Assembly (NCBI GenBank): GCA_900317905.1
Contig: ONIN01000007.1
Span: 1 to 64,000 of the forward strand
Source of the DNA: an uncultured Eubacteriales bacterium
Lineage (GTDB): Bacteria > Bacillota > Clostridia > Oscillospirales > Oscillospiraceae
Direction: 5' to 3'
DNA length: 64,000 nucleotides
The position numbers were made by a program, and so were the translations under genes. The notes under the pieces were generated by a model that had not been told where the DNA came from, ran no database searches, and worked only from the letters and a program-made list of their open reading frames with translations. Below are positions 1-64,000 of the stretch, piece by piece (position 1 is the stretch's first letter; every line of letters starts with the position of its first letter).

Positions 1-41
1 TAACAGAGCGATAAACTATAATTTGCCCCTCCGCGCTCCAT

Positions 42-81
42 GCAAAAGCGCGCCGCAGGACAGACTGCGGCGCGCTTGGGT
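42..81 (-). terminator. Intrinsic terminator of the opp operon end
   Basis: A 13-bp GC-rich stem (46-58 pairing with 65-77) is followed on the minus strand by a short T run. It lies just after the last minus-strand gene of the opp cluster. A T run also follows on the plus strand, so it may act in both directions. Confidence 0.75.
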
Positions 82-82
82 T

Positions 83-331
83 TTATAGAACGATGGTGAG
101 GATCCAGATGACCAGGGCGCCGGCGGCAATGAAGATCCCGCCGATCAGCAGCGACGCGCCGATGGCGCTTTTGATGATGACCATCCGGTCTTCTTTGCTC
201 ATCTGCTGTGCGTCCGGCTCCGGGTCTTCCCGCTTCCGACGGAATCTGGGAAGCAGCATCGGCTGCCGATCCAGATCGCTCATGTCGGCGATCACCCGGC
301 CGTCGTCATCGTCATAGGTTTTCTTGCGCAT
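83..331 (-). CDS. Small membrane protein, unknown function
   Basis: An 82-residue protein with an acidic start (MRKKTYDDDDGR), a basic and charged middle, and a hydrophobic C-terminal half (about residues 50-82) that would form one or two membrane spans. The reading frame continues upstream through the hairpin spacer, but that extension is translated palindromic DNA; the ATG at 331 has a weak GAGG upstream and begins the part that looks like protein. It is the last gene of the opp cluster, between the hairpin array and a strong terminator, so it may be co-transcribed with oppF. I do not recognise the family and assign no function. Confidence 0.55.
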   Translation of the reverse strand: MRKKTYDDDDGRVIADMSDLDRQPMLLPRFRRKREDPEPDAQQMSKEDRMVIIKSAIGASLLIGGIFIAAGALVIWILTIVL

Positions 332-349
332 ATCGAAAGCCTCGCAGAG

Positions 350-533
350 TTTCGCGGCGCGGACGCCGCGAAAGAAAGTCCAATCATTTTGCCCCCGGAA
401 CTTGTTTCGGGGAGCAAAATACCGCTCACGGAGAAAGGAATTTTTCTTCCGCAAGTCGTACTTGCGCCAAAGATTCCTTTCGGAGTGGAATCTCATCCAT
501 TTGTATGATTGACTTTGTCAATCATACAAATGG
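350..533. repeat. Array of four consecutive inverted repeats
   Basis: Four hairpin-forming palindromes follow each other: 350-359/364-373 (10 bp, perfect), 386-392/414-420 with an imperfect inner stem, 434-441/473-480 with an inner 6-bp stem at 451-456/460-465, and 497-513/517-533 (17 bp perfect, 3-base loop). They fill the spacer downstream of oppF. The last stem contains the oppF stop codon (518-520). They may end or protect the transport mRNA, or be a mobile palindromic family. Confidence 0.8.
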
Positions 534-1531
534 CAAACGACGTAGTGGCCCGGCTCGATCTCCTTCTGCTCCGGGGTGACCTCCTTGCACTGGGCCATGC
601 ACTTGGCGCAGCGGGTGTGGAAGGGGCAGCCCTTGGGCGGGTTCGCCGGGGACGGGATGGAGCCCTCCAGCACGATGCGCTCCATCTTCACCGTGGGATC
701 CGGGATCGGGATGGCGGAGAACAGCGCCTCGGTGTAGGGGTGCAGCGGATGGTTGAAGATGTCCTCCGTGGCACCGTACTCCACCAGCTTGCCCAGGTAC
801 ATGACGCCCACAGTGTCGGAGATGTGCTCCACCACCGAGAGGTCATGGGAGATGAACAGGTAGGTCAGCTTGTACTGCTCCTGCAGATCGTTCAAGAGGT
901 TGATGATCTGCGCCTGGATGGACACGTCCAGGGCGGAGACCGGCTCGTCGCAGACCACGAAGCTGGGGTTCAGAGCCAGGGCTCTGGCGATGCAGATACG
1001 CTGCCGCTGGCCGCCGGAAAACTCGTGGGGATAGCGATCCTTGTGGAAGGGCTGCAGGCCGCAGCTGTCCATGATCCGGTCGATGTAGTCGTTATACTCC
1101 TCTTTCGGGACGATGTTGTGCTCTCTGACCGCCTCGCCGATGATCTCACCGACGGGCATTCTGGGGCTCAGCGAGGAGAAGGGGTCCTGGAAGATGATCT
1201 GCATCTTCGGGCGCAGGTCGTGCATCTCCTTGTGGCTCAGGTCATAGACCTCCTGCCCTTCGAAGAGCACCTGGCCGGCAGTCTTTTCGCCGGTGAGACG
1301 CAGGATGGTGCGGCCGGTGGTGGTCTTGCCGCAGCCGGACTCGCCCACCAGACCCATGGTGGTGCCCCGCTTCAGATTGAAGGTGACGCCGTCCACGGCC
1401 TTCACGTAGCCGGTGACCTGGCCGAAGAATCCGCCCTTGATGGGGAAATACTTCTTCAGGCCGTTTACCTGCAGAATGTACTGGGGATCATACTCCACGG
1501 GGGTGATCTTTTCTTCGATTTTCTTTGCCAT
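518..1531 (-). CDS. oppF: Oligopeptide/dipeptide ABC transporter ATP-binding protein (OppF type)
   Basis: 337 residues, the usual length for OppF/DppF. This cytoplasmic ATPase would energise the OppB/OppC channel together with OppD. Visible motifs are Walker A GESGCGKT (about 63-70), the Q-loop glutamine near 116, the ABC signature SGGQR (172-176) and Walker B VVCDE (192-196). A C-terminal oligopeptide-transporter domain carries a cysteine cluster ([14 protein letters not shown], about 300-315) typical of this subfamily. The start ATG overlaps the oppD stop by one base (TGATG), implying translational coupling. The stop codon sits inside a perfect 17-bp hairpin. Substrate class (peptide rather than nickel, for example) is inferred from the operon. 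Confidence 0.93.
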
Positions 1532-2676
1532 CAGTCGTCACGCCCCTTTCCGTCCGCGTAGCGCCAGCAGCTGACATAGTGGGTGTCAGAGAGCTTGATC
1601 TCACAGGGATAATCCCCATTGCAGGCCTCCACGCACATCTCGCAGCGGTCTTTGAAATAGCAGTAATCCGGCATATTGATGGGGTTCGGCACCTTGCCGG
1701 GGATGGAGTAGAGCTTCTCCACCCGCTTGCCCACCACGGGCTTCGACGCCATCAGGCCGATGGTGTAGGGGTGGGACGGGTTCTGGAAGATGTCCAGGGC
1801 TGTGCCCTTCTCCACCACGCGGCCGGAGTACATGACCACCACGTAGTCCGCCATCTCGGCGATGACGCCCAGGTCATGGGTGATGAGCATGATGGAGGAG
1901 TTGATGCGGTCCTTCAGGTTCCGCAGCAGATCCAGGATCTGCGCCTGGATGGTCACGTCCAGAGCCGTGGTCGGCTCGTCGGCGATGATCAGCTTCGGGT
2001 CGCAGGCCAGGGCCATGGCGATCATGACACGCTGACGCATACCGCCGGAGAGCTCGTGGGGGAACATCTTATAGACGCCCTCGGCGTTGGCGATGCCCAC
2101 CATCTGCAGCAGCTCGATGGTGCGGTCCTTCACGTTCTGGTCGCTGCCGGAGCGGTGGAGCAGCAGCACTTCCTCGATCTGGTCGCCGATGCGGAAGACC
2201 GGGTTCAGGCTGGTCATGGGCTCCTGGAAGATCATGGACATGAAGTTGCCGCGGAGGGTCTGCATGACGTTCAGCGGGGTCTTGGTGATGTCATAGGCCT
2301 TGTCGCCCAGGTTCATGCGGATCTCGCCGTCCACGATCTGGCCGACGGGACGCTGCAGCAGCTGCATGATGGAGAGGCTGGTGACGCTCTTGCCGCAGCC
2401 GGACTCGCCCACGACGCCCACGGTCATGCCCTGGGGGACGTTGAAGCTGACGCCGTCGACGGCCTTGCTGGTACCGATGTCGGTGAAGAAGTAGGTGCGC
2501 AGATTGTCGATCTCCAGCACGTTCTTCGGGTCGTGCATCTCGGTGAGATACTCAGACTCCGGCACGTTCTTGCGCTTATACTGTTTTTCGTATTCCTTGG
2601 TGATCTTCCGGTTTTCCCGGCTGATCCGGCGGGATTCTCTGGCGGACAGATATCCGTCCTGTTTCTTTTTTGCCAT
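1531..2676 (-). CDS. oppD: Oligopeptide/dipeptide ABC transporter ATP-binding protein (OppD type)
   Basis: 381 residues: the partner ATPase of OppF. Walker A GESGCGKS (90-97), signature LSGGMRQR (209-216), Walker B LIIADE (229-234) and a C-terminal peptide-transporter domain with cysteines ([11 protein letters not shown]) are readable. An unusual highly charged N-terminal extension of about 50 residues (lysine, arginine and glutamate rich) precedes the normal start of the ABC fold; most OppD proteins lack it. The gene lies 17 bases after oppC and overlaps oppF, so it is part of the same transcript. Family assignment is firm; the exact peptide range cannot be read. Confidence 0.93.
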
Positions 2677-2693
2677 CGAAATCTGCCCTCCCC

Positions 2694-4352
2694 TCAGCGT
2701 TTCATCTTCGGGTCAAAGGCATCCCGAAGGCCGTCGCCGACGATGTTGAACGCCAGCACCGTGGCCAGCAGCAGCACGCCCGCCGGGATCCAGATGAACC
2801 AGTAGTTGGTCAAAACGAAGGTGTCGTTGACGTCGTTGATGATGTTGCCCCAGGAGGCGAAGGGGAAGCGCACGCCCAGGCCCAGGAAGGACAGGGTCGC
2901 CTCGGTGATGATCGTGCTGCCGAGGCCCATGGTCATGATGACGATGAGCTGCGGGATCACGTTGGGCACCAGGTGCTTGAAGATGCGCTTCGGGACGCTG
3001 ATGCCGCAGGACTCGGTGGCGGTCATGAACTCCTGCTCACGCAGAGACAGGATCTGGCCGCGGACCATGCGGGCGATGCTGGGCCAGCCCAGGAAGCCCA
3101 GGATCAGCATCAGGTAGAGCATTCTCGTGTAGGAATCCAGGTTCGCCGCGTCCATGGCAGCGCCCAGAATGATGATCAAGGGCAGCGACGGGATGCAGTA
3201 GAAGATATCCACGATACGCATGATGAGGTTGTCGATCCAGCCGCCGAAGTAGCCGGAGATGCCGCCCAGGATGACGCCCAGGACACTCTCGATGATGACG
3301 ACGATGAAGCCGATGATCAGGGAGACGCGGCCGCCGTACATCAGACGGGTCAGCATGTCCATGCCGTTGCGGTCGGTGCCCAGCCAGTGCTCCTTGGAGG
3401 GAGAGGCGTAGGTGTCAAACACGCGGGTGTCCTTCTCCTGCTTGACGTTCCAAGTATTCTTGGCGGCGTCGAAACTGAGGACGTACTCATAGGTCTCGCC
3501 GTTCTCGTCTTTAAAGTTGAACTCCGAGTCCTTGGCCTCCACGGCGTCGATGAGCTGGGTCTTGAAGTCGCGGCTCAGGAACACGTCGCTCATGACCGGG
3601 CGGATGATGTACTCACTGACATAGCCGACCTCTTCCCCGCCGGCGGCGGTGATGACGCCATCCTTGTCGATCTCATAGGTCTTGCCGTCGGCCTCAAATG
3701 AGTCCTCTTCATTGGCATGGGCAAGAAGAGCATTCATGGTGAACTCGAAGCTGAAGCTGCCGCCCACATCGGAGGCGCTGACGGTCTCCCGGTTGGCGGT
3801 GCCGACCACCTTGTCACCGACTCTGACCACATAGAGGCCATCGTTGATCTTCTCCAGATCGTAGGTGCTGCCGTTGTAGTCGAAGCTCTCGTTGCCCCGC
3901 ATGATGTTCAGCAGGGTCTGGGCCTGCACCGGGCCCCGGAAGAGCTCGGCGTCGGCCACGGTATAGACCAGATCCTCGTTGTGGATGACGGCGGCGTAGT
4001 CCTTCACCTGCTGGTCGATGCGGTAGAACTTCTGGTCCTGCTTATAGGGGCTGATGATGCCGCCCACGAAGGAGAACAGGAACATCAGAAGCAGGATGAT
4101 CATGCCGGTGACGGCCAGACGGTTTCTAAAGAACCGCTTCGCCACCAGGGCGCCCGGAGAGAGCACCTGTACACGGCGGTCATCGTTCAGGGAGTACTGC
4201 TCGTTGGGATCATCCCCATTGGGTGCGGAAGCGCTGCTGTTTTTCACTGCGTCCTCCGTGAGCTTTTCCGCGTGGCGGCGCGCAGCCTTCTGCGGAACGG
4301 AATGGGGATAGACCGGAGTGGCTTCGTATTTCATATCCTTGTTATCGCTCAT
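2694..4352 (-). CDS. oppC: Oligopeptide ABC transporter permease (OppC type) with large extracytoplasmic insert
   Basis: 552 residues against about 300 for ordinary OppC. The N-terminus (about 80 residues, cytoplasmic) leads into TM1 (about 82-100). A hydrophilic insert of roughly 210 residues (106-318) follows before the conserved family motif HWLGTDRNGMDML (322-334) and the remaining membrane spans with the EAA loop (EQEFMTATESCG). The insert lies outside the membrane if topology is normal and contains three related units ending in (D/N)G.TY motifs at about 156-186, 216-244 and 275-303. I chose the ATG at 4352 because AGGAG lies 10 bases upstream; the GTG at 4364 overlaps that site. Located between oppB and oppD. 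Confidence 0.9.
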   Translation of the reverse strand: MSDNKDMKYEATPVYPHSVPQKAARRHAEKLTEDAVKNSSASAPNGDDPNEQYSLNDDRRVQVLSPGALVAKRFFRNRLAVTGMIILLLMFLFSFVGGIISPYKQDQKFYRIDQQVKDYAAVIHNEDLVYTVADAELFRGPVQAQTLLNIMRGNESFDYNGSTYDLEKINDGLYVVRVGDKVVGTANRETVSASDVGGSFSFEFTMNALLAHANEEDSFEADGKTYEIDKDGVITAAGGEEVGYVSEYIIRPVMSDVFLSRDFKTQLIDAVEAKDSEFNFKDENGETYEYVLSFDAAKNTWNVKQEKDTRVFDTYASPSKEHWLGTDRNGMDMLTRLMYGGRVSLIIGFIVVIIESVLGVILGGISGYFGGWIDNLIMRIVDIFYCIPSLPLIIILGAAMDAANLDSYTRMLYLMLILGFLGWPSIARMVRGQILSLREQEFMTATESCGISVPKRIFKHLVPNVIPQLIVIMTMGLGSTIITEATLSFLGLGVRFPFASWGNIINDVNDTFVLTNYWFIWIPAGVLLLATVLAFNIVGDGLRDAFDPKMKR

Positions 4353-4371
4353 GATGCAAACCACTCCTTTC

Positions 4372-5364
4372 TCACGAGATGCGCACGCGGGGGTCCACCA
4401 CCGCGTACAGAATGTCCGAGAGCAGGTTGCCCAGCAGCGTCAGAACCGCCAGGAACATCAGATAGAACATCTCGAACGGGATGTCGCCGGCCACCATGGA
4501 CTGGTAGGACGCAAAGCCGATGCCCGGGATGGAGAACAGGGTCTCCGTGATCAGGGCGCCTGCGAACAGGCCCGGCAGAGAGCCGCCCACGATGGTGACG
4601 ATGGGGATCAGGGTATTGCGGAAGGCGTGCTTGTAGATGACCTTCTTCTCCGACAGGCCCTTGGCGCGGGCGGTGCGGATGTAGTCGGCGTTCAGCACTT
4701 CCAGCATGTTGGTTCTGGTGTAGCGCATGAGGGAGCCCATGCTGACCACCACCAGCACGATGATGGGCAAGACCAGATGGTGCGCCTTGTCCAGGAACTG
4801 GCCCCAGGCGTTGAGCTGGTTGTAGTTTCGTCCAACCAGACCGTACAGGTCGAACCACCCCAGCTTGACAGAGAACACCAGCTTCAGCAATGACGCAAAG
4901 AAGAACGTCGGCAAGCTGATGCCCGCCAGTGCGATGACCGACACCGCGTAGTCCGTCTTGGAATACTGCTTCGTGGCGGCGATGACGCCCAGGGGGATCG
5001 CGATGATAATCTCGAAGAAAAAGCTCACCGCGCCCATGACGAAGCTCAGCCAGACGGTCTTGTTGAACTCGTCCACCACGGGAATGGTCCACTTCCAGCT
5101 GTCGCCGAACTCGCCGCGCAGCATGGAACCCAGCCACCCGAGGAAGCCGGGAATAATGCCCTTATCCAGATTGTAGGACGCAGCCAGCTGCGCCATCCAC
5201 TCCTCATAGCTCTTGGAGCCCGGCTGCATGGACTTCTGCCGCGCCATGGCCTCCACGTAGCTGGTAGGCAGGGCGCGCATCAAAGCGTAGATGATGAATG
5301 CCACAAAGAACAGAATCACCACGCTGAGCAGCACGCGCTTGAGGATATACTTCCACACTTTCAC
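4372..5364 (-). CDS. oppB: Oligopeptide ABC transporter permease (OppB type)
   Basis: 330 residues, normal for OppB. TM1 at about 9-29 (ILKRVLLSVVILFFVAFIIY) is followed by an extracytoplasmic loop, then five further spans. The EAA motif region (NADYIRTARAKGLSEKKVIYKHAFRN) that contacts the ATPases is clear. It starts with GTG, preceded by a full GAGGTGAT Shine-Dalgarno. It is separated from the binding-protein gene by 267 bases that hold four hairpins, and from oppC by 19 bases. It would form the membrane channel with the unusual OppC. Confidence 0.93.
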   Translation of the reverse strand: MKVWKYILKRVLLSVVILFFVAFIIYALMRALPTSYVEAMARQKSMQPGSKSYEEWMAQLAASYNLDKGIIPGFLGWLGSMLRGEFGDSWKWTIPVVDEFNKTVWLSFVMGAVSFFFEIIIAIPLGVIAATKQYSKTDYAVSVIALAGISLPTFFFASLLKLVFSVKLGWFDLYGLVGRNYNQLNAWGQFLDKAHHLVLPIIVLVVVSMGSLMRYTRTNMLEVLNADYIRTARAKGLSEKKVIYKHAFRNTLIPIVTIVGGSLPGLFAGALITETLFSIPGIGFASYQSMVAGDIPFEMFYLMFLAVLTLLGNLLSDILYAVVDPRVRIS

Positions 5365-5469
5365 ATCACCTCTCGGTATTTTCTCTCATTGAACAATCTC
5401 AGTGCTCAAGCATCCGTCATGGACCATGGCGGAGGATTCAACGCTGAAAAGATTTCCATGGGGCGGGTT

Positions 5470-5583
5470 CGGGAGGGGATGGGATTCCCCTCCCGAGTTT
5501 TCAATCGCAGCAGGCGCTTGCGCCTGCCCTCTGCATTGGAAGGTTTCCTTCAAATGCAGAGGGGCAGACAGGAGTCTGCCCCT
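5470..5583. repeat. Array of four hairpins between the peptide-binding protein and oppB
   Basis: Four successive inverted repeats: 5470-5479/5486-5495 (10 bp perfect), 5510-5517/5520-5527 (8 bp), 5529-5537/5553-5561 with an inner stem (about 14 bp in total) and 5560-5569/5574-5583 (10 bp perfect). The array fills the only sizeable gap in the operon. Likely effect (inference): it protects or partially terminates the upstream mRNA so that more binding protein than permease is made. Confidence 0.8.
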
Positions 5584-5631
5584 CCCTGTTCATTTAGGTA
5601 TTTGCGATTTCAGATAATCGGCTCAGCTTTT

Positions 5632-7902
5632 TCAGTTGAGCTCGATGTTCTCGATCTCAGCCAGCCAGCCGTAGTAGGTGGTGATATCGGGAGTCACAGT
5701 GTCGAGATTCACGCGCTCGCTGGAGAAGATGATCGCGTTCTGACGCTGATAGACAGGAACCTCAACGGCCCAGTCAACGATGATGTCCAGGCAGCTCTTG
5801 TACATCTGCTTACGGAAGGACTGATCCAGGCTCTCGCGGGCTTCCATGATCAGCTGGTCCAGCTCCTCGTCAGCGATGTCGTACATGTAGTTGGAGCCAC
5901 CGGCCTCGCCGCCCTGGCTGCCGGAGTAGTAGACCTGATACATATCCGGGTCAGGAGTGGCACCCCAGGCGGCGCACCACATAGGAACCTGGTCGGCCTC
6001 GATGCCGGTCCAGAGGTCAGCGGAGTTGGCAAGGTCTTTCACAACCAGCTCGAAGCCGATCTTGGCAAAGGCGTCCTTGGCCAGGTTCAGCATCATGAAG
6101 GAGGGGTGATCGCCAGCGCCGTCGGCGGGGATCCAGACTTCGTAGCTCAGGGCAGCGCCTTCGGGAGCAGCGGTCAGCTTGCCGTCAGTGACGGTGTAGC
6201 CGGCAGCCTCGAAGTAACCCAGGGCGGCCTTCAGAGCGGCCTCCTCACGGGCGGCGTCGTCCATGTCAGAGGTGTAGATGTCGTTGCCGTCCACGTCCTT
6301 GCTGAAGGCAATGGCGTAGTCAGCATCGGTGGCCTGCGGAGCAGCCCAGGAGGTGTTGGAGATCGGGTAGTTGATGACGGAAGCAACGCCGGCGCCATAG
6401 TAGCTGTCGACGGTGACGTCACGGAAGTTGGAGAACACGGTGGCGAGGGCCTTGCGCAGGTTCTTGGAAGCGTCGGAGCCGATGTCGCCGCCCACGTTCA
6501 CGGCCTTGGCGCTGATGCCCAGGTAGCCGTAGCCGAGGTTGTCAACAGTGTTGGTGGTGATGACAGGACCGTTCACATCGTCGTTGCCATTGGCGGCCTT
6601 GATGGCGTCAACGGTGTCCTTGGAGTAGCTGGGATCGGTGATGTCGATGGTGCCGGTGGTGACGCCATTGAGCTTATCCTTATCGCTGGACTCCAGGAAC
6701 TGGACGTACTGGGTCTTGGGAGCGCCCTTGAAGTAGTTCTCGTTGGCCTCGAAGTAAACGACGCCGTTCTCGAACTTCAGGAACTTGTAGGGGCCGGCGC
6801 CCATGGGCTCAGTGGTCTTGGCCTTCACGCCGGACAGGTCGCCCTTGACGAAGCCGAACTGGTTGTTGTCATAGTCATAGAGGCTGGCGTCGCCATAGTA
6901 GTGCATGGGAGCCACGGTGATGCCCATCTGATAGATGGCGGGAGCATCCGCCTTGGTGAGGGTCACGCGGACGGAGTAATCGCCGGTCTTCTCGATGCCG
7001 GTGATGGAGTCAGCGCTGTCGCCGGTCTTGACACCCTTGGTGTAGTCGGCGAAATCGGGGAACAGCTCGGAGAAATCGACATCAGCGGCCTCGGTGGAGA
7101 CGGCAGTGGGGATGTCGTTGTCATAAGCCTCGAGGATCGCAGCCCAGAAATCAGCGGCGGTGGCGTCCTCAGCCAGCTCGTAGCCCCAGGTAGCGGCGCA
7201 CTCGGCGACAGAAGCGTCAGCCTCGTTGTACTCGTTGTTGATGCAGAAATCAACAATGCTCTGGGCGAAAGCCGGGCCGGCCTCGTTGAGGGACTTCCAG
7301 AAAGCGGTCTGCTCTTCCTCGGTCCAGTTGGTGAAGTCGGTGTTGTCCTCACCGGCCTCCAGCAGCAGGCTGTAGAGGCTGGACATGCCGGAACGATACT
7401 CTTCCATGCCGGCGATGGGCAGCGCAAAGAAGGTGGAGTTGCCGTCATAGGTGGGGTCAGACAGAACGTACATGGAGAAGATGACGTCGTCGGCGGTGAG
7501 CTTCTCACCATCGGAGAAGGTGACGTCGTCGCGCAGATCGAAATCGTATGCGATGGTGCCGTCGTCGTTCTCGGTGATGGTCAGGTCAGCCAGTCCCGTG
7601 TACTCGTAATCGTTGCCGTTGTAGGGACGGGTCTCGCCGGTCTTGCCCTTCTCGACGATGGCGCCCTGACGGTCAATGTCGAGCAGGTTGACAGCCGTCA
7701 TGGCCCAGACGTCCTGGTCGTAAGCAGTCTCCGAGAAGAAGGGAGAGAACTTACTGGAGAAGTTGGAATAGCCGACGACCAGCGGCTTGCTGCCGCTCTC
7801 AGCCGGTTCGGCGCTTCCGCTGGATTCCTGCTTGGTGCCGCAGCCTGCGAACAAGGCGAGGCACATCACAAGAGCCAGCAACAGTGCGATGGTTCTTTTC
7901 AC
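5632..7902 (-). CDS. Peptide ABC transporter substrate-binding lipoprotein (SBP family 5)
   Basis: 756 residues, longer than typical family-5 binding proteins (about 530-600). A lipoprotein signal (MKRTIALLLALVMCLALFAG then Cys21) anchors it outside the membrane, where it would deliver peptides to OppBC. Family-5 features such as the early SKFSPFF and DDVTFSDGEKLTADDV segments and the late Trp/Tyr-rich lobe are visible. An alanine- and acid-rich stretch around 160-290 accounts for part of the extra length. Start is GTG with AAGGAGG about 10 bases upstream. It is the first gene of the opp cluster. Confidence 0.9.
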   Translation of the reverse strand: MKRTIALLLALVMCLALFAGCGTKQESSGSAEPAESGSKPLVVGYSNFSSKFSPFFSETAYDQDVWAMTAVNLLDIDRQGAIVEKGKTGETRPYNGNDYEYTGLADLTITENDDGTIAYDFDLRDDVTFSDGEKLTADDVIFSMYVLSDPTYDGNSTFFALPIAGMEEYRSGMSSLYSLLLEAGEDNTDFTNWTEEEQTAFWKSLNEAGPAFAQSIVDFCINNEYNEADASVAECAATWGYELAEDATAADFWAAILEAYDNDIPTAVSTEAADVDFSELFPDFADYTKGVKTGDSADSITGIEKTGDYSVRVTLTKADAPAIYQMGITVAPMHYYGDASLYDYDNNQFGFVKGDLSGVKAKTTEPMGAGPYKFLKFENGVVYFEANENYFKGAPKTQYVQFLESSDKDKLNGVTTGTIDITDPSYSKDTVDAIKAANGNDDVNGPVITTNTVDNLGYGYLGISAKAVNVGGDIGSDASKNLRKALATVFSNFRDVTVDSYYGAGVASVINYPISNTSWAAPQATDADYAIAFSKDVDGNDIYTSDMDDAAREEAALKAALGYFEAAGYTVTDGKLTAAPEGAALSYEVWIPADGAGDHPSFMMLNLAKDAFAKIGFELVVKDLANSADLWTGIEADQVPMWCAAWGATPDPDMYQVYYSGSQGGEAGGSNYMYDIADEELDQLIMEARESLDQSFRKQMYKSCLDIIVDWAVEVPVYQRQNAIIFSSERVNLDTVTPDITTYYGWLAEIENIELN

Positions 7903-8011
7903 TTGCTTTGTCCTCCTTAGAGATTTTGTTTGAGTCCGATGGGGCCTTTACCACCGCAGCCCAAGGGGACTCAATTCTTTTTTTATTTCAACGGTTTTGA
8001 AGCCGAAGAAA

Positions 8012-8536
8012 TCATGTTTCAAGCTCCCACACCTGCTTTTGGAAGGCGTTGCCCGCGATCCAGGCGGAGATCGCCGCCAGAAGCAGCAGCAGGAAAAACC
8101 AGAGACAGACGCCGGAGAAGGCGGTTTTGGAAATCAGCAGATACACGCCGCCGAGCACTCCAGTGAGCAGATTGAACGCCGCCAGCGCTCTGGTGATGGG
8201 GAAAATGCTATCTTTCACATTTTCCCAGGCGAAGGTCTTCACCCGTCCTCTGGAAAAGGCCAGCTTCCTCCCCTGCCAGAACAGGGCGAAGAAAACGGAC
8301 ACCGTGCCGAGGTACGGGATGATGACATACCAGGTGTTCAGCATCCCCGGAAAGGGCAGGCAGCCCGCCGAGATCAGAAACCCGGCAGAAATCACGCTCC
8401 AAATCAGAAACGGCATGAGGGCCTTTCCCCCGCCCTGCAGCTGATACCAGTCGCCGACGTAGTGGTATTCCCCGTTGGCGTCCTTGATGTGCTGATCCAG
8501 ATGGGCCTTGTGGCGCCGCCGATGCTCCTGGGCCAT
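8012..8536 (-). CDS. Hypothetical four-span membrane protein
   Basis: 174 residues. A His- and charged-residue-rich N-terminus (MAQEHRRRHKAHLDQHIKDANGEYHYVGDWY) is followed by hydrophobic segments at about 42-63, 69-90, 115-135 and 140-162. Its ATG abuts the stop codon of the upstream oligoendopeptidase gene (TAA then ATG), so the two are translationally coupled. I do not recognise the family. The N-terminus could bind metal, but that is speculation. Confidence 0.7.
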   Translation of the reverse strand: MAQEHRRRHKAHLDQHIKDANGEYHYVGDWYQLQGGGKALMPFLIWSVISAGFLISAGCLPFPGMLNTWYVIIPYLGTVSVFFALFWQGRKLAFSRGRVKTFAWENVKDSIFPITRALAAFNLLTGVLGGVYLLISKTAFSGVCLWFFLLLLLAAISAWIAGNAFQKQVWELET

Positions 8537-10240
8537 TTATTCGATCCCGCTGAGGTCGTATTCCGCCAGCCACTTGGCCGCGGCGGAGCAGACCTCCTTG
8601 AGGCAGGCGGGCTCGAAGGGGCTGTCCAGCCCGGCATTCTTCAGCAGCTCCGTGAAGGTCACGCTGCCGCCCTGCTTCGTATAGGCCATATAGTGCGCCC
8701 AGGCGTCCGGCAGATCCTTCTGGATCCGGGCCCAGAAGCTCAGGGCCACGGTCTGCGCCAGGCAGTAGTCGATGTAATAGAAGGGATAGGAATAGATGTG
8801 GTGCTGCCGCTGCCAGCCCTCGCCCTCGGAGTAGAACGGGATGTCGCCGTCCAGCTTCTGCCAGGGCATGTAGATCCCCAGCAGCTCCTTCCAGACGTCG
8901 TGGCGCTCTCTGGGCGTCATGTCCGGCTTTTCAAAGACGATGTGCTGGAAGTGATCCACCATGGTGCCGTAGGGGATGAAGGTCAGGGAGCCCGCCAGAT
9001 GGTTGTAGCGGAACTTCCGGGTATCGTCACCGAAGAACAGCTCCGACCAGGGCCAGGCGAAAAACTCCATACTCATGGAGTGGACCTCGCAGGCCTCCAG
9101 GCTGGGCCAGATGGTGGACACCGGCACGCGCTTGCGGTTGTACCAGTCGGCGAAGCCGTGGCCGGCCTCGTGGGTGACGGTCTCCACATCGTCGGCGGTG
9201 CCGTTGAAGTTGGCGAAAATGAAGGGGACCTCGTAATCGTGGAGGCTGGTGCAGTAGCCGCCCCCCTGCTTGCCCTCGGTGGACAGCACATCCATAAGCT
9301 CATTATCCAGCATGGTACGGAAGAACTCGCTGGTCTCGGGACTCAGCTCGTCGTAGAACTTCCGGCCGGCGGCCAGAATGTCATCGGCGCTGCCCTGGGG
9401 CTTCGGGTTGCCGCTGCGGAAACGGAGGGCATTGTCGGCAAAGCTCATGGGGTATTCCTTCCCCAGACGCCTGGCCTGATCCCGGAACACCTGATCGGCC
9501 ACGGGAACCAGATACTCCACCACCAGCTTGCGGAAGGCTTCCACGTCCTCCTTGGTGTAGCAGTTGCGCTCCATGCGGTAGTAGCCCAGCTGGGTATAGC
9601 CGCCGTAGCCCAGCTTCACGCCCATCTCGTGGCGGACGTGCACCAGCTCGTCATAGAGCTGGTCCAGCTCGGCCTGATTGTCCTTATACCACTGGCCCTC
9701 GGCCTTCCATGCGGCGAGACGCACTTCGTCATCGGCGTCGTTTTTATATGGGGCGATCTGGCTCAGGGTATAGACGCCGCCGCGGAAGGGGATCTGGGCG
9801 CTGGCCAGCAGCTTTTCGTAGGCCTGCACCAGGTCGTTTTCCTTCTGCAGCTGGGGGATGATCTCGGGAGAGAAGGTCTTGCGCTGGATCTCGGCGTTGG
9901 TGAAGATGATCTCGCCGAATTCCTCGGAAAACTCCTTGCGGAAGGGGCTGGCCAGCAGAGCCTCCGTCCACTTCTGGAGATACTCCTGCAGCTCCGGCTG
10001 CTTCTCGTTCCAGTAGGTCTGTTCCTTATCGTAGAACTCGTCTCTGGTGTCGATGCTGTGGCGGATGCTCACCAGGGTCAGCTGGGTCTCCACCTTACGC
10101 TCAAGCTTGTCCATTTCGAGGAACGCTTCTCTGGCAGAAGCGTAGTCCTCCGCCTGGTTCAGCTTTTCGATCAAAGATGTGATCTCCGCCTTGACGGATT
10201 CCAGATCCGGGCGGGAATAGGGCATTTCGGAAAATTTCAA
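8537..10240 (-). CDS. pepF: M3 family oligoendopeptidase (PepF-like)
   Basis: 567 residues, normal for the shorter M3 oligoendopeptidases. This zinc metallopeptidase would cleave short peptides in the cytoplasm, fitting the neighbouring peptide importer. The zinc site HEAGH is at about residues 352-356 and the third ligand glutamate lies in SLEACEVHSMSMEFF about 25 residues later. Tyr/His-rich substrate-site segments (YSYPFYYIDYCLAQ) are near the C-terminus. It starts at TTG, with GGAGG 8 bases upstream, 15 bases after the XRE regulator stop. Operon order is regulator, peptidase, membrane protein. Confidence 0.92.
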   Translation of the reverse strand: MKFSEMPYSRPDLESVKAEITSLIEKLNQAEDYASAREAFLEMDKLERKVETQLTLVSIRHSIDTRDEFYDKEQTYWNEKQPELQEYLQKWTEALLASPFRKEFSEEFGEIIFTNAEIQRKTFSPEIIPQLQKENDLVQAYEKLLASAQIPFRGGVYTLSQIAPYKNDADDEVRLAAWKAEGQWYKDNQAELDQLYDELVHVRHEMGVKLGYGGYTQLGYYRMERNCYTKEDVEAFRKLVVEYLVPVADQVFRDQARRLGKEYPMSFADNALRFRSGNPKPQGSADDILAAGRKFYDELSPETSEFFRTMLDNELMDVLSTEGKQGGGYCTSLHDYEVPFIFANFNGTADDVETVTHEAGHGFADWYNRKRVPVSTIWPSLEACEVHSMSMEFFAWPWSELFFGDDTRKFRYNHLAGSLTFIPYGTMVDHFQHIVFEKPDMTPRERHDVWKELLGIYMPWQKLDGDIPFYSEGEGWQRQHHIYSYPFYYIDYCLAQTVALSFWARIQKDLPDAWAHYMAYTKQGGSVTFTELLKNAGLDSPFEPACLKEVCSAAAKWLAEYDLSGIE

Positions 10241-10254
10241 GGAAGTTGCCTCCG

Positions 10255-10557
10255 TTAGTTATTGTTTTCCTGCCGGAACGCGTCGATCACCGACAGCACC
10301 ACGTTCAGCTGTGTGTCCGTGAGACCGGAGACGTCCGCGGTCTTCTGGTGCCGGACGCCGAGAAGATAATCGGTGGTGACGCCGAAAAAGGCCGCCAGCG
10401 TGATCAGCGTATCCAGCGTTGGGTAGCCAAGTGCATTTTCATATTTACTCACCACGGCCTTGCTGAGCCCGACGCGGCTCCCCAGCTCCTGCTGGGTCAG
10501 CCCGCGGGCCAGCCGCAGCTTCTTCAGGTTTTCACCAAAATCCGTATAAAGCACCAT
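10255..10557 (-). CDS. XRE-family helix-turn-helix regulator
   Basis: 100 residues. An HTH_3 domain occupies about 5-62 (NLKKLRLARGLTQQELGSRVGLSKAVVSKYENALGYP), with a short C-terminal tail and no ligand domain. It is the first gene of a minus-strand operon with the oligoendopeptidase and membrane protein. A perfect 7-1-7 palindrome lies 26 bases upstream and would suit autoregulation. Targets are not known. Confidence 0.88.
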   Translation of the reverse strand: MVLYTDFGENLKKLRLARGLTQQELGSRVGLSKAVVSKYENALGYPTLDTLITLAAFFGVTTDYLLGVRHQKTADVSGLTDTQLNVVLSVIDAFRQENNN

Positions 10558-10582
10558 ACGACCCCCTTTTTACTAGTGTACT

Positions 10583-10597
10583 GAAATACTGTATTTC
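10583..10597. promoter_or_regulatory. Candidate operator: 7-1-7 palindrome
   Basis: GAAATAC-T-GTATTTC is a perfect inverted repeat in the divergent region, close to the XRE start. Position and symmetry suit autoregulation by that protein. No experimental support; chance is possible in this AT-rich gap. The rest of the gap to 10770 shows nothing else I can name. Confidence 0.4.
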
Positions 10598-10770
10598 ATT
10601 CATAGATTTCGATATCCATTTCGTTGACTTTTTCGTTTTTAGCAGAAACGACCACACCCTTTTTTCCATCACAACCATTTATTCCCATTTTCAATGTTTT
10701 GTCCATTTTACGGTTCCTCTTATATTTCTCTTATTTAATTTATTTTAAGGTTTTTGGGGGAGATTTTTAT

Positions 10771-10799
10771 TTGCTTTTTTCTTGATTACCCTATATAAT
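10771..10799 (+). promoter_or_regulatory. Promoter of the SLH/SGNH hydrolase gene
   Basis: TTGCTT at 10771-10776 and TATAAT at 10794-10799 are separated by 17 bases in an AT-rich stretch, about 38 bases before the start codon. Confidence 0.6.
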
Positions 10800-10836
10800 A
10801 ATTTCATATTCAATAAAAAGCAAAGGAGAAATGAAG

Positions 10837-12654
10837 ATGAGACAAAGCAAACGTGCGCTGGCGCTGCTTCTGGCGGCAGTCCTGTGCCTGGGACTGTTCG
10901 GCTTCACCGCCTTCGCCGCCACCAAGGAAACCGTGAAGCACTACGGCACCTACACCGTCCTCGGTGACAGCATCCCCGGCGGTTTCGGCCTGTCCACCTA
11001 CCCCTATTCTACGCCCGACGGCCCCGCGATCGTTGACGGAGTCGTGGTCGGTCTGAACGATGGCACGCTGGTTGCAGGCAGCTTCCCGGAGATCGTCTCC
11101 AAAGCGATCGCGGCGGAAAAGACCAACTCTCTGTCCCGCTCCGGTATGCGCAGCACCGAGCTGCGTATGATGCTGGACGAGAACTACAACGGCGATGATT
11201 ACACCGAGCTTCTGGTTGCCACCAATCTCGGCATGGACATGGACGCATTTCTCGCCTCCCGCCAGACCTATGTGGACAGCGTGAAGAACGCGGATCTGAT
11301 CACGATCAACATCGGATCCAACGATCTGATGCTGAAGACCATGCACAACGCGCTGACCAACGTCTACAGCAGCGACTCCGAAAACAGCATCACTGCCCGT
11401 CTGAAAGCGTTGCTGGCAGCTCACGGCGGCAGCATCGGAGCAGCCTTTGCTGAGATGCTGTCCACGCTGGAGACCATCGGAAAGCTGCCCCAGGTGATGA
11501 CTGCCGCGCTCTCCACCCTGGCAGAGAGCGAGATCATGTTCCGGCAGAACTGGGAAGCGATCCTTTCCACCATCCACAAGCTGAACCCGGATGCCACCGT
11601 CCTCGCGCTGGGCCTGTATAACCCCTTCCGGGAGATCCAGCTGAGTGATTCCGCTTCCTTCCTGCAGGTCGGCCGTCTCATCGATCCGGTGATCGCCGAC
11701 ATCAACTTCTATATCAGCGCCCTCAGCCCCCAGCATTGGAATTATAAATTTGTCGACATTTCGGATACCGAGGTCTTTGGTTTCCCGGCCCTCTCCGAGC
11801 TCTCCGCCTCCGACGACGGTCTGTATATCATGATGCTGGTGGGAACGCACCCCAACGAGGCGGGTCATGCCTACATCGCCGACCAGATCTTCAAGGCGCT
11901 CCCTGAGCGCAGCGCCTCGGATCCCACGCCTGCTCCCACCGCGACCCCGACTGCGACCCCGACGCCCACTCCCACTCCGACTGCCACTGCGGAGCCGACC
12001 CCGTCTGCAACGGTCGAACCCACGCCCGCTGCGACTGCTGAGCCTACCGCTACGCCCGCTCCCACCACCCAGCCGACTGCGGAGCCCACCGTCTCCCCCG
12101 CTCCTGCAAAGGAGTTCCCCTTCAAGGACGTGGCGAAGGGCAGCTGGTATTATCCCAATGTCTATTACGTCTGGGAGAAGGGCATCATGGAGGGCATCAG
12201 CCCGGACACCTTCGCTCCGAACATGACCACCTCCCGCGCGCAGTTCGCCGCCGTCATCTACCGCATGGCCGGAAGCCCCGACGCCTCCAACATGCGCTGC
12301 CCCTTCACAGATCTCACCGCTGACTGGTATAAGGCCGCCGTGGTCTGGTGCTACAACAACGGCGTGGTCAACGGCACCTCTGCCACCACCTTCGAGCCCA
12401 ACGCCAACATCACCCGCGAGCAGATGGTGACCATGCTCTATCGCTATTCCAAGGACAAGGTTTCCAACACCGACGCCGTGAAGATCTTCACCGACGCCGC
12501 CAGCATCAGCGAATTTGCGGTGCCCGCAGTGGCCTGGGCGGTGCGCAACGGCATCGTCAACGGCATTGGTGACGGCACCTTCGCCCCCAAGGGAATCTCC
12601 ACCAGATCTCAGCTGGCGGCGGTCCTCAACCGCTACATGGAGCTGAAAAAGTAA
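10837..12654 (+). CDS. SLH-anchored SGNH/GDSL hydrolase
   Basis: 605 residues. A signal peptide (about 1-27, ending AFA) is followed by an SGNH hydrolase domain (about 36-350) with GDS at 43-45 (nucleophile Ser45) and GSND at 160-163. The block-V motif reads VGTHPNEAGH: the catalytic histidine is kept, but the Asp expected three residues before it is Val, so a Ser-His dyad or another acid is likely. A Pro/Thr linker (about 363-423) precedes three S-layer-homology repeats (about 424-605), predicting attachment to cell-wall polymer. Start 10837 gives 8-base spacing from AAAGGAG; the ATG at 10831 is too close. Substrate (ester, lipid or glycan acyl group) is unknown. Confidence 0.88.
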   Translation: MRQSKRALALLLAAVLCLGLFGFTAFAATKETVKHYGTYTVLGDSIPGGFGLSTYPYSTPDGPAIVDGVVVGLNDGTLVAGSFPEIVSKAIAAEKTNSLSRSGMRSTELRMMLDENYNGDDYTELLVATNLGMDMDAFLASRQTYVDSVKNADLITINIGSNDLMLKTMHNALTNVYSSDSENSITARLKALLAAHGGSIGAAFAEMLSTLETIGKLPQVMTAALSTLAESEIMFRQNWEAILSTIHKLNPDATVLALGLYNPFREIQLSDSASFLQVGRLIDPVIADINFYISALSPQHWNYKFVDISDTEVFGFPALSELSASDDGLYIMMLVGTHPNEAGHAYIADQIFKALPERSASDPTPAPTATPTATPTPTPTPTATAEPTPSATVEPTPAATAEPTATPAPTTQPTAEPTVSPAPAKEFPFKDVAKGSWYYPNVYYVWEKGIMEGISPDTFAPNMTTSRAQFAAVIYRMAGSPDASNMRCPFTDLTADWYKAAVVWCYNNGVVNGTSATTFEPNANITREQMVTMLYRYSKDKVSNTDAVKIFTDAASISEFAVPAVAWAVRNGIVNGIGDGTFAPKGISTRSQLAAVLNRYMELKK

Positions 12655-12670
12655 TTTCCCTTTCCCTTCC

Positions 12671-12700
12671 ACCCCGACGCTGCGGCGCCGGGGTGATTTT
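12671..12700 (+). terminator. Intrinsic terminator after the SLH hydrolase
   Basis: A GC-rich stem (ACCCCG pairing with CGGGGT, plus inner GC pairs) is followed by GATTTTG. Confidence 0.7.
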
Positions 12701-12701
12701 G

Positions 12702-12730
12702 TTGCAATCGGAAAGGGCTTTCGGTATAAT
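12702..12730 (+). promoter_or_regulatory. Promoter of rsmJ
   Basis: TTGCAA (12702-12707) and TATAAT (12725-12730) with 17-base spacing, directly after the preceding terminator. Confidence 0.6.
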
Positions 12731-12760
12731 GGGGAAAAACGATATGCGGGAGATGTTCTC

Positions 12761-13528
12761 TTGACGAATGCAAACAAACTGATTCTCTTGGCCGCAGCGG
12801 AGCGGATGGAGGAAGCGCGGAGGCTGTCAAAACAGCTGGGACTGCCGATCGCGGAGGAAGCGGAGGCGGGGCAGCTCTGTTTGCTGCTGGACGCCGACGG
12901 CCTGCACCTCCAGCGGGACAATCTGTCGCTGCTGGGGGACTTCTCTGCCCTGCTCCCGAGGCTCAGGCCCAACGCCCTGAACGGCGAGATGCTGGTGCGT
13001 GCTGCCAGGATCAAGGGCTTCGAGGGCACCCCGTCCGCCATCGACGCCACCGCCGGCATGGGTGAGGACGCGCTGCTGCTGGCAGCCGCCGGATTCCGTG
13101 TGACCCTCTGCGAGCGAAACCCGGTGATCGCGGCGCTGCTGCGCGACACCATGGAGCGCGCCGCTCTGGATCCCGCACTGAAGGAAATCGTCGGGCGCAT
13201 GGAGCTCCATGCGGGCGACAGCATCGAGCTGCTGCGAAATCTCGACCGTCCGCCGGAGGTGGTGCTGCTGGATCCCATGTTCCCGGAACGCCGGAAAAGC
13301 GGGCTCATCGGGAAAAAGCTGCAGCTGCTCCAAAAGCTGGAGGCCCCCTGCTCTGACGAAACCGAGCTGCTGGAGGCTGCCATCCAGGCAGGACCGAAAA
13401 AGGTGGTCATCAAGCGTCCGCTGAAAGGGCCGTATCTGGCGGACCGGAAGCCCGCCTACTCCATCCGGGGCAAAGCCGTGCGATATGACTGTATCGTTCC
13501 GCCCCAAAAAGCAAAAACTGAAATTTAA
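12761..13528 (+). CDS. rsmJ: 16S rRNA (guanine1516-N2)-methyltransferase RsmJ
   Basis: 255 residues, the usual RsmJ length. It would methylate G1516 (E. coli numbering) of 16S rRNA using SAM. The SAM-binding loop IDATAGMGEDALLLA (about 93-107), the family motif VVLLDPMFPERRKSG (about 167-181) and the late VVIKRPLKGPYLA segment are characteristic. It starts at TTG with GGGAG 8 bases upstream; no ATG gives a complete N-terminus. It stands alone between its own promoter and the tRNA-Ser promoter. Confidence 0.9.
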   Translation: MTNANKLILLAAAERMEEARRLSKQLGLPIAEEAEAGQLCLLLDADGLHLQRDNLSLLGDFSALLPRLRPNALNGEMLVRAARIKGFEGTPSAIDATAGMGEDALLLAAAGFRVTLCERNPVIAALLRDTMERAALDPALKEIVGRMELHAGDSIELLRNLDRPPEVVLLDPMFPERRKSGLIGKKLQLLQKLEAPCSDETELLEAAIQAGPKKVVIKRPLKGPYLADRKPAYSIRGKAVRYDCIVPPQKAKTEI

Positions 13529-13530
13529 GG

Positions 13531-13559
13531 TTGACAATCTCCCGCTGATATGATAATAT
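13531..13559 (+). promoter_or_regulatory. Promoter of tRNA-Ser
   Basis: TTGACA (13531-13536), 17-base spacer, TAATAT (13554-13559); the tRNA begins 14 bases downstream. Confidence 0.7.
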
Positions 13560-13572
13560 ACCATAGCGGTCT

Positions 13573-13664
13573 GGAGAAGTACCCAAGAGGCCGAAGGGGC
13601 TCCCCTGCTAAGGGAGTAGGCTGTGATAAGCGGCGCGAGGGTTCAAATCCCTCCTTCTCCGCCA
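13573..13664 (+). tRNA. tRNA-Ser(GCU)
   Basis: 92 nt class II tRNA with encoded CCA. The acceptor stem GGAGAAG pairs with CTTCTCC, the anticodon loop CTGCTAA gives GCT, there is a long variable arm, and the T-arm is GAGGGTTCAAATCCCTC. Its last 23 bases are duplicated at 19805-19827 and form the left end of the integrated element. Confidence 0.95.
13642..13664 (+). repeat. attL: 23-bp repeat in the tRNA-Ser 3' end
   Basis: Bases 13642-13664 (T-arm through CCA) are identical to 19805-19827. The tRNA stays intact after insertion. Confidence 0.92.
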
Positions 13665-13671
13665 TGAAAAA

Positions 13672-13706
13672 AGTCTTGTATTCCAACGGATACAAGGCTT
13701 TTTCTT
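13672..13706 (+). terminator. Terminator downstream of tRNA-Ser, supplied by the element
   Basis: The CTTGTAT/ATACAAG stem (13675-13681 with 13690-13696) is followed by a T-rich run. It replaces the native terminator now displaced to 19831. Confidence 0.7.
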
Positions 13707-13724
13707 TGTCTATTTTTACTGTTT

Positions 13725-13783
13725 TACCCCTAAGTTTACCCCTTACAGAAAGAAATACCCCATTTTCGGGCATAGTTTACCCC
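13725..13783 (+). repeat. Left array of TACCCC repeats (candidate integrase arm sites)
   Basis: TACCCC occurs at 13725, 13737, 13756 and 13778, all in the same orientation, between attL and the integrase gene. Four more copies in the same orientation sit at the right end (19643-19683). Such paired sets are typical of arm-type sites bound by the N-terminal domain of tyrosine integrases. Confidence 0.65.
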
Positions 13784-13815
13784 TGTCGGATTGACTCCGG
13801 CAGGGGATTTTTTTA
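13780..13815 (+). terminator. Hairpin with T run overlapping the integrase 3' end
   Basis: CCCCTG(T)CGGA pairs with TCCGGCAGGGG and is followed by ATTTTTTT on the plus strand. It would stop rightward transcription from the tRNA side before it runs antisense into the integrase gene. Confidence 0.6.
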
Positions 13816-14979
13816 TCCATGCTTTCTGATTGTATCGTAGTAGCTTTGTACTCTGTCGGCGGTGTCTTTCATCATCTGTTCTGATGTATGCGCGTATACG
13901 TTCAGCGTGAAAGATGCGGTTGCATGACCTAACAAATCTTGTACGCTTTTAATATCCGCGCCGTTAGCAATGGCGACAGTTGCGGCGGTGTGCCGGAGAT
14001 CATGCGGGCGTGCGTCTGGGCGTCCAATACTGGCGGCGATTCTCTTAAAGCGATTATAGAAAGTTGCGGTTGCAAAGTGCTTTCCCAATTCGTCCGTGAA
14101 AACTAAATCATCTGGATTCGACCATGCACGCCCAGCTTTCAAACGGTTTTCAAGCTGCCTAATATGTTCCTGTTTGAGATATTCAAAGGCAATGGCGGGA
14201 GGTTCAATCGTGCGCGGTCTGCTGCTTTTGGTGGACGGTGCAATATAATACGCCTTGTCGCCGTCCTTGCGCTTTTGGAGCTGCTGACTAATGACAATCC
14301 TCTTGCGTTTGAAATCAATCTGTTTCCACGATAAGCCGAGGCATTCACCCTCGCGCAGCCCTGCGAACAGGCAAAGCGCGTATGCGTTGCGCATGGGGCT
14401 ATCCTCGATTGCGTCCAGAAACATCGGGATTTCTTCATCTGTCAAAGGCTTGATTTCTTTCCTTGTAGCTTTTGGAAGCTCCGCGCCGTCACAAGGATTT
14501 GAAGCAATGATACCCTGCTTGATAGCGATTGAAAACGCCTTGTGAAGAACAGCGGAAACATTCTTGACGGTTTTACCCGACGCGCCCGCCTCTGTCATTG
14601 CATTATAAACGCGCTGGATATGCGATCCTCTGACGGCTTGAAGCTCGACAGCGCCGATATACGGCGTTATATGATTGCGGATTATGCCTTGATAGCTGGA
14701 ATAGGTTAGCGGCTTAACCTTGTTTGCACAGTATGTTGTGAGCCATTCTTGCAGCCATGCGGAAACGGTGATTTTGTTAGGCGCTTTGTATGTACCCTTA
14801 TCAAGTGCGCTAAGTATCTCCGTCATTTTCTGGCGGACTTCTTTTTGCGTCTTTCCGTAAATGCTTTTGCGATCCGGCTTGCCTGTTCCGGGATTCGTGC
14901 CGATGGTTACACGAGCCTCCCAAGTGCCGTCCTTGCGCTGTCGAATACTTCCGCCGCCTTGTGCGTTACGCTTTGCCAT
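13813..14979 (-). CDS. int: Tyrosine recombinase / site-specific integrase
   Basis: 388 residues. It catalyses insertion and excision of the element at tRNA-Ser. An AP2-like arm-binding domain (about 6-50, GSIRQRKDGTWEARV) is followed by a SAM-like core-binding domain (about 60-165) and a catalytic domain (about 180-380). The catalytic Arg is in FAGLREGE, the HxxR box is HDLRHTAAT, then LLGHATASFT and the nucleophile Tyr in NVYAH. Start ATG 14979 follows GAGGAGG; the longer frame lacks a site. It overlaps the repressor gene by 14 bases, so the two are co-transcribed. Confidence 0.95.
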   Translation of the reverse strand: MAKRNAQGGGSIRQRKDGTWEARVTIGTNPGTGKPDRKSIYGKTQKEVRQKMTEILSALDKGTYKAPNKITVSAWLQEWLTTYCANKVKPLTYSSYQGIIRNHITPYIGAVELQAVRGSHIQRVYNAMTEAGASGKTVKNVSAVLHKAFSIAIKQGIIASNPCDGAELPKATRKEIKPLTDEEIPMFLDAIEDSPMRNAYALCLFAGLREGECLGLSWKQIDFKRKRIVISQQLQKRKDGDKAYYIAPSTKSSRPRTIEPPAIAFEYLKQEHIRQLENRLKAGRAWSNPDDLVFTDELGKHFATATFYNRFKRIAASIGRPDARPHDLRHTAATVAIANGADIKSVQDLLGHATASFTLNVYAHTSEQMMKDTADRVQSYYDTIRKHG

Positions 14980-15544
14980 TGCTTTCGTCCTCCTCTCTGT
15001 ATTCATCCGCGCTTAATTTCATCTCGACGATGTTTGAAAAGTCTTTAGATATGCTCCATAACCGCGCCATTTGCATACTCTGTAGCTCCATTGCAAAATC
15101 ACGATCGTTGTTGTCGAAAGCATCCCTTTCAAGACGGTGATAAGTCAAATACTCCGCTATACACCCAAACATGTATTCTGCCTCATCCGCGTCGAGTATT
15201 CTTGATAAATAATCTGGATAAAACTTGCGCCGATCTTCTGAACTTTTCCATTCTAGCAATGTTGTTACTGCTGATTCACTCAACCCGGTTTGCTTGCATA
15301 TATCGGATGCCTGCCGCGTTAATTCTGGATATTCTCCCAAAAGATGCCCCATATCGCAGCCAAGCGCATTGCATAGTATTGAAGCTTGTTCAAACGTCAT
15401 TTCCCCAGTACCTTTTTCCCATTTAGATACTGTCTGTCTTGTTGTAAAACAGGTTTTGGCTAATGCCTCTAGCGATAAATGTAATTGCTTTCTGCGCTTT
15501 TGTATGATTTCCCCTGTCTTTTTCAAATCATAAATGTTATTCAA
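14966..15544 (-). CDS. XRE-family repressor of the element
   Basis: 192 residues. The N-terminal HTH_3 domain (about 6-65, IIQKRRKQLHLSLEALAKTCFTTRQTVSKWEKG) is joined to an unrecognised C-terminal domain rich in acidic and aromatic residues, which could bind an inducer or anti-repressor. It faces left in an operon with int and is divergent from the replication genes, the position of Stl-type master repressors in phage satellites. Start is TTG at 15544 (AAAGGA 10 bases upstream); the TTG at 15553 is only one base from that site. That it represses the rightward operon is inferred. Confidence 0.85.
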   Translation of the reverse strand: MNNIYDLKKTGEIIQKRRKQLHLSLEALAKTCFTTRQTVSKWEKGTGEMTFEQASILCNALGCDMGHLLGEYPELTRQASDICKQTGLSESAVTTLLEWKSSEDRRKFYPDYLSRILDADEAEYMFGCIAEYLTYHRLERDAFDNNDRDFAMELQSMQMARLWSISKDFSNIVEMKLSADEYREEDESNGKA

Positions 15545-15588
15545 AATAACCAAATCCTTTCTGCCAAACTCTTTATAGTTAAAAATAC

Positions 15589-15621
15589 GTTATATACAAT
15601 AACATTATACGATGGTAGAAT
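15589..15621 (+). promoter_or_regulatory. Candidate rightward promoter and repressor operator
   Basis: A palindrome GTTAT-ATACA-ATAAC (15589-15603) overlaps a possible -35 (TATACA, 15593-15598), 17 bases before TAGAAT (15616-15621). Placement between divergent repressor and early genes suits a control switch. The promoter match is moderate. Confidence 0.4.
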
Positions 15622-15664
15622 GAGAATGTCAAGAGGACAGAAAAAGAAAAAGCGAGGTGAGATC

Positions 15665-15826
15665 GTGGATATGTCCGAACAGGCACGCGCAGCGCAGCGC
15701 GAGTATAAACGTCAATGGAGGCAAAAAAACAAAGACCGCATTGCTGAACACAACAAAAGATACTGGGAACGCAAAGCCCAGAAAATAGCGGCTGAAAATG
15801 GAGGCAAGAATGCAGACAAAGACTGA
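15665..15826 (+). CDS. Small basic protein, first rightward gene of the element
   Basis: 53 residues, almost entirely charged helix (SEQARAAQREYKRQWRQKNKDRIAEHNKRYWERKAQ). Proteins of this kind with Tyr/Trp-Arg periodicity are common in phages and small elements and may bind nucleic acid; function unknown. I chose the GTG at 15665 with GAGGTGAG 7 bases upstream; the ATG at 15671 is also possible. It overlaps the next gene by 17 bases. Confidence 0.6.
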   Translation: MDMSEQARAAQREYKRQWRQKNKDRIAEHNKRYWERKAQKIAAENGGKNADKD

Positions 15827-16010
15827 AAAACTGGCACTTTCCCCGGACGAGCTTTGCCCGCTGCTGGGCATTAGTCGCCCGGTCGCGTATGAGCTATGCA
15901 AACGCGCAGATTTCCCGGCAATTCGGATTTCCCCGCGACGGATCATCATTCCGCTCGATGCGCTGCAACGCTGGCTTGACCAAGAGGCAGCGGGAAAAGC
16001 ATCGGTTTGA
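15810..16010 (+). CDS. Excisionase-like helix-turn-helix protein
   Basis: 66 residues matching the HTH_17 / excisionase-type DNA-binding fold: KLALSPDELCPLLGISRPVA, then a basic wing (RISPRRIIIP) and LDALQRWLDQ. It may direct excision with the integrase or activate the element. The start at 15810 has GGAGG 5 bases upstream. It lies 13 bases before the ATPase gene, as in satellite and ICE early operons. Confidence 0.8.
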   Translation: MQTKTEKLALSPDELCPLLGISRPVAYELCKRADFPAIRISPRRIIIPLDALQRWLDQEAAGKASV

Positions 16011-16023
16011 GAGGTGAAGTGGT

Positions 16024-17148
16024 TTGCTGATTGCCGAACCCAAACATACCCTACTTACCGCAGCAGATGTTGAGGCCGGGCAACGCGCATTCTTGCGTCA
16101 CCCAGATTTCCCGCTCGGTGAAGTTGTAATAATTGCCGGAGCGGGAGGAATCGGAAAAGGCCAATTCGGGAGCTATGTGCTAGCGTGTCTTTCAGCCGGG
16201 ATTGACTATCGAACCGGGAGAGCAGTACACGAACCCTGTAACAGTCTATTTGTCAGCACAGAGGATACTTGCACAGATATTCGGGCAAGGCTTGACCGTG
16301 CAGATGTGGACGCGGATTTACACCGAATTTTTATGGTTGATAAGCTGGCGAGTTATGAAATGGGACTGACTGTCTCCGATGATACAGGACTATCCAAAAT
16401 CGAAGGATTGATTCTTGATACTCAGTCGAAGTTTTCGATCCTAGATCCCTTGCAGGGCTTGTGTGGGCGCGATGTAGATATGTCACGAACCAACCATATC
16501 CGGCAGATCATGCACGGATTAGCAGCCATTGCAGAGCGTACACAGTCGGTTATTTGCCTGTTTGCCCATCCGAATAAGCGTCAAAGCATTGCAAGCGCCA
16601 ACGACCTAATTAGTGGAAGTACAGATATAGTATCTGCTGCCCGCTCGGTGCTGTTAATCATGCCGGACTTTGAGACGAACGAAGCAGATACACGGCTGAT
16701 AATTCACACAAAGTCGAATCATGCAAAGCCGGGAAAGACTATGCGATTTAGGATTGCAGAGGGCAACCGTGTTATCGGCTTGTCTGATATAACCGCTGCC
16801 GACGCTGTGGAAGCTGTCAACTATAGGAAACTATCAAAAACAAATGCAAAAGGATTACATGAGAACTACGAAGAACTATTTATTAAAGGCGTCAAAAGAC
16901 TTCTTTCAACTTCTGGAAGCCCCACGCAGATTAGCTTTAGGGCATTTGTTGAACAGTATGCACCCAGCTTTACCGGAAAACCGAAACGCATATTAGACGA
17001 TCTGTCGGAGCGGCTTTTGAATGAGTACGGAATCATTCTCCGCACGACAACGGGGAAATCGGAAATCCGTGTCAACGGTGACAGGGGCTTTCGCTGTGAA
17101 TGGGAATCGCCGCCAATAGAGGAAGTAACGGAAGGACTTCCGTTATAA
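16024..17148 (+). CDS. RepA-like RecA-fold ATPase / replicative helicase
   Basis: 374 residues. A RecA/RepA-type AAA domain covers about 30-225. The P-loop reads GAGGIGKG (about 39-46), with Gly where Ser/Thr is usual. A Walker-B-like SILDPLQG follows near 139-146 and a sensor-like ICLFAHPNKRQS near 178-189. The C-terminal third (about 270-360) resembles a winged-helix DNA-binding segment. Phages and small elements use such proteins to unwind their origins. It starts at TTG after GAGAGGTG. An iteron-like block begins 2 bases after its stop, which supports a replication role. The changed P-loop residue may alter nucleotide binding. Confidence 0.8.
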   Translation: MLIAEPKHTLLTAADVEAGQRAFLRHPDFPLGEVVIIAGAGGIGKGQFGSYVLACLSAGIDYRTGRAVHEPCNSLFVSTEDTCTDIRARLDRADVDADLHRIFMVDKLASYEMGLTVSDDTGLSKIEGLILDTQSKFSILDPLQGLCGRDVDMSRTNHIRQIMHGLAAIAERTQSVICLFAHPNKRQSIASANDLISGSTDIVSAARSVLLIMPDFETNEADTRLIIHTKSNHAKPGKTMRFRIAEGNRVIGLSDITAADAVEAVNYRKLSKTNAKGLHENYEELFIKGVKRLLSTSGSPTQISFRAFVEQYAPSFTGKPKRILDDLSERLLNEYGIILRTTTGKSEIRVNGDRGFRCEWESPPIEEVTEGLPL

Positions 17149-17149
17149 A

Positions 17150-17239
17150 TCCCGATTCCACAACTTAAAAAATCGGGAAATCGGTAAAAGGGCAAGAAAC
17201 TATCCCGATTTCCCGATTATTAAAGCAGACAAATCGGGA
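17150..17239. other. Candidate replication origin: iteron-like repeats
   Basis: Five copies of AATCGGGA or its complement occur at 17150-17157, 17171-17178, 17203-17210, 17211-17218 and 17232-17239. Two of them form a perfect 14-bp inverted repeat (17171-17184 with 17205-17218) around an A-rich centre. The block lies directly after the RepA-like gene, the usual site of origins in plasmids and phage satellites. A complex regulatory site for the lipoprotein gene is the alternative. Confidence 0.65.
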
Positions 17240-17266
17240 AGAAGTTACTCATTTTTGGAGGAACAA

Positions 17267-17578
17267 ATGAAAAAACATATTGCATTGATAATCCTGCTAT
17301 TTACCGTCTTTCTGTTGGCAGGATGCAATCAGTGGGAGCGTGTTCTATACGACGGGGACACCATGAAGATCACGCGCACAGGCGCTATAACGACGATTAC
17401 GGACAAGATCAGCGGCGAGGCGTACACACTTCACCAAGTCCGTCAAAAGCAATCTGAGGCAAAAACAGAGCCTTATACGGCGGTTCATACGCCGTCGATG
17501 ACGATTACCATTCTCCCCGGCGGCTTTCAAGTTGTGTCCGGGAATACATCTTACACATTCACGAAACGGAGGTTTTGA
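17267..17578 (+). CDS. Small lipoprotein carried by the element
   Basis: 103 residues. A lipoprotein signal (MKKHIALIILLFTVFLLAG then Cys) is followed by a short beta-rich domain (GDTMKITRTGAITTITDKIS ... PSMTITILPGGFQVVSG). GGAGGA lies 4 bases before ATG 17267. It would sit on the outer face of the membrane; possible roles are host-surface alteration or superinfection exclusion (speculative). It is the one plausible accessory gene of the element. Its stop abuts the next start (TGA then ATG). Confidence 0.75.
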   Translation: MKKHIALIILLFTVFLLAGCNQWERVLYDGDTMKITRTGAITTITDKISGEAYTLHQVRQKQSEAKTEPYTAVHTPSMTITILPGGFQVVSGNTSYTFTKRRF

Positions 17579-17893
17579 ATGAACAACGCATTTATTCGGA
17601 GTCATTGCGACGAAAACGGAAAACGAAGCTTTTCGATTCACTTCATCGTTGACGCGATTGGTCACGGCGACGATGCCCCGGCGCTTTGTACTCTGCCGAC
17701 ATTGGAACAGGCGGCCATGCTATGCAGGTACATCAACGGCGGCAACATGGACAAGCAGGAGCGTGATTCTGTTTCTGTTGCGCTTCAAGTCGAAGCAAAA
17801 GCATATAGGAAACGAAAGAAAACAGTTGCAAAAGTACCCGAAACCGCCACGAATGGAGGTGGAGGATTTGCCAAAAACCCCGGTCTATCCTGA
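17579..17893 (+). CDS. Hypothetical protein of the element
   Basis: 104 residues, no recognised family. The first half looks like a small alpha/beta domain (RSFSIHFIVDAIGHGDDAPALCTLPTLEQAAMLCRYINGG); the C-terminus is basic (AKAYRKRKKTVAKV). It starts directly after the lipoprotein stop and overlaps the next gene by 26 bases, so it belongs to the same operon. Confidence 0.65.
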   Translation: MNNAFIRSHCDENGKRSFSIHFIVDAIGHGDDAPALCTLPTLEQAAMLCRYINGGNMDKQERDSVSVALQVEAKAYRKRKKTVAKVPETATNGGGGFAKNPGLS

Positions 17894-18242
17894 TGAAATT
17901 TTGCTGGCCGCTCTGCTGCAAGCTGGATCAATCCGAAAAGCCGCTGCCCTTGCTGGTTGCGGTGTGACAACGATTCGCGAAAGATTGCGGAATGGTGATT
18001 TTCGGCGGCAGTATGACGCGCTGAAAGGCGAATTACTGCAAGAGGCGGCAGGGGAGCTTTCCGCAAAAATGGGAGCGGCTGTCGAGAGCTTGTCGGAGAT
18101 CATGGAAAACCCGGATAACTCCGCTGCTGTGCGTGTTCAGGCGGCTGGTGAACTACTCCGGCAGGGATTAAAATATGTTTCTGTCGCAGAGATCGAGCGC
18201 CGTGTCTCAGCGTTGGAGGCTACGCAGGAGGGCGAACAATGA
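17868..18242 (+). CDS. Helix-turn-helix protein, possible small-terminase-like
   Basis: 124 residues. The N-terminal HTH (ILLAALLQAGSIRKAAALAGCGVTTIRERLRNGDFRRQY) resembles the DNA-binding part of phage small terminases and related phage HTH proteins. It is followed by a helical segment (LLQEAAGELSAKMGAAVESLSEI) and a C-terminal VSVAEIERRVSALE helix. I chose TTG 17868 with GGAGG 7 bases upstream; the ATG at 17853 lacks a site. In phage satellites a terS gene sits in this late position and redirects packaging; that role here is a hypothesis. Confidence 0.6.
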   Translation: MPKTPVYPDEILLAALLQAGSIRKAAALAGCGVTTIRERLRNGDFRRQYDALKGELLQEAAGELSAKMGAAVESLSEIMENPDNSAAVRVQAAGELLRQGLKYVSVAEIERRVSALEATQEGEQ

Positions 18243-18475
18243 AAAGTGTATTGTCACGATTGACGGCATTGGAGAATAAACACTTGTCAAAACCGCTGAT
18301 TGTACTTGCTCAGGACGAAAACGGCGAAAAGTCAAAAATGACAGTACAAGCCTTGATTGACAGTGGAAACCATTTCGTAAAAGTGTTGAGCGGCAGCAGC
18401 TTGTCAGATTTAGACCGCTTGCTATCGGCATTCCATGAGCGAGCGTTACAGGACGCGGAAAGGCAGACAAAATGA
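18239..18475 (+). CDS. Small hypothetical protein of the element
   Basis: 78 residues, unknown. It begins MKSVLSRLTALENKH, a start resembling the gene two downstream (MRSITARLNRLEATR), so the two may share an N-terminal helix. It overlaps both neighbours by 4 bases (ATGA), so it is translated in a coupled chain. Confidence 0.6.
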   Translation: MKSVLSRLTALENKHLSKPLIVLAQDENGEKSKMTVQALIDSGNHFVKVLSGSSLSDLDRLLSAFHERALQDAERQTK

Positions 18476-18654
18476 AGAATAAACCGCCGAAATGTATTGG
18501 AAAATATTTTGATGAGGTGAGTCGCCGACAGCGTGAGGCGTGGTTACGGTATATCGGCAGTAATGAAGATATTGAATTTCGGATTCATGGCAAGAGTTTT
18601 CATTTCATAATGGACAGCGGAAATAATCATGAGGTGACGAAATGCGATCCATAA
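18472..18654 (+). CDS. Very small hypothetical protein of the element
   Basis: 60 residues, unknown family, rich in charged and aromatic residues (FDEVSRRQREAWLRYIGSNEDIEFRIHG). It overlaps the previous gene by 4 and the next by 13 bases. Reality is supported mainly by the tight overlapping arrangement. Confidence 0.5.
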   Translation: MKNKPPKCIGKYFDEVSRRQREAWLRYIGSNEDIEFRIHGKSFHFIMDSGNNHEVTKCDP

Positions 18655-18935
18655 CGGCGCGGCTTAATCGTCTGGAGGCAACACGACCCCGATTATTCGC
18701 TGACATTCTCGCGCTAATAGACCGTCATGCGTTTTATGATGAGATAACACCACAGGAACAAGCCCGGTTTTGTGAGTTTATCGGGATCGAAAAGAAAGCA
18801 TTTGAAGATTGTAACAATATGGTGTTGGGTGATTGCCACGTTATGCTTGCAAAGTTTGACGCGCCGACGCCGGAAGAATTAGATCAACTTATCAAAGATA
18901 TTGAACACCATGTAAAATACGGAGGATCTTTATAA
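18642..18935 (+). CDS. Small hypothetical protein of the element
   Basis: 97 residues, unknown, mostly helical and acidic (LIDRHAFYDEITPQEQARFCEFIGIEKKAFEDC). Its N-terminus resembles that of the 78-residue protein at 18239. It shares one base with the next start (TAATG). Confidence 0.6.
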   Translation: MRSITARLNRLEATRPRLFADILALIDRHAFYDEITPQEQARFCEFIGIEKKAFEDCNNMVLGDCHVMLAKFDAPTPEELDQLIKDIEHHVKYGGSL

Positions 18936-19588
18936 TGAGTACATTTAACGTTTATGCACGAGAGCTTGATACTGTCGCCCGTGATGCATTTAAGGAACTG
19001 AGCGAAGCAAAGACGGCGCTTGACCGTGCCACGGAAAAGCGCGACGCATACCCCGAAAAGCACGGGATTGTAAATGCTGAATATGCGGCGAAAGCCGCTC
19101 GTGCAAAGGCTAATTTTGTCGAAGCCCGTGACAAGTATGACGTGCTCCGGCGGTCTCTGCCTGAGTCTTGCAACGGCAAAACTAAAGAAATCAGAGAGCG
19201 GCTTGAAAAATCACTTGCCGCACATTATGAGAAAAAGCCTGAAGCAATCGACGCAAACGCCCTCGCGCTGTTGCAGTCTGGTGTGCTTCGTCCTGACGAT
19301 TACGCAAATTTGTTTAATCGGTATGTGAAAGAATCAAACTTTACTATGCTCGCCCTTGTCGGCAAGTGTGCGGCAGATGCGGCAATTCCTATCGCTGAAA
19401 GAGATGGTGCAAATGCACCCGACGCTGTGCAGCTCCGCGTGATTGCTGCGAATGCAAAAACGTACAACGGCAATGCATACCGCGAGGCGTTTGATTATCT
19501 CGCGGACACCCTAAACCGAACTATGAAGAACACTTCCATGATTCCGCATTGGGATGAACTGACCGCTGAGACCGTCGATAGATTCTAA
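18935..19588 (+). CDS. Hypothetical coiled-coil protein, last gene of the element
   Basis: 217 residues. The N-terminal half (about 1-75) is a long heptad-rich helix (ELDTVARDAFKELSEAKTAL ...). The C-terminal half is a compact helical region (DANALALLQSGVLRPDDYANLFNRY). No family recognised; phage scaffold- or minor-structural-like proteins have similar coils. It ends 22 bases before a strong terminator that closes the rightward operon. Confidence 0.7.
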   Translation: MSTFNVYARELDTVARDAFKELSEAKTALDRATEKRDAYPEKHGIVNAEYAAKAARAKANFVEARDKYDVLRRSLPESCNGKTKEIRERLEKSLAAHYEKKPEAIDANALALLQSGVLRPDDYANLFNRYVKESNFTMLALVGKCAADAAIPIAERDGANAPDAVQLRVIAANAKTYNGNAYREAFDYLADTLNRTMKNTSMIPHWDELTAETVDRF

Positions 19589-19610
19589 AGCCATATTCCT
19601 TTCGAAGGGA

Positions 19611-19642
19611 GTCCGTCCGGGTAAAACCGGGCGGGCTTTCTT
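19611..19642 (+). terminator. Terminator closing the element's rightward operon
   Basis: A stem of about 11 bp (GTCCGTCCGGGT with ACCGGGCGGGC) and a TTTCTTT tail. Confidence 0.8.
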
Positions 19643-19683
19643 TACCCCAAATACTACCCCTTTTATACCCCTAAGAATACCCC
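19643..19683 (+). repeat. Right array of TACCCC repeats (candidate integrase arm sites)
   Basis: TACCCC at 19643, 19655, 19666 and 19678, spaced 11-12 bases (about one helical turn), in the same orientation as the left set. The following 120 bases to attR are AT-rich with no gene. Confidence 0.65.
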
Positions 19684-19804
19684 TTAGACGATTTTACTTG
19701 TTTGCATTATGCTATGTAGAATTATGAAAAATAGTAGAAATATCAATGGAAAACAAGACGTTAGATTATACTCAAAATAACTTAACTTCATAGGTTATGG
19801 AAAA

Positions 19805-19827
19805 TTCAAATCCCTCCTTCTCCGCCA
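19805..19827 (+). repeat. attR: 23-bp copy of the tRNA-Ser 3' end
   Basis: Identical to 13642-13664 and not preceded by any tRNA body, so it marks the right boundary of the element. Confidence 0.92.
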
Positions 19828-19830
19828 CCT

Positions 19831-19860
19831 CGGAGTGAGCAAAATGCTCACTCCGTTTTT
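19831..19860 (+). terminator. Original tRNA-Ser terminator, displaced by the element
   Basis: The 10-bp stem CGGAGTGAGC / GCTCACTCCG and T5 lie 4 bases after attR, exactly where a tRNA terminator would be before insertion. Confidence 0.8.
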
Positions 19861-19871
19861 ATATTTCCATG

Positions 19872-19904
19872 AAAAAACCTGCCGACCAAAGTCGGCAGGT
19901 TTTG
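19872..19904 (-). terminator. Bidirectional terminator
   Basis: A 13-bp stem (19874-19886 with 19891-19903) with A and T flanks, downstream of the lipoprotein gene on the minus strand. Confidence 0.75.
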
Positions 19905-19931
19905 GATAGGTTTTGGATTGTTATGGATTCT

Positions 19932-20723
19932 TCAGGGCAGGGTGCTGAGGGACATGAGGCCAAGCACCTGGGTGTTGTTCTGGTAGCTTTCGGCGATCTC
20001 CCACAGGTCGTCGGGGGTGATGTCCATCAGCTCGGCCTGGGCCTTGTCATAGACGCCTGTGGTGTTGTGATACACGCCGATGTCCTCGTAGTTGCCTTCG
20101 GTCTTCTCATAGGTGAAGTAGAAGTCCTTGGGCTCCAGCTTGCTGCCGTCGGCGGAGATGGCGTAGTCGCCGAAGACCGCGTAGGCCGCGCCGTTGGACC
20201 CGGTGTTATAGAAGGTGCCGTCCTGGAGCAGGAACCAGGCGTTGCGGGCCCAGCCCTCGGTCACCAGCTGCACCGCGCCGTCCTTCACGGTGTAGAGGGC
20301 GAAGATGTTGGAAACGGTGTCCTCAGAGACTTCCACTGGGGTGCCGATGAGCAGCTCCAGCTGGCCGTCACCGCTGAGATCCTTCATCAGATAGCCGATC
20401 TGGTCCAGCAGCACTTCCGGCTCCTCGTAGATCATCATTTCCCGAATGCCGGTGTAGCCCTCGGGGATCTCCTCGGGGGTATCGCCCTGCCGGATGTAAT
20501 CGCGGATCTCCATCAGCTTCTGTTCGTAAAGCTTCACCACTTCCTCCTCCGGCATGGCGCTCTCGGCGGCAGGAGTCTCGGCGGCAGGGGTCTCGGTGGG
20601 AGCGACGGTCTCAGGGGCTTCGGTCTCAGCCGCCTCGGAGCCGGCGGGCTGGGCCGCGTGGCTGCAGGCGCCCAGCATCAGAACCAGCGCCAGAACCACG
20701 GCGATCCAAAGATTCTTTTTCAT
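19932..20723 (-). CDS. Lipoprotein of unknown function
   Basis: 263 residues. A lipobox (VLMLGAC) near residue 19 is followed by an Ala/Pro/Glu/Thr-rich spacer and a globular domain from about 60. A calcium-loop-like DLSGDGQLELLIG, as in dockerin/FG-GAP-type loops, lies in the middle, and aromatic beta segments follow (YAVFGDYAISADGSK, FYFTYEKTEGNY). Start 20723 gives 7-base spacing from GGAGG; the upstream ATG at 20729 is too close. Role unknown; it probably senses or binds something at the cell surface. Confidence 0.75.
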   Translation of the reverse strand: MKKNLWIAVVLALVLMLGACSHAAQPAGSEAAETEAPETVAPTETPAAETPAAESAMPEEEVVKLYEQKLMEIRDYIRQGDTPEEIPEGYTGIREMMIYEEPEVLLDQIGYLMKDLSGDGQLELLIGTPVEVSEDTVSNIFALYTVKDGAVQLVTEGWARNAWFLLQDGTFYNTGSNGAAYAVFGDYAISADGSKLEPKDFYFTYEKTEGNYEDIGVYHNTTGVYDKAQAELMDITPDDLWEIAESYQNNTQVLGLMSLSTLP

Positions 20724-20885
20724 GTTCATTCCTCCATTGGTTGCATTCCGGTTGCCCGGTAACAATTTATTTTAACACAGATCCCGGCGGTTTACCAGAC
20801 TTTCCTGACGGGTTTCGCCGGTTCTTGACATTGGACGCGGAAAGCCGTTACAATGTTCCTGTCTTTTTTGAAAAGAGGGAAAAAT

Positions 20886-21713
20886 ATGATCTACATCGGC
20901 TGTCATCTTTCGGTGACCAACGGCTACGCCGCCATGGGCGAGACCATGGTGGGCTTCGGCGGCAACACCTTCGCCTTTTTCACCAGAAACCCCAGAGGGG
21001 GAAAATCCAAAGACCTGCTGCCCGAGGACGCGGCGGCGCTGCTGGAATTGCTGGATCGGGAGCAGTTCGGCCCGCTGGTGGCCCACGGGAGCTACACCAT
21101 GAATCTCTGCGCCGCGAAGCCGGAGACCCGCGCCAATGGGCTTGAAATGCTGCAGAAGGATCTGCAGCGGATGGAGGCCCTGCCCGGAAACTATTACAAC
21201 TTCCACCCTGGCTCCCACGTGGGTCAGGGCGCGGAGACCGGGATCGAATTGATCGCCGAGGCTCTGAACCAGAATCTGTGGCCGGAGATGCAGACCACCG
21301 TGCTGCTGGAGACCATGGCCGGCAAGGGCTCCGAGATGGGCGGCACCTTCGCGGAGCTGCGGGAGATCATCGACCGGGTGGACTGCCGGGCGCATCTGGG
21401 CGTCTGTCTCGACACCTGCCACGTCTGGGACGCGGGCTACGATCTGGTGAACGACCTCGACGGTGTGCTGACGGAATTCGACCGGGTGGTGGGGCTGGAG
21501 CGCCTCCACGCGATTCATCTGAACGACAGCAAGAACCCGCTGGGCTCCCACAAGGACCGCCACGAGAAGCTGGGATTGGGGCATCTGGGAGAGGATGCGC
21601 TGAAGCGGATCGTGACCCACCCGGCGCTCCAGTCAAAACCCTTCATTCTGGAGACCCCCAACGATGACGCGGGGTACATCAAAGAGATCCGCATGGTGCA
21701 GGAGTGGATGTAA
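20886..21713 (+). CDS. nfo: Endonuclease IV (AP endonuclease)
   Basis: 275 residues, typical Nfo length. A TIM-barrel enzyme with three metal ions that cuts DNA 5' of abasic sites in base-excision repair. Metal-ligand motifs are present: NFHPGSH (about 102-108), LLETMAGKGSEMG (about 140-152), GVCLDTCHVWDAGYD (about 177-191), IHLNDSK and HEKLGLGHLG. The ATG at 20886 follows GAGGG; the upstream frame has no good start. It is monocistronic, ending at a shared bidirectional terminator. Confidence 0.94.
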   Translation: MIYIGCHLSVTNGYAAMGETMVGFGGNTFAFFTRNPRGGKSKDLLPEDAAALLELLDREQFGPLVAHGSYTMNLCAAKPETRANGLEMLQKDLQRMEALPGNYYNFHPGSHVGQGAETGIELIAEALNQNLWPEMQTTVLLETMAGKGSEMGGTFAELREIIDRVDCRAHLGVCLDTCHVWDAGYDLVNDLDGVLTEFDRVVGLERLHAIHLNDSKNPLGSHKDRHEKLGLGHLGEDALKRIVTHPALQSKPFILETPNDDAGYIKEIRMVQEWM

Positions 21714-21751
21714 AAAACAGCACAGAGCGAACTGCTCTGTGCCGTTTTTTA
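21714..21751. terminator. Bidirectional terminator between nfo and the metal-binding lipoprotein
   Basis: The 9-bp stem 21720-21728/21734-21742 has A6 before and T6 after, serving both convergent genes. Confidence 0.85.
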
Positions 21752-22717
21752 TTGTAAGGCCTGTTTGAGGATGTCGAGGTTCTTTTCCATGATGCCGAGA
21801 TAGGTGGCGCCGTCGTTGGCATCCCTGCCGGTGATGCCCTGCATGGAGTCCATGGTGAGGATCAATTGATCCCGGGACTTCGTGTTCTCCACGATGGTCT
21901 GGGCGATCCGGCCGTCGCTGTTTTCGATGGTCAGCACCGCGGGGAGCTCCAGCTCGTCCACCTTGTTTGCCAGAAAGACCACGGTCTCGAAGCTGGCCTC
22001 GGTCTCGGCACTGCAGCCGGAGAAGGCGGCATAGTAGTTGAGACCGTAATCCTCCGTCAGATAACGAAACGGGAACCGATCCCCGAAGAGCAGGGTGTCC
22101 TTCTCCCCTGCCGCCACGGCGCTGGAATAGGCCGCATCCAGATCCGCGAGTTGGTTTACATAATTTTCAGAATTGGCGGCGTAGGTTTCGGCGTTCTCCG
22201 GATCCACTTCTGCCATGGCGTCGGCGATGGCCTGCACCAGCTTCTCGGCGTTTTTCAGGGAGAGCCAGATGTGCTCGTCGTATTCGATCTCGTCGGCATC
22301 TTCCTCCGCTTCCCCCTCCATGCCCTCGACCAGCTCCTCTTCGGCCAGATCCTCGCCCAGCACGTCCATGAGGTTCAGGGCGATCATGTTGGGGTTCGCA
22401 GCCTCACTGAGGGCGTCCTCGGCCCATTCATCCGACTCACCGCCCACATAGATGAAGAGGTCGCAGGTGGCCAGCTTCAAGAGATCCGCCGCCGTGGGCT
22501 GGTAGCTGTGGAGATCCACCCCGGTGGAAAGCAGGAAGGTCAGCTCCGCCTCGGAGTCCTCCCCCAGCACCTGCCTGGTCCAGTCGTAGATCGGGAAGAT
22601 GGTGGTCACAACTCTGACCGTGCCGTCATCCGCCAGAGAAGCAACATTCCCCGCACCGCAGGCAGTCAGCGAGACTGCCATGGTCAGCACGAGGAATAGT
22701 AATAATATACGCTTCAT
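21749..22717 (-). CDS. Metal (zinc-type) ABC transporter substrate-binding lipoprotein
   Basis: 322 residues, ZnuA/AdcA family (cluster A-I). The signal is MKRILLLFLVLTMAVSLTAC. Predicted ligands are His in TGVDLHSYQPT (about 72), His in DEHIWLS (after a loop rich in Glu/Asp rather than the common His-rich loop), the DRFPFRYL region, and the acidic residues in TIENSDG. It would capture Zn2+ or Mn2+ outside the cell. No permease or ATPase gene is adjacent, so its partners lie elsewhere. A good promoter with a 7-5-7 palindrome just downstream of -10 suggests Fur-family (Zur-like) control. Confidence 0.88.
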   Translation of the reverse strand: MKRILLLFLVLTMAVSLTACGAGNVASLADDGTVRVVTTIFPIYDWTRQVLGEDSEAELTFLLSTGVDLHSYQPTAADLLKLATCDLFIYVGGESDEWAEDALSEAANPNMIALNLMDVLGEDLAEEELVEGMEGEAEEDADEIEYDEHIWLSLKNAEKLVQAIADAMAEVDPENAETYAANSENYVNQLADLDAAYSSAVAAGEKDTLLFGDRFPFRYLTEDYGLNYYAAFSGCSAETEASFETVVFLANKVDELELPAVLTIENSDGRIAQTIVENTKSRDQLILTMDSMQGITGRDANDGATYLGIMEKNLDILKQALQ

Positions 22718-22730
22718 ACCGCGCCTCCAA

Positions 22731-22749
22731 ATTGAAATTCATTTTCAAT
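22731..22749 (-). promoter_or_regulatory. Candidate metal-regulator operator
   Basis: ATTGAAA-TTCAT-TTTCAAT is a perfect inverted repeat between the -10 box and the start codon of the metal-binding lipoprotein gene. Bound repressor would block initiation. It is not identical to a known Zur box, so the regulator is inferred. Confidence 0.5.
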
Positions 22750-22754
22750 TTTGG

Positions 22755-22782
22755 ATTATAGCACGGAAATCGGAAAAGTCAA
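22755..22782 (-). promoter_or_regulatory. Promoter of the metal-binding lipoprotein gene
   Basis: On the minus strand TTGACT (22782-22777), 16-base spacer, TATAAT (22760-22755). Confidence 0.7.
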
Positions 22783-22788
22783 TAAGGT

Positions 22789-23268
22789 TCAGCCGATGCT
22801 GTAGTCACCCCGAAGCATCACAGCGGCGCTGCCGGAGGCGGACACTGCCGCGCCGTCGGTGCGGGTGAGATAGAGGTGGTTTGCCACCAGCGCGTCGCCG
22901 ATCTGCAGTTCGGTACCGTCGGTGACGTCGGAGAGCACCGACGCCGCCTTGGCGCTGCCGCTACGGAAAAGCACCTCCGTCCCCGCCTTGCAGGTGAGGG
23001 TCTGGCCGTCATAGAGCTCCGCGCTGACGTAGTCCCCGGTGACGGCGGCCACATCCGAATTGACCGTGGATTTCAGCTCCTCCACCGCGGCGTCGGCCTT
23101 CACGGCGTAGGCGTCCGCCAGCTCCGGCTCCTTCACGTCGGTGAGATAGCTCAGGGTGATCAGCGGATCCGCCTGGGTGCCGTAGCGCACGGCGGCATAG
23201 ACCCCGCCGGCGCCCAGAACGGCCACCAGAAGCAGGATCATCAGGGTTCGGAAGGTACGGTTTTTCAT
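22789..23268 (-). CDS. Hypothetical exported or membrane-anchored protein
   Basis: 159 residues. One N-terminal hydrophobic segment (TLMILLLVAVLGAGGVYAAV) acts as signal or anchor; the rest is outside the cell and Ala/Asp/Val-rich with beta character (YDGQTLTCKAGTEVLFRSGSAKA). Resembles SAF- or repeat-like surface domains only loosely. It lies 10 bases after mazF and ends the nnrD-alr-mazF operon. Confidence 0.7.
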   Translation of the reverse strand: MKNRTFRTLMILLLVAVLGAGGVYAAVRYGTQADPLITLSYLTDVKEPELADAYAVKADAAVEELKSTVNSDVAAVTGDYVSAELYDGQTLTCKAGTEVLFRSGSAKAASVLSDVTDGTELQIGDALVANHLYLTRTDGAAVSASGSAAVMLRGDYSIG

Positions 23269-23278
23269 AGTCTCTCCT

Positions 23279-23638
23279 TTACTGCGGGAGCCCGAAGCTC
23301 GCCGCGATGGCGCCGTTGACTCTGGCCATGCTGCCGTCGTCCAGGCGGCCCATCCGCTCTCTGAGACGGGTTTTGTCGATGGTGCGGATCTGCTCCAGCA
23401 AAACGATGCTGTCCCGACTGAGCCCGCAGCTGCGGCCGGTGATGTTGATGTGGGTCGGCAGCGGGGTCTTGCCGGTTTTCGATGTGATGGCGGCGGCGAT
23501 GACCGTGGGGCTGTGGCGGTTTCCGGCGTCGTTCTGGATGATCAGCACCGGCCGCATGCCCCCCTGCTCGCTGCCCACCACGGGGCTGAGATCGGCGAAA
23601 AAGATGTCGCCGCGTCTGACGGAATGCTCCATTTGCAT
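23279..23638 (-). CDS. mazF: MazF/PemK-type endoribonuclease toxin (NdoA-like)
   Basis: 119 residues, standard MazF length. The N-terminal RRGDIFFADLSPVVGSEQGG and the RPVLIIQND, AITSK and RTIDK segments are family hallmarks, including the catalytic Arg and Thr/Ser positions. MazF cuts single-stranded mRNA at short motifs. As in Bacillus it lies directly after alr, but the antitoxin gene (ndoAI/mazE), normally between alr and mazF, is missing: the 59-base gap cannot encode one. Start ATG has GGAGGG 7 bases upstream. Confidence 0.92.
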   Translation of the reverse strand: MQMEHSVRRGDIFFADLSPVVGSEQGGMRPVLIIQNDAGNRHSPTVIAAAITSKTGKTPLPTHINITGRSCGLSRDSIVLLEQIRTIDKTRLRERMGRLDDGSMARVNGAIAASFGLPQ

Positions 23639-23697
23639 ATTGGTTCCCTCCGATGTAAGAATCTGCTTTCATTCTTACCCCGTAAGGGATTTTTTAT

Positions 23698-24816
23698 TCA
23701 GTCCACGTAGACTCTCGGTACACGCTGGCTCACGGCGCACAGGAGCTCATAGCTGATGGTGCCGGCTTTGGCGGCCTGCTCGGTGGCGGTGGGCTCCTTG
23801 CCGAAGACGGTGGCCACGTCGCCCACCTTCACCTCCGGCAGGTCGGTGACGTCGATCATGCACATGTCCATGCAGATTCGGCCCACCTGTCTGGCCCGCT
23901 TGCCGCGGATCATCACGTCGATCTTGCCGGAAAGCTCTCTTAACAGGCCGTCGGCATAGCCCACCGGGATCACGGCCAGGCGCATCTCCCGGTCACAGGT
24001 GAAGGTGCGGCCGTAGCTGATGGTATCGCCCTTGTGGTGGTAGGTGATCTCGCAGACCCGGCTTTTGAGCTGCATGGCGGGTTTTAACTCAAAACCGTTG
24101 GTGTTCTCTCCGGGATACTGCCCGTAGAGCAGCAGACCCGGGCGCACCATGTCCAGATGCATCTTGGGATAGTTTATCACAGCGCCGCTGTTGGCGCAAT
24201 GGCGAAGCTGTAATTTCTTTCCGCTCCGCTCCTCCAGCGCGTCGCAGACCTGCATGAAGCGGTCGAACTGCAGATCGTTGAAGGGATCCCCCGGCTCGTC
24301 CGCCACGGCCATGTGGGTGAAGGCGCCGGTGACGTCCAGATTCGGCAGCTGCATGGACGCCAGAAGATCGTCGATCTCATTGGGATCGGTGGCCTCGAAG
24401 CCGGTGCGGCCCATGCCGGTCTCCAGCTTCAGATGGGCCTTGAGCTTCAGGCCGGTGCCGGCCAGATGCCGGTTCAGCCGCTCGGCGTAGTCCAGAGAAC
24501 TGATGGCCTGGGTCACGTCCAGCTCCGCCAGATCCACCGCGATGTTGGCGGGCTGGGGGCTCAAGATCAGCATCTCCGTGCGCACACCGGCGGCGCGGAG
24601 CTCCTCGGCCTCGTCGTAGTTGTTCACTGCCACCCAGTGGCAGCCCACCTGCTGCAGCAGCTGCGCCACACGCACCGCGCCGTGGCCGTAGCCGTTGGCC
24701 TTGCAGATGCCCAGCACCTCGCAGTTTTCCGGCAGGTGGCGGCAGATCTCTTTGTAGTTGTGCTCCAGGGTGCTGAGGCTCACCTCAACCCAGGTTCGGA
24801 TCGTTCGATTCATCAT
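23698..24816 (-). CDS. alr: Alanine racemase
   Basis: 372 residues. A PLP enzyme interconverting L- and D-alanine for peptidoglycan; its product feeds Ddl (42.5 kb). PLP lysine in GICKANGYGHG (about 37), catalytic tyrosine region GTISYELLCAVSQRVPR near the C-terminus, and SYGRTF are visible. Start at 24816 or 24813 (two ATGs in tandem) after GAGGA; an 18-residue longer frame lacks a site. It overlaps the upstream lipoprotein gene by 32 bases and is followed by mazF. Confidence 0.95.
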   Translation of the reverse strand: MMNRTIRTWVEVSLSTLEHNYKEICRHLPENCEVLGICKANGYGHGAVRVAQLLQQVGCHWVAVNNYDEAEELRAAGVRTEMLILSPQPANIAVDLAELDVTQAISSLDYAERLNRHLAGTGLKLKAHLKLETGMGRTGFEATDPNEIDDLLASMQLPNLDVTGAFTHMAVADEPGDPFNDLQFDRFMQVCDALEERSGKKLQLRHCANSGAVINYPKMHLDMVRPGLLLYGQYPGENTNGFELKPAMQLKSRVCEITYHHKGDTISYGRTFTCDREMRLAVIPVGYADGLLRELSGKIDVMIRGKRARQVGRICMDMCMIDVTDLPEVKVGDVATVFGKEPTATEQAAKAGTISYELLCAVSQRVPRVYVD

Positions 24817-25369
24817 CAGTTCCTCTTTTCGTGTTCCAGGAATGGATCTGGCAGCGGAGGGCCGCGGCATCGTCGAAGATGATCTCCGCAGCCACGGGGG
24901 TTCCGTCGGGATCCAGATACAAGCGTATGGCCTCGTCGTCCTCCGGGATCAGCTGGACGACGATGGTGTCGCCCTCTCTCCAGATCAGATCCAGGTGTCC
25001 CTCCCGGATGGCGGAGAGCACCTGCCGCAGGGCAGTGAGGGGCGCGCGGCGATTTTCGTTCAAGGGCGCCGGCAGGATCACGCCGTCGTACTCCAGGGTG
25101 GTCTGGTCAGCGTCGATATGCGCCTTGACGCCGGATAACAGCTCCGGTTCCGTCACGGACATCTCGCAGCCGGACGCGGTTTCAGCAAAATCATAAGTAA
25201 AGGTCTCGGCGGTGTCAGTGCCCAGGACGGTGACCGTGGCGCTGGCCGAGATTTCCGAGGTCTGCACGGTCTGGCGCAGGGCCTCGAAGGCTGCCTCCGC
25301 TCCCCCGTCGGCGCAGGCCGTCAGCAGGAGCAGCAGGGTTATCATCTGTGCAGCGATGGTTCGCCGCAT
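24785..25369 (-). CDS. Lipoprotein in the position of Bacillus YdcC
   Basis: 194 residues. A lipobox (LLLLLTAC, Cys about 19) is followed by a beta-rich domain (SASATVTVLGTDTAETFTYDF ...). LolA/MucB-like lipoproteins such as YdcC sit upstream of alr-ndoA in Bacillus; this gene has the same neighbours and a similar pattern, but the protein identity is inferred from position. It begins 9 bases after nnrD and its 3' end overlaps the alr start. Confidence 0.75.
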   Translation of the reverse strand: MRRTIAAQMITLLLLLTACADGGAEAAFEALRQTVQTSEISASATVTVLGTDTAETFTYDFAETASGCEMSVTEPELLSGVKAHIDADQTTLEYDGVILPAPLNENRRAPLTALRQVLSAIREGHLDLIWREGDTIVVQLIPEDDEAIRLYLDPDGTPVAAEIIFDDAAALRCQIHSWNTKRGTDDESNDPNLG

Positions 25370-25378
25370 AGAGCCTCC

Positions 25379-26212
25379 TTAATGGATCATAGGTTTGGTG
25401 ACCTCCGGGATCAGGTCGATCAGGTCGCCGGGGGTCATGGAATACTCTCCGAATCGTTCGGCGCAGAGGTCTCCGGCCTTCCCGTGAACCCAGACCGCCG
25501 TCTCCACCGGGCGCTGTATTTGCTTCTGACAGAGGAAGCCGCCCAGGATTCCCGCCAGCACGTCGCCGCTGCCGCCCTTGGCCATGCCGGGGTTGCCGAC
25601 TCGCAGCAGCTTGGAACTGCCGTCGGGAAAGGCGATGACCGTCTCGGGGCCTTTGCGCACCACGGTGCAGCGGTATTTTTCAGAGAAAGCTGCGGTCTCT
25701 TCCACACGGTCGGAAAGCCGCTCCGGCTGGAATCTCGCAAACTCCCCCTCGTGGGGCGTCAGGATCAGCGGGGCTCCGGCTTCCAAAAGGACTTCCGGCT
25801 GCTTGGCCGCGGCGTAGAGGCCGTCGGCGTCCAGCACCATGGGGATCGGGGTCTCCCGGATCAGGGTCTGCACCAGCCTGGTCAGATCGTCGCTTCTTCC
25901 GAGGCCCGGCCCCAGGACGCAGACGTCGCTTCGCTCCAGCCGCTCCAGAATCGGATCGAGCGCTTCCAGAGAGAGCTTTCCATCCTGATCCGGCAGCGGG
26001 AACGGCATGGCGGCTTCCTGCTTCACGGCACAGATCTCGTAGATCGCCTTCGGCACCCCGAGACTCACCAGGCCGGCGCCGGCTCTGACTGCAGCCTGTG
26101 CGCAGAGATTCGGCGCGCCGGTATAGCCCACGCAGCCGCCGAGAATCAGGAGTCTGCCGTAGTCGCCCTTGTGGGTGTTCCGCGCCCGCCTCGGCAGGGT
26201 ATAGGACTCCAT
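25379..26212 (-). CDS. nnrD: ADP-dependent NAD(P)H-hydrate dehydratase
   Basis: 277 residues, CARKD family. It repairs hydrated NAD(P)H using ADP or ATP. Key motifs are GRLLILGGCVGYTGAP, the GPGLGRSDD loop, VLDADGLYA, LTPHEGEF and the catalytic-Asp segment NPGMAKGGSGDVLAGILGG. The epimerase domain (NnrE), often fused in bacteria, is absent here. Start ATG 26212 follows GGGAGG; the longer frame has no site. First gene of the nnrD-lipoprotein-alr-mazF operon, with its own promoter upstream. Confidence 0.92.
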   Translation of the reverse strand: MESYTLPRRARNTHKGDYGRLLILGGCVGYTGAPNLCAQAAVRAGAGLVSLGVPKAIYEICAVKQEAAMPFPLPDQDGKLSLEALDPILERLERSDVCVLGPGLGRSDDLTRLVQTLIRETPIPMVLDADGLYAAAKQPEVLLEAGAPLILTPHEGEFARFQPERLSDRVEETAAFSEKYRCTVVRKGPETVIAFPDGSSKLLRVGNPGMAKGGSGDVLAGILGGFLCQKQIQRPVETAVWVHGKAGDLCAERFGEYSMTPGDLIDLIPEVTKPMIH

Positions 26213-26242
26213 GACGCACCTCCCGCAATCTAATAATGTGTT

Positions 26243-26271
26243 ATTATACCGCAATCGGGCCCCTGCGTCAA
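26243..26271 (-). promoter_or_regulatory. Promoter of the nnrD-alr-mazF operon
   Basis: Minus strand TTGACG (26271-26266), 17-base spacer, TATAAT (26248-26243). Confidence 0.7.
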
Positions 26272-26369
26272 ATCGTACAGCTCTATTCTATGCGCCCGGT
26301 CACTGCATTAGAAACGCAAAACTTGCCGAAAACCATGCAAAAAGTGCGGTGTTGCACGGTTTTTCCCTC

Positions 26370-26398
26370 TTGCAATTTCAGCGCGGCTGTGCTATAAA
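26370..26398 (+). promoter_or_regulatory. Promoter of the T-box-pheST operon
   Basis: TTGCAA (26370-26375), 17-base spacer, TATAAA (26393-26398), just before the T-box leader. Confidence 0.65.
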
Positions 26399-26404
26399 TA
26401 GACT

Positions 26405-26650
26405 GTTACAAATGGAAATCGGCTATGAACGGGAAAATGGCACATCCCCTTCGCTTCAGAGAGAGACGTCAGCGGCTGAAAGCGTCTCGCGCAAGGCGTG
26501 TCTGGTTCGCCCGGGAGCCCCGGTCAATCCCCGGCGGGTCTGCCCGTTACAGCAGTTGAGTGCGATGCGTCTGCGTCGAAGTCGGGTGGTACCGCGGAAG
26601 TGTTTGAGATCCTTTCGTCCCAGTGTTGGGGCGGAGGGTTTTTTATTTTT
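26405..26650 (+). ncRNA. T-box leader (tRNA-Phe sensing) of pheST
   Basis: The conserved T-box bulge sequence GGGTGGTACCGCGG is at 26584-26597, followed by a terminator stem (about 26614-26635) and a T run to 26650. Two TTC codons (26450-26452 and 26455-26457) lie at the expected specifier region. Uncharged tRNA-Phe would favour antitermination and raise PheST. The adjoining terminator tail also forms a 26-base palindrome (26643-26668). Confidence 0.92.
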
Positions 26651-26682
26651 GATCAAGATCAAAAATAAGTAAATTAAAATTC

Positions 26683-26710
26683 ATGGGAGGGGAATCCCAT
26701 CCCCTCCCAT
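26683..26710. repeat. Dispersed hairpin, inverted copy of the one at 5470
   Basis: A 10-bp perfect stem (26683-26692 with 26701-26710) and 8-base loop. Read on the minus strand, its 24-base core is identical to 5471-5494, and the closing pair differs in a compensatory way (T-A here, C-G there). Located between the T-box and pheS. Confidence 0.75.
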
Positions 26711-26804
26711 ACCCTCCCCATAGTAAGTTCAGACTGTCCTTCCTTTTTCAGTCTGTTCGAATAGGATAGTTTATTTTTTATTTTATTAAGGAGTGTAGAA
26801 CCGC

Positions 26805-27830
26805 ATGAAAAAGAGTCTGCAGGACCTGCGCGAGGTCGCGGTCAATGCGATCCTCAGTGCGCCGGGCGCCGAGGAGCTGGAGGCACTGCGCATCCAGTAT
26901 CTCGGCAAAAAGGGCGCGCTGACCAAGCTGTTGAAGATGATGGGCAAGCTGGACCCCGAGGAGCGTCCCGCCATGGGTCAGCTGGCCAATCAGGTGCGCG
27001 CCGAGGTGGAGAACGCCATCGACAAGCGCCGCAGCGAGCTGAATGAGATGATGCTCAAGATGCGTCTGGAGGCCGAGACCCTGGACGTGACCATGCCCGG
27101 CAAGACCGCCGCCGTGGGCCACGAGCACCCCATGTACATCGTTCTGGACGAGATCAAGGACATCTTCATCGGCATGGGCTTCGAGATCCTCGACGGCCCG
27201 GAGATCGAGCAGAGCGACTATAACTTCACCAAGCTGAACACCGACGAGGGCCACCCCGCCAGAGAGTGGTCCGACACCTTCTATCTCACCGAGGACAGCA
27301 GCATCCTGCTGCGCACCCAGACCAGCCCCATGCAGATCCGCGCCATGGAGACCAAGCCCCTGCCCATCCGCATGCTGGCTCCCGGCCGCGTCTACCGGAA
27401 GGACGAGGTGGACGCCACCCACTCCCCCATGTTCCACCAGATCGAGGGCATGGTCATCGACAAGGGCGTCACCATGGCAGACCTGAAGGGCACCCTGGAC
27501 GCCGTGATGAAGAAGCTCTACGGTGAGGACACCGTCACCCGCTTCCGTCCGCACCACTTCCCCTTCACCGAGCCCAGCTGCGAGATGGACGTCCAGTGCC
27601 ACAAGTGCGGCGGCAAGGGCTGCCCCACCTGCAAGGGCGAGGGCTGGATCGAGATCCTGGGCGCCGGCATGGTGCACCCCAAGGTGCTGGAGGGCTGCGG
27701 CATCGACACCAGCGTCTATTCCGGCTGGGCCTTCGGCATGGGTCTGGAGCGCCTCGCCATGCGCAGATTCAAGATCAGCGACCTGCGTCTGATCTTCGAA
27801 AACGACGTTCGATTCCTCGAGCAGTTCTGA
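26805..27830 (+). CDS. pheS: Phenylalanine-tRNA ligase alpha subunit
   Basis: 341 residues, normal length. The N-terminal coiled coil (about 1-90) contacts tRNA; the catalytic class II domain follows. Motif 2 region RVYRKDEVDATHSPMFHQIEG, FPFTEPSCEMDV and motif 3 GWAFGMGLERLAM are clear. Four cysteines (CHKCGGKGCPTCKGEGW, about 265-281) mark the zinc-type insertion common in Firmicutes. It forms an alpha2-beta2 enzyme with PheT, 16 bases downstream. Controlled by the T-box leader. Confidence 0.97.
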   Translation: MKKSLQDLREVAVNAILSAPGAEELEALRIQYLGKKGALTKLLKMMGKLDPEERPAMGQLANQVRAEVENAIDKRRSELNEMMLKMRLEAETLDVTMPGKTAAVGHEHPMYIVLDEIKDIFIGMGFEILDGPEIEQSDYNFTKLNTDEGHPAREWSDTFYLTEDSSILLRTQTSPMQIRAMETKPLPIRMLAPGRVYRKDEVDATHSPMFHQIEGMVIDKGVTMADLKGTLDAVMKKLYGEDTVTRFRPHHFPFTEPSCEMDVQCHKCGGKGCPTCKGEGWIEILGAGMVHPKVLEGCGIDTSVYSGWAFGMGLERLAMRRFKISDLRLIFENDVRFLEQF

Positions 27831-27846
27831 GAAAGGAGACAAAACC

Positions 27847-30228
27847 ATGAATTTAAGCAGAAAATGGCTGGACACCTTCGTGGACTGCTCTTCCATCAGC
27901 GACCGCGACTTCGCGGAAGCCATGACCCTCTCCGGCTCCAAGGTGGAGGTGGTGGAGGATCTCCACGCGAATATCAAAAACATGGTGGTTGGCAAGATCC
28001 TGAAAATGGAGCGCCACCCCGACTCTGACCACATGTGGGTCTGCCAGGTGGATGTGGGCAAGGAAAAGCCCATCCAGATCGTCACCGGCGCCCAGAACCA
28101 GAAGGAGGGCGACCTGATCCCCACCGCGCTGGACGGCTCCCTGCTCCCCAACGGCACCGAGATCCACACCGGCGAGCTCCGCGGCGTCGTCTCCGAGGGT
28201 ATGTTCTGCTCCCTCGGCGAGCTGGGCCTCACCCTCCACGACTACCCCTACGCCATCGAGGACGGCCTCTGGATCATGCAGGAGGAGGGCGCGAAGCCCG
28301 GCGATGACATCGCGAAGATCATCGGCCGCGACGACCACGTGGTGGAGTTTGAGATCACTCCCAACCGCCCCGACTGCCTGAGCGTCATCGGTCTGGCCCG
28401 CGAGGCCAGCGCCACTTTCGGCAAGGAGCTGAAGCTCCACAAGCCGGAGGTCAAGGGCTGCGAGGACGACATCCGCAACCACGTCAGCGTCCGCATCGAC
28501 GATCCTGAGCTCTGCCCCCGCTACACCGCCCGCATGGTGCGGAATGTAAAGATTGCCCCCAGCCCCAACTGGATGCGGGAGCGTCTGCGCAACAGCGGCG
28601 TGCGCCCCATCAACAACATCGTCGACATCACCAACTACGTCATGCTGGAGTACGGCCAGCCCATGCACGCCTTCGACTTCAAGTGCATCGGCGGCAAGCA
28701 GATCATCGTCCGCCGGGCCGCCGAGGGCGAGACCATCCAGACCCTGGACGGCAACGAGCGCCCCCTGAACCCCAACATGCTGGCCATCTGTGACGAGACC
28801 AAGCCCGTGGCTCTGGCCGGCGTCATGGGCGGCGCCAACTCCGAGATCGAGGGTGACACCGCCATGGTGGTCTTCGAGAGCGCCAACTTCAACGGCCCCT
28901 CCGTCCGCCGCACCGCCGCCGCCCTGGGCATGCGCACCGAGGCCAGCGGCCGCTTCGAAAAGGGTCTGGACCCCATGGGCACCGTGGAGGCCGTGGACCG
29001 CGCCTGCGAGCTGGTGGAGCTGCTGGGCTGCGGCGAGGTACTCCAGGGCACCATCGACGTTGTGCCCAATGAGATCCAGCAGAAGACCGTCAAGCTGGAG
29101 CCGGAAAAGATCAATGCTCTGCTCGGCACCGACATCGACGTCGAAGAGATGCGCCGCATCCTGCTGAGCCTGGGCTTTAAGCTGGACGGCGACACCATCC
29201 TGGTCCCCTCCTGGCGCGGCGACGTGGAGCACTACTCTGACATCGCGGAAGAGGTGGCCCGGTTCTTCGGCTACAACGCCATCCCCAACACCCTGATGCG
29301 CGGCGAGACCACCACCGGCGGCTACTCCGACCGGCAGAAGGCCGAGCGCACCATCGGCTCCCTGGCCCGCACCCTGGGCTTTGACGAGATCATCACCTAC
29401 TCCTTCATCAGCCCCTCCTGCTATGACAAGATCCGTCTGCCGGAGGCGAGCCCGCTGCGGGACAGCATCAAGATCCTGAACCCCCTGGGCGAAGACACCT
29501 CCATCATGCGCACCACGGTGCTCCCCAGCATGCTGGAGATCCTGACCCGCAACTTCAACTACCGCAACGCCTCCGTGAAGCTCTATGAGCTGGGCCGCAT
29601 CTACTTCAAGCGCGCCGACGGCATGGCCGACGAGCCCAAGGTGCTCTGCCTGGGCGCTTACGGGGAAGACATGGACTTCTTCGCCATCAAGGGCGCCGTG
29701 GAGCAGATCCTCAAGGGCCTGCGCATCGAGAACGTCACCTTCGAGGCGGAAAAGACCAACCCCTCCTACCACCCCGGACGCTGCGCCGCGGTCTACGCAA
29801 ACGGCGTGAAGCTGGGCGTGGTGGGTCAGCTGCACCCGCTGGTGGCCAAGAACTACGGCGTGGACGCGGAGCTCTACACCGCGGAGCTGATGCTGGACGA
29901 CATGCTGGCCCAGCGCGGCGCCACTCCGATCTATCAGCCGCTGCCGAAGTTCCCGGCGGTCACCAGAGATATTTCCGTCACCTGCGGCGCTGCGATCCCC
30001 GTGGCGAAGCTCCAGGAGTGCATCAAAAAGGCCGGCGGCGAGATGCTCCGCAGCTGCGAGCTGTTCGACGTCTACACCGGCGCCCCGATCCCTGCCGGCA
30101 TGAAGAGCGTCAGCTTCTCTCTGGCCATGCGCAGCGACGATCAGACCCTCACCGATGACCACGCCGAGAGCATCGTCTCCAGCGTTCTGGCGGCACTGAA
30201 AGAGGAATATCAGGCGCTGATCCGATAA
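27847..30228 (+). CDS. pheT: Phenylalanine-tRNA ligase beta subunit
   Basis: 793 residues, full length. It carries the N-terminal OB-fold tRNA-binding domain (about 40-155, KILKMERHPDSDHMWVCQVDVG), B3/B4 editing domain (about 210-380, including GGANSEIEGDTAMVVFESANF), B5 domain (VPSWRGDVEHYSDIAEEVARF), catalytic-like core and the C-terminal FDX-ACB anticodon-binding domain (about 700-793, KFPAVTRDISVTC). Start ATG after AAGGAG. Second gene of the pheST operon. Confidence 0.97.
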   Translation: MNLSRKWLDTFVDCSSISDRDFAEAMTLSGSKVEVVEDLHANIKNMVVGKILKMERHPDSDHMWVCQVDVGKEKPIQIVTGAQNQKEGDLIPTALDGSLLPNGTEIHTGELRGVVSEGMFCSLGELGLTLHDYPYAIEDGLWIMQEEGAKPGDDIAKIIGRDDHVVEFEITPNRPDCLSVIGLAREASATFGKELKLHKPEVKGCEDDIRNHVSVRIDDPELCPRYTARMVRNVKIAPSPNWMRERLRNSGVRPINNIVDITNYVMLEYGQPMHAFDFKCIGGKQIIVRRAAEGETIQTLDGNERPLNPNMLAICDETKPVALAGVMGGANSEIEGDTAMVVFESANFNGPSVRRTAAALGMRTEASGRFEKGLDPMGTVEAVDRACELVELLGCGEVLQGTIDVVPNEIQQKTVKLEPEKINALLGTDIDVEEMRRILLSLGFKLDGDTILVPSWRGDVEHYSDIAEEVARFFGYNAIPNTLMRGETTTGGYSDRQKAERTIGSLARTLGFDEIITYSFISPSCYDKIRLPEASPLRDSIKILNPLGEDTSIMRTTVLPSMLEILTRNFNYRNASVKLYELGRIYFKRADGMADEPKVLCLGAYGEDMDFFAIKGAVEQILKGLRIENVTFEAEKTNPSYHPGRCAAVYANGVKLGVVGQLHPLVAKNYGVDAELYTAELMLDDMLAQRGATPIYQPLPKFPAVTRDISVTCGAAIPVAKLQECIKKAGGEMLRSCELFDVYTGAPIPAGMKSVSFSLAMRSDDQTLTDDHAESIVSSVLAALKEEYQALIR

Positions 30229-30297
30229 AATTTGAAGAAAATTAATAAAAATTCACAAATTTTCGTAACTTTTCTTCATTTTTCGCAAAATTTCCTC

Positions 30298-30325
30298 TTT
30301 ACAGATTCAAATTTTCTGGTATAAT
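30298..30325 (+). promoter_or_regulatory. Promoter of ireB
   Basis: TTTACA (30298-30303), 16-base spacer, TATAAT (30320-30325) with a TG-like extension, 37 bases before the start. Confidence 0.65.
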
Positions 30326-30361
30326 AGACAAATAGAAATTGTCTCCGGGAGGTGGATTTAC

Positions 30362-30640
30362 ATGGGAGACCAGAAAACGCAGAAAAGCCCGACCATCGAG
30401 ATCAATCAGACCAAGAAATTTACGGCCATTGACAGTCGAACGGAAATGAAAGAGACCCTCTCTTCCGTGTATAACGCCCTGGTCGTCAAGGGTTACAATC
30501 CCATCAATCAGCTCGTGGGGTATATCCTCTCCGAGGATCCGACCTATATCACGAACTACAACGGCGCCAGAAGCATGATCTGCCGTCTCGATCGAGATGA
30601 GCTCCTGCAGGAGCTGCTGAAAAGCTATCTCGGAAAGTAA
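30362..30640 (+). CDS. ireB: IreB family regulatory phosphoprotein (UPF0297)
   Basis: 92 residues. IreB is a small homodimeric substrate of the PASTA kinase IreK in Enterococcus, affecting cephalosporin tolerance; close relatives are widespread in Firmicutes. The conserved stretch [20 protein letters not shown], then [17 protein letters not shown] and the terminal [12 protein letters not shown] are diagnostic. An N-terminal Thr/Ser-rich tail holds the likely phosphorylation sites. Often linked to ruvX and DUF1292 genes; here it stands alone with its own promoter and terminator. Confidence 0.92.
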
Positions 30641-30644
30641 ACCG

Positions 30645-30676
30645 AACTCCCCGGCTCAATGAGTCGGGGAGTTTTT
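30645..30676 (+). terminator. Terminator of ireB
   Basis: An AACTCCCCG stem (30645 onward, pairing with bases to 30673) followed by T5. Confidence 0.85.
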
Positions 30677-30708
30677 CTGAATTCCGAATAAAAAATAAAA
30701 AATTTCTC

Positions 30709-30736
30709 TTGACAAATTCGAAATCTCGGTTATAAT
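30709..30736 (+). promoter_or_regulatory. Promoter of tRNA-Gln
   Basis: Consensus TTGACA (30709-30714), 16-base spacer, TATAAT (30731-30736), 13 bases before the tRNA. Confidence 0.8.
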
Positions 30737-30749
30737 AGCATATGCGCGT

Positions 30750-30823
30750 AGCGGAATTGTGTAATGGTAGCACACCGGACTCTGACTCCGTTTGTGAGGG
30801 TTCGAATCCTTCTTCCGCTGCCA
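30750..30823 (+). tRNA. tRNA-Gln(CUG)
   Basis: 74 nt with encoded CCA. Acceptor AGCGGAA pairs with TTCCGCT, the anticodon loop CTCTGAC reads CAG, and the T-arm is GAGGGTTCGAATCCTTC. The outer anticodon-stem pair is a C-U mismatch. Its last 28 bases are duplicated at 30937-30964. Confidence 0.92.
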
Positions 30824-30826
30824 AGA

Positions 30827-30858
30827 AAAGCTCTCACCTTTGGGTGGGAGCTTTTTTC
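30827..30858 (+). terminator. Terminator of tRNA-Gln
   Basis: AAGCTC(T)CACC pairs with GGTG(G)GAGCTT, followed by T6. Confidence 0.8.
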
Positions 30859-30936
30859 TTTACAAAGGTTCGTGATTCGAACCCTCACATTTTTGGATCC
30901 ATCGCACGCAAAGCGTGCCGAATCGCGGAGCGATTC

Positions 30937-30964
30937 GAGGGTTCGAATCCTTCTTCCGCTGCCA
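30937..30964 (+). repeat. Second copy of the tRNA-Gln 3' end (att scar or tRNA relic)
   Basis: 28 bases identical to 30796-30823 (T-arm through CCA) without any tRNA body before them. The 113 bases in between hold the tRNA terminator, an inverted 15-base T-arm fragment (30874-30888) and two small hairpins (30905-30919 and around 30920-30936). It has the form of an attR left by a lost element. Confidence 0.75.
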
Positions 30965-30965
30965 A

Positions 30966-30997
30966 AGCCAGCTCACCGAGGTGAGCTGGCTTTTTTG
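30966..30997 (+). terminator. Strong terminator after the duplicated tRNA end
   Basis: A 12-bp perfect stem (30966-30977 with 30980-30991) and T6. It may be the original tRNA-Gln terminator displaced by an insertion. Confidence 0.85.
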
Positions 30998-31053
30998 TTA
31001 TCTGATTTCCGCAGAAAGGAATGGACGGTCATGTGCGCTGCACTCCCCTCTTC

Positions 31054-31169
31054 GTCATTGCGAGGAGCGAAGCGACGTGGCAATCCGTTCTCCTTCGCAT
31101 AGACGAATCTTTAAGTCCGCCGCCGGGGGATGCGGATTGCCACAGGCGTGCGCGCTGGTTCGCAATGAC
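31054..31169 (+). repeat. MITE-like inverted-repeat element, copy 1 (116 bp)
   Basis: It begins GTCATTGCGA and ends TCGCAATGAC, with inner inverted segments TGGCAATCCG and CGGATTGCCA. A second, longer copy in opposite orientation lies at 51450-51624, and 28 internal bases match it exactly. It has no coding capacity. It occupies most of the gap between the tRNA region and the NagB-like gene. Confidence 0.75.
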
Positions 31170-31202
31170 AAAGTGGCTGCTGCAAATACTGAATCTGTAT
31201 GC

Positions 31203-31229
31203 AAAAACCTGCCCTGATGGGCAGGTTTT
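31203..31229. terminator. Bidirectional terminator after the NagB-like gene
   Basis: AAAACCTGCCC pairs with GGGCAGGTTTT (31204-31214 with 31219-31229). Confidence 0.75.
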
Positions 31230-31261
31230 CGGCTTTTATAAGGGGATTTATGATGAGGGTT

Positions 31262-31927
31262 TCAGAGCTTCGATGCAGCCGCCTCGTCGAGGTAGACCTC
31301 CACGTCCATGTGGAGCTGGAGGAAGGAGGCGGGGATGAATGTCTCCGGTCTGCCGGTGAGGGTTTTCAGAACCGCGTTGGCCTTGTCCTCGCCGCAGGCC
31401 ACCAGAAAGACGTGCTTTGCGTTCAGGATGGTGCCCATGCCCATGGTGAGGCCGTGGGTGGGGACGTTTTCGAGACCGCCGAAATCCTCGGCCGCGTTCT
31501 TTCTGGTCACCTCCGCCAGCTTGGAGACATAGGTGCTGGAGCCGAAGTCCACGCCGGGCTCGCAGAAGGCCACATGGCCCCGCTCCCCGACGCCCAGCAC
31601 CACGATCTCCAGACCGCCTGCGGCGCGGATCTCGGCGTCGTAGTCCTCCCCTTCCACGGGGGTGTGGACGGAGGCGAAGGGGGTCTTGTCGAAGAGTTCT
31701 TCTTTCAATACGTTCAGCTGCCTGGGCTCGCCCACATAGTCGCAGGCATTGAAGGCCGCGCAGCCGGAGAAATCCACACCGCTCTCGGCGATGGCGGCAT
31801 AGACCTCCCTGGGGACGTCCACCGCCGCAAAGCCAAAGGCCGCGTTGGGGTTCTTATCCACCGCTTTTCGCAGCTGCTCAGAAATTTCACGCCCCAATTC
31901 CGCGGGGCTGCCGATGATCTGTCTCAT
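31262..31927 (-). CDS. Divergent NagB/6-phosphogluconolactonase-family protein
   Basis: 221 residues, slightly shorter than NagB (about 240-266). The fold is recognisable (FNACDYVG, LEIVVLGVGERGHVAFCEP, HGLTMGMGTILNAKHVFLV, FLQLHMDVEVYLD). Key residues of glucosamine-6-phosphate deaminase are changed: the phosphate-loop GLPTGGTP is GFAAVDVP, Asp72 (FNMDEYVG) is Cys, and Asp141 (NDGH) is Arg, while His143 and Glu148 remain. It may be a sugar-phosphate sensor or have altered chemistry. The ATG at 31927 has AGGAG 8 bases upstream. It follows dapF on the minus strand. Confidence 0.8.
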   Translation of the reverse strand: MRQIIGSPAELGREISEQLRKAVDKNPNAAFGFAAVDVPREVYAAIAESGVDFSGCAAFNACDYVGEPRQLNVLKEELFDKTPFASVHTPVEGEDYDAEIRAAGGLEIVVLGVGERGHVAFCEPGVDFGSSTYVSKLAEVTRKNAAEDFGGLENVPTHGLTMGMGTILNAKHVFLVACGEDKANAVLKTLTGRPETFIPASFLQLHMDVEVYLDEAAASKL

Positions 31928-31942
31928 AATCAAAACTCCTTT

Positions 31943-32779
31943 TTAGAGGGATACTTCTCCGTCAAATACGAAGGTGGCCGGGCCGGTCATGTAGAGCAGG
32001 TTTGATTCCTGATCCCAGTCGATGTGCAGGGTGCCGCCGCGGAGGAGGATGTCGGCAGAGGGATCGCTGAGACCCAGCTTCGCCGCCACCGCCAGGGTCG
32101 CCGTGGCGCCGGTGCCGCAGGCCCAGGTCTCGCCGCTGCCCCGCTCCCAGACCCGCATCTGGAGGGTATGGCGGTCGATGACCCTGACAAACTCCGTGTT
32201 CACCCGTGCGGGGAACATGGGGTGATTTTCAAAGGCCGGGCCGATCCGGGGGAAGTCCAGCTCCATGGGGTCAACGTCCACAAAGGTGACGCAGTGGGGG
32301 TTGCCCACGCTGACGCCGGAGACCTGCCAGGGCTGGCCCAGCACCTCGATGGTCTGATTGAGAAAGCTCTCCCCTTCCGCCGCCACCGGGATGGCGCTGC
32401 AGCGAAAGTCAGGTGCGCCCATTTCGACCCTCACGGTCTCCACCACGCCGTCCGCCACGTTCAGCTTCAGGGTGCGGACGCCGGACTGGGTGGAGATCTT
32501 CAATTCGGTTTTGTCGGTGAGGCCCCGCTCGTAGAGGTACTTCCCCACGCAGCGAATGGCGTTGCCGCACATGCCGGAGCGGGAGCCGTCGGCGTTGTAC
32601 ATGTCCATGTCGAAGTCGCCGGTCTCAGAGGGGCCGATGAGCACCAGGCCGTCGCCGCCGATGCCGAAGTGCCGGTCGGACAGCCGGATGGAGACCGCGC
32701 CGGGATTGTCGATATGCTCCTCGAAGGCGTTGACATAGATATAATCGTTGCCGCAGCCCTGCATTTTGGTAAATTTCAT
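31943..32779 (-). CDS. dapF: Diaminopimelate epimerase
   Basis: 278 residues, normal length. It converts LL- to meso-diaminopimelate for lysine and peptidoglycan. The two catalytic cysteines are in NADGSRSGMCGNAIRCVGKY (about 75-80) and ETWACGTGATATLAV (about 225); SVGNPHCV and GGDGLVLIG are also present. Its start lies within the upstream region of the divergent DUF421 gene. It shares a transcript with the NagB-like gene 15 bases downstream. Confidence 0.95.
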   Translation of the reverse strand: MKFTKMQGCGNDYIYVNAFEEHIDNPGAVSIRLSDRHFGIGGDGLVLIGPSETGDFDMDMYNADGSRSGMCGNAIRCVGKYLYERGLTDKTELKISTQSGVRTLKLNVADGVVETVRVEMGAPDFRCSAIPVAAEGESFLNQTIEVLGQPWQVSGVSVGNPHCVTFVDVDPMELDFPRIGPAFENHPMFPARVNTEFVRVIDRHTLQMRVWERGSGETWACGTGATATLAVAAKLGLSDPSADILLRGGTLHIDWDQESNLLYMTGPATFVFDGEVSL

Positions 32780-32849
32780 GATTTCTCCTTATGGGCGCAT
32801 GGGCCCCGCCATTCCCGGGAACGCTATCCGGAAGAAAGGCGGGGATCGT

Positions 32850-33524
32850 TTGCTGATACTCATGGGGCGCACGTTATTGTTTTATGCGCTGCTGCTGGCC
32901 GCCATGCGTCTGCTGGGCAAGCGGCAGCTGGGGGATCTGGAGCTGTCGGAGCTGGTGGTGACGGTTCTGATCGCGGACATCGCGGTCTCCCCCATCGTGA
33001 ACAACGACGTGCCGGTTCACCACGCATTGTCCCAGCTGGCGGTGCTCTTCGGCTGCGAATGGCTGCTGTCGTACCTCTCCATGAAAAGTCTCAGGCTCCG
33101 GACGCTGCTCTTCGGCAGGCCCAGCGTGCTGATGGAGCACGGCCGGATCTGCCAACAGGAGATGCGGAAAAACCGCTTCACCGTGGATGAGCTGTTACAG
33201 GAGCTGCGGCTCCAGGGGGTGCTGGATCTCAAGACCGTGGATTACGCGATCCTGGAGACCAGCGGCGAGCTGAACGTGATCCTGAAAGCCGAAGAGCAGC
33301 CGGTGACGCCCTCCCAGCTGGGGATCCAGGTGCCGGAGGGCGGCTGGTACACGGTCCTCGTCAGCGACGGCCGGGTGCTGGAAACGCAGCTCACCGCCCG
33401 CGGCCGCAACGACCAGTGGCTCAAAAAGACGCTCCAAACCTATGGCTGCAGCGATGCGAAGGACTGCTTCCTGCTTTTGATGAACGACGCCGGCGAGACC
33501 TACTTCTCCCCGAAGGAGGCTTAG
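32850..33524 (+). CDS. DUF421 (YetF-type) membrane protein
   Basis: 224 residues. Three N-terminal hydrophobic spans (about 3-25, 35-55, 60-78), with the family hallmark [20 protein letters not shown], are followed by a cytoplasmic or external alpha/beta domain ([31 protein letters not shown] ... [19 protein letters not shown]). YetF-family proteins are linked to spore or stress functions in Bacillus; the biochemical role is unknown. TTG at 32850 is preceded by AAAGGCGGGG and gives the expected family N-terminus. Its 3' end overlaps nrdR by 4 bases, convergent. Confidence 0.85.
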
Positions 33525-33985
33525 ACCTCTCCCCGCTCGCCCAGCAGCTTGGTCAGCTCCTGCATGAAGGTGTTGATGTCCTTAAACTGCCGGTAGACCG
33601 AGGCGAAGCGCACGTAGGCGACCTCGTCCACGTCCTGGAGCCGGCGCATGACCATCTCGCCCACTTCCTCGGTGGTGACCTCGCGGTCCAGGGCGCCCTG
33701 GAGCTCCTGCTCGATCTCGTCGGCGATCTGCTCGATCACGGGCAGCGGCACCTTCCGCTTGTCGCAGGCACGGACCATGCCGTTGATCAGTTTCGCCTTG
33801 TCGAAGGTCTGGCGGCTGCCGTCCCGCTTGATGACCACCAGCGGCAGGGTCTCGATGGTCTCATAGGTGGTGAACCGCTTGCGGCAGGCCAGGCACTCGC
33901 GGCGGCGCCGGATGCTGGTGCCCTCGTCTGCGGGGCGGGAGTCGATGACCTTGCTCTCACGAAAAGCGCAATACGGGCATTTCAT
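33521..33985 (-). CDS. nrdR: Transcriptional regulator NrdR
   Basis: 154 residues, typical length. A zinc-ribbon (MKCPYC ... [17 protein letters not shown], four cysteines) is joined to an ATP-cone domain (about 48-138, [24 protein letters not shown]). It represses ribonucleotide reductase genes when dATP is bound. None of those genes is in this window. The ATG at 33985 follows GGAGG with 8-base spacing. Its promoter has an extended -10. Confidence 0.95.
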
Positions 33986-34041
33986 AGGATGAACCTCCAT
34001 CTTTTCTTAGGTGGAATATGGTGTTATGTAAATCTAAAAGC

Positions 34042-34050
34042 ATTATAACA
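34042..34050 (-). promoter_or_regulatory. Extended -10 of nrdR
   Basis: TGTTATAAT on the minus strand, 57 bases before the start codon; no clear -35, as expected for a TGn-TATAAT promoter. Confidence 0.5.
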
Positions 34051-34109
34051 CACCCGATCCCATATTGCACGAAAAAAATGAAAAAAATGTTGAAAAAATG
34101 AGAAAAGGC

Positions 34110-34147
34110 AAAAAACGCGCTGCGGACCGGTTTCCGCAGCGCGTTTT
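34110..34147. terminator. Bidirectional terminator downstream of the HIT gene
   Basis: A 15-bp stem AAAAACGCGCTGCGG / CCGCAGCGCGTTTTT. Confidence 0.85.
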
Positions 34148-34157
34148 TGAATTGGGA

Positions 34158-34511
<354 letters not shown>

Positions 34512-34522
34512 CTATTTCAAAA

Positions 34523-37168
<2,646 letters not shown>

Positions 37169-37186
37169 AATCTATCCTCCTAAAAT

Positions 37187-37413
37187 AAAGAAACCCCGCC
37201 CCATGTACAGGGGCGAGGCATAAATTACTCGCGGTACCACCCTGATTATCCTTTCGGACATCTCGTGTCATCCGATAACGGGGATGGGGCGTCCGGTCCT
37301 CCCGGATGGCTCAAAGAGCGGCCGCCGGATCTGCATCACCGAGGGGCTTGCACCCTCCCCCTCTCGCTGCGGGCAGCAGGAACCGGTTCTTCTCTTCTCA
37401 AAGCCAAATACAG
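37187..37413 (-). ncRNA. T-box leader (tRNA-Ala sensing) of alaS
   Basis: The minus strand holds GGGTGGTACCGCG (37242-37230) followed by a terminator stem (CCTCGCCCCTG with its complement, about 37217-37191) and TTTCTTT. The transcript starts near 37413 from a clear promoter. The specifier codon could not be fixed by eye; the amino acid is inferred from alaS. Confidence 0.9.
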
Positions 37414-37418
37414 GTGCT

Positions 37419-37446
37419 ATTTTACCACAGATTTCCCGGTTGTCAA
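37419..37446 (-). promoter_or_regulatory. Promoter of alaS
   Basis: Minus strand TTGACA (37446-37441), 16-base spacer, TAAAAT (37424-37419). The -35 lies against the 3' end of the first SLH gene, and the same stretch is repeated at about 38925-38946. Confidence 0.75.
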
Positions 37447-37447
37447 G

Positions 37448-38794
37448 TCACGCCATGGCACGATAGAGGAAGGTGACGATCTGGGCCCGGGTGCAGGGTG
37501 TGTTGGGCTGGAAGCGGTTGTCGCCTGTGCCGTTGGTGATCTCATTGTCCAATGCCCAAATGACGGCATTTGCAAAATAGTCTCCCTGGTGTACATCGGG
37601 GAAGCCTGCGCCGTCGGCCTGCACAGGAGGCTCGTCAAAGAACCGGTAAAGGAAGGTGACAGTCTGGCCCCGGCTGACGGTGTCCTCCGGGCTGAATTTG
37701 CCTTCTCCGGTGCCCTGGGTAATGCCCTCTTCCACCGCCCAGAGGACGGCGTCGTAGTAATAGGTCCCCTTCTTCACGTCGGTGAAGGGATTGTCCGCTT
37801 TCTTCGGCGCCGGGGAACCGGCTGCCCGCCAGAGGAAGGTCACCATCTGGGCCCGGCTGCAGATGCGCTCCGGGGAAAAGTGGCTCTCATCCGTGCCGTT
37901 GGTGATGCCCTGCTCCACGGCCCAGTCCACGGGCGCATAGTAGTAGGCGTCCTCGTCCTGCACATCCACAAAAGCGGGGCCCACGTCCACGGAATACTGC
38001 TCATACTGATATTCATATTTCTCCGTGCTGCCGTCGGCATAGGTGGTGGTCTCCGTGCTCTGGTTGCCGTTTGCGTCATAGGTAAATTCCGAGACGTACA
38101 CATCCGCCCCGCCGCTCTGCATCTGCACCTTCACCAGATTTCCGGCGGCGTCATAGGTCATGCGCACCCATTCGCCGGGAAGGTCGGTGCCGTTGGCATC
38201 GGTGTAGATTACAGCGGTGTTTCGTCCGGAGGCGTCGTACTCCATGCGGGAATACTCCGTCTCGGAAAGCTGTCCGTCTTCATAGAAGCGCTGCTCCTGA
38301 CGCACCACATTGCCATCCTCGTCACAGGTGAGAAATCGCTCCTGCTGCACCACGCCGTTTTCCAGCGTCCGTGTATAGGACAGGTAGCCGTATGCGTCCC
38401 ATTTGTATTCCTGCACGGTGACGTCACCAGTGGCGGTGTTTTTCTGGGTCTGGCGTCCGCCGTTGTCCATCGCTTCATAGGTGTACTCGATGACGTACCC
38501 CTCGCCGTGGTTCTCCACCTCCCGGATGCATCTGCCGGATTCGTCATAGACGCTGGTGATGCTGGAGACGATGCTGAAGCTGCCGGGGATCTCGTCCGGC
38601 TCAAAGGTATCCTCCGTGATCTGGTTGTGAACATCGTTGTAGCGGATGCGGATCTGCCGGATCAGTTCCCCGTCCTCATACTGAAAGATCTGCGTCGTCC
38701 GGTATCCGGTCTCCCGATAGGCCAAAGCGCCCAGCGGAAGCAGAGACAACGCCAGCAGCAGTGCCAGCACCAGACTGAAGATTCTCTTTTTCAT
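37448..38794 (-). CDS. SLH-domain surface protein with YD/RHS-like repeats
   Basis: 448 residues. Signal peptide (about 1-25, LSLLPLGALA). Residues about 35-275 hold degenerate YD/RHS-type repeats (SVYDESGRCIREV, YKWDAYGYLSYTR, MEYDASGRNTAVIY, MTYDAAGNLVKVQ, FTYDANGNQSTE). Three SLH repeats follow (about 280-448), which would bind the protein to cell-wall polymer. It is a tandem paralogue of the next gene through the SLH region. ATG 38794 is 8 bases after AAGGAG. Function of the repeat part is unknown (adhesion or structural are typical guesses). Confidence 0.85.
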   Translation of the reverse strand: MKKRIFSLVLALLLALSLLPLGALAYRETGYRTTQIFQYEDGELIRQIRIRYNDVHNQITEDTFEPDEIPGSFSIVSSITSVYDESGRCIREVENHGEGYVIEYTYEAMDNGGRQTQKNTATGDVTVQEYKWDAYGYLSYTRTLENGVVQQERFLTCDEDGNVVRQEQRFYEDGQLSETEYSRMEYDASGRNTAVIYTDANGTDLPGEWVRMTYDAAGNLVKVQMQSGGADVYVSEFTYDANGNQSTETTTYADGSTEKYEYQYEQYSVDVGPAFVDVQDEDAYYYAPVDWAVEQGITNGTDESHFSPERICSRAQMVTFLWRAAGSPAPKKADNPFTDVKKGTYYYDAVLWAVEEGITQGTGEGKFSPEDTVSRGQTVTFLYRFFDEPPVQADGAGFPDVHQGDYFANAVIWALDNEITNGTGDNRFQPNTPCTRAQIVTFLYRAMA

Positions 38795-38817
38795 CTTCTT
38801 CACTCCTTTTTCTAATT

Positions 38818-38859
38818 CTTAAAAATGGTGCGGTATATTCAGTATACACCGTACCATTC
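38818..38859 (-). terminator. Terminator of the second SLH gene
   Basis: AATGGT(G)CGGT(A)TA pairs with TATAC(A)CCG(T)ACCATT, then T5 on the minus strand. Confidence 0.7.
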
Positions 38860-38946
38860 CGATTTGCAATTGTAAAATCGAACCAAATACACTTACCGCA
38901 ACACAAGTTACTCCAGAGCAATCGTGCAGATTTCCCGGTTGTCAAG

Positions 38947-40065
38947 TCACGCCATGGCGCGATAGAGGAAGGTAACGATCTGGGCGCGGGTGCAGGGGTC
39001 GTTGGGCTGGAAGCGGTTATGGCCCACGCCGTTGGTGATCTCATTCTCCAGAGCCCAGGCCACGGGGATGGCGTAGTAGGCCTTGGCGCTCACGTCATCG
39101 AAGCCGGAACCGCGTTCCGAAACCTCCGGCTCCTCACAGAACCGATAGAGGAAGGTGACGGTCTGGCCCCGGGTCACGGTGGCGTTGGGAGAGAATTTGC
39201 CCGCTCCGGTGCCCTGGGTGACGCCCTCTTCCACCGCCCAGAGGACGGCGTCATAGAAATAGGCACCCTCTTTCACATCGGAGAAGGGATTGGCCGCTTT
39301 CTTCGGCGCCGGGGAACCGACTGCCCGCCAGAGGAAGGTCACCATCTGGGCCCGGGTGCAGTCGAGATTGGGGCCGAAATGATCGCCGTCGATACCGGTG
39401 GTAACTTCGTTCATCAGAGCCCATTTGACCGCTTCATAGTAGTACAGATCGGGATTTCCCACATCCGGAAACACAACCGGCCCCGGAGGCTCGGGGATCT
39501 GCTCATCTTCTGTGATGGGCTCCCGATAAATGTAAACGTCCCGGATGGCGTTGCCCTCCGAATCCGTGTACCGGCTTTCCAGCAGCTTGCCGTCCTCGTC
39601 AGAGATGTTTTCCACATTTTCGCCGTAAGGGAAGTCAAATTCCCGATCAAGGAATTCCCGGTAGGTGCCGATCACTTCTTTGGTGTAGGGGTCGATCAGA
39701 TTCCCGTCCTCGTCGTAGTAGAAAGCCATAGAATTGGCTTCGGCAAAGAGGTCATCATCCACCCGGACATTCGTCCACCGATAGGCGATTCGATCGTTTT
39801 CATCATAGCTGTAACTGATAATGCCGGTCAGCTGTTCATTCACATAGTGCTCCACCTGATCGACAAATGCAGTCACGCCCAGCAGCTCCTTGGCTTTATC
39901 GACCTGCAGTTCCCGCTGGTACTGCAGGTCAACTTCCCAGGTGCCGCAGACGAAGCCGTCCCAGGTGTATTCCACTTCCTCTTCCTCCACGGCCATCGCC
40001 CCCGCCGGAAGCAGGGACAGCGCCAGCAGCAGCGCCAGAACCAACGTCAGGATCCGTTTTTTCAT
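38947..40065 (-). CDS. SLH-domain surface protein
   Basis: 372 residues. Signal peptide (ALLLALSLLPAGAMA), an acidic N-terminal domain of about 170 residues with toxin/repeat-like segments (ISYSYDENDRIAYRW, FYYDEDGNLIDPYTKEV), then three SLH repeats (about 200-372). The last two SLH repeats are nearly the same as in the neighbouring protein (both end CTRAQIVTFLYRAMA), showing tandem duplication. ATG 40065 has AGGAG 8 bases upstream. It lies 18 bases after murF on the same strand, so it may be partly read from the ddl promoter. Confidence 0.85.
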   Translation of the reverse strand: MKKRILTLVLALLLALSLLPAGAMAVEEEEVEYTWDGFVCGTWEVDLQYQRELQVDKAKELLGVTAFVDQVEHYVNEQLTGIISYSYDENDRIAYRWTNVRVDDDLFAEANSMAFYYDEDGNLIDPYTKEVIGTYREFLDREFDFPYGENVENISDEDGKLLESRYTDSEGNAIRDVYIYREPITEDEQIPEPPGPVVFPDVGNPDLYYYEAVKWALMNEVTTGIDGDHFGPNLDCTRAQMVTFLWRAVGSPAPKKAANPFSDVKEGAYFYDAVLWAVEEGVTQGTGAGKFSPNATVTRGQTVTFLYRFCEEPEVSERGSGFDDVSAKAYYAIPVAWALENEITNGVGHNRFQPNDPCTRAQIVTFLYRAMA

Positions 40066-40082
40066 GTGGGTCACTCCTATTT

Positions 40083-41444
40083 TCAGATTGCAAGCTGTTC
40101 CAGAGCGGCGGTGATCTTTTCAAACTGCATGGAGTGGCTGGCCTTCACCAGCACCCGGTCGCCTTTTTCGATCAGAGAAGGCAGCGCTTCCAGAACCTCC
40201 GGGAGCGTATCGAAGCTGCGGACATTCTGCAATCCCGCCTCTCTGGCGCCGGCGGCGGTGTGCTTCGAGAGGCTGCCGCAGGTGATCAGCAGCTCCACGT
40301 CGTTTTCCGCGGCGGTCCTGCCTGTCTCGAAATGGAGCTTCGCCTCGTCCTCCCCCAGCTCGCCCATGTCGCCCAGGATGGCCACCCGGCGCCTGGCCTC
40401 GGCGTGGCGCATGCTGCGGAGTCCCGCGGCGGTGGAGTCGGGGTTTGCGTTGTAGCAGTCGCTGACGATGGTGAAGCCGTTGGCCTCGATCACTCTGGCC
40501 CGCTCCCCCGCCGGGGCGTAGGCCGCGATGCCGGTTTGGATCTCTTCATCGGTGAGACCGTACTCCATGCCCACGGCGGCGCCCTCCAGGGCGGCGTAGA
40601 TCATGGGCTCTCCATAAGCGGTGATGTGGATGGGGATGCGTCTGTCGCCGGAGACCACGGTGCACTTGGTGGTGCCGTCGGGCAGATGCTCCACGTCCTC
40701 GGCCCGGACGTCGCAGCCCTCGGAAAGACCGAAGGTGATCTTTCTCTGTCTGCAGGTCATGGCTCTGAGCAGATCGTCGTCGCCGTTGACGAACACCGGA
40801 GCGCCGTCAGCCATCACGTTCAGAACCGAGGTTTTCTCCTGGAACACGCCCTTGCGGTCACCGAAGAACTCCAGATGGGCCCTTCCGATGATGGTGATGA
40901 GCATGGCGTCGGGCTTTGCCATCTCCGCCAGGGGCGCCATGTCGCCGAAGTGGCTGACGCCCAGCTCGATCACCGCGAAGTCGTGCTCGGGATCGATCCT
41001 GGAAAGCGTCATGGGGACGCCCAGCTGGTTGTTGAAATTCCCCGGGGTTTTCAAAACCGAAAACCGCCTGCCCAGAACCGAAGCAACCATCTCCTTGGCG
41101 GTGGTCTTGCCCACGCTGCCGGTGACGCCCAGGACCGGGATCTTCAGCTTGCTGCGGTAGTCCGCGGCCAGCTTCTCCAGCGCCTGCTGCACATTCGGCA
41201 CCACGATGACGGGGCCGGTCTCCCCTTCCGGGACGAATCGCGCAAGCGCACAGCTGGCCCCTGCCTCCAGGGCGGCGTGGATGTACCGGTGCCCGTCGGA
41301 ATTCTCTCCCGGCAGCGCCGCGAAGAGGGCGCCGGGGGTCACCTCCCGGTTGTCCCGGACGATGCCGGTGATCTCTCTGCTGCCGTCGCCGTGGAGCGTT
41401 CCGCCCAGCAGCTCGGCAGCCTCTTGCACTGTATATCCTCTCAT
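40083..41444 (-). CDS. murF: UDP-N-acetylmuramoyl-tripeptide-D-alanyl-D-alanine ligase
   Basis: 453 residues, normal length. It adds D-Ala-D-Ala to the UDP-MurNAc-tripeptide in the cytoplasm. N-terminal substrate domain (about 5-85), ATP-binding GVTGSVGKTTAKEM (about 106-119), KTPGNFNNQLGVPMTL, and the C-terminal ligase domain with VSDCYNANPDST are seen. It starts at ATG 41444 two bases after the ddl stop, so both are translated from one transcript; Ddl makes its substrate. Confidence 0.96.
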   Translation of the reverse strand: MRGYTVQEAAELLGGTLHGDGSREITGIVRDNREVTPGALFAALPGENSDGHRYIHAALEAGASCALARFVPEGETGPVIVVPNVQQALEKLAADYRSKLKIPVLGVTGSVGKTTAKEMVASVLGRRFSVLKTPGNFNNQLGVPMTLSRIDPEHDFAVIELGVSHFGDMAPLAEMAKPDAMLITIIGRAHLEFFGDRKGVFQEKTSVLNVMADGAPVFVNGDDDLLRAMTCRQRKITFGLSEGCDVRAEDVEHLPDGTTKCTVVSGDRRIPIHITAYGEPMIYAALEGAAVGMEYGLTDEEIQTGIAAYAPAGERARVIEANGFTIVSDCYNANPDSTAAGLRSMRHAEARRRVAILGDMGELGEDEAKLHFETGRTAAENDVELLITCGSLSKHTAAGAREAGLQNVRSFDTLPEVLEALPSLIEKGDRVLVKASHSMQFEKITAALEQLAI

Positions 41445-41446
41445 AC

Positions 41447-42493
41447 TCAAACCTCGTCAACCATAGACAGCGCGATGATGTGCTCGCACAGCTCGCCGTA
41501 GCTGATACCCACCGCGGCGGCCTCCTGAGGCACCAGACTGGTGGGAGTCATGCCGGGAAGGGTGTTGATCTCCAGGAACCAGAGCTCGCCCGCCTCATCC
41601 AGAATGAAGTCGGCTCTGGAGTAGGCCTTCAGGCCCAGGGCGTTGAACACCGTGACGGCCCGCTCGCCCAGCAGCTTTTCCGTCTCCGCCGGGATGGGCG
41701 CCGGGGTGATCTCCTTCGCCGCGCCGGGCTGGTACTTGTTCTCGTAATCATAGAAGCCCTGCAGGGGAATGATCTCGATGCTGGGCAGGGGCTTGCCATT
41801 CAGGATGGCAATCTGGATCTCGCGGCCCCGGATGTACTGCTCCGCCACCACGCGGTCGCCCTCCTTGGCGGCGTCCAGCAGGGCGTCTCTCAGCTCCTGC
41901 TCGGTGCTCGCGATGGCGACGCCGATGCTGCTGCCGGAGTCCACGGGCTTCACCACGCAGGGCAGCTGGACTCTATTGCAAATGGCGTCCAGATCCATGC
42001 ACTTGCTGTCGATGATCTCCCAGGCCGGGGTCTTGACCCCCAGGGGTGCCACCAGACGCTTGGTCATGTCCTTATCCATGGCAACTGCGCTGCCCAGATA
42101 GCCGCTGCCGGTGTAGGGGATGCCCAAAAGATCAAAAGTGGCCTGGACGCGGCCGTCCTCGCCGGTGCGGCCATGGAGGGCCAGGAACACCACGTCTGCC
42201 ATGGAGCAGACCTCCAGCACGCCCTTGCCGAACTGGCTCTTGGACTGCCACTTTCTCGAGGCTTTCACGGCCTTCAGATCCGGCGCGACCTCGCTGATCT
42301 TATCGCTGCCGAGGGCCGGCGGCTTGTCGAAGATCTGCTCCAGATCTCCTTCGTAATCCTCCAGACCCAGGAACATATCCACCAGCACTGCCTGATGGCC
42401 GCGTTCGGTGAGGGCGGCGGCGATTTTGGTGCCGCTGGAAATGGACACGTTCCGCTCCGGGCTCAGGCCGCCGCACAGTACTACAATCTTCAT
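41447..42493 (-). CDS. ddl: D-alanine-D-alanine ligase
   Basis: 348 residues, ATP-grasp family. It joins two D-Ala made by Alr. Motifs: GGLSPERNVSI (start), FLALHGRTGEDGRVQ, PCVVKPVDSGSSIGV (ATP-binding), GFYDYENKY and EINTLPGMTPTSLVPQ. The Tyr in the YDYENKY loop fits a D-Ala-D-Ala rather than D-Ala-D-Lac ligase, so no vancomycin-type specificity is indicated. ATG 42493 follows AAGGAG. It is the first gene of ddl-murF. Confidence 0.95.
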   Translation of the reverse strand: MKIVVLCGGLSPERNVSISSGTKIAAALTERGHQAVLVDMFLGLEDYEGDLEQIFDKPPALGSDKISEVAPDLKAVKASRKWQSKSQFGKGVLEVCSMADVVFLALHGRTGEDGRVQATFDLLGIPYTGSGYLGSAVAMDKDMTKRLVAPLGVKTPAWEIIDSKCMDLDAICNRVQLPCVVKPVDSGSSIGVAIASTEQELRDALLDAAKEGDRVVAEQYIRGREIQIAILNGKPLPSIEIIPLQGFYDYENKYQPGAAKEITPAPIPAETEKLLGERAVTVFNALGLKAYSRADFILDEAGELWFLEINTLPGMTPTSLVPQEAAAVGISYGELCEHIIALSMVDEV

Positions 42494-42533
42494 TCTCAGG
42501 TTCTCCTTCCTGCAATTCGCAATCAAACAAGGT

Positions 42534-42562
42534 ATTATACCATATCAATATGCGTTCGGCAA
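42534..42562 (-). promoter_or_regulatory. Promoter of ddl-murF
   Basis: Minus strand TTGCCG (42562-42557), 17-base spacer, TATAAT (42539-42534). Confidence 0.55.
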
Positions 42563-42563
42563 G

Positions 42564-42592
42564 TTGACATTCTGCCTTTTCTCCGATATAAT
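42564..42592 (+). promoter_or_regulatory. Promoter of the exonuclease gene
   Basis: Consensus TTGACA (42564-42569), 17-base spacer, TATAAT (42587-42592). Back to back with the ddl promoter. Confidence 0.75.
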
Positions 42593-42638
42593 GTTGTAGT
42601 TTTCTTGATATTGCCATTCTGAAGGGAATGTTTTTTCT

Positions 42639-43613
42639 ATGCACTATGTGGTTATGGATCTGGAATGGAACCAGGCCATGAGCTCCAACTCCTCGGTGTT
42701 CAACCATCTGCCCATCCGGCTCCGGGGTGAGATCATCGAGATCGGCGCGGTGAAGCTGGACGAGAATCTCCGCCCCGCCGAGGAATTTCAGATCGACGTG
42801 AAGCCCGTCTATTTTAAGCGCATGCACTTCAAGGTGAAGAAGCTCACCGGCTTCGACAAAGAGCGGCTCAGCCACGGGGTGCTGTTCCCCGAGGCGCTGC
42901 AGCAGTTCCGGGAGTGGTGCGGCGACGGCGTCACCTTCCTCACCTGGGGCAGCGACGACCAGGGCATCCTGGAGCAGAACATCATCATCCACGATCTGGA
43001 CTGGGACTGGATCGACAGTTGGGTGAATCTCCAGGGGATCTACAATCTCCAGACCGAGAGCGACCGGAGCCAGAAATCTCTCGCCACCGCCATGGAGCAC
43101 TTCGGCATCGAGCAGACCAGAGTGGCCCACGACGCTCTGGGCGACGCCTACAACACCGCCCTCGTCTGCACCCATCTGGATCTGGAGCAGGGCATCCGGG
43201 ACTATGAGGCCGGCAAGACCGCCAAGGCGCCGAAGGCCACCTACAACGCCGACGGCCCCGTGCCCATCGAGCATGTGGCCTCCGAGAGCTATCCCACCAA
43301 GGCCGAGGCCTTCGCGGACGAAAGCTTCACCAGACCCTGCTGCCCTCTCTGCGGCGAGAAGCTCAACTACTCCAAGTGGGTCAACCAGGGCGACCAGCGC
43401 TACATGACCATGGGCACCTGCCCGGAGCACGACAAGCTGCTGGTGAGACTGAAGTTCCACAAGTCCGACACCGGGTTCTGGACCATCACCCGGATGACCT
43501 ATCAGGCCACCGAGAGCATGCAGACCTATTACAAAGCCAAGGCCGCCCACAACCGCAAGCACCGCCGCGGCGGCAATCGCAGAAAGAATCTGAAAACCCA
43601 GCCAACCGCATAG
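42639..43613 (+). CDS. DEDDh-family 3'-5' exonuclease with C-terminal zinc-like cysteines
   Basis: 324 residues. The exonuclease domain (about 1-185) shows Exo I VVMDLEWN (Asp7, Glu9), Exo II TWGSDDQGIL and Exo III RVAHDALGDAYNTA (His and Asp), like the KapD/ERI-1 group. The C-terminal part has CCPLCGEKL and a later CPEHDK, forming a possible zinc ribbon, and ends in a very basic tail (HNRKHRRGGNRRKNLK) suited to RNA or DNA binding. Substrate unknown; structured RNA ends are plausible. Confidence 0.88.
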   Translation: MHYVVMDLEWNQAMSSNSSVFNHLPIRLRGEIIEIGAVKLDENLRPAEEFQIDVKPVYFKRMHFKVKKLTGFDKERLSHGVLFPEALQQFREWCGDGVTFLTWGSDDQGILEQNIIIHDLDWDWIDSWVNLQGIYNLQTESDRSQKSLATAMEHFGIEQTRVAHDALGDAYNTALVCTHLDLEQGIRDYEAGKTAKAPKATYNADGPVPIEHVASESYPTKAEAFADESFTRPCCPLCGEKLNYSKWVNQGDQRYMTMGTCPEHDKLLVRLKFHKSDTGFWTITRMTYQATESMQTYYKAKAAHNRKHRRGGNRRKNLKTQPTA

Positions 43614-43617
43614 AATC

Positions 43618-43648
43618 AGGACGCATCCAATGGGGTGCGTCCTTTTTT
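43618..43648 (+). terminator. Terminator of the exonuclease gene
   Basis: AGGACGCA / TGCGTCCT stem and T6. It overlaps the 3' end of the convergent kinase gene. Confidence 0.85.
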
Positions 43649-44546
43649 ATAGAATTTCCATGATCTTTTCCGCAGTCAGTTCCGGGCTGTTGGTGCCCGC
43701 GTATTCCACGGTGATCTGTCCGGCCTTCAACGCGGCTCGGGTGCTCTGTTCCAGACTGAGACCGCGAAGATGGGCCCAGATCAGCGCCGCCATGACCGCG
43801 TCGCCGCCGCCGGTGGTGTTCACCAGATTGGTGGGATAGCAGGGCAGCAGAGCGCGTCTGTCCCCCTCCCCCGCCAGGATCCCCTGGGGACCGAGGCTGA
43901 GATAGACTCTTTGAACGCCCAGCTCCAGCAGCTTTTGGAGTACCGCCTCCGGCTCCGTCTCGCCGGTGAGATGCTGGCCCTCGGTGAGATTCGGCTTGAA
44001 GGTGTGGAGCCTCGATAAGATCGACCGCAGTCGCTCCGCCTTGGCCACCGACACCGGGTCGGCAAAGATCGGTGCAGAACAGTTTTCCGCGATCCATTGC
44101 AGCGCCTCCGGCATCAAATTCCCGTCCACGGCAATGGCCGCGGCGCCTGCAAGCAGCTCCCGCCGCGCCTCCAGCCACTGGGGTGTGATGTTTCGGATCA
44201 GCTCCATGTCGCTGACGGCGAGGCGCATCTCTCCCCGGTCGTCGGTGATGTAGAGATAGGTGGAGGTGTGGCCGCCGGGGATGGTCTCGGAGCCGGAGAG
44301 ATCCATGCCCAGATCCGCGCAGCCTTTTCGCAGGAAGGCACCGTTGGGATCGTCCCCGAAGACCGTGAGAAAGGACACCTCCTCCCCCAAAAGCCGCAGA
44401 TCGTGGGCGATGTTCCGGCCCACGCCGCCCTGGGTGCTGCGAACGGTGCCGGGGTTGGAGTCCTGGAGGATCAGCTTCTGTCCAGGCCTGCCGCAGATGT
44501 CCAGATTCACCGCGCCGACGACGGCGACATAAGGTGTTTTTCGCAT
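43647..44546 (-). CDS. PfkB-family sugar/nucleoside kinase (pseudouridine-kinase-like)
   Basis: 299 residues, ribokinase fold. NPGTVRSTQGGVGRNIAHDLRLLG (about 30-53) closely follows the pattern of pseudouridine kinases, where Asn-Pro-Gly precedes the GGVGRN motif. The C-terminal catalytic motif reads NTTGGGDAV (family: DTxGAGD), with the general-base Asp kept. It would phosphorylate a nucleoside or sugar with ATP. The usual partner pseudouridine-5-phosphate glycosidase is not adjacent, so the substrate is tentative. I used the ATG at 44546 (GAGGA 6 bases upstream). Confidence 0.85.
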   Translation of the reverse strand: MRKTPYVAVVGAVNLDICGRPGQKLILQDSNPGTVRSTQGGVGRNIAHDLRLLGEEVSFLTVFGDDPNGAFLRKGCADLGMDLSGSETIPGGHTSTYLYITDDRGEMRLAVSDMELIRNITPQWLEARRELLAGAAAIAVDGNLMPEALQWIAENCSAPIFADPVSVAKAERLRSILSRLHTFKPNLTEGQHLTGETEPEAVLQKLLELGVQRVYLSLGPQGILAGEGDRRALLPCYPTNLVNTTGGGDAVMAALIWAHLRGLSLEQSTRAALKAGQITVEYAGTNSPELTAEKIMEIL

Positions 44547-44557
44547 ATGCATTCCTC

Positions 44558-44592
44558 TAAAGAGCGCAGTACCGTGACAGTACTGCGCTCGT
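44558..44592 (-). terminator. Terminator of glgP
   Basis: An 11-bp stem GAGCGCAGTAC / GTACTGCGCTC (44562-44572 with 44580-44590), then CTTTAG on the minus strand. Confidence 0.7.
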
Positions 44593-44606
44593 TTCTTATG
44601 GGTTTC

Positions 44607-47015
44607 TTACTTGACGTCCCAGATGCGCTTGGCATACTCGAGGATGGCGCGGTCGGCGGCGAAGAAGCCGCTCTGGGCCGTGTTCACCAGAGACATGCGG
44701 GCGCGCTCGTTGGGATCGGAGATGACGGAGTACATCCGGTCGTGGCAGTCCACGTAGCTGTCGAAGTCGGCAATGAGCATGTAGGGGTCGCCGCCGTACA
44801 GCAGGCCGCCCGCCAGGTCGGAATAGCTCTCGCCGTCGGAGTAGCCCTGGTTCATGCGCTCCAGCACCCGCTGCAGCCGCCAGCTGTTGTTGACGTAGTT
44901 GGGCGGATAGTAGCCATTGCGTTTGACGTTCTCCACCTCGTCGGCGTGGAGACCGAAGAGGAACATGTTCTTGTCGCCCAGACGCTCGAACATCTCCACA
45001 TTCGCGCCGTCCAGGGTGCCGATGGTCACGGCGCCGTTCATCATCATCTTCATGTTGCCGGTGCCGGAGGCCTCCTTGCCGGCGGTGGAGATCTGCTCGG
45101 AGACCTGCACGGCGGGCATGAGGATCTCAGCCGCAGAGACGCGGTAGTTCTCGATGAAGTGCACCTGCAGCCGATCCTTGCAGACCGGGTCGTGGTTCAC
45201 GTCGTTGGCCAGAGAGCACAGCAGCTGGATGATGCGCTTGGCAGTGGCGTAGCCCGCCGCGGCCTTGGCGCCGAACATGAAGGTGCGGGGCACGAAGTTC
45301 TGGTTGGGATCGTCGTGGAGCCGCTGCTGCAGATGGGTGATGAGCATGGCGCACAGCAGCTGGCGCTTATACTCGTGCAGACGCTTGACCTGGGTGTCCA
45401 GGATGGCGTCGGTGTTCAGAACGAAGTCGCCCTGGTTGACAAACTTGGAAAGACGGAGCTTGTTCTCCTTCTTGATCTCCTCCACCCGCTGCTGGACGGT
45501 GCCGTCCTCGGCAAATTCCGCGAGACGCGCCATCTTCTCCGGATGGAGCAGGTAGTCGTCGCTGCCCAGCAGATCGCAGACCAGGCTGTGGAGGCCGGGG
45601 TTGATCTGGGCCAGCCACCGGCGGTGGTCGATGCCGTTGGTGACATAGGTGAAGCGGCTGGGATTCAGGCTGCAGACATCTTTGAACAGGTCGTTTTTCA
45701 GAATCTCGCCGTGGAGGCCGGAGACGCCGTTGACGGTCTTGCAGGTGGCGAGGCACATGTTCGCCATGTGGACCTTGCCCTCGGCGATGATCAGATTCTT
45801 GCCGACTCTGGAGTCATTGCCGAACTGCTCACGGAGATAGTCGCACCAGCGGCGGTTGATCTCGCAGATGATCTCCCAGATTCTGGGCATCTGGCTCTGG
45901 ATCAGGCCCTGGGGCCAGGTCTCCAAAGCCTCGGACATGACGGTGTGGTTGGTGTAGTCGAAGCACTCGGTCACGATGGCCCAGCTCTCGTCCCAGCCCA
46001 TCTCATACTCGTCCATGAAGATACGCATGAGCTCGGGGATCATGAGAGTCGGGTGGGTGTCGTTGATCTGGATGACATGGTGCTCGGCGAAATTCTTCAC
46101 GGTGCCGTAGCGCTTGACGTGCTCGCGCACGATGGTCTGGGCCGTGGCGGAGACGAAGAAATACTGCTGGCGGAGACGGAGGGTCTTGCCCTGCATGTGG
46201 TCGTCGGCGGGATAGAGCACCTTGGTGATGACCTCGGCCATGGTGCGGCTCTCCAGCGACTTCATATAGTTGCCGGTGGCAAAGGAGTACATATCCAGAT
46301 CGGTGGTGCTGTGGGCCTCCCAGAGACGGAGGGTGTTCACGCGGGTGTTGTTATAGCCCGCAATCAGCATATCCCGCGGCACCGCCAGGACGCTCTCATA
46401 GCCCTGGAGCTCGCCGTGGAAATGGCCGAACTGATCCCACTGGGCCTCCACGCGGCCGCCGAAGCGCACCTCCACCATGTCCTCATATCTCGGCACCAGC
46501 CAGCTCTCAGCCGCGGTGCGCCAGTTGTCGGCCACCTCGGTCTGCTTGCCGTTTTCGATCTTCTGGCGGAACATGCCCAGCTCGTAGCAGAGGCTGTAAC
46601 CCGTGGCGGGGATGTCCTGGGTGGCCATGCTGTCCATGTAGCAGGCAGCCAGACGACCCAGACCGCCGTTGCCGAGGCCTGCGTCCGGCTCGGTCTCGAA
46701 AATATCCGCGGCGCTGCGGCCCATGTCCTCCAGCGCGCCGGTCAAAGCATTGGAGACGCCCAGGTTGAAGGCGTTCTTCATCAGAGAACGGCCCATCAAA
46801 AACTCCATGGACAGGTAGTGCACCTGGCGCTCCGGATTCTTGCGATCCTCAAAGGCCAGCACCCGGCTCATGATCTCGCGGATCACGATGGCGGTGGCCT
46901 GGAACACCTGGACGTCCGTGGCCTCCACCGCGGTGACGCCGAAGTGGGCGCAGAGCTTATCTTCGATGGCGCTGCGCAGCTCGTCGCGGGAAATCTGATT
47001 GGTCATACTACTCAT
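44607..47015 (-). CDS. glgP: Glycogen/alpha-glucan phosphorylase
   Basis: 802 residues, full length. A PLP enzyme releasing glucose-1-phosphate from glycogen. The PLP-lysine motif KEASGTGNMKMMMNGAVTIG (about 640-660), catalytic GNGGLGRLAACYMDS (about 115-130) and QINDTHPTLMIPELMR are clear. It is the last gene of the glgC-glgD-glgP group (same strand, 221-base gap with a 13-bp hairpin), uniting synthesis and breakdown. No glgA or glgB is in view. Confidence 0.96.
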   Translation of the reverse strand: MSSMTNQISRDELRSAIEDKLCAHFGVTAVEATDVQVFQATAIVIREIMSRVLAFEDRKNPERQVHYLSMEFLMGRSLMKNAFNLGVSNALTGALEDMGRSAADIFETEPDAGLGNGGLGRLAACYMDSMATQDIPATGYSLCYELGMFRQKIENGKQTEVADNWRTAAESWLVPRYEDMVEVRFGGRVEAQWDQFGHFHGELQGYESVLAVPRDMLIAGYNNTRVNTLRLWEAHSTTDLDMYSFATGNYMKSLESRTMAEVITKVLYPADDHMQGKTLRLRQQYFFVSATAQTIVREHVKRYGTVKNFAEHHVIQINDTHPTLMIPELMRIFMDEYEMGWDESWAIVTECFDYTNHTVMSEALETWPQGLIQSQMPRIWEIICEINRRWCDYLREQFGNDSRVGKNLIIAEGKVHMANMCLATCKTVNGVSGLHGEILKNDLFKDVCSLNPSRFTYVTNGIDHRRWLAQINPGLHSLVCDLLGSDDYLLHPEKMARLAEFAEDGTVQQRVEEIKKENKLRLSKFVNQGDFVLNTDAILDTQVKRLHEYKRQLLCAMLITHLQQRLHDDPNQNFVPRTFMFGAKAAAGYATAKRIIQLLCSLANDVNHDPVCKDRLQVHFIENYRVSAAEILMPAVQVSEQISTAGKEASGTGNMKMMMNGAVTIGTLDGANVEMFERLGDKNMFLFGLHADEVENVKRNGYYPPNYVNNSWRLQRVLERMNQGYSDGESYSDLAGGLLYGGDPYMLIADFDSYVDCHDRMYSVISDPNERARMSLVNTAQSGFFAADRAILEYAKRIWDVK

Positions 47016-47178
47016 GTTTTAAAAATCCTTTCCTGTATTGGAATCTATGACACGGCTCAGGACAAATGGGCCCCTCACCGGTATCTGCTTTCCCAACCGT
47101 CCGTTCAGGAACGGGGATCTGTTTCCGTCTGTCGGAAACACATATCCGTCACCGAAAAACACGCTCACAAAACTCGGA

Positions 47179-47210
47179 CATCCCGCACCTGCCGAAACAG
47201 GTGCGGGATG
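47179..47210 (-). other. Perfect 13-bp hairpin between glgD and glgP
   Basis: CATCCCGCACCTG pairs with CAGGTGCGGGATG around a 6-base loop, 26 bases after the glgD stop. Only a weak T run follows on the minus strand (GAGTTTTG), so it may be a leaky terminator or mRNA-stability element. A second small stem (TGTTTCCG / CGGAAACA) lies near 47117-47139. Nothing else is evident in this 221-base gap. Confidence 0.6.
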
Positions 47211-47236
47211 AACCTGAGAAAAAGGTTATTTTTTGC

Positions 47237-48343
47237 TTACACCTTGCTGCCTTTCGGAATCACCAGCGGCAGCTTCTCACCGCCGGCCAGGGTCACGTAG
47301 TCGGAGACCGTAACGTCCTTGTCGGAGATGATGTACTTCAGCGAAGCGCCGGCGCCCACCACGGTGTCCTGCATGAGGATGCAGTTTTCCAGCACCGCGC
47401 CGGGGGCCACGCGGACGCCGCGGAAGATGATGCAGTTTCTCACAGTGCCCTCGATGTAGCAGCCGTCAGCGATGAGGCTGTTGTGCACCTCGGCCTGCTC
47501 GCTGTAATAGGTGCTGACGTCGGAGCGCTCCTTGGTGCGCACCGGGCGATCCTCCGGGAAGAGATCGGCTCTGGGGCCCGGTTTCAGCATATCCATGCTG
47601 GACTCGAAATAGTCGGCCACGGAGTCGATGCGGCGGATGTAGCCATTGTACATGTAGATATCCATGTCGCCGCCCTGCTCCAGATAGGCAGCCAGGCAGT
47701 CACGATGGAAGTGGAAGCGGTTCTCCGCCTCGCAGCGGTCCAGCAGCGCCAGCAGCGTGTCCTTGCGAACCACGTAGAGCTCGGTGGCCAGGACGCCCTG
47801 GCTGCCGTCGGTCTGGCGGAAGAGCACCTTCTCAGCCTTGCCGTCGGCCTTTTGGGTCAGACGGTAGTGGACGTCCTTCGGCACGTAGTCCGAGCAGATA
47901 GCGGTGATGCCGCAGCCGGAGCGGATGTGCTGCTGGATGACGTCGGTAAGATCCACGTTGCAGACCACGTCCGCCGGGTAGAGGATGATGTGCTCCTGGG
48001 GAATGTCACGGACGTAGCGGATGACGGCGTTCAGCGCCTCGGCGGTGCCGACGTAGTCGCCCTCATGATGGGTGCCGAAGGGCGGCAGCAGCTTCAAACC
48101 GCCGCGGCGGCGGGAGATGTCCCAGGCCTTGCCGCCGGCCACATGGTCCAGCAGAGACTGGTAATCCCGCTGCATGATGACGCCCACGTCCCGGACGCCC
48201 GCGTTGGAGAGGGCGGACAGGGCGAAGTCGATGAGACGGTAGCGGCCTGCGAAGGGCAGCGAAGCGTTGGTGCGGTTGCGGGTCAGATCCCCCAGGGCGG
48301 GAGAGCTGTGGTAGGCATAGACGATACCATGGACGTTCTTCAT
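47237..48343 (-). CDS. glgD: Glucose-1-phosphate adenylyltransferase, GlgD subunit
   Basis: 368 residues. GlgD is the non-catalytic or regulatory partner of GlgC in Firmicutes. It retains the nucleotidyltransferase fold ([23 protein letters not shown]) and a left-handed beta-helix end ([21 protein letters not shown]), but the N-terminal GGxGTRL catalytic loop of GlgC is lost (starts [20 protein letters not shown]). Its ATG overlaps the glgC stop by 4 bases (ATGA). Confidence 0.93.
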
Positions 48344-49539
48344 GACTGCACCTCCTCACTGTCGTAGATCATGGCGCCGGCGGGAACCTTGGCGCCGCAG
48401 GCGACCCGGACATCCGGGCCGATGGTGGCGACGCCCCAGCCCTCGCTGCCGTCCGGCTGCTGGCCCACATGGGCCCCGGCGGCAACCACGGCGCGCTCGC
48501 CGAGGATGGCGTATTCCACCACTGCGCCGGGCTCCACCACGGCGCCGGGCATGAGCACGCTGTAGCTGATCTGGGCGCCAGCGCCAACGGTGACGTTGGC
48601 GGAGAGGACGGAGTTGTCGACTCTGCCGTCGATGACGCAGCCCTCGGTGACGATGGAGTGCTCGATGTGGGCGTTGTCGCCGGCGTAGTGCGGCGGCCGG
48701 ATCGGGCTTCTGGCACGGATGGGCCACAGGGGGTCGAAGAGGTTCAGGCTGGTGTTGCCCAGCATGTCCATGTTGGCGTCCCACAGGCTGGTGATGGTGC
48801 CCACGTCACGCCAGTAGCCTTCGAACTGGTAAGGCAGCAGCTTTTCGCCGGCGGCCAGCATCTTGGGGATGATGTTCTTGCCGAAGTCCTTGTCGGAGTT
48901 CGGGTCGTTCTCGTCGTCGATCAGGGCCTGGCGGAGCTTCTTCCAGTTGAAGATGTAAATGCCCATGGAGGCCAGATCGCTCTTCGGGTGGGCGGGCTTC
49001 TCCTCAAACTCCTCGATGAAGCCGTCGGCGCCCACGTTCATGATGCCGAAGCGGGTGGCTTCCTCCATGGAGACCTGGATGACCGCGATGGTGCAGGCGG
49101 CCTCCGCCTCCTCATGGGCGCGGAGCATCTTGGCGTAGTCCATCTTGTAGACATGGTCGCCGGAGAGGATCAGCACGTTGTCCGGGTCGTACATCTCGAT
49201 AAAGTCGATGTTCTGGTAGATGGCGTTGGCGGTGCCGCTGAACCAGGAGCCGCGCTCACCGGCGCTCTGGTAGGGCGGGAGAATGTAGACGCCGCCGTCC
49301 TCGGTGTCCAGATCCCAGGGCTGGCCGCTGCCGACGTAGCGGTTGAGCTGCAGGGGCTGATACTGCGTCAGGACGCCGACGGTGTCGATGCCGGAGTTGG
49401 CGCAGTTGGACAGCGGGAAGTCGATGATGCGATACTTGCCGCCGAAGGGCATGCCGGGCTTGGCGACCTTCGCCGTCAGCGCGTACAGACGCGAGCCCTG
49501 CCCGCCGGCCAGCAGCATGGCAATGCATTTCTTTTTCAG
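48340..49539 (-). CDS. glgC: Glucose-1-phosphate adenylyltransferase, catalytic GlgC subunit
   Basis: 399 residues. It makes ADP-glucose from ATP and glucose-1-phosphate, the committed step of glycogen synthesis. [16 protein letters not shown] (near the start), [41 protein letters not shown] and the C-terminal beta-helix are present. The start is odd: the family N-terminus begins at a CTG codon (49539-49537) that lies 8 bases after a strong AAGGAG, while the in-frame GTG (49548) overlaps that site and the ATG at 49572 has no site. I used CTG; an ATT at 49542 is another option. Confidence 0.9.
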
Positions 49540-49615
49540 AATAACCACTCCTTCCCGGCCATGCGGATGCATGACCGTTCATTTATATTCTCTTTTTTCT
49601 GAGGGACCGTCCCTC

Positions 49616-50212
49616 TTATTTCTTTTGGTTGAACCTGCTCATGGCCTTGTCGGGGCCGTCCTGAATGTAGCTGACGCAGGCCTCGGCCGCGGCTTTCACA
49701 GCGTCCTTGATGGTCTCGGCGTCCTCGTTCTGGAAGGTGCCCAAAACCCAGTCGGCCATGTCGTAGTCCGGGTGCGGCGGGGACCCCACCCCAACGCGGA
49801 TTCTGGGAAACTGGTCGGAGCCCAGTCTCGAAATGATGCTCTTGAGCCCGTTATGACCGCCGGCGGAGCCCTTCTTCCGGATCCGCAGCTGCCCCACCGG
49901 GAGGCTCACCTCGTCGGAGACCACGATCACCCGTTCCGGCGGGACCTTGTAGAACTTCGCCGCCGGCGCCACCGCGTCACCGGAGAGATTCATCATGGTC
50001 TGGGGCTTCATCAGGAGGACCTTCTCTCCCCCGATCTCGGCCTGACCGGTCAGGGCGTGGAACCGCAGCCGCTCCACCTTCACACCCAGCTGATCGCAGA
50101 GGGCGTCACAGGTGAGGAAGCCGGCGTTGTGCCTCGTGAAAGCGTACCGGGGCCCGGGGTTTCCCAGAAACACCAGCAGCCACTGTACGCCGCCGGGATT
50201 GGAAAAGAACAT
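49616..50212 (-). CDS. pth: Peptidyl-tRNA hydrolase
   Basis: 198 residues. It frees tRNA from stalled peptidyl-tRNA. Family motifs: VFLGNPGPRYAFTRHNAGF (catalytic His in RHNAG), LLMKPQTMMNLSG, VVSDEVSLPVGQLRIRKKGSAGGHNGLKSI and FPRIRVGVG. ATG 50212 lies one base after the prs stop; no clear Shine-Dalgarno of its own, so it probably depends on coupling to prs. A longer frame into prs is not coding. Confidence 0.94.
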   Translation of the reverse strand: MFFSNPGGVQWLLVFLGNPGPRYAFTRHNAGFLTCDALCDQLGVKVERLRFHALTGQAEIGGEKVLLMKPQTMMNLSGDAVAPAAKFYKVPPERVIVVSDEVSLPVGQLRIRKKGSAGGHNGLKSIISRLGSDQFPRIRVGVGSPPHPDYDMADWVLGTFQNEDAETIKDAVKAAAEACVSYIQDGPDKAMSRFNQKK

Positions 50213-50213
50213 C

Positions 50214-51176
50214 TTACTCAAACAGAGAGGAGATGCTGACCTCCTCGTAGATGCGGGTGATGGCCTCGGCAAAGACCGGCGCCACGGAGAGGTACTTCAC
50301 CTTCTCGCAGGCGGGCTGGTCGGTGGGATACGGGATGGTGTCCAGAAGCAGCAGCTCCTCGATGTGGCTCTGCTCCAGACGCTCGATGGCGGGCTTGGAG
50401 AGGACGCCGTGGGTGGCGCAGGCGATGACGCTCTCGCCGCCGCCCACCTCGATGACCGCTTTGGCCGCGCCGCAGAGGCTGCCGGCGGTGTCCACCAGGT
50501 CGTCCAGCAGGATGCACTTCTTGCCCTTCACGTCGCCGATCAGGTTCATGACCTCGGACTGGTTGGCCTTCTCGCGGCGCTTATCCACGATGGCCAGACC
50601 CAGACCCATCTTCATGGCGAAGGTACGGGCGCGGGCCACGCTGCCCACGTCGGGAGAGACGACCACCATGTCCTCTCTGCCATAGCCGAAGCGGCGCAGG
50701 TAGTGAGAGGCGAACAGCGGTGCGCCGAAGAGGTTATCCACGGGGATATCGAAGAAGCCCTGGATCTGCAGCGCATGCAGGTCCATGGTGAGCACGCGGT
50801 CGGCGCCGGCCTTGGTGATGAGGTTGGCGACCAGCTTCGCGGAGATCGGATCGCGGGCCTTGGCCTTACGGTCCTGGCGGGCATAGCCGAAGTACGGAAT
50901 GACGGCGGTGACGCGGCCGGCGGAGGCACGCTTCAGCGCATCGATTATGACCAGCAGCTCCATGAGACTGTCATTCACGGGCTTGCAGGTGGACTGAACC
51001 ACGAACACGTCCAGACCGCGCACCGGTTCATTGATGCTGATGGAGCACTCACCGTCCGCAAAGTTGGTGGCGGTGCAGCTGCCGATATTGACGCCCAGAT
51101 GCTTGCAGATCAGATCTGCCAGGGCGGGGTTGGAGTTGCCGGTGAATACCTTGATACCTTTTCCGTGTGCAATCAT
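50214..51176 (-). CDS. prs: Ribose-phosphate pyrophosphokinase
   Basis: 320 residues, class I PRPP synthetase. It makes PRPP from ribose-5-phosphate and ATP for purine, pyrimidine, histidine and NAD synthesis. Motifs: FSGNSNPALAD-type start (VFTGNSNPALADLICKHLG), ATP loop YFGYARQDRKAKARDPISAKL, and the PRPP loop KCILLDDLVDTAGSLCGA. The ATG follows AGAGGT. It heads a short operon with pth. The PRPP supply ties to xpt at 63 kb. Confidence 0.96.
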   Translation of the reverse strand: MIAHGKGIKVFTGNSNPALADLICKHLGVNIGSCTATNFADGECSISINEPVRGLDVFVVQSTCKPVNDSLMELLVIIDALKRASAGRVTAVIPYFGYARQDRKAKARDPISAKLVANLITKAGADRVLTMDLHALQIQGFFDIPVDNLFGAPLFASHYLRRFGYGREDMVVVSPDVGSVARARTFAMKMGLGLAIVDKRREKANQSEVMNLIGDVKGKKCILLDDLVDTAGSLCGAAKAVIEVGGGESVIACATHGVLSKPAIERLEQSHIEELLLLDTIPYPTDQPACEKVKYLSVAPVFAEAITRIYEEVSISSLFE

Positions 51177-51251
51177 ATGCTTCTCTACCTCTCTTAACCC
51201 AATTTTTCATTCTTCTGCAGAGGTCGGACAGGCCTCTGATTTTTCAAATCT

Positions 51252-51260
51252 ATTATAACA
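51252..51260 (-). promoter_or_regulatory. Extended -10 promoter of prs-pth
   Basis: TGTTATAAT on the minus strand, 76 bases upstream of the start codon; weak -35. The remaining gap to 51449 holds no feature I can name. Confidence 0.45.
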
Positions 51261-51449
51261 GCAAATTCCACGCTTGGAAAGAGGCGGCTTCCCGATTCTG
51301 AACGTTTTTTTTCAAGAAATCTGTGTAAATTGACCGCATGGCCTTGAACAGTTCGTTGAAAAAGACACATTTTGCGCATTGGCGGACATTTGCGGAGATG
51401 CAAACGGAAGGTTGACGGAGTGTTGATTCTCTCACCAGTCCCAGATTGT

Positions 51450-51624
51450 GTCATTGCGAACCAGTCCGCAGACTGGTGTGGCAATCCGCATCCCCCGGCG
51501 GCGGAGAAATATCCAGCAAAACGTTGAGGCAAAGCGGATTCGCCTAACGCCTGCAAGAAATCAGTCTGTACCGCAAGAGAACGGATTGCCACACCAGTGA
51601 CGTCGGTCACTGGTTCGCAATGAC
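51450..51624 (-). repeat. MITE-like inverted-repeat element, copy 2 (175 bp)
   Basis: It starts GTCATTGCGA and ends TCGCAATGAC, with TGGCAATCCG and CGGATTGCCA inside; its sub-terminal arms form hairpins (CCAGTCCGCAGACTGG and CCAGTGACGTCGGTCACTGG). Internal bases about 51478-51505 are the exact reverse complement of part of copy 1 (31054-31169), so this copy is inverted relative to it. Non-coding. Confidence 0.78.
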
Positions 51625-51641
51625 AAGCTTTTTACTCTGCT

Positions 51642-51658
51642 CGATAAACTATAATTTG
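51642..51658 (+). repeat. 17-bp repeat shared with the window start
   Basis: CGATAAACTATAATTTG is also present at 9-25. It contains a TATAAT-like core. Meaning unknown. Confidence 0.5.
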
Positions 51659-51664
51659 AGCAAA

Positions 51665-51706
51665 GAAAAAAACCACGCTGCAGAGACAAGCTCCGCAGCG
51701 TGGTTT
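51665..51706 (-). terminator. Terminator of the Na/Pi cotransporter gene
   Basis: An 11-bp stem AACCACGCTGC / GCAGCGTGGTT followed on the minus strand by a T run (TTTTTTTCTTTG). Confidence 0.85.
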
Positions 51707-51710
51707 GCAA

Positions 51711-53474
51711 TTATACGGCGTATTTCTCGGAATAGGCCTCGTAAGCCTGGTTGAAGTCCTCCTGCTGGGAGGCGCTGAGCATCTGGTGGTAGGCGTGGGT
51801 GTCGGCGCTGTTCTGGGCGGTCTCCATGATCATGAAGGCCAGCTTGTTGCAGCGGACCGAGATCTCCTCATAATTTGAGACGATGTCGTTGAAGCTCATG
51901 CCCTGCTCGATGGTGCAGGTGCCGGCGCGGAGACGATCCACGTGGTGGTCGCGCATGGCCTCGCAGATGTTCTCGATGACCGCGGAAATGGCGGCGGTCT
52001 GCTTGGCGCTGCCCTGGTTCCGGCCCTCGAAGGCCCGGATGGCGCAGCTGAGGTTTTCGGCGGTGGCGGCCTGGAGCACCTTCAGCTCCTCCTGGGCCGT
52101 CTCGGAATACGTAATGCTCTTGGCGTTGACGTCCTTGGCCACGTGGGCGATGTTCATGGTGTGGTCGGAAATTCGCTCGAAGTCCGACAGGGCGTGGAGG
52201 CACAGGGTCACGTCCTGGTTCTCGGTCTCGGTGAGCTCGCCTCTGGAGGCCTTCATCAGATACGTGCTGACGCCGTCCTCGTAGGTGTCGCACTGCTTCT
52301 CCAGCCACTCGATCTCACCGAAGCCGTGGTCGGTGTATTCCTTCAGCAAGGCAGTACAGCGGGAAAGGCTGTCGGCGGCGCAGTTGGCCATGTCCTGGAT
52401 GGCAGTGTGGCACTGGGCCAGGGCCAGGGCGGGATACTGGAGGAAGCGCTCCTCCAACAAGAGCTCCACGGCCTTGGGCTCGTCGGAGACGGTCTCCTTC
52501 TCCGGCACCAGCTTCATGGCGATCCGTTCCAGCAGCTTGATGCAGGGGGTCATCATGATGACGGTGGCGAGACGGAAGAGGGTGTTGACCAGAGCGATGT
52601 CCACGGCGTTCAGGGTGTGCTCCACGAAGCCGAAGTGGACCACGGCGTTGACCGCGTAGAAGAGGATGCCGCAGAGCACCGCGCCAAGGATGTCGATGGT
52701 CAGGTGCATGACGGCGGTGCGGCGGGCGTTGATGTCCGCACCCAGCGCGCTCAAAAGCACCGGCAGCGCGCCGCCCACGGCCACGCCCAGGACGATGGGG
52801 TACGCGGTTCCGAAGGTGATGGCGCCGGTGACGCTCAATGCCTGCAAAATACCGATGGCGGCCGCCGAGGACTGGATGATGGCGGTGAAAACCATGCCCA
52901 CCAGGAAGCCCAGCAGCGGGTTGGAGAACTTCGTCAGCAGCGAGATGAAGGCCTCGCTCTCCTGCAGCGGAGAGACGGCGGCGCTCATGGCGCTCATGCC
53001 GGTCATCAGGATGGTGAAGCCCAGCAGGATGGTGCCGACGGAGTTGCTGTTGGCCTTCTTGGAGAATTTGCGGAGGTAAATGCCGATGATGGCGAGGATG
53101 GCAGTGATGTTCGCAACGCTCAGAACGCTGGCGATGCCGCTGCCGCCGTTGCCCACGAAGGAAAGGCTGACGATCCAGCCGGTGATGCTGGTGCCCAGGA
53201 TGGAGCCGAGGATGATGCTGGCCGCCTGGGACAGCTGCATCATGCCCGAGGAGATGAAGCCGATGGCGATGATGCTGGTGGCGGTGGAAGACTGGACCAC
53301 GGCGGTGACCGCGGTGCCCAAAAGGATGCCCTTGATGGGCCGGTTGGTCAAGCGATAGAGGACGGCCTCCAGCTTGCCGCCGGCGACGCGGTTCAAACTG
53401 TCGCCCATGAGGGTGACGCCATAGAGGAACAGCGCAAGGCCGCTCAGGAGTGCCAGGATGTTGGTAATGGACAT
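51711..53474 (-). CDS. Na/Pi cotransporter family protein with PhoU-like domain
   Basis: 587 residues. The N-terminal half (about 1-310) carries two inverted Na/Pi repeats with the QSS motifs (AVVQSSTATSIIAIG and AIIQSSAAAIGILQAL) in a multi-span membrane domain. The C-terminal half (about 350-560) is helical and PhoU-like (DFERISDHTMNIAHVAKDV). It would import phosphate with sodium, perhaps regulated by the attached domain. Start ATG 53474 after GGAAGGAAG. It stands alone with its own promoter. Confidence 0.92.
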   Translation of the reverse strand: MSITNILALLSGLALFLYGVTLMGDSLNRVAGGKLEAVLYRLTNRPIKGILLGTAVTAVVQSSTATSIIAIGFISSGMMQLSQAASIILGSILGTSITGWIVSLSFVGNGGSGIASVLSVANITAILAIIGIYLRKFSKKANSNSVGTILLGFTILMTGMSAMSAAVSPLQESEAFISLLTKFSNPLLGFLVGMVFTAIIQSSAAAIGILQALSVTGAITFGTAYPIVLGVAVGGALPVLLSALGADINARRTAVMHLTIDILGAVLCGILFYAVNAVVHFGFVEHTLNAVDIALVNTLFRLATVIMMTPCIKLLERIAMKLVPEKETVSDEPKAVELLLEERFLQYPALALAQCHTAIQDMANCAADSLSRCTALLKEYTDHGFGEIEWLEKQCDTYEDGVSTYLMKASRGELTETENQDVTLCLHALSDFERISDHTMNIAHVAKDVNAKSITYSETAQEELKVLQAATAENLSCAIRAFEGRNQGSAKQTAAISAVIENICEAMRDHHVDRLRAGTCTIEQGMSFNDIVSNYEEISVRCNKLAFMIMETAQNSADTHAYHQMLSASQQEDFNQAYEAYSEKYAV

Positions 53475-53543
53475 ACAGGAACTTCCTTCCATAAAAACGG
53501 CAAAATCACAAATTTTGCCTATTATTAACTTGGATTTAACGTT

Positions 53544-53573
53544 ATTTTAACAGATTTCACCCCCGCAAAACAA
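53544..53573 (-). promoter_or_regulatory. Promoter of the Na/Pi cotransporter gene
   Basis: Minus strand TTGTTT (53573-53568), 18-base spacer, TAAAAT (53549-53544). Confidence 0.5.
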
Positions 53574-53642
53574 GCGGTTTATGCAAAAAAAGCGCTATGC
53601 CTATTTTTTCGTGTTTTACCCAGTTGAATGTTGGCTTATCTG

Positions 53643-53678
53643 CACAAAAAATGCCGTTCCGGAAAAACCGGAACGGCA
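53643..53678 (-). terminator. Terminator of the TRAP transporter operon
   Basis: TGCCGTTCCGG / CCGGAACGGCA stem followed by T6 on the minus strand. Confidence 0.88.
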
Positions 53679-53692
53679 ACAGGCTGTTAAGT

Positions 53693-55735
53693 TTATGCCA
53701 CGGCGTGGCGCTCGTGGTTGCGCATGAGGATCTGGATGACCACCACAACGGCGATGACGCCGAGGCCGATCACGTCGGTCAGCAGGCCCGGATAAATCAG
53801 GCTGAGACCGCCGCCCGCCAGCAGGATCCGCTGCCAGAGGGGCACGCGGGTGAAGATGTGACCCTCCAGGGCGGCGCTGACGCCGAAGATGCCGATGATG
53901 GCGGTGAGGGCGATCTGCGCCACCTCCCACCAGCCGGCGATGTTCTCAAACAGCAGCGACGGGCTGAAGGCAAAGACGTAGGGCACGATGAAGGCCGCGA
54001 TGGCCAGCTTCGTGGCGTTGACGCCTGTTTTCATGGGGTTCGACTTTGCGATGGCGGAGCCGGCGTAGGCGGCCAATGCCACCGGCGGAGTGATGTCGGC
54101 CACGATGCCGAAGTAGAACACGAAGAAGTGGGCGCTGACCGCCGGCAGACCCATCTTAATCAGGATCGGCGCGGTGGTGGCGGCCATGATGCAGTAGTTG
54201 GCCGTGGTGGGCACGCCCATGCCCAGAACGATGCAGCAGAGCATGGTGAGGAACAGCGCCAGGAACACGCTGTTCTGGCTGATTGCCACGATGCCGGAGA
54301 TCAGCTTGGAGGCAAGACCCGTGGCGGTGATGCAGCCCGCGATGCAGCCGGCCACGGCGCAGGCGACGGCCACGGTGATGGTGCCCTTGCCGCCGGCCTC
54401 CAGAGAGGCGATGATGGTCTTGACCGTCTGGCCGCAGGCATTGCCGATGACCTTCCCGATCCCTTCGGAGCGGTGGGCATGGCCGGCGTCCACGATGGTC
54501 TGGGGCAGGCCCACCAGAATGGCGATGACGATGCTGACCGCGGCGGAGTAGGCCATGGTGCGGGTATTGGAGCTGACCAGCCAGACCAGCACCACCAGCG
54601 GCGCCAGCAGATAGACCTTGATCAGCAGGGCCTTCCAGGGCTCCAGCTCAGAGCGGTCGAGGCCCTTGAGGCCCAGCTTTTTGGCTTCCAGATGGACGGA
54701 GATGAAGATGCCCGCGAAGTACAGCACCGCCGGCAGAATGGCCTTCAGCGCCACCTGGCCGTAAGGGATGCCCATGTATTCCGCCATGAGGAAGGCGGCG
54801 GCGCCCATGATGGGCGGCATGATCTGACCGCCGGTGGAGGCCGCAGCCTCGACGGCGCCGGCGAACTCCGGCTTGTAGCCGGTCTTTTTCATCATGGGGA
54901 TGGTGACGGAGCCGGTGGTGACGGTGTTGCCCACGGAGGAGCCGGACACCATGCCGCACAGCGCCGAGGAGATGACGGCCACCTTCGCCGGGCCGCCGGA
55001 AGAGGAGCCCGCGATCTTGTTGGCCATGTCGATGAAGAACTTGGAAATGCCGGTGCGCTCCAGGAAGGCGCCGAAGACGATGAACACCACGATGAACTTG
55101 GCGCAGACCTGAGCCGGGGTGCCGATGACGCCGCCGGTGGAATAGAACAGGGTGTAGATCAGTCTTCTCAGCGGCAGGCCCGTGGCAAAGGTATAGATCA
55201 GCAGCGCGCCCAGGACGCACAGGATCGGCACGCCCACGCAGCGGCGGCAGAGCTCGAACATGACCAGAAGACCGATCACGCCGATGGCGATCTGCATGTT
55301 GTTCAGCTTGGTGGCGCTGGTGAGCACTCTCGCAAGAGAGCCGTAGCTGAAGCACCAGTAGAAGAAGCAGGCCGCGCCCACGATCATGATGATCCAGTCA
55401 TACCAGGGCATGTAGTTGGGCTTGACGTGATGCTTGCTGGCGGGATAATACAAAAATCCCATGATCACGATGCCGCCCAGGAAGGCGGTGAGGCGGATCT
55501 CCAGCGCGGACTTCACGAACAGCGTGGAATAGATGCAGTACAAAGAGAACAGCACCATGACGGCGGTGACGATGGTGTGGGGCATCCCCTGCCAGATGCG
55601 GGTGTTGGACTCTTTATCGTACTTTTTCATCACGTCCTCGAGCTCTTCCTCGGTGACGGCCACGCTGTCGGAAACCTGCTCCGCAGCCAGCTTCAGCTCG
55701 GCCTCCGGCGCGGTTTTCTTGTTTTTCTTTGCCAT
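53693..55735 (-). CDS. TRAP transporter fused permease (4TM-12TM, TAXI type)
   Basis: 680 residues, the size of fused DctQ-DctM permeases. Small-subunit-like spans (about 50-190) are joined to the large DctM domain (about 200-640) with many spans and family motifs (SGSSVGNTVTTGSVTIPMMKKTGY, GGQIMPPIMGAAAFLMAEY, GMGVPTTANY). It imports an organic anion with sodium. It is downstream of a TAXI binding-protein gene, separated by an intrinsic terminator-like hairpin that may limit permease expression. Confidence 0.94.
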   Translation of the reverse strand: MAKKNKKTAPEAELKLAAEQVSDSVAVTEEELEDVMKKYDKESNTRIWQGMPHTIVTAVMVLFSLYCIYSTLFVKSALEIRLTAFLGGIVIMGFLYYPASKHHVKPNYMPWYDWIIMIVGAACFFYWCFSYGSLARVLTSATKLNNMQIAIGVIGLLVMFELCRRCVGVPILCVLGALLIYTFATGLPLRRLIYTLFYSTGGVIGTPAQVCAKFIVVFIVFGAFLERTGISKFFIDMANKIAGSSSGGPAKVAVISSALCGMVSGSSVGNTVTTGSVTIPMMKKTGYKPEFAGAVEAAASTGGQIMPPIMGAAAFLMAEYMGIPYGQVALKAILPAVLYFAGIFISVHLEAKKLGLKGLDRSELEPWKALLIKVYLLAPLVVLVWLVSSNTRTMAYSAAVSIVIAILVGLPQTIVDAGHAHRSEGIGKVIGNACGQTVKTIIASLEAGGKGTITVAVACAVAGCIAGCITATGLASKLISGIVAISQNSVFLALFLTMLCCIVLGMGVPTTANYCIMAATTAPILIKMGLPAVSAHFFVFYFGIVADITPPVALAAYAGSAIAKSNPMKTGVNATKLAIAAFIVPYVFAFSPSLLFENIAGWWEVAQIALTAIIGIFGVSAALEGHIFTRVPLWQRILLAGGGLSLIYPGLLTDVIGLGVIAVVVVIQILMRNHERHAVA

Positions 55736-55805
55736 GGGGCGAACATCCTTTCGTTGATTTTTACCAAAACTTTCCGGATTTGAAAGGCTTTGGTAAACAC
55801 CAATA

Positions 55806-55844
55806 AAATTCTAAAACCAAGCTGCGGCCAAAGCCGCAGCTTGG
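55806..55844 (-). terminator. Leaky terminator between binding protein and TRAP permease
   Basis: A 12-bp stem (55817-55828 with 55833-55844) followed on the minus strand by TTTTAGAATTTT. Partial readthrough is needed for permease expression. Confidence 0.8.
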
Positions 55845-55869
55845 AGAAAGGTTCAGTTATTCGCGGAGC

Positions 55870-56877
55870 TTACTTGGTGGGGACAGTGATGCCCTGCTCT
55901 GCGAAGTACTGGGCAGCGCCGGGATGATACGGAATATCGGTGACGCTGGAGGCAAACTCGACACTGCACTCGGCGCCCTTGGCGTGGGCGGCGGTGACCT
56001 CGTCCAGATTGTCGAAGATGCTGGACAGGAAGTTGTAGACGTCGGCGTCGGCCACGTCGTCGCGGGCCAGAACCAGAGCGGCGATGGCGACGGTGCTCAC
56101 GTCCTCAGGGGTGCCGTAGACGTCGGCAGCGATGGTGTTCTTGGCGTAGTAGGGGCTGGACTCCATGAGCGCATCGATGTGCTCGTCATCCAGGCTGACC
56201 AGATAGACCTGGCTGCCGGTGGCGAGGTCGGTGATGGCGGTGGTGGGAGCGCCGGCCACGATGAAGGCAGCGTCGATCTTGCCGTCCTTCAGGCTGTCGG
56301 CGGAATCCGCGAAGCTCTGGTACACGGGGTTGATGTCAGCCTCGGTCAGACCATAGGCGCCCAGGATGTCGATGGCGTTGAAGTACACGCCGGAACCGGC
56401 AGCGCCGATGGAGACGGTCTTGCCGGCCAGATCAGCGACGGTCTTGATGTCGGGGTTCAGGGTGACGATCTGCACCTGCTCCATGTACAGGGCGGCGACG
56501 ACGGAGAAATCCTCCACAGCGCCGGTCTCTTCGAACAGGTTGGTTCCGGTGTAGGCATAGGAGGCCACGTCGGACTGGCTGAAGCACAGCTGCACAGCGC
56601 CGTCGGACAGATCCTCGATGTTGGCCTGGGAGCCGTTGCCCACGATGGCGGTCACGTCGGTGTCGGTCTTGTCAGAGACGTGCTGGGCCAGGACGGTGCC
56701 GAAAGCGTAATAGGTGCCGCTCTCGCCGCCGGTGGCGAAGGTCAGGCTGCCGCCGGCAGGCGCCGCGGCTTCTTCGGCTGCGGAGCCTTCCGCAGCGGGG
56801 GCATTGTTGCTGCTGCCGCAGGCGGCCAGGGCGAAGACCATGACCAGCGCCAGAAGCAGGGCTACATACTTTTTCAT
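55870..56877 (-). CDS. TAXI-family TRAP transporter solute-binding lipoprotein
   Basis: 335 residues. The lipoprotein signal (MKKYVALLLALVMVFALAAC) is almost identical in style to the BMP binding protein at 61 kb, including the following Ala/Glu-rich linker. The TAXI domain shows LTFATGGESGTYYAFG, a ligand-loop VGNGSQANI, VSIGAAGSGVYFNA and the C-terminal IPYHPGAAQYFAEQG. Ligands of this group include glutamate and related compounds in other bacteria; here unknown. Confidence 0.93.
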   Translation of the reverse strand: MKKYVALLLALVMVFALAACGSSNNAPAAEGSAAEEAAAPAGGSLTFATGGESGTYYAFGTVLAQHVSDKTDTDVTAIVGNGSQANIEDLSDGAVQLCFSQSDVASYAYTGTNLFEETGAVEDFSVVAALYMEQVQIVTLNPDIKTVADLAGKTVSIGAAGSGVYFNAIDILGAYGLTEADINPVYQSFADSADSLKDGKIDAAFIVAGAPTTAITDLATGSQVYLVSLDDEHIDALMESSPYYAKNTIAADVYGTPEDVSTVAIAALVLARDDVADADVYNFLSSIFDNLDEVTAAHAKGAECSVEFASSVTDIPYHPGAAQYFAEQGITVPTK

Positions 56878-56951
56878 GTTTGGTTCTCTCCTTTAACAGA
56901 TTCAGACGCGGTTTTTGAAGTTCGCAAAATCCAAAATTGCATCCATGCCGT

Positions 56952-56980
56952 ATTATACCCCATTTGAGACGGCATTTCAA
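56952..56980 (-). promoter_or_regulatory. Promoter of the TAXI TRAP operon
   Basis: Minus strand TTGAAA (56980-56975), 17-base spacer, TATAAT (56957-56952). Confidence 0.7.
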
Positions 56981-57034
56981 GCGTCAAAATGCATTTTTAT
57001 AAGTCGGAATTTGCAAAAACTTTCACGAAGATGG

Positions 57035-57068
57035 AGAAACCGCACAGGCTGTCTGAAACCTGTGCGGT
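57035..57068 (-). terminator. Terminator of the nucleoside ABC operon
   Basis: ACCGCACAGG / CCTGTGCGGT stem with a short TTTC tail on the minus strand. Confidence 0.65.
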
Positions 57069-57089
57069 AGGAAATCTTCTGTTGGCGTT

Positions 57090-58082
57090 CTATCGTTCTT
57101 CTCGGAAGTAGGCAAGGCCCAGGCTTGCGGGGGGCTGATTCTCTCGCTTGTTGCGCATGCTGGTGATCACCAGAACGATGATCGTGACCACATAGGGCAG
57201 CATTTTGTAAAGCTCCTTGGTGGCAAGGTTGGTGCCGGTGGGGATGAAGATGTAGAGAATATACAGTCCGCCGAAGAGGAAGGAGGACAGGATGCCCCAA
57301 TTGGGCTTCCACAGCGTGAAGATGACCAGCGCGATGGCAAGCCAGCCGCGGTCACCGAAGGCGTCGTTGGACCAGACGCCGGCGGCGTAGTCCATGACGT
57401 AGTAGAGGCCGCCGAGACCTGCGATCATGCTGCCGATGCAGGTGGCGAGGTATTTGTACTTCTGCACGTTGATGCCGGCGGCGTCGGCGGTCTGGGGATT
57501 CTCGCCCACGGCTCTGAGGTGCAGGCCCGTGCGGGTCTTGTTGAGCACATGGGCCGCGATGAAGGCGACGATCACCGCCAGATATGCCAGGAAACCGTAG
57601 TTGAGGAAGATTTTTCCGAACCAGCCGAGCTTGGCGGCAAAGGGCAGCTTGGCCGCAAAATACTTGTGCGTGGCGCTCAGGGCGATGCTGGGCACGTCAG
57701 AGCCGGAGAGCTTAATGAGCGAGCCGCCGAAGAAGTTGCCGAAGCCCACGCCGAAGGTGGTCAGAGCAAGGCCGGTGACGTTCTGGTTGGCTCTCAGGGT
57801 AACGGTGAGGAAGCAGTAGATCAGGCCCATCAAAAGGGAGCCCACAAGGCAGCTCAGCACCGGGATGCCGATGGCGAGGAAGGCGTTCATCTCCGCCGCC
57901 GTGGTGGACTGCTCATAGAGGAAGGAGCCGATGACGCCGCTGATGGCGCCCACGTACATGATGCCCGCGATGCCCAGGTTCAGGTTGCCGGACTTCTCGG
58001 TGAGGGTCTCGCCGGTGCTGCCGTACAGCAGCGGGATGCCCTGCATGATGGCTCTGGGGATGAATGCGGTGAAATCAAACAT
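57090..58082 (-). CDS. Nucleoside/simple-sugar ABC transporter permease 2 (NupQ/YufQ type)
   Basis: 330 residues. A BPD_transp_2 permease with about 8-9 hydrophobic spans; GETLTEKSGNLNLGIAGIMYVGA near the start and RAVGENPQTADAAGINVQKYKY in the cytoplasmic coupling loop are family hallmarks. It pairs with the permease upstream, overlapping it by 8 bases. ATG 58082 follows GGGAGG. With a BMP binding protein and a double-domain ATPase it forms a nucleoside-type importer. Confidence 0.92.
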   Translation of the reverse strand: MFDFTAFIPRAIMQGIPLLYGSTGETLTEKSGNLNLGIAGIMYVGAISGVIGSFLYEQSTTAAEMNAFLAIGIPVLSCLVGSLLMGLIYCFLTVTLRANQNVTGLALTTFGVGFGNFFGGSLIKLSGSDVPSIALSATHKYFAAKLPFAAKLGWFGKIFLNYGFLAYLAVIVAFIAAHVLNKTRTGLHLRAVGENPQTADAAGINVQKYKYLATCIGSMIAGLGGLYYVMDYAAGVWSNDAFGDRGWLAIALVIFTLWKPNWGILSSFLFGGLYILYIFIPTGTNLATKELYKMLPYVVTIIVLVITSMRNKRENQPPASLGLAYFREER

Positions 58083-59202
58083 GCTGCTCGCCTCCCTTCT
58101 CTGCAATTTCAGACTTCTCACGCTTGCGGAAGCTCACCCGATAGCGCAGGAAGAACTCGCAGCCGATGATGAAGAAAATGATGATGCCGGTGAGGATGTC
58201 GCTGAAGGCCTGGTTCAGACCGAAGACCGTGGAGACCTCGCTGGCGCCGCGGCCCATGAACACCAGCAGCAGGCTGGTGAAGATCATGGCGATGGGGTTG
58301 AACTTGGCAAGCCAGGAGACCATGACCGCCGTGAAGCCCTGGCCGCCGGCCAGCGTGGTGGTGATGGTGTGGCTGGTGCCCGCCACCAGCAGGATGCCCA
58401 CCAGACCGCACAGGGCGCCGGAGAGCAGCAGGGTGCGGATGATGACCCGCTCCACCTTGATGCCCACGTAGCGGGCGGTGCGCTCGCTCTCGCCCACCAC
58501 GGCGATCTCGTAGCCGTGCTTGGAGTAGTTCAGGTAGAAATAGACGAAGATGGTCATGGCGGCGATGATCAGCACGTTCAGCAGATACCGGTTGCCGCCC
58601 AGCATGGGGAACCAGCCCGCCTCGGTAGAGGCGTTGATGATGCCCACGGTGCCGGAGCCCTTGGGAACCTCCCAGATGATGATGTAGTAGGCCACCAGCT
58701 GGGTCGCCACGTAGTTCATCATCAGGGTGAAGAGGGTCTCGTTGGTGTTCCACTTGGCCTTGAAGATGGCGGGGATCACGGCCCAGACAGCGCCGGCCAG
58801 AACGCCGCAGAGAACGATCACGGCGATCAGCGCGCCGTTGGGCAGCTTGTTTCCCAGCAGGATCATGCAGGCCGCGCTGGCCAGGGAGCCCGCCAGCACC
58901 TGACCCTCGGCGCCGATGTTCCAGAAGCGCATCTTGAACGCGGGGGTCACCGCCAGGGAGATGCCCAGCAGGATGGCCAGATTCTGCAGCAGGATCCAGA
59001 CTCTCCGCTTGGTGCCCACGGCGCCGGAGATGATGGTGCCGAAGACGCTGATGGGGTTTTCGCCGGTGGTCAGAGTGGTCACCAGAGCACAGAGCACCAG
59101 CGACAGGACGATGGCGAGAAAACGGATGCCCCAGGCGTGGTACCAGGGCAGGTTATCCCGCTTGACGATATGGAACAGAGGCTCTTTTGTTTTGTTATTC
59201 AT
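58075..59202 (-). CDS. Nucleoside/simple-sugar ABC transporter permease 1 (NupP/YufP type)
   Basis: 375 residues. A BPD_transp_2 permease with about 9 spans and a long N-terminal cytoplasmic segment. The motif KMRFWNIGAEGQVLAGSLAS and the coupling loop YEIAVVGESERTARYVGIKVER are typical. Its start overlaps the ATPase stop by 8 bases and its end overlaps the next permease by 8, implying tight coupling. Confidence 0.92.
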   Translation of the reverse strand: MNNKTKEPLFHIVKRDNLPWYHAWGIRFLAIVLSLVLCALVTTLTTGENPISVFGTIISGAVGTKRRVWILLQNLAILLGISLAVTPAFKMRFWNIGAEGQVLAGSLASAACMILLGNKLPNGALIAVIVLCGVLAGAVWAVIPAIFKAKWNTNETLFTLMMNYVATQLVAYYIIIWEVPKGSGTVGIINASTEAGWFPMLGGNRYLLNVLIIAAMTIFVYFYLNYSKHGYEIAVVGESERTARYVGIKVERVIIRTLLLSGALCGLVGILLVAGTSHTITTTLAGGQGFTAVMVSWLAKFNPIAMIFTSLLLVFMGRGASEVSTVFGLNQAFSDILTGIIIFFIIGCEFFLRYRVSFRKREKSEIAEKGGEQHV

Positions 59203-60727
59203 CGGCTTTGTTCCCTCCCAGTCGGGTCATCATCATGCCCACGTCCCGCTTGGTGGCGCCGCGGCCGGGCACGATGCCGCTGACCTTGCCGCCACAGAGG
59301 ACCAGGATCCGGTCGGACAGCTCCAGCAGCACGTCCAGATCCTCGCCCACGTAGATGACGGCGACGCCCTGGGCCTTCTGCCGGTTGATGAGGTCGTAGA
59401 TGGTATAAGAGGAGTTGATGTCCAGGCCGCGGACGGCGTAGGCCGTCAGCAGCACGGTGGGGGCGGAGGAGATCTCACGGCCCACCAGCACCTTCTGGAC
59501 GTTGCCGCCGGAGAGACGGCGCACCGGGGTGCTGACGCCGGGGGTGTTGACCTCCAGCTCCTGGACCACGGTCTCCGCCAGCTTCTTCGGGGTGCGGCGG
59601 TCGGTAAAGACGCCCTTCCCTCTTCTAAAGGAGCGGAGCATCATGTTGTCGGACAGATCCATGTTGCCCACAAGGCCCATGCCGAGACGGTCTTCGGGCA
59701 CGAAGCTCAGCGCCACGCCCATCTCCGCGATCTCGAGAGGATCCTTGCCGAGGAGCTCTTCCTTCTTGCCCTCGTCGGTGATGTAGCAGATGCTGCCCTT
59801 CTCCGTGGGCTGCAGACCGGCGATGGCCTCCAGCAGCTCCTTCTGGCCGCAGCCGGAGATGCCGGCGATGCCGAGGATCTCACCGGAGTTGGCGGTAAAG
59901 CTCACGTCGTCCAGCTTCACGATGCCGTCCATGCTGCGCACGGTGAGGTTCTTCACCTCGATGCGGGGCTTGGGATTCACAGGATCGGGACGGTCGATGT
60001 TCAGGGTCACCGGGTGGCCCACCATCATGTTGGTCATTTCCTGGGCGTTGGTGTCCTTGGTGAGCATGTCGCCTACGAACTGGCCGTGGCGCAGGATGGC
60101 CACGCGGTCAGACAGATCCTCCACCTCGTGCATCTTGTGGGTGATGATGACGATGGCCTTGCCGTCGTCCCGCATGTTCCGCAAAACAGCAAAGAGCTTG
60201 TCCGTCTCCTGGGGGGTCAGGACCGCAGTGGGCTCGTCCAGGATCAGGATGTCGGCGCCGCGATAGAGTACCTTGACGATCTCCACGGTCTGCTTCTGGG
60301 AGACCGACATATCGTAGATCTTCTGCTCGGGATCCACCTCGAAGCCGTACTTGTCACAGATCTCCCGCACCTTTTTGGACACGGATCTCAGATCCAGCTT
60401 CTCCTCCAGACCCAGGGTGATGTTTTCCGCGGCGGTGAGCACGTCGACCAGCTTGAAGTGCTGGTGGATCATGCCGATGCCGTAGCCGAAGGCGTCCTTG
60501 GGGCTGCGGATGGAGACGGGCTTCCCGTTGATGGAGATCTGTCCCTCATCCGGGTAGTAGATGCCCGAGAGCATGTTCATCATGGTGGTCTTGCCGCTGC
60601 CGTTTTCCCCCAGCAGGGCAAGGATCTCGCCGTGGTAAATGTCCAGCCAGCACTTGTCGTTGGCCACCACGGAGCCGAATCGCTTCGTGATGTTGCGCAT
60701 CTGGACGGCGGCTTGCTTTTCCTTCAA
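59195..60727 (-). CDS. Nucleoside/sugar ABC transporter ATP-binding protein, two ABC domains
   Basis: 510 residues with two tandem ABC domains (about 8-240 and 260-500). Domain 1: Walker A GENGSGKTT, signature-like MSVSQKQTVEIVKVL, Walker B ILILDEPTA. Domain 2: a degenerate Walker A (GISGCGQKELL), LSGGNVQKVLVGRE signature and VLLTAYAVRGLD. This asymmetry is normal for the group. TTG start at 60727 with AGGAGG 8 bases upstream; the 31-residue upstream extension is not coding-like. Confidence 0.92.
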   Translation of the reverse strand: MKEKQAAVQMRNITKRFGSVVANDKCWLDIYHGEILALLGENGSGKTTMMNMLSGIYYPDEGQISINGKPVSIRSPKDAFGYGIGMIHQHFKLVDVLTAAENITLGLEEKLDLRSVSKKVREICDKYGFEVDPEQKIYDMSVSQKQTVEIVKVLYRGADILILDEPTAVLTPQETDKLFAVLRNMRDDGKAIVIITHKMHEVEDLSDRVAILRHGQFVGDMLTKDTNAQEMTNMMVGHPVTLNIDRPDPVNPKPRIEVKNLTVRSMDGIVKLDDVSFTANSGEILGIAGISGCGQKELLEAIAGLQPTEKGSICYITDEGKKEELLGKDPLEIAEMGVALSFVPEDRLGMGLVGNMDLSDNMMLRSFRRGKGVFTDRRTPKKLAETVVQELEVNTPGVSTPVRRLSGGNVQKVLVGREISSAPTVLLTAYAVRGLDINSSYTIYDLINRQKAQGVAVIYVGEDLDVLLELSDRILVLCGGKVSGIVPGRGATKRDVGMMMTRLGGNKADE

Positions 60728-60807
60728 GCGTCTCTCCTCCTTTAGGTCTCTTTCACTGCAAGGGACACTGGGCTCGATATGAGCACATTCTCCTTTGAAG
60801 TGGAAAT

Positions 60808-60838
60808 TGGGAAGTCCCATGTATGGTGGGACTTCCCA
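60808..60838 (-). other. Hairpin between the BMP binding-protein gene and the ATPase gene
   Basis: An 11-bp stem (60808-60818 with 60828-60838). No T run on the minus strand, so it more likely protects the 3' end of the abundant binding-protein mRNA than stops transcription. Confidence 0.6.
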
Positions 60839-60870
60839 GTTTTTTGCTTAAAATGGTTTCCTTCGAAGCA

Positions 60871-62097
60871 TTAGAAGGAGGTATCCAGCAGGGTGATACC
60901 GTCGATCTGAACGTCGAAGTAAGGAGCGGAGCGGAACTCGGACTCGTGGAAGTAGCCGTCGGCCACGACCTCGGTGTCGCCCTCAAAAGCCTCGTCGGTG
61001 TCGACGTCAGCCATGTAGGAATCCAGAGTCTTGCCGTCCACGGTGAAGGTGCTCACATCGAAGACGTGCAGCTCGCCGTTCTCGAGCTTGGCACCGACGT
61101 CCGCTATGGCACCGGCAGTGCCGGCAGCGGCAGCGCCCTCATTGACCTCGGTGAGGACAACGGAGCCGGTCTCCAGAGTGCCGGTCCAGTCAGCGTCGAT
61201 GGCGATGCCGTTCTTAACGCACTCGATCATGTAGACCATGTAGGGAGTCCAGTCGATGCGGGAAGACACGATGAAGGTGTTGGGGCAGGCGTCGACGGTG
61301 GAGCCGTTGTAGCTCACGTCGGGCACGCCGGCGGTCTCGCAGGCAGTGGGAGCGCCCATGGAGTCAGCGTGCTGGCTGATGAGCTTGCAGCCGCCCTCGA
61401 TGAGCTTGGTGGCAGCTTCCTTCTCAGCGGCCTCGTCGTACCAGCTGCCGGTGAAGGTCACGTCCATGGTGGCAGTGGGGCAGACGCTGCGGGCGCCGAG
61501 GAAGAAGGAGGTGTAGCCGGAAATAACCTCAGCATAGGTGAAAGCGCCGACATAGCCGATCTTGGCCTCGTCCGCGGTGAACTCACCGGCTTCGATCATC
61601 TCGTTGAGCTTCATGCCGGCAGCGACGCCAGCCAGGAAGCGGCCCTCATAGATGGAGGCGAAAGCGTTGTGGTAGTTGTCCAGACCCTCAGTGTGGGCCT
61701 TGGTGCCGGTGGCGTGGCAGAACTGGACCTCGGGGAACTCCTTGGCAGCCTGGATCATGTAGTCCTCGTGGCCAAAGCTGTCGGCGAAGACGATGGAGCA
61801 GCCGGCGTCGACCAGCTCAGCGGCGGTCTCGTAGCACTCCTGGCCCTCGGGAACGTTGGTCTTGATGATGGCTTCGACGCCCTCAGCCTCGCAGGCGTCC
61901 TTGGCAGCGTTCATGAAGTTGAGGTCGTAGGTGGAGTTTTCGTCGTGCAGGAAGATGAAGCCGACTTTCATATCGGCGGGGGCAGCTGCCTCTTCAGCAG
62001 CGGAGCCTTCGGCGGCGGGGGCGGAATTGCTGGAGCCGCAGGCGGCCAGAGCAAAGACCATCACGAGCGCCAGAAGCAGGGCGGTGAGTTTCTTCAT
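60871..62097 (-). CDS. BMP-family nucleoside-type ABC binding lipoprotein
   Basis: 408 residues. The lipoprotein signal (MKKLTALLLALVMVFALAAC) is followed by an Ala/Glu linker and a BMP (PnrA-like) domain: VGFIFLHDENSTYDLNF, GCSIVFADSFGHEDYM, VGAFTYAEVISGYTSFFLGA, ISQHADSMGAPTACE. BMP proteins bind purine nucleosides. The purine riboswitch in its leader and xpt upstream strengthen a nucleoside or nucleobase assignment. ATG 62097 follows GAGGAG. First gene of the import operon. Confidence 0.93.
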   Translation of the reverse strand: MKKLTALLLALVMVFALAACGSSNSAPAAEGSAAEEAAAPADMKVGFIFLHDENSTYDLNFMNAAKDACEAEGVEAIIKTNVPEGQECYETAAELVDAGCSIVFADSFGHEDYMIQAAKEFPEVQFCHATGTKAHTEGLDNYHNAFASIYEGRFLAGVAAGMKLNEMIEAGEFTADEAKIGYVGAFTYAEVISGYTSFFLGARSVCPTATMDVTFTGSWYDEAAEKEAATKLIEGGCKLISQHADSMGAPTACETAGVPDVSYNGSTVDACPNTFIVSSRIDWTPYMVYMIECVKNGIAIDADWTGTLETGSVVLTEVNEGAAAAGTAGAIADVGAKLENGELHVFDVSTFTVDGKTLDSYMADVDTDEAFEGDTEVVADGYFHESEFRSAPYFDVQIDGITLLDTSF

Positions 62098-62154
62098 TTT
62101 GTGTGTCTCCTCATTACAAAAATTTATCGTAACCACTGATGTGGTCGGATACAA

Positions 62155-62350
62155 AAAGAAAAAAGACGCAACATGGCAATTGCGTCTCGGTACCAATCTT
62201 CTCCTCAGAGGGCGGATTGATAGCCCGGTCATTTACGGCGACCGGCCAGAGACTGCAAAACCATATTTTTTGCGATGTATCAAACGTAGATCCGCTGAAA
62301 GGTGTTGGATTGTCTGCCATTCCCGGCGCCCGGCGATTGGGACACCTTGA
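62155..62350 (-). ncRNA. Purine (guanine-class) riboswitch variant and leader
   Basis: The aptamer lies at 62283-62217 on the minus strand: P1 TTGAT/ATCAA, J1/2 ACAT, P2 GCAAAA/TTTTGC with loop AATATGG, J2/3 GTCTCTGG, P3 CCGGTCG/TGACCGG with loop CCGTAAA, J3/1 GCT. The nucleotide equivalent to C74 is C, predicting a guanine-type ligand, and U47, C50 and U51 are kept; A52 and A73 are both G here. A terminator follows (GACGCAAT.. / ..TTGCGTC then T6, 62187-62159). The upstream part (62348-62299) has a further long-range stem. Confidence 0.88.
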
Positions 62351-62362
62351 GAATACTGTAAT

Positions 62363-62391
62363 AAACTATCATGTGGAAACAAATCTGTCAA
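62363..62391 (-). promoter_or_regulatory. Promoter of the riboswitch-BMP operon
   Basis: Minus strand TTGACA (62391-62386), 17-base spacer, TAGTTT (62368-62363); strong -35, weak -10. Confidence 0.5.
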
Positions 62392-62429
62392 GCGGCGAAA
62401 AGCCCGAAATCTCGACGTTTTTCGCCGCT
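62391..62429 (-). terminator. Hairpin after xpt
   Basis: AGCGGCGAAAA / TTTTCGCCGCT (11 bp, 17-base loop). No T tail; its base touches the -35 of the next promoter, so termination and promoter may interfere. Confidence 0.45.
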
Positions 62430-62469
62430 CAGACCGTCTTGTTTCACAAGGGAAAAGTCAAAAATAGCA

Positions 62470-63045
62470 TTATTTTACAAATTCCACGCCGGTTTCCGGA
62501 TCCATGGCCGCCACCCGGGCCAGAGATTCCACCCGGACGCCGGTTTTGCGGATCTGCTCGCCCCCCGGCTGGAAGGCTTTTTCAATGGCGATGGCGGCTC
62601 CGGCCACCTCGGCCCCCGCCTGCCGCACCAGGTCGATCATGCCCTCCAGGGCTGCGCCGTTGGCGAGAAAGTCGTCCACGATCAGCACCTTGTCCCCGGG
62701 CTGCAGGAACTCTCTGCCCACGATGACGGTGTTGGTGACGCCGTGGGTGAAGCTCTCCACAATGGTCTGCCACACGCCGCCGGTGACGTTGCTGGTCTTG
62801 CTCTTCTTGGCAAAGACCACCGGGCAGCCGAACACCAGACCCACAATGGCAGCGATGCCGATGCCGCTGGCCTCGATGGTGAGGATCTTGTTCACCTCGA
62901 CGCCCTCATACAGGCGCTTCCACTCCTCCGCCATGGCGTAAAACAGCTTGGGATCCATCTGCTGGTTCAAGAATTTTCCAACCTTCAGAACGCCGCCGGG
63001 CAGAACCTCGCCCTCGGCACGGATCCGATCCTCCAGAAGCTTCAT
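62470..63045 (-). CDS. xpt: Xanthine phosphoribosyltransferase
   Basis: 191 residues, normal length. It converts xanthine and PRPP to XMP for purine salvage. The PRPP-loop VLIVDDFLANGAALEGM (about 126-142), the early LKVGKFLNQQMDPKL and the IVGLVFGCPVVFAKKSK segment match Xpt. In Bacillus xpt is itself under a purine riboswitch; here the leader is too short and the riboswitch sits on the following transport operon. The ATG follows AGAGGGGG. Confidence 0.95.
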   Translation of the reverse strand: MKLLEDRIRAEGEVLPGGVLKVGKFLNQQMDPKLFYAMAEEWKRLYEGVEVNKILTIEASGIGIAAIVGLVFGCPVVFAKKSKTSNVTGGVWQTIVESFTHGVTNTVIVGREFLQPGDKVLIVDDFLANGAALEGMIDLVRQAGAEVAGAAIAIEKAFQPGGEQIRKTGVRVESLARVAAMDPETGVEFVK

Positions 63046-63077
63046 ACAGCATCCCCCTCTTTTTTTTGATGGTTCCT

Positions 63078-63106
63078 ATCCTATCATCAAAATTCCCGTT
63101 GTGCAA
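63078..63106 (-). promoter_or_regulatory. Promoter of xpt
   Basis: Minus strand TTGCAC (63106-63101), 17-base spacer, TAGGAT (63083-63078). Confidence 0.5.
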
Positions 63107-63118
63107 CCGTTTTCTTCG

Positions 63119-63147
63119 TTGACTTTTGTTTCGGATTGCGCTATGCT
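63119..63147 (+). promoter_or_regulatory. Promoter of the methionine gamma-lyase family gene
   Basis: TTGACT (63119-63124), 17-base spacer, TATGCT (63142-63147). Confidence 0.55.
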
Positions 63148-63178
63148 TTTTCCAGTTTGCAAAGGAGACATTATTTCA

Positions 63179-64000
63179 ATGGAAATGGAACAGATTTATC
63201 AGAGCCTCGGCGTGTCGGAGGAAGTGTACCGCTTCGGTGAGGACGTGCTCAAGGCCCTGGAGCCCCGATTCCGGGAGATCGACCGGATCGCGGAATACAA
63301 CCAGAACAAGGTGCTGCTGGCCATGCAGAAGAACCGGGTGAACGCCACCCACTTCGCCGCCACCACCGGTTACGGCTACAACGACGAGGGCCGCGACAAC
63401 CTGGAGCGGGTCTACGCCGACGCCTTCCACACCGAGGCAGCCCTGGTCAGACCCCAGATCACCTGCGGCACCCACGCGCTGACCGTGGCGCTGAGCGCCA
63501 ACCTCCTGCCGGGGGACGAGCTCCTCTCCCCCGTCGGCGCGCCCTATGACACTTTGGAGGAGGTCATCGGCATCCGGGAGAGCGTGGGCTCTCTGAAAGA
63601 ATACGGCGTCACCTACGCCCAGGCGGATCTGCTTCCCGACGGCAGCTTCGACTATCCCGCCATCGAATCGAAGATCAACGGGCGCACCAAGCTCATCACC
63701 ATCCAGCGCTCCAAGGGCTACGCCACGAGACCCACCTTCTCCGTGGAGCAGATCGGGAAGCTGATCCGCTTCTGCAAAACGATCAAGCCCGATGTGATCT
63801 GCATGGTGGACAACTGCTATGGCGAGTTCGTGGAGCCCATCGAGCCCTCGGACGTGGGGGCGGATCTGATCGTGGGCTCCCTGATCAAGAACCCCGGCGG
63901 CGGTCTCGCCCCCATCGGCGGCTACATCTGCGGCCGCGCCGATCTGGTAGAGCGCTGCGCCTATCGTCTCAGCGCCCCGGGCCTCGGCCAGGAGGTGGGC
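63179..64000 (+). CDS. Methionine gamma-lyase family protein (aluminium-resistance/YnbB type), partial
   Basis: 274 residues seen; the gene runs off the window (family about 410-430). A fold-type I PLP enzyme of the Cys/Met-metabolism group, often labelled aluminium resistance protein and in many Firmicutes adjacent to miaA/hfq. Typical segments: HFAATTGYGYNDEGRDNLERV, QITCGTHAL, MVDNCYGEFVE and the PLP-lysine motif GSLIKNPGGGLAPIGGYI (about 237-254). Start ATG 63179 with AGGAG 11 bases upstream. The true reaction is not established for this subfamily. Confidence 0.9.
   Translation, partial: MEMEQIYQSLGVSEEVYRFGEDVLKALEPRFREIDRIAEYNQNKVLLAMQKNRVNATHFAATTGYGYNDEGRDNLERVYADAFHTEAALVRPQITCGTHALTVALSANLLPGDELLSPVGAPYDTLEEVIGIRESVGSLKEYGVTYAQADLLPDGSFDYPAIESKINGRTKLITIQRSKGYATRPTFSVEQIGKLIRFCKTIKPDVICMVDNCYGEFVEPIEPSDVGADLIVGSLIKNPGGGLAPIGGYICGRADLVERCAYRLSAPGLGQEVG

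Follow-up and report, generated by a model that had tools for sequence, protein, structure and literature searches.

The window analysed here, a 64,000-nucleotide stretch of DNA from a bacterium related to Oscillibacter, contains a 6.2-kb foreign insert at the 3′ end of a tRNA-Ser(GCT) gene (13573..13664, plus strand). Two exact 23-bp repeats with a spacing of 6163 bp form the attL (13642..13664) and attR (19805..19827) cores; the left copy coincides with the 3′ end of the tRNA, which, as the integration target, thus remains whole at attL. Homology to sister genomes stops at 13664-13671 and restarts at 19803-19805, and these edges match the att repeats that the first-pass annotation had placed in tRNA-Ser. 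That annotation had also proposed looking for empty sites in related genomes; the sister-genome comparison gave no strictly empty tRNA-Ser site, and in sister genome G007 the same site is occupied by a different 8-kb insert.

At the left end, a tyrosine integrase gene (13813..15006, minus strand; Pfam Phage_integrase, E = 7.9e-27; phrog_1, 5.9e-77), whose product shows the R, HxxR, H, Y motif, is accompanied by the gene of a Cro/CI-type repressor in the Stl/Rpr position (14966..15553, minus strand; HTH_3, E = 8.3e-11). An inverted repeat with 18-nt arms that are 83% complementary (15533..15606) spans the repressor gene start and the divergent gap, from which we infer a candidate operator. Facing right, a 52-aa protein with counterparts in several relatives (15668..15826, plus strand; phrog_14214, 7.6e-8) precedes an excisionase-like HTH_17 protein (15798..16010, plus strand; E = 1.2e-10). 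Repeat analysis located four plus-strand copies of TACCCC at each end of the element (13719..13784 and 19637..19686), eight across both ends versus one inside, a feature absent from the first-pass annotation; 0 of 2000 shuffles matched this distribution in a test whose end windows were picked after the copies had been seen. The 12/19-bp spacing of these possible integrase arm sites is found again in relatives L062 and L072, and the 12-bp spacing in L059. The arm-site reading breaks down in L071, which has the closest integrase (E = 5e-200) and lacks the TACCCC repeats.

The replication module consists of a RepA/DnaB-like AAA_25 ATPase (16024..17148, plus strand; E = 4.2e-13; phrog_239, 6.5e-14) followed by a cluster of ATCGGGA iterons in both orientations (17150..17240). 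Pfam matched no primase domain in the ATPase, although its top PHROG hit, which falls in the ATPase part, is to a primase/helicase family; its sequence had no match in the PDB. None of 2000 first-order Markov shuffles reached the observed five iteron copies within 100 bp, and this cluster is likely the replication origin.

Downstream lies the gene of a small lipoprotein (17267..17578, plus strand), with the lipobox LLAGC, which has relatives in L056, L070, L089-L091 and L162 and no match among phages. It is followed by orf104 (17579..17893, plus strand; phrog_27678, 9e-4), with weak relatives in L090 and L091, and by the gene of a terminase small subunit (TerS)-like protein (17853..18242, plus strand). 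Four further plus-strand genes complete the series: orf78 (18239..18475), whose N-terminus MKSVLSRLTALE corresponds to a motif of proteins encoded next after TerS; orf60 (18472..18654), an open reading frame with no relative in the loci compared and no PADLOC match; orf97 (18642..18935), whose N-terminus MRSITARLNRLE has the same motif as orf78; and orf217 (18935..19588), often the last gene in the relatives' loci. All the listed genes have intact reading frames, and the leftward integrase-repressor and rightward xis-like, ATPase, iteron, lipoprotein, TerS-like and small overlapping gene layout is as first annotated. A defence role for these genes was set aside, as PADLOC gave only weak matches: the repressor drew hits of HTH type and TerS a single hit.

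Also borne out was the annotated absence of structural, relaxase and secretion genes: no such family was found with Pfam and PHROGs in 10 of the 12 proteins, or with NCBIfam in orf97 (orf97 and orf60, the other two, were both scanned with PADLOC). Nor did any gene stand out as coding for a capsid, tail, portal, large terminase or lysis protein. Since the element has no virus shell genes, it is probably spread inside another phage's particles, and we conclude that it is very probably a minimal, helper-dependent, PICI-like phage satellite.

The protein that would link the element to such particles is TerS. On its own, the window protein matches terminase-small PHROGs weakly (E = 0.0022 and 0.02), and the PDB profile matches are also weak, which leaves some room for a real satellite in which this protein acts as a DNA-binding regulator, with packaging proceeding via a helper cos or pac site. 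We consider this unlikely, given that 13 of the 14 aligned family members, the window one included, match the terminase small subunit family phrog_2538 (best 1.6e-8), and that the large terminase gene (TerL) directly follows the homologue in 11 of 44 loci (four of these TerL were Pfam-checked). The terminase-small assignment of the first-pass annotation is hence stronger through the family than through the single protein. Among the phage records encoding a TerS relative, 31 of 35 are Streptococcus satellite phages; outside satellites, a relative occurs in one 30.7-kb rodent-stool virus. Across the phage records searched, the TerS lineage is almost confined to satellites; a satellite packaged through its own TerS appears to be the best reading.

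The relatives have a similar organization. In 10 of 13 other loci tested, repeats of 23-49 bp lie at a tRNA, 5.8-15.0 kb apart, and five relatives look circular: L083, L088, L089 and L090 from IMG/VR, and the human stool contig L075. In the latter, 45 bp between orf217 and int (5823-5867) resemble by eye a tRNA-Thr 3′ end and are the predicted attP. A further relative, L092 (on the same contig as L062), lies at tRNA-Ser between 23-bp repeats in Oscillibacter valericigenes An890. L108 may be a satellite within a prophage. Three alignments were too diverged for searching, and closer subsets of members were taken instead; single-protein IMG/VR scans confirmed no relative. Some relatives carry a single phage gene downstream of TerS, either TerL or a tape-measure gene, and L082 carries both. 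In capsid-forming PICIs, too, phage packaging genes other than TerS occur.

New at the family level are these TerL or tape-measure genes of some members, the short N-terminal motif on the protein next after TerS, which is missing in three of the seven loci whose next gene is TerL, and the frequent last gene, orf217. The latter recurs across six families and matches 3 of 50,697 phage records, all of them short contigs from stool with a TerS gene as well. Of the 26 TerS loci for which 4.5 kb or more of downstream sequence is available, 11 lack it, and it is encoded in L069, L070, L072 and L161-L167, where no TerS was recognised, some of these loci being cut by contig ends; these absences and TerS-less loci speak against a uniform family. 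A PHROG scaffold match in 1 of 13 members (E = 0.0053) was set aside as near chance, and orf217 profiles did not match the scaffold of Blautia phage Montmirail. Its PDB matches, one of them dynamin-like (E = 0.005) with no stretch passing alone, were likewise set aside as near chance.

The element could also be a degraded prophage, stripped of structural genes and now immobile. Consistent with this, some relatives carry single phage genes (TerL, tape measure), and the element's own genome (79.6% complete) has no match to the three helper families searched, Terminase_3, Phage_portal and TerL_ATPase. Such decay is nevertheless very unlikely in view of the intact frames, the similar layouts at several tRNAs, the recurrence of orf217, the near-restriction of the TerS lineage to satellites and the circular-looking relatives. 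The first-pass annotation had named relaxase or full phage genes in relatives as evidence against a satellite; in 15 delimited or circular relatives, a Pfam scan of 85 further proteins gave no match to a capsid, portal, lysis or relaxase family (85 of 107 listed unknown frames, all of at least 90 aa). Some overlapping frames in this listing are probably spurious. The least probable account is that the element, with its Rep and iterons, moves by conjugation, either as an integrative mobilizable element or as a small plasmid that has integrated: the ATPase has relatives on six plasmid records (three typed conjugative, two mobilizable) and the circular relatives L088-L090 encode ParA-like proteins, but the relaxase that defines such elements was found neither in the scanned window proteins nor in the relatives scanned, and none of 72,556 plasmid records matched orf217.

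The satellite reading can be compared with known systems. According to the excerpts of PMC6092414 used here, Gram-positive PICIs have int and a master repressor in one direction and xis, rep, ori and then terS in the other, with a primase and replication initiator module ahead of ori; they are typically ~15 kb, lack structural and lytic genes, occupy a unique att site that is never prophage-occupied, carry PICI-only genes, and show phage-dependent induction, packaging in phage particles and interference. Against the same excerpts, the element has the int-rpr, then xis-rep-ori-...-terS order, in agreement with the first-pass annotation, and has no recognised structural or lytic genes; unlike Gram-positive PICIs and SaPIs, it measures 6.2 kb versus about 15 kb and has no recognised primase or known interference gene. 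TerS (31 of 35 in satellites) and orf217 correspond to PICI-only genes in the sense of restriction to satellites, not strictly to PICIs. In view of the small size and the lack of a recognised primase, we do not claim formal PICI membership.

Streptococcus satellite phages (Javan, MK448xxx), as described in the excerpts of PMC6813308, likewise have int and repressor on the left and replication genes, then TerS and small genes on the right. Their TerS is homologous to that of the element (about 30-36% identity), no structural gene is annotated in the five Javan records taken whole, and in three of these five the N-terminal motif recurs in the product of the first gene annotated downstream of TerS. 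They differ in their hosts, in size (8.2-12.9 kb in these five), in the DNA primase annotated in Javan586, 343 and 437, and in the absence of an orf217 match from the five; Javan292, seen in part, has a gene annotated as minor capsid protein. The minimalist PICMI islands, from their description in the excerpts of PMC10803314, resemble the element in reduced gene content and in that no capsid-remodelling gene is recognised, and differ in their Vibrionaceae hosts. From capsid-forming PICIs, mentioned in the excerpts of PMC11389934, the element differs in having no recognised capsid genes of its own: no capsid family was found in the window or the 15 relatives scanned.

As a satellite, the element would be induced once a protein of the helper phage relieves repression. 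Xis and Int would excise it, the ATPase would replicate it from the iterons, TerS would tag its DNA for uptake by the large terminase and heads of the helper, and orf78, orf97 and orf217 would shift packaging or head assembly in its favour. The helper-dependent satellite of the first-pass annotation is well supported by its anatomy, its TerS lineage and its circular and stool relatives; no helper was found in its own, incomplete genome with the three families searched. A possible helper was also sought in genome G126, where the region around a second tape-measure homologue matched none of the TerL or portal references used. We counted against the satellite reading the weak window TerS match, the weak PDB profile matches, the small size, the lack of a recognised primase, the rodent-stool virus TerS relative and the negative three-family search for a helper prophage.

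Most of what is known about phage satellites comes from a handful of cultured hosts, and the Oscillospiraceae are a family common in the gut. A coherent satellite family is now placed in and around the Oscillospiraceae, including a circular form from human stool. More tentatively, this may be an undescribed, Oscillospiraceae-centred family with a dedicated morphogenesis module of TerS, one or more TerS-tail-like docking-helix proteins and orf217, the element being among the smallest members seen. Downstream of TerS there would be a slot, which in other members houses their own TerL, their own tape-measure protein or, in L082, both. Members would lend TerS to the helper motor via adaptors, as in the window, or else supply a complete packaging motor or a tail ruler of their own, with orf217 influencing how heads are assembled or how large they become. 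Judging from the versions with TerS-TerL or a tape-measure gene, satellites may be able to take over individual phage assembly steps, and orf217 and the proteins encoded after TerS offer concrete candidates for roles in packaging or in interference with the helper.

The element (positions 13642-19827 of the window) is flanked by exact 23-bp repeats, the left of which is the 3′ end of tRNA-Ser(GCT). The genes for the integrase and a Cro/CI-type repressor face leftward, while the rightward genes encode, in order, a 52-aa protein, an HTH_17 xis-like protein, an AAA_25 ATPase, a lipoprotein, orf104, the terminase small subunit-like protein (TerS), orf78, orf60, orf97 and orf217, with overlaps among several of the late genes; the att repeats and both gene directions of the first-pass annotation were thus confirmed. 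Directly after the ATPase gene, we identified five ATCGGGA units in both orientations (0/2000 shuffles), which are read as putative origin iterons. Additionally, the ends of the element together contain eight TACCCC units and its interior one (0/2000 shuffles), in end windows picked after the units had been seen. With less confidence than the iterons, these units are read as candidate integrase arm sites. Among loci with relatives of the element genes, L062 (integrase match E about 1e-196) keeps the 12- and 19-bp TACCCC spacing, L059 has the 12-bp spacing, L072 has the spacing reversed, and L071, owner of the closest integrase, has no TACCCC units at its tRNA end.

Each flank was searched against ten genomes of the genus, including the genome of the window. 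Homology to the left flank ends at 13671 in the sister genome G007 and at 13664 in G008, and right-flank homology starts at 19803 (G007) and 19805 (G006), indicating that the edges as called are right. A single G007 contig carries both the tRNA end and the right flank, with other genes in the roughly 8 kb between them, which indicates that more than one insert uses the tRNA-Ser site. The right edge of this different insert (L140:56-8083) retains a decayed copy of att, and the insert's 865-aa frame had no PDB sequence match. The comparison proposed earlier for finding empty tRNA-Ser sites bore out the edges and yielded no clean empty site among the ten genomes.

The description of one HTH protein as terminase-small-like holds at the family level and weakly for the window protein alone, which matched terminase-small PHROGs with E 0.0022 and 0.02. 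Thirteen of the 14 aligned TerS members, the window protein included, matched the terminase small subunit family phrog_2538 (best 1.6e-8), and four further terminase-small families were matched by 8, 7, 4 and 4 members. In a PDB profile search with one TerS alignment, the two best matches were small terminases at weak values (E 0.021 and 0.036); with a second alignment, their values worsened to 0.49 and 0.92, and unrelated chains ranked above them. The large subunit, TerL, was found by profile downstream of TerS in 11 of 44 TerS loci (some of them near-copies), adjoining it every time, and the gene next to TerS carries Pfam Terminase_3 and Terminase_3C in four relatives.

TerS relatives are present in 13 of 250 family genomes, own included, and in 11 IMG/VR and 21 GTDB loci, several of which repeat loci already counted. 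Thirteen of the GTDB titles name Oscillospiraceae or the genera Oscillibacter, Lawsonibacter or Dysosmobacter (we take the last two to belong to Oscillospiraceae), and eight name only broader groups or Clostridium. Among 50,697 phage records, TerS matched 35, namely 31 Streptococcus satellite phages, three stool contigs and a rodent-stool virus of 30.7 kb. At a tRNA gene (tRNA-Thr, -Met, -Ser, -Arg, -Cys or -Pro), repeats of 23-49 bp spaced 5.8-15.0 kb from each other bound 10 of 13 other loci tested; of the other three, one has a 17-bp repeat only and two have no repeat in the sequence examined. The replication gene varies among AAA_25, DnaB-like, DUF3987 and D5_N/primase types. Relatives of orf217 occur in 7 of 250 genomes of the family and in 12 of 394 genomes of the order, the 12 carriers belonging to six families (own included in both), and downstream of TerS in 22 of the 44 loci (15 of the 26 whose downstream sequence covers 4.5 kb or more). 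Three phage records, short stool contigs each also encoding TerS, matched orf217, and none of 72,556 plasmids did.

The first protein after TerS begins with an I..RL..L-like stretch in 32 of the 35 loci with a called next gene (38 examined), vs 29 of 461 other frames. The pattern was defined after inspection of 28 loci and holds in 11 of 11 loci with a called gene outside that set, some being near-copies. All three misses are TerL, the pattern holding in four of seven TerL next genes, and three of five Streptococcus satellites have it. A similar RL.ELE stretch stands at the TerS C-terminus in many members. We propose that these stretches may be a shared docking helix for small proteins contacting TerS or a TerL.

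Full phage or relaxase genes in relatives had been named as evidence against a satellite. In 15 relatives that are circular or have defined ends, 107 frames of 90 aa or more had no other annotation, and 85 of these were scanned; none of the 23 Pfam families found (E 1e-6) was a capsid, portal, lysis or relaxase family, and one was a tape-measure protein. The 25 commonest of 84 PHROG families were also viewed. It would be unusual for a satellite to encode a tail ruler of its own. Five tape-measure proteins of about 600-940 aa, encoded downstream of TerS inside satellite-like elements, were compared singly with PHROGs. The best family was a tape measure for L064:9601-11505 (E 4e-127), L068:2880-5504 (8e-226), L093:11622-14435 (4e-99) and L103:11411-13216 (1e-81); for L105:4256-6316 it was unnamed (5e-86), the best tape-measure family reaching 5e-21. 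L064 and L093 are att-delimited. By similarity, a tape measure lies downstream of TerS in 12 of the 44 loci, including L082, which also has TerL, and L108, where the distance is 7.6 kb and the gene may belong to a prophage. The window element has neither TerL nor a tape measure. In L108:1-20214, which is possibly a satellite inside a prophage, genes for TerL, a portal and a minor capsid protein lie upstream of genes on the same strand for an integrase, a helicase and a satellite-type TerS, and a split tape-measure gene comes further along. The genome of L064 has a second, 711-aa tape-measure homologue in a minus-strand gene run (L171:17515-19647 and neighbours), a region without TerL or portal matches to the reference sequences used. 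Near another satellite TerS, a 940-aa frame (L067:3404-6223) has leucine-rich repeats and Roc-COR GTPase domains.

Direct repeats of 37-127 bp at the contig ends suggest that L083, L088, L089, L090 and the stool contig MT836267 (L075) are circular or permuted. L075 has genes for TerS, TerL, orf217, integrase, repressor and replication; the stretch from orf217 to the integrase gene includes 45 bp that resemble a tRNA-Thr 3′ end (by eye) and read as a putative attP. Its record gives human stool from Mexico as the source, and it may come from a Mexican study of DNase-treated virus-like particles (PMC8361208). L088, L089 and L090 encode TerS, TerL and a ParA-like 248-aa protein, with orf217 in L088 and L089; because of the ParA-like proteins and weak integrase matches, they may be plasmid-like, possibly plasmid-living satellites.

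An open-access literature search found no account of this satellite family, which is weak evidence of absence, as central satellite papers lie outside its coverage. The search of the element's own genome (79.6% complete) for Terminase_3, Phage_portal and TerL_ATPase found no helper prophage. The element is not filed as a phage-inducible chromosomal island (PICI) proper, because it is smaller than the typical PICI, has no recognised primase, and its induction by a phage is a prediction. It appears to share its way of working with Gram-positive PICIs and Streptococcus satellite phages. The sequence is the source for integration, the layout of the switch, replication and TerS; the helper-related steps are modelled on the PICI account in PMC6092414. 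By analogy with PICIs, a helper phage would lift the element's repressor and provide TerL, heads, tails and lysis, and the late genes of the element would tune these helper-dependent steps.
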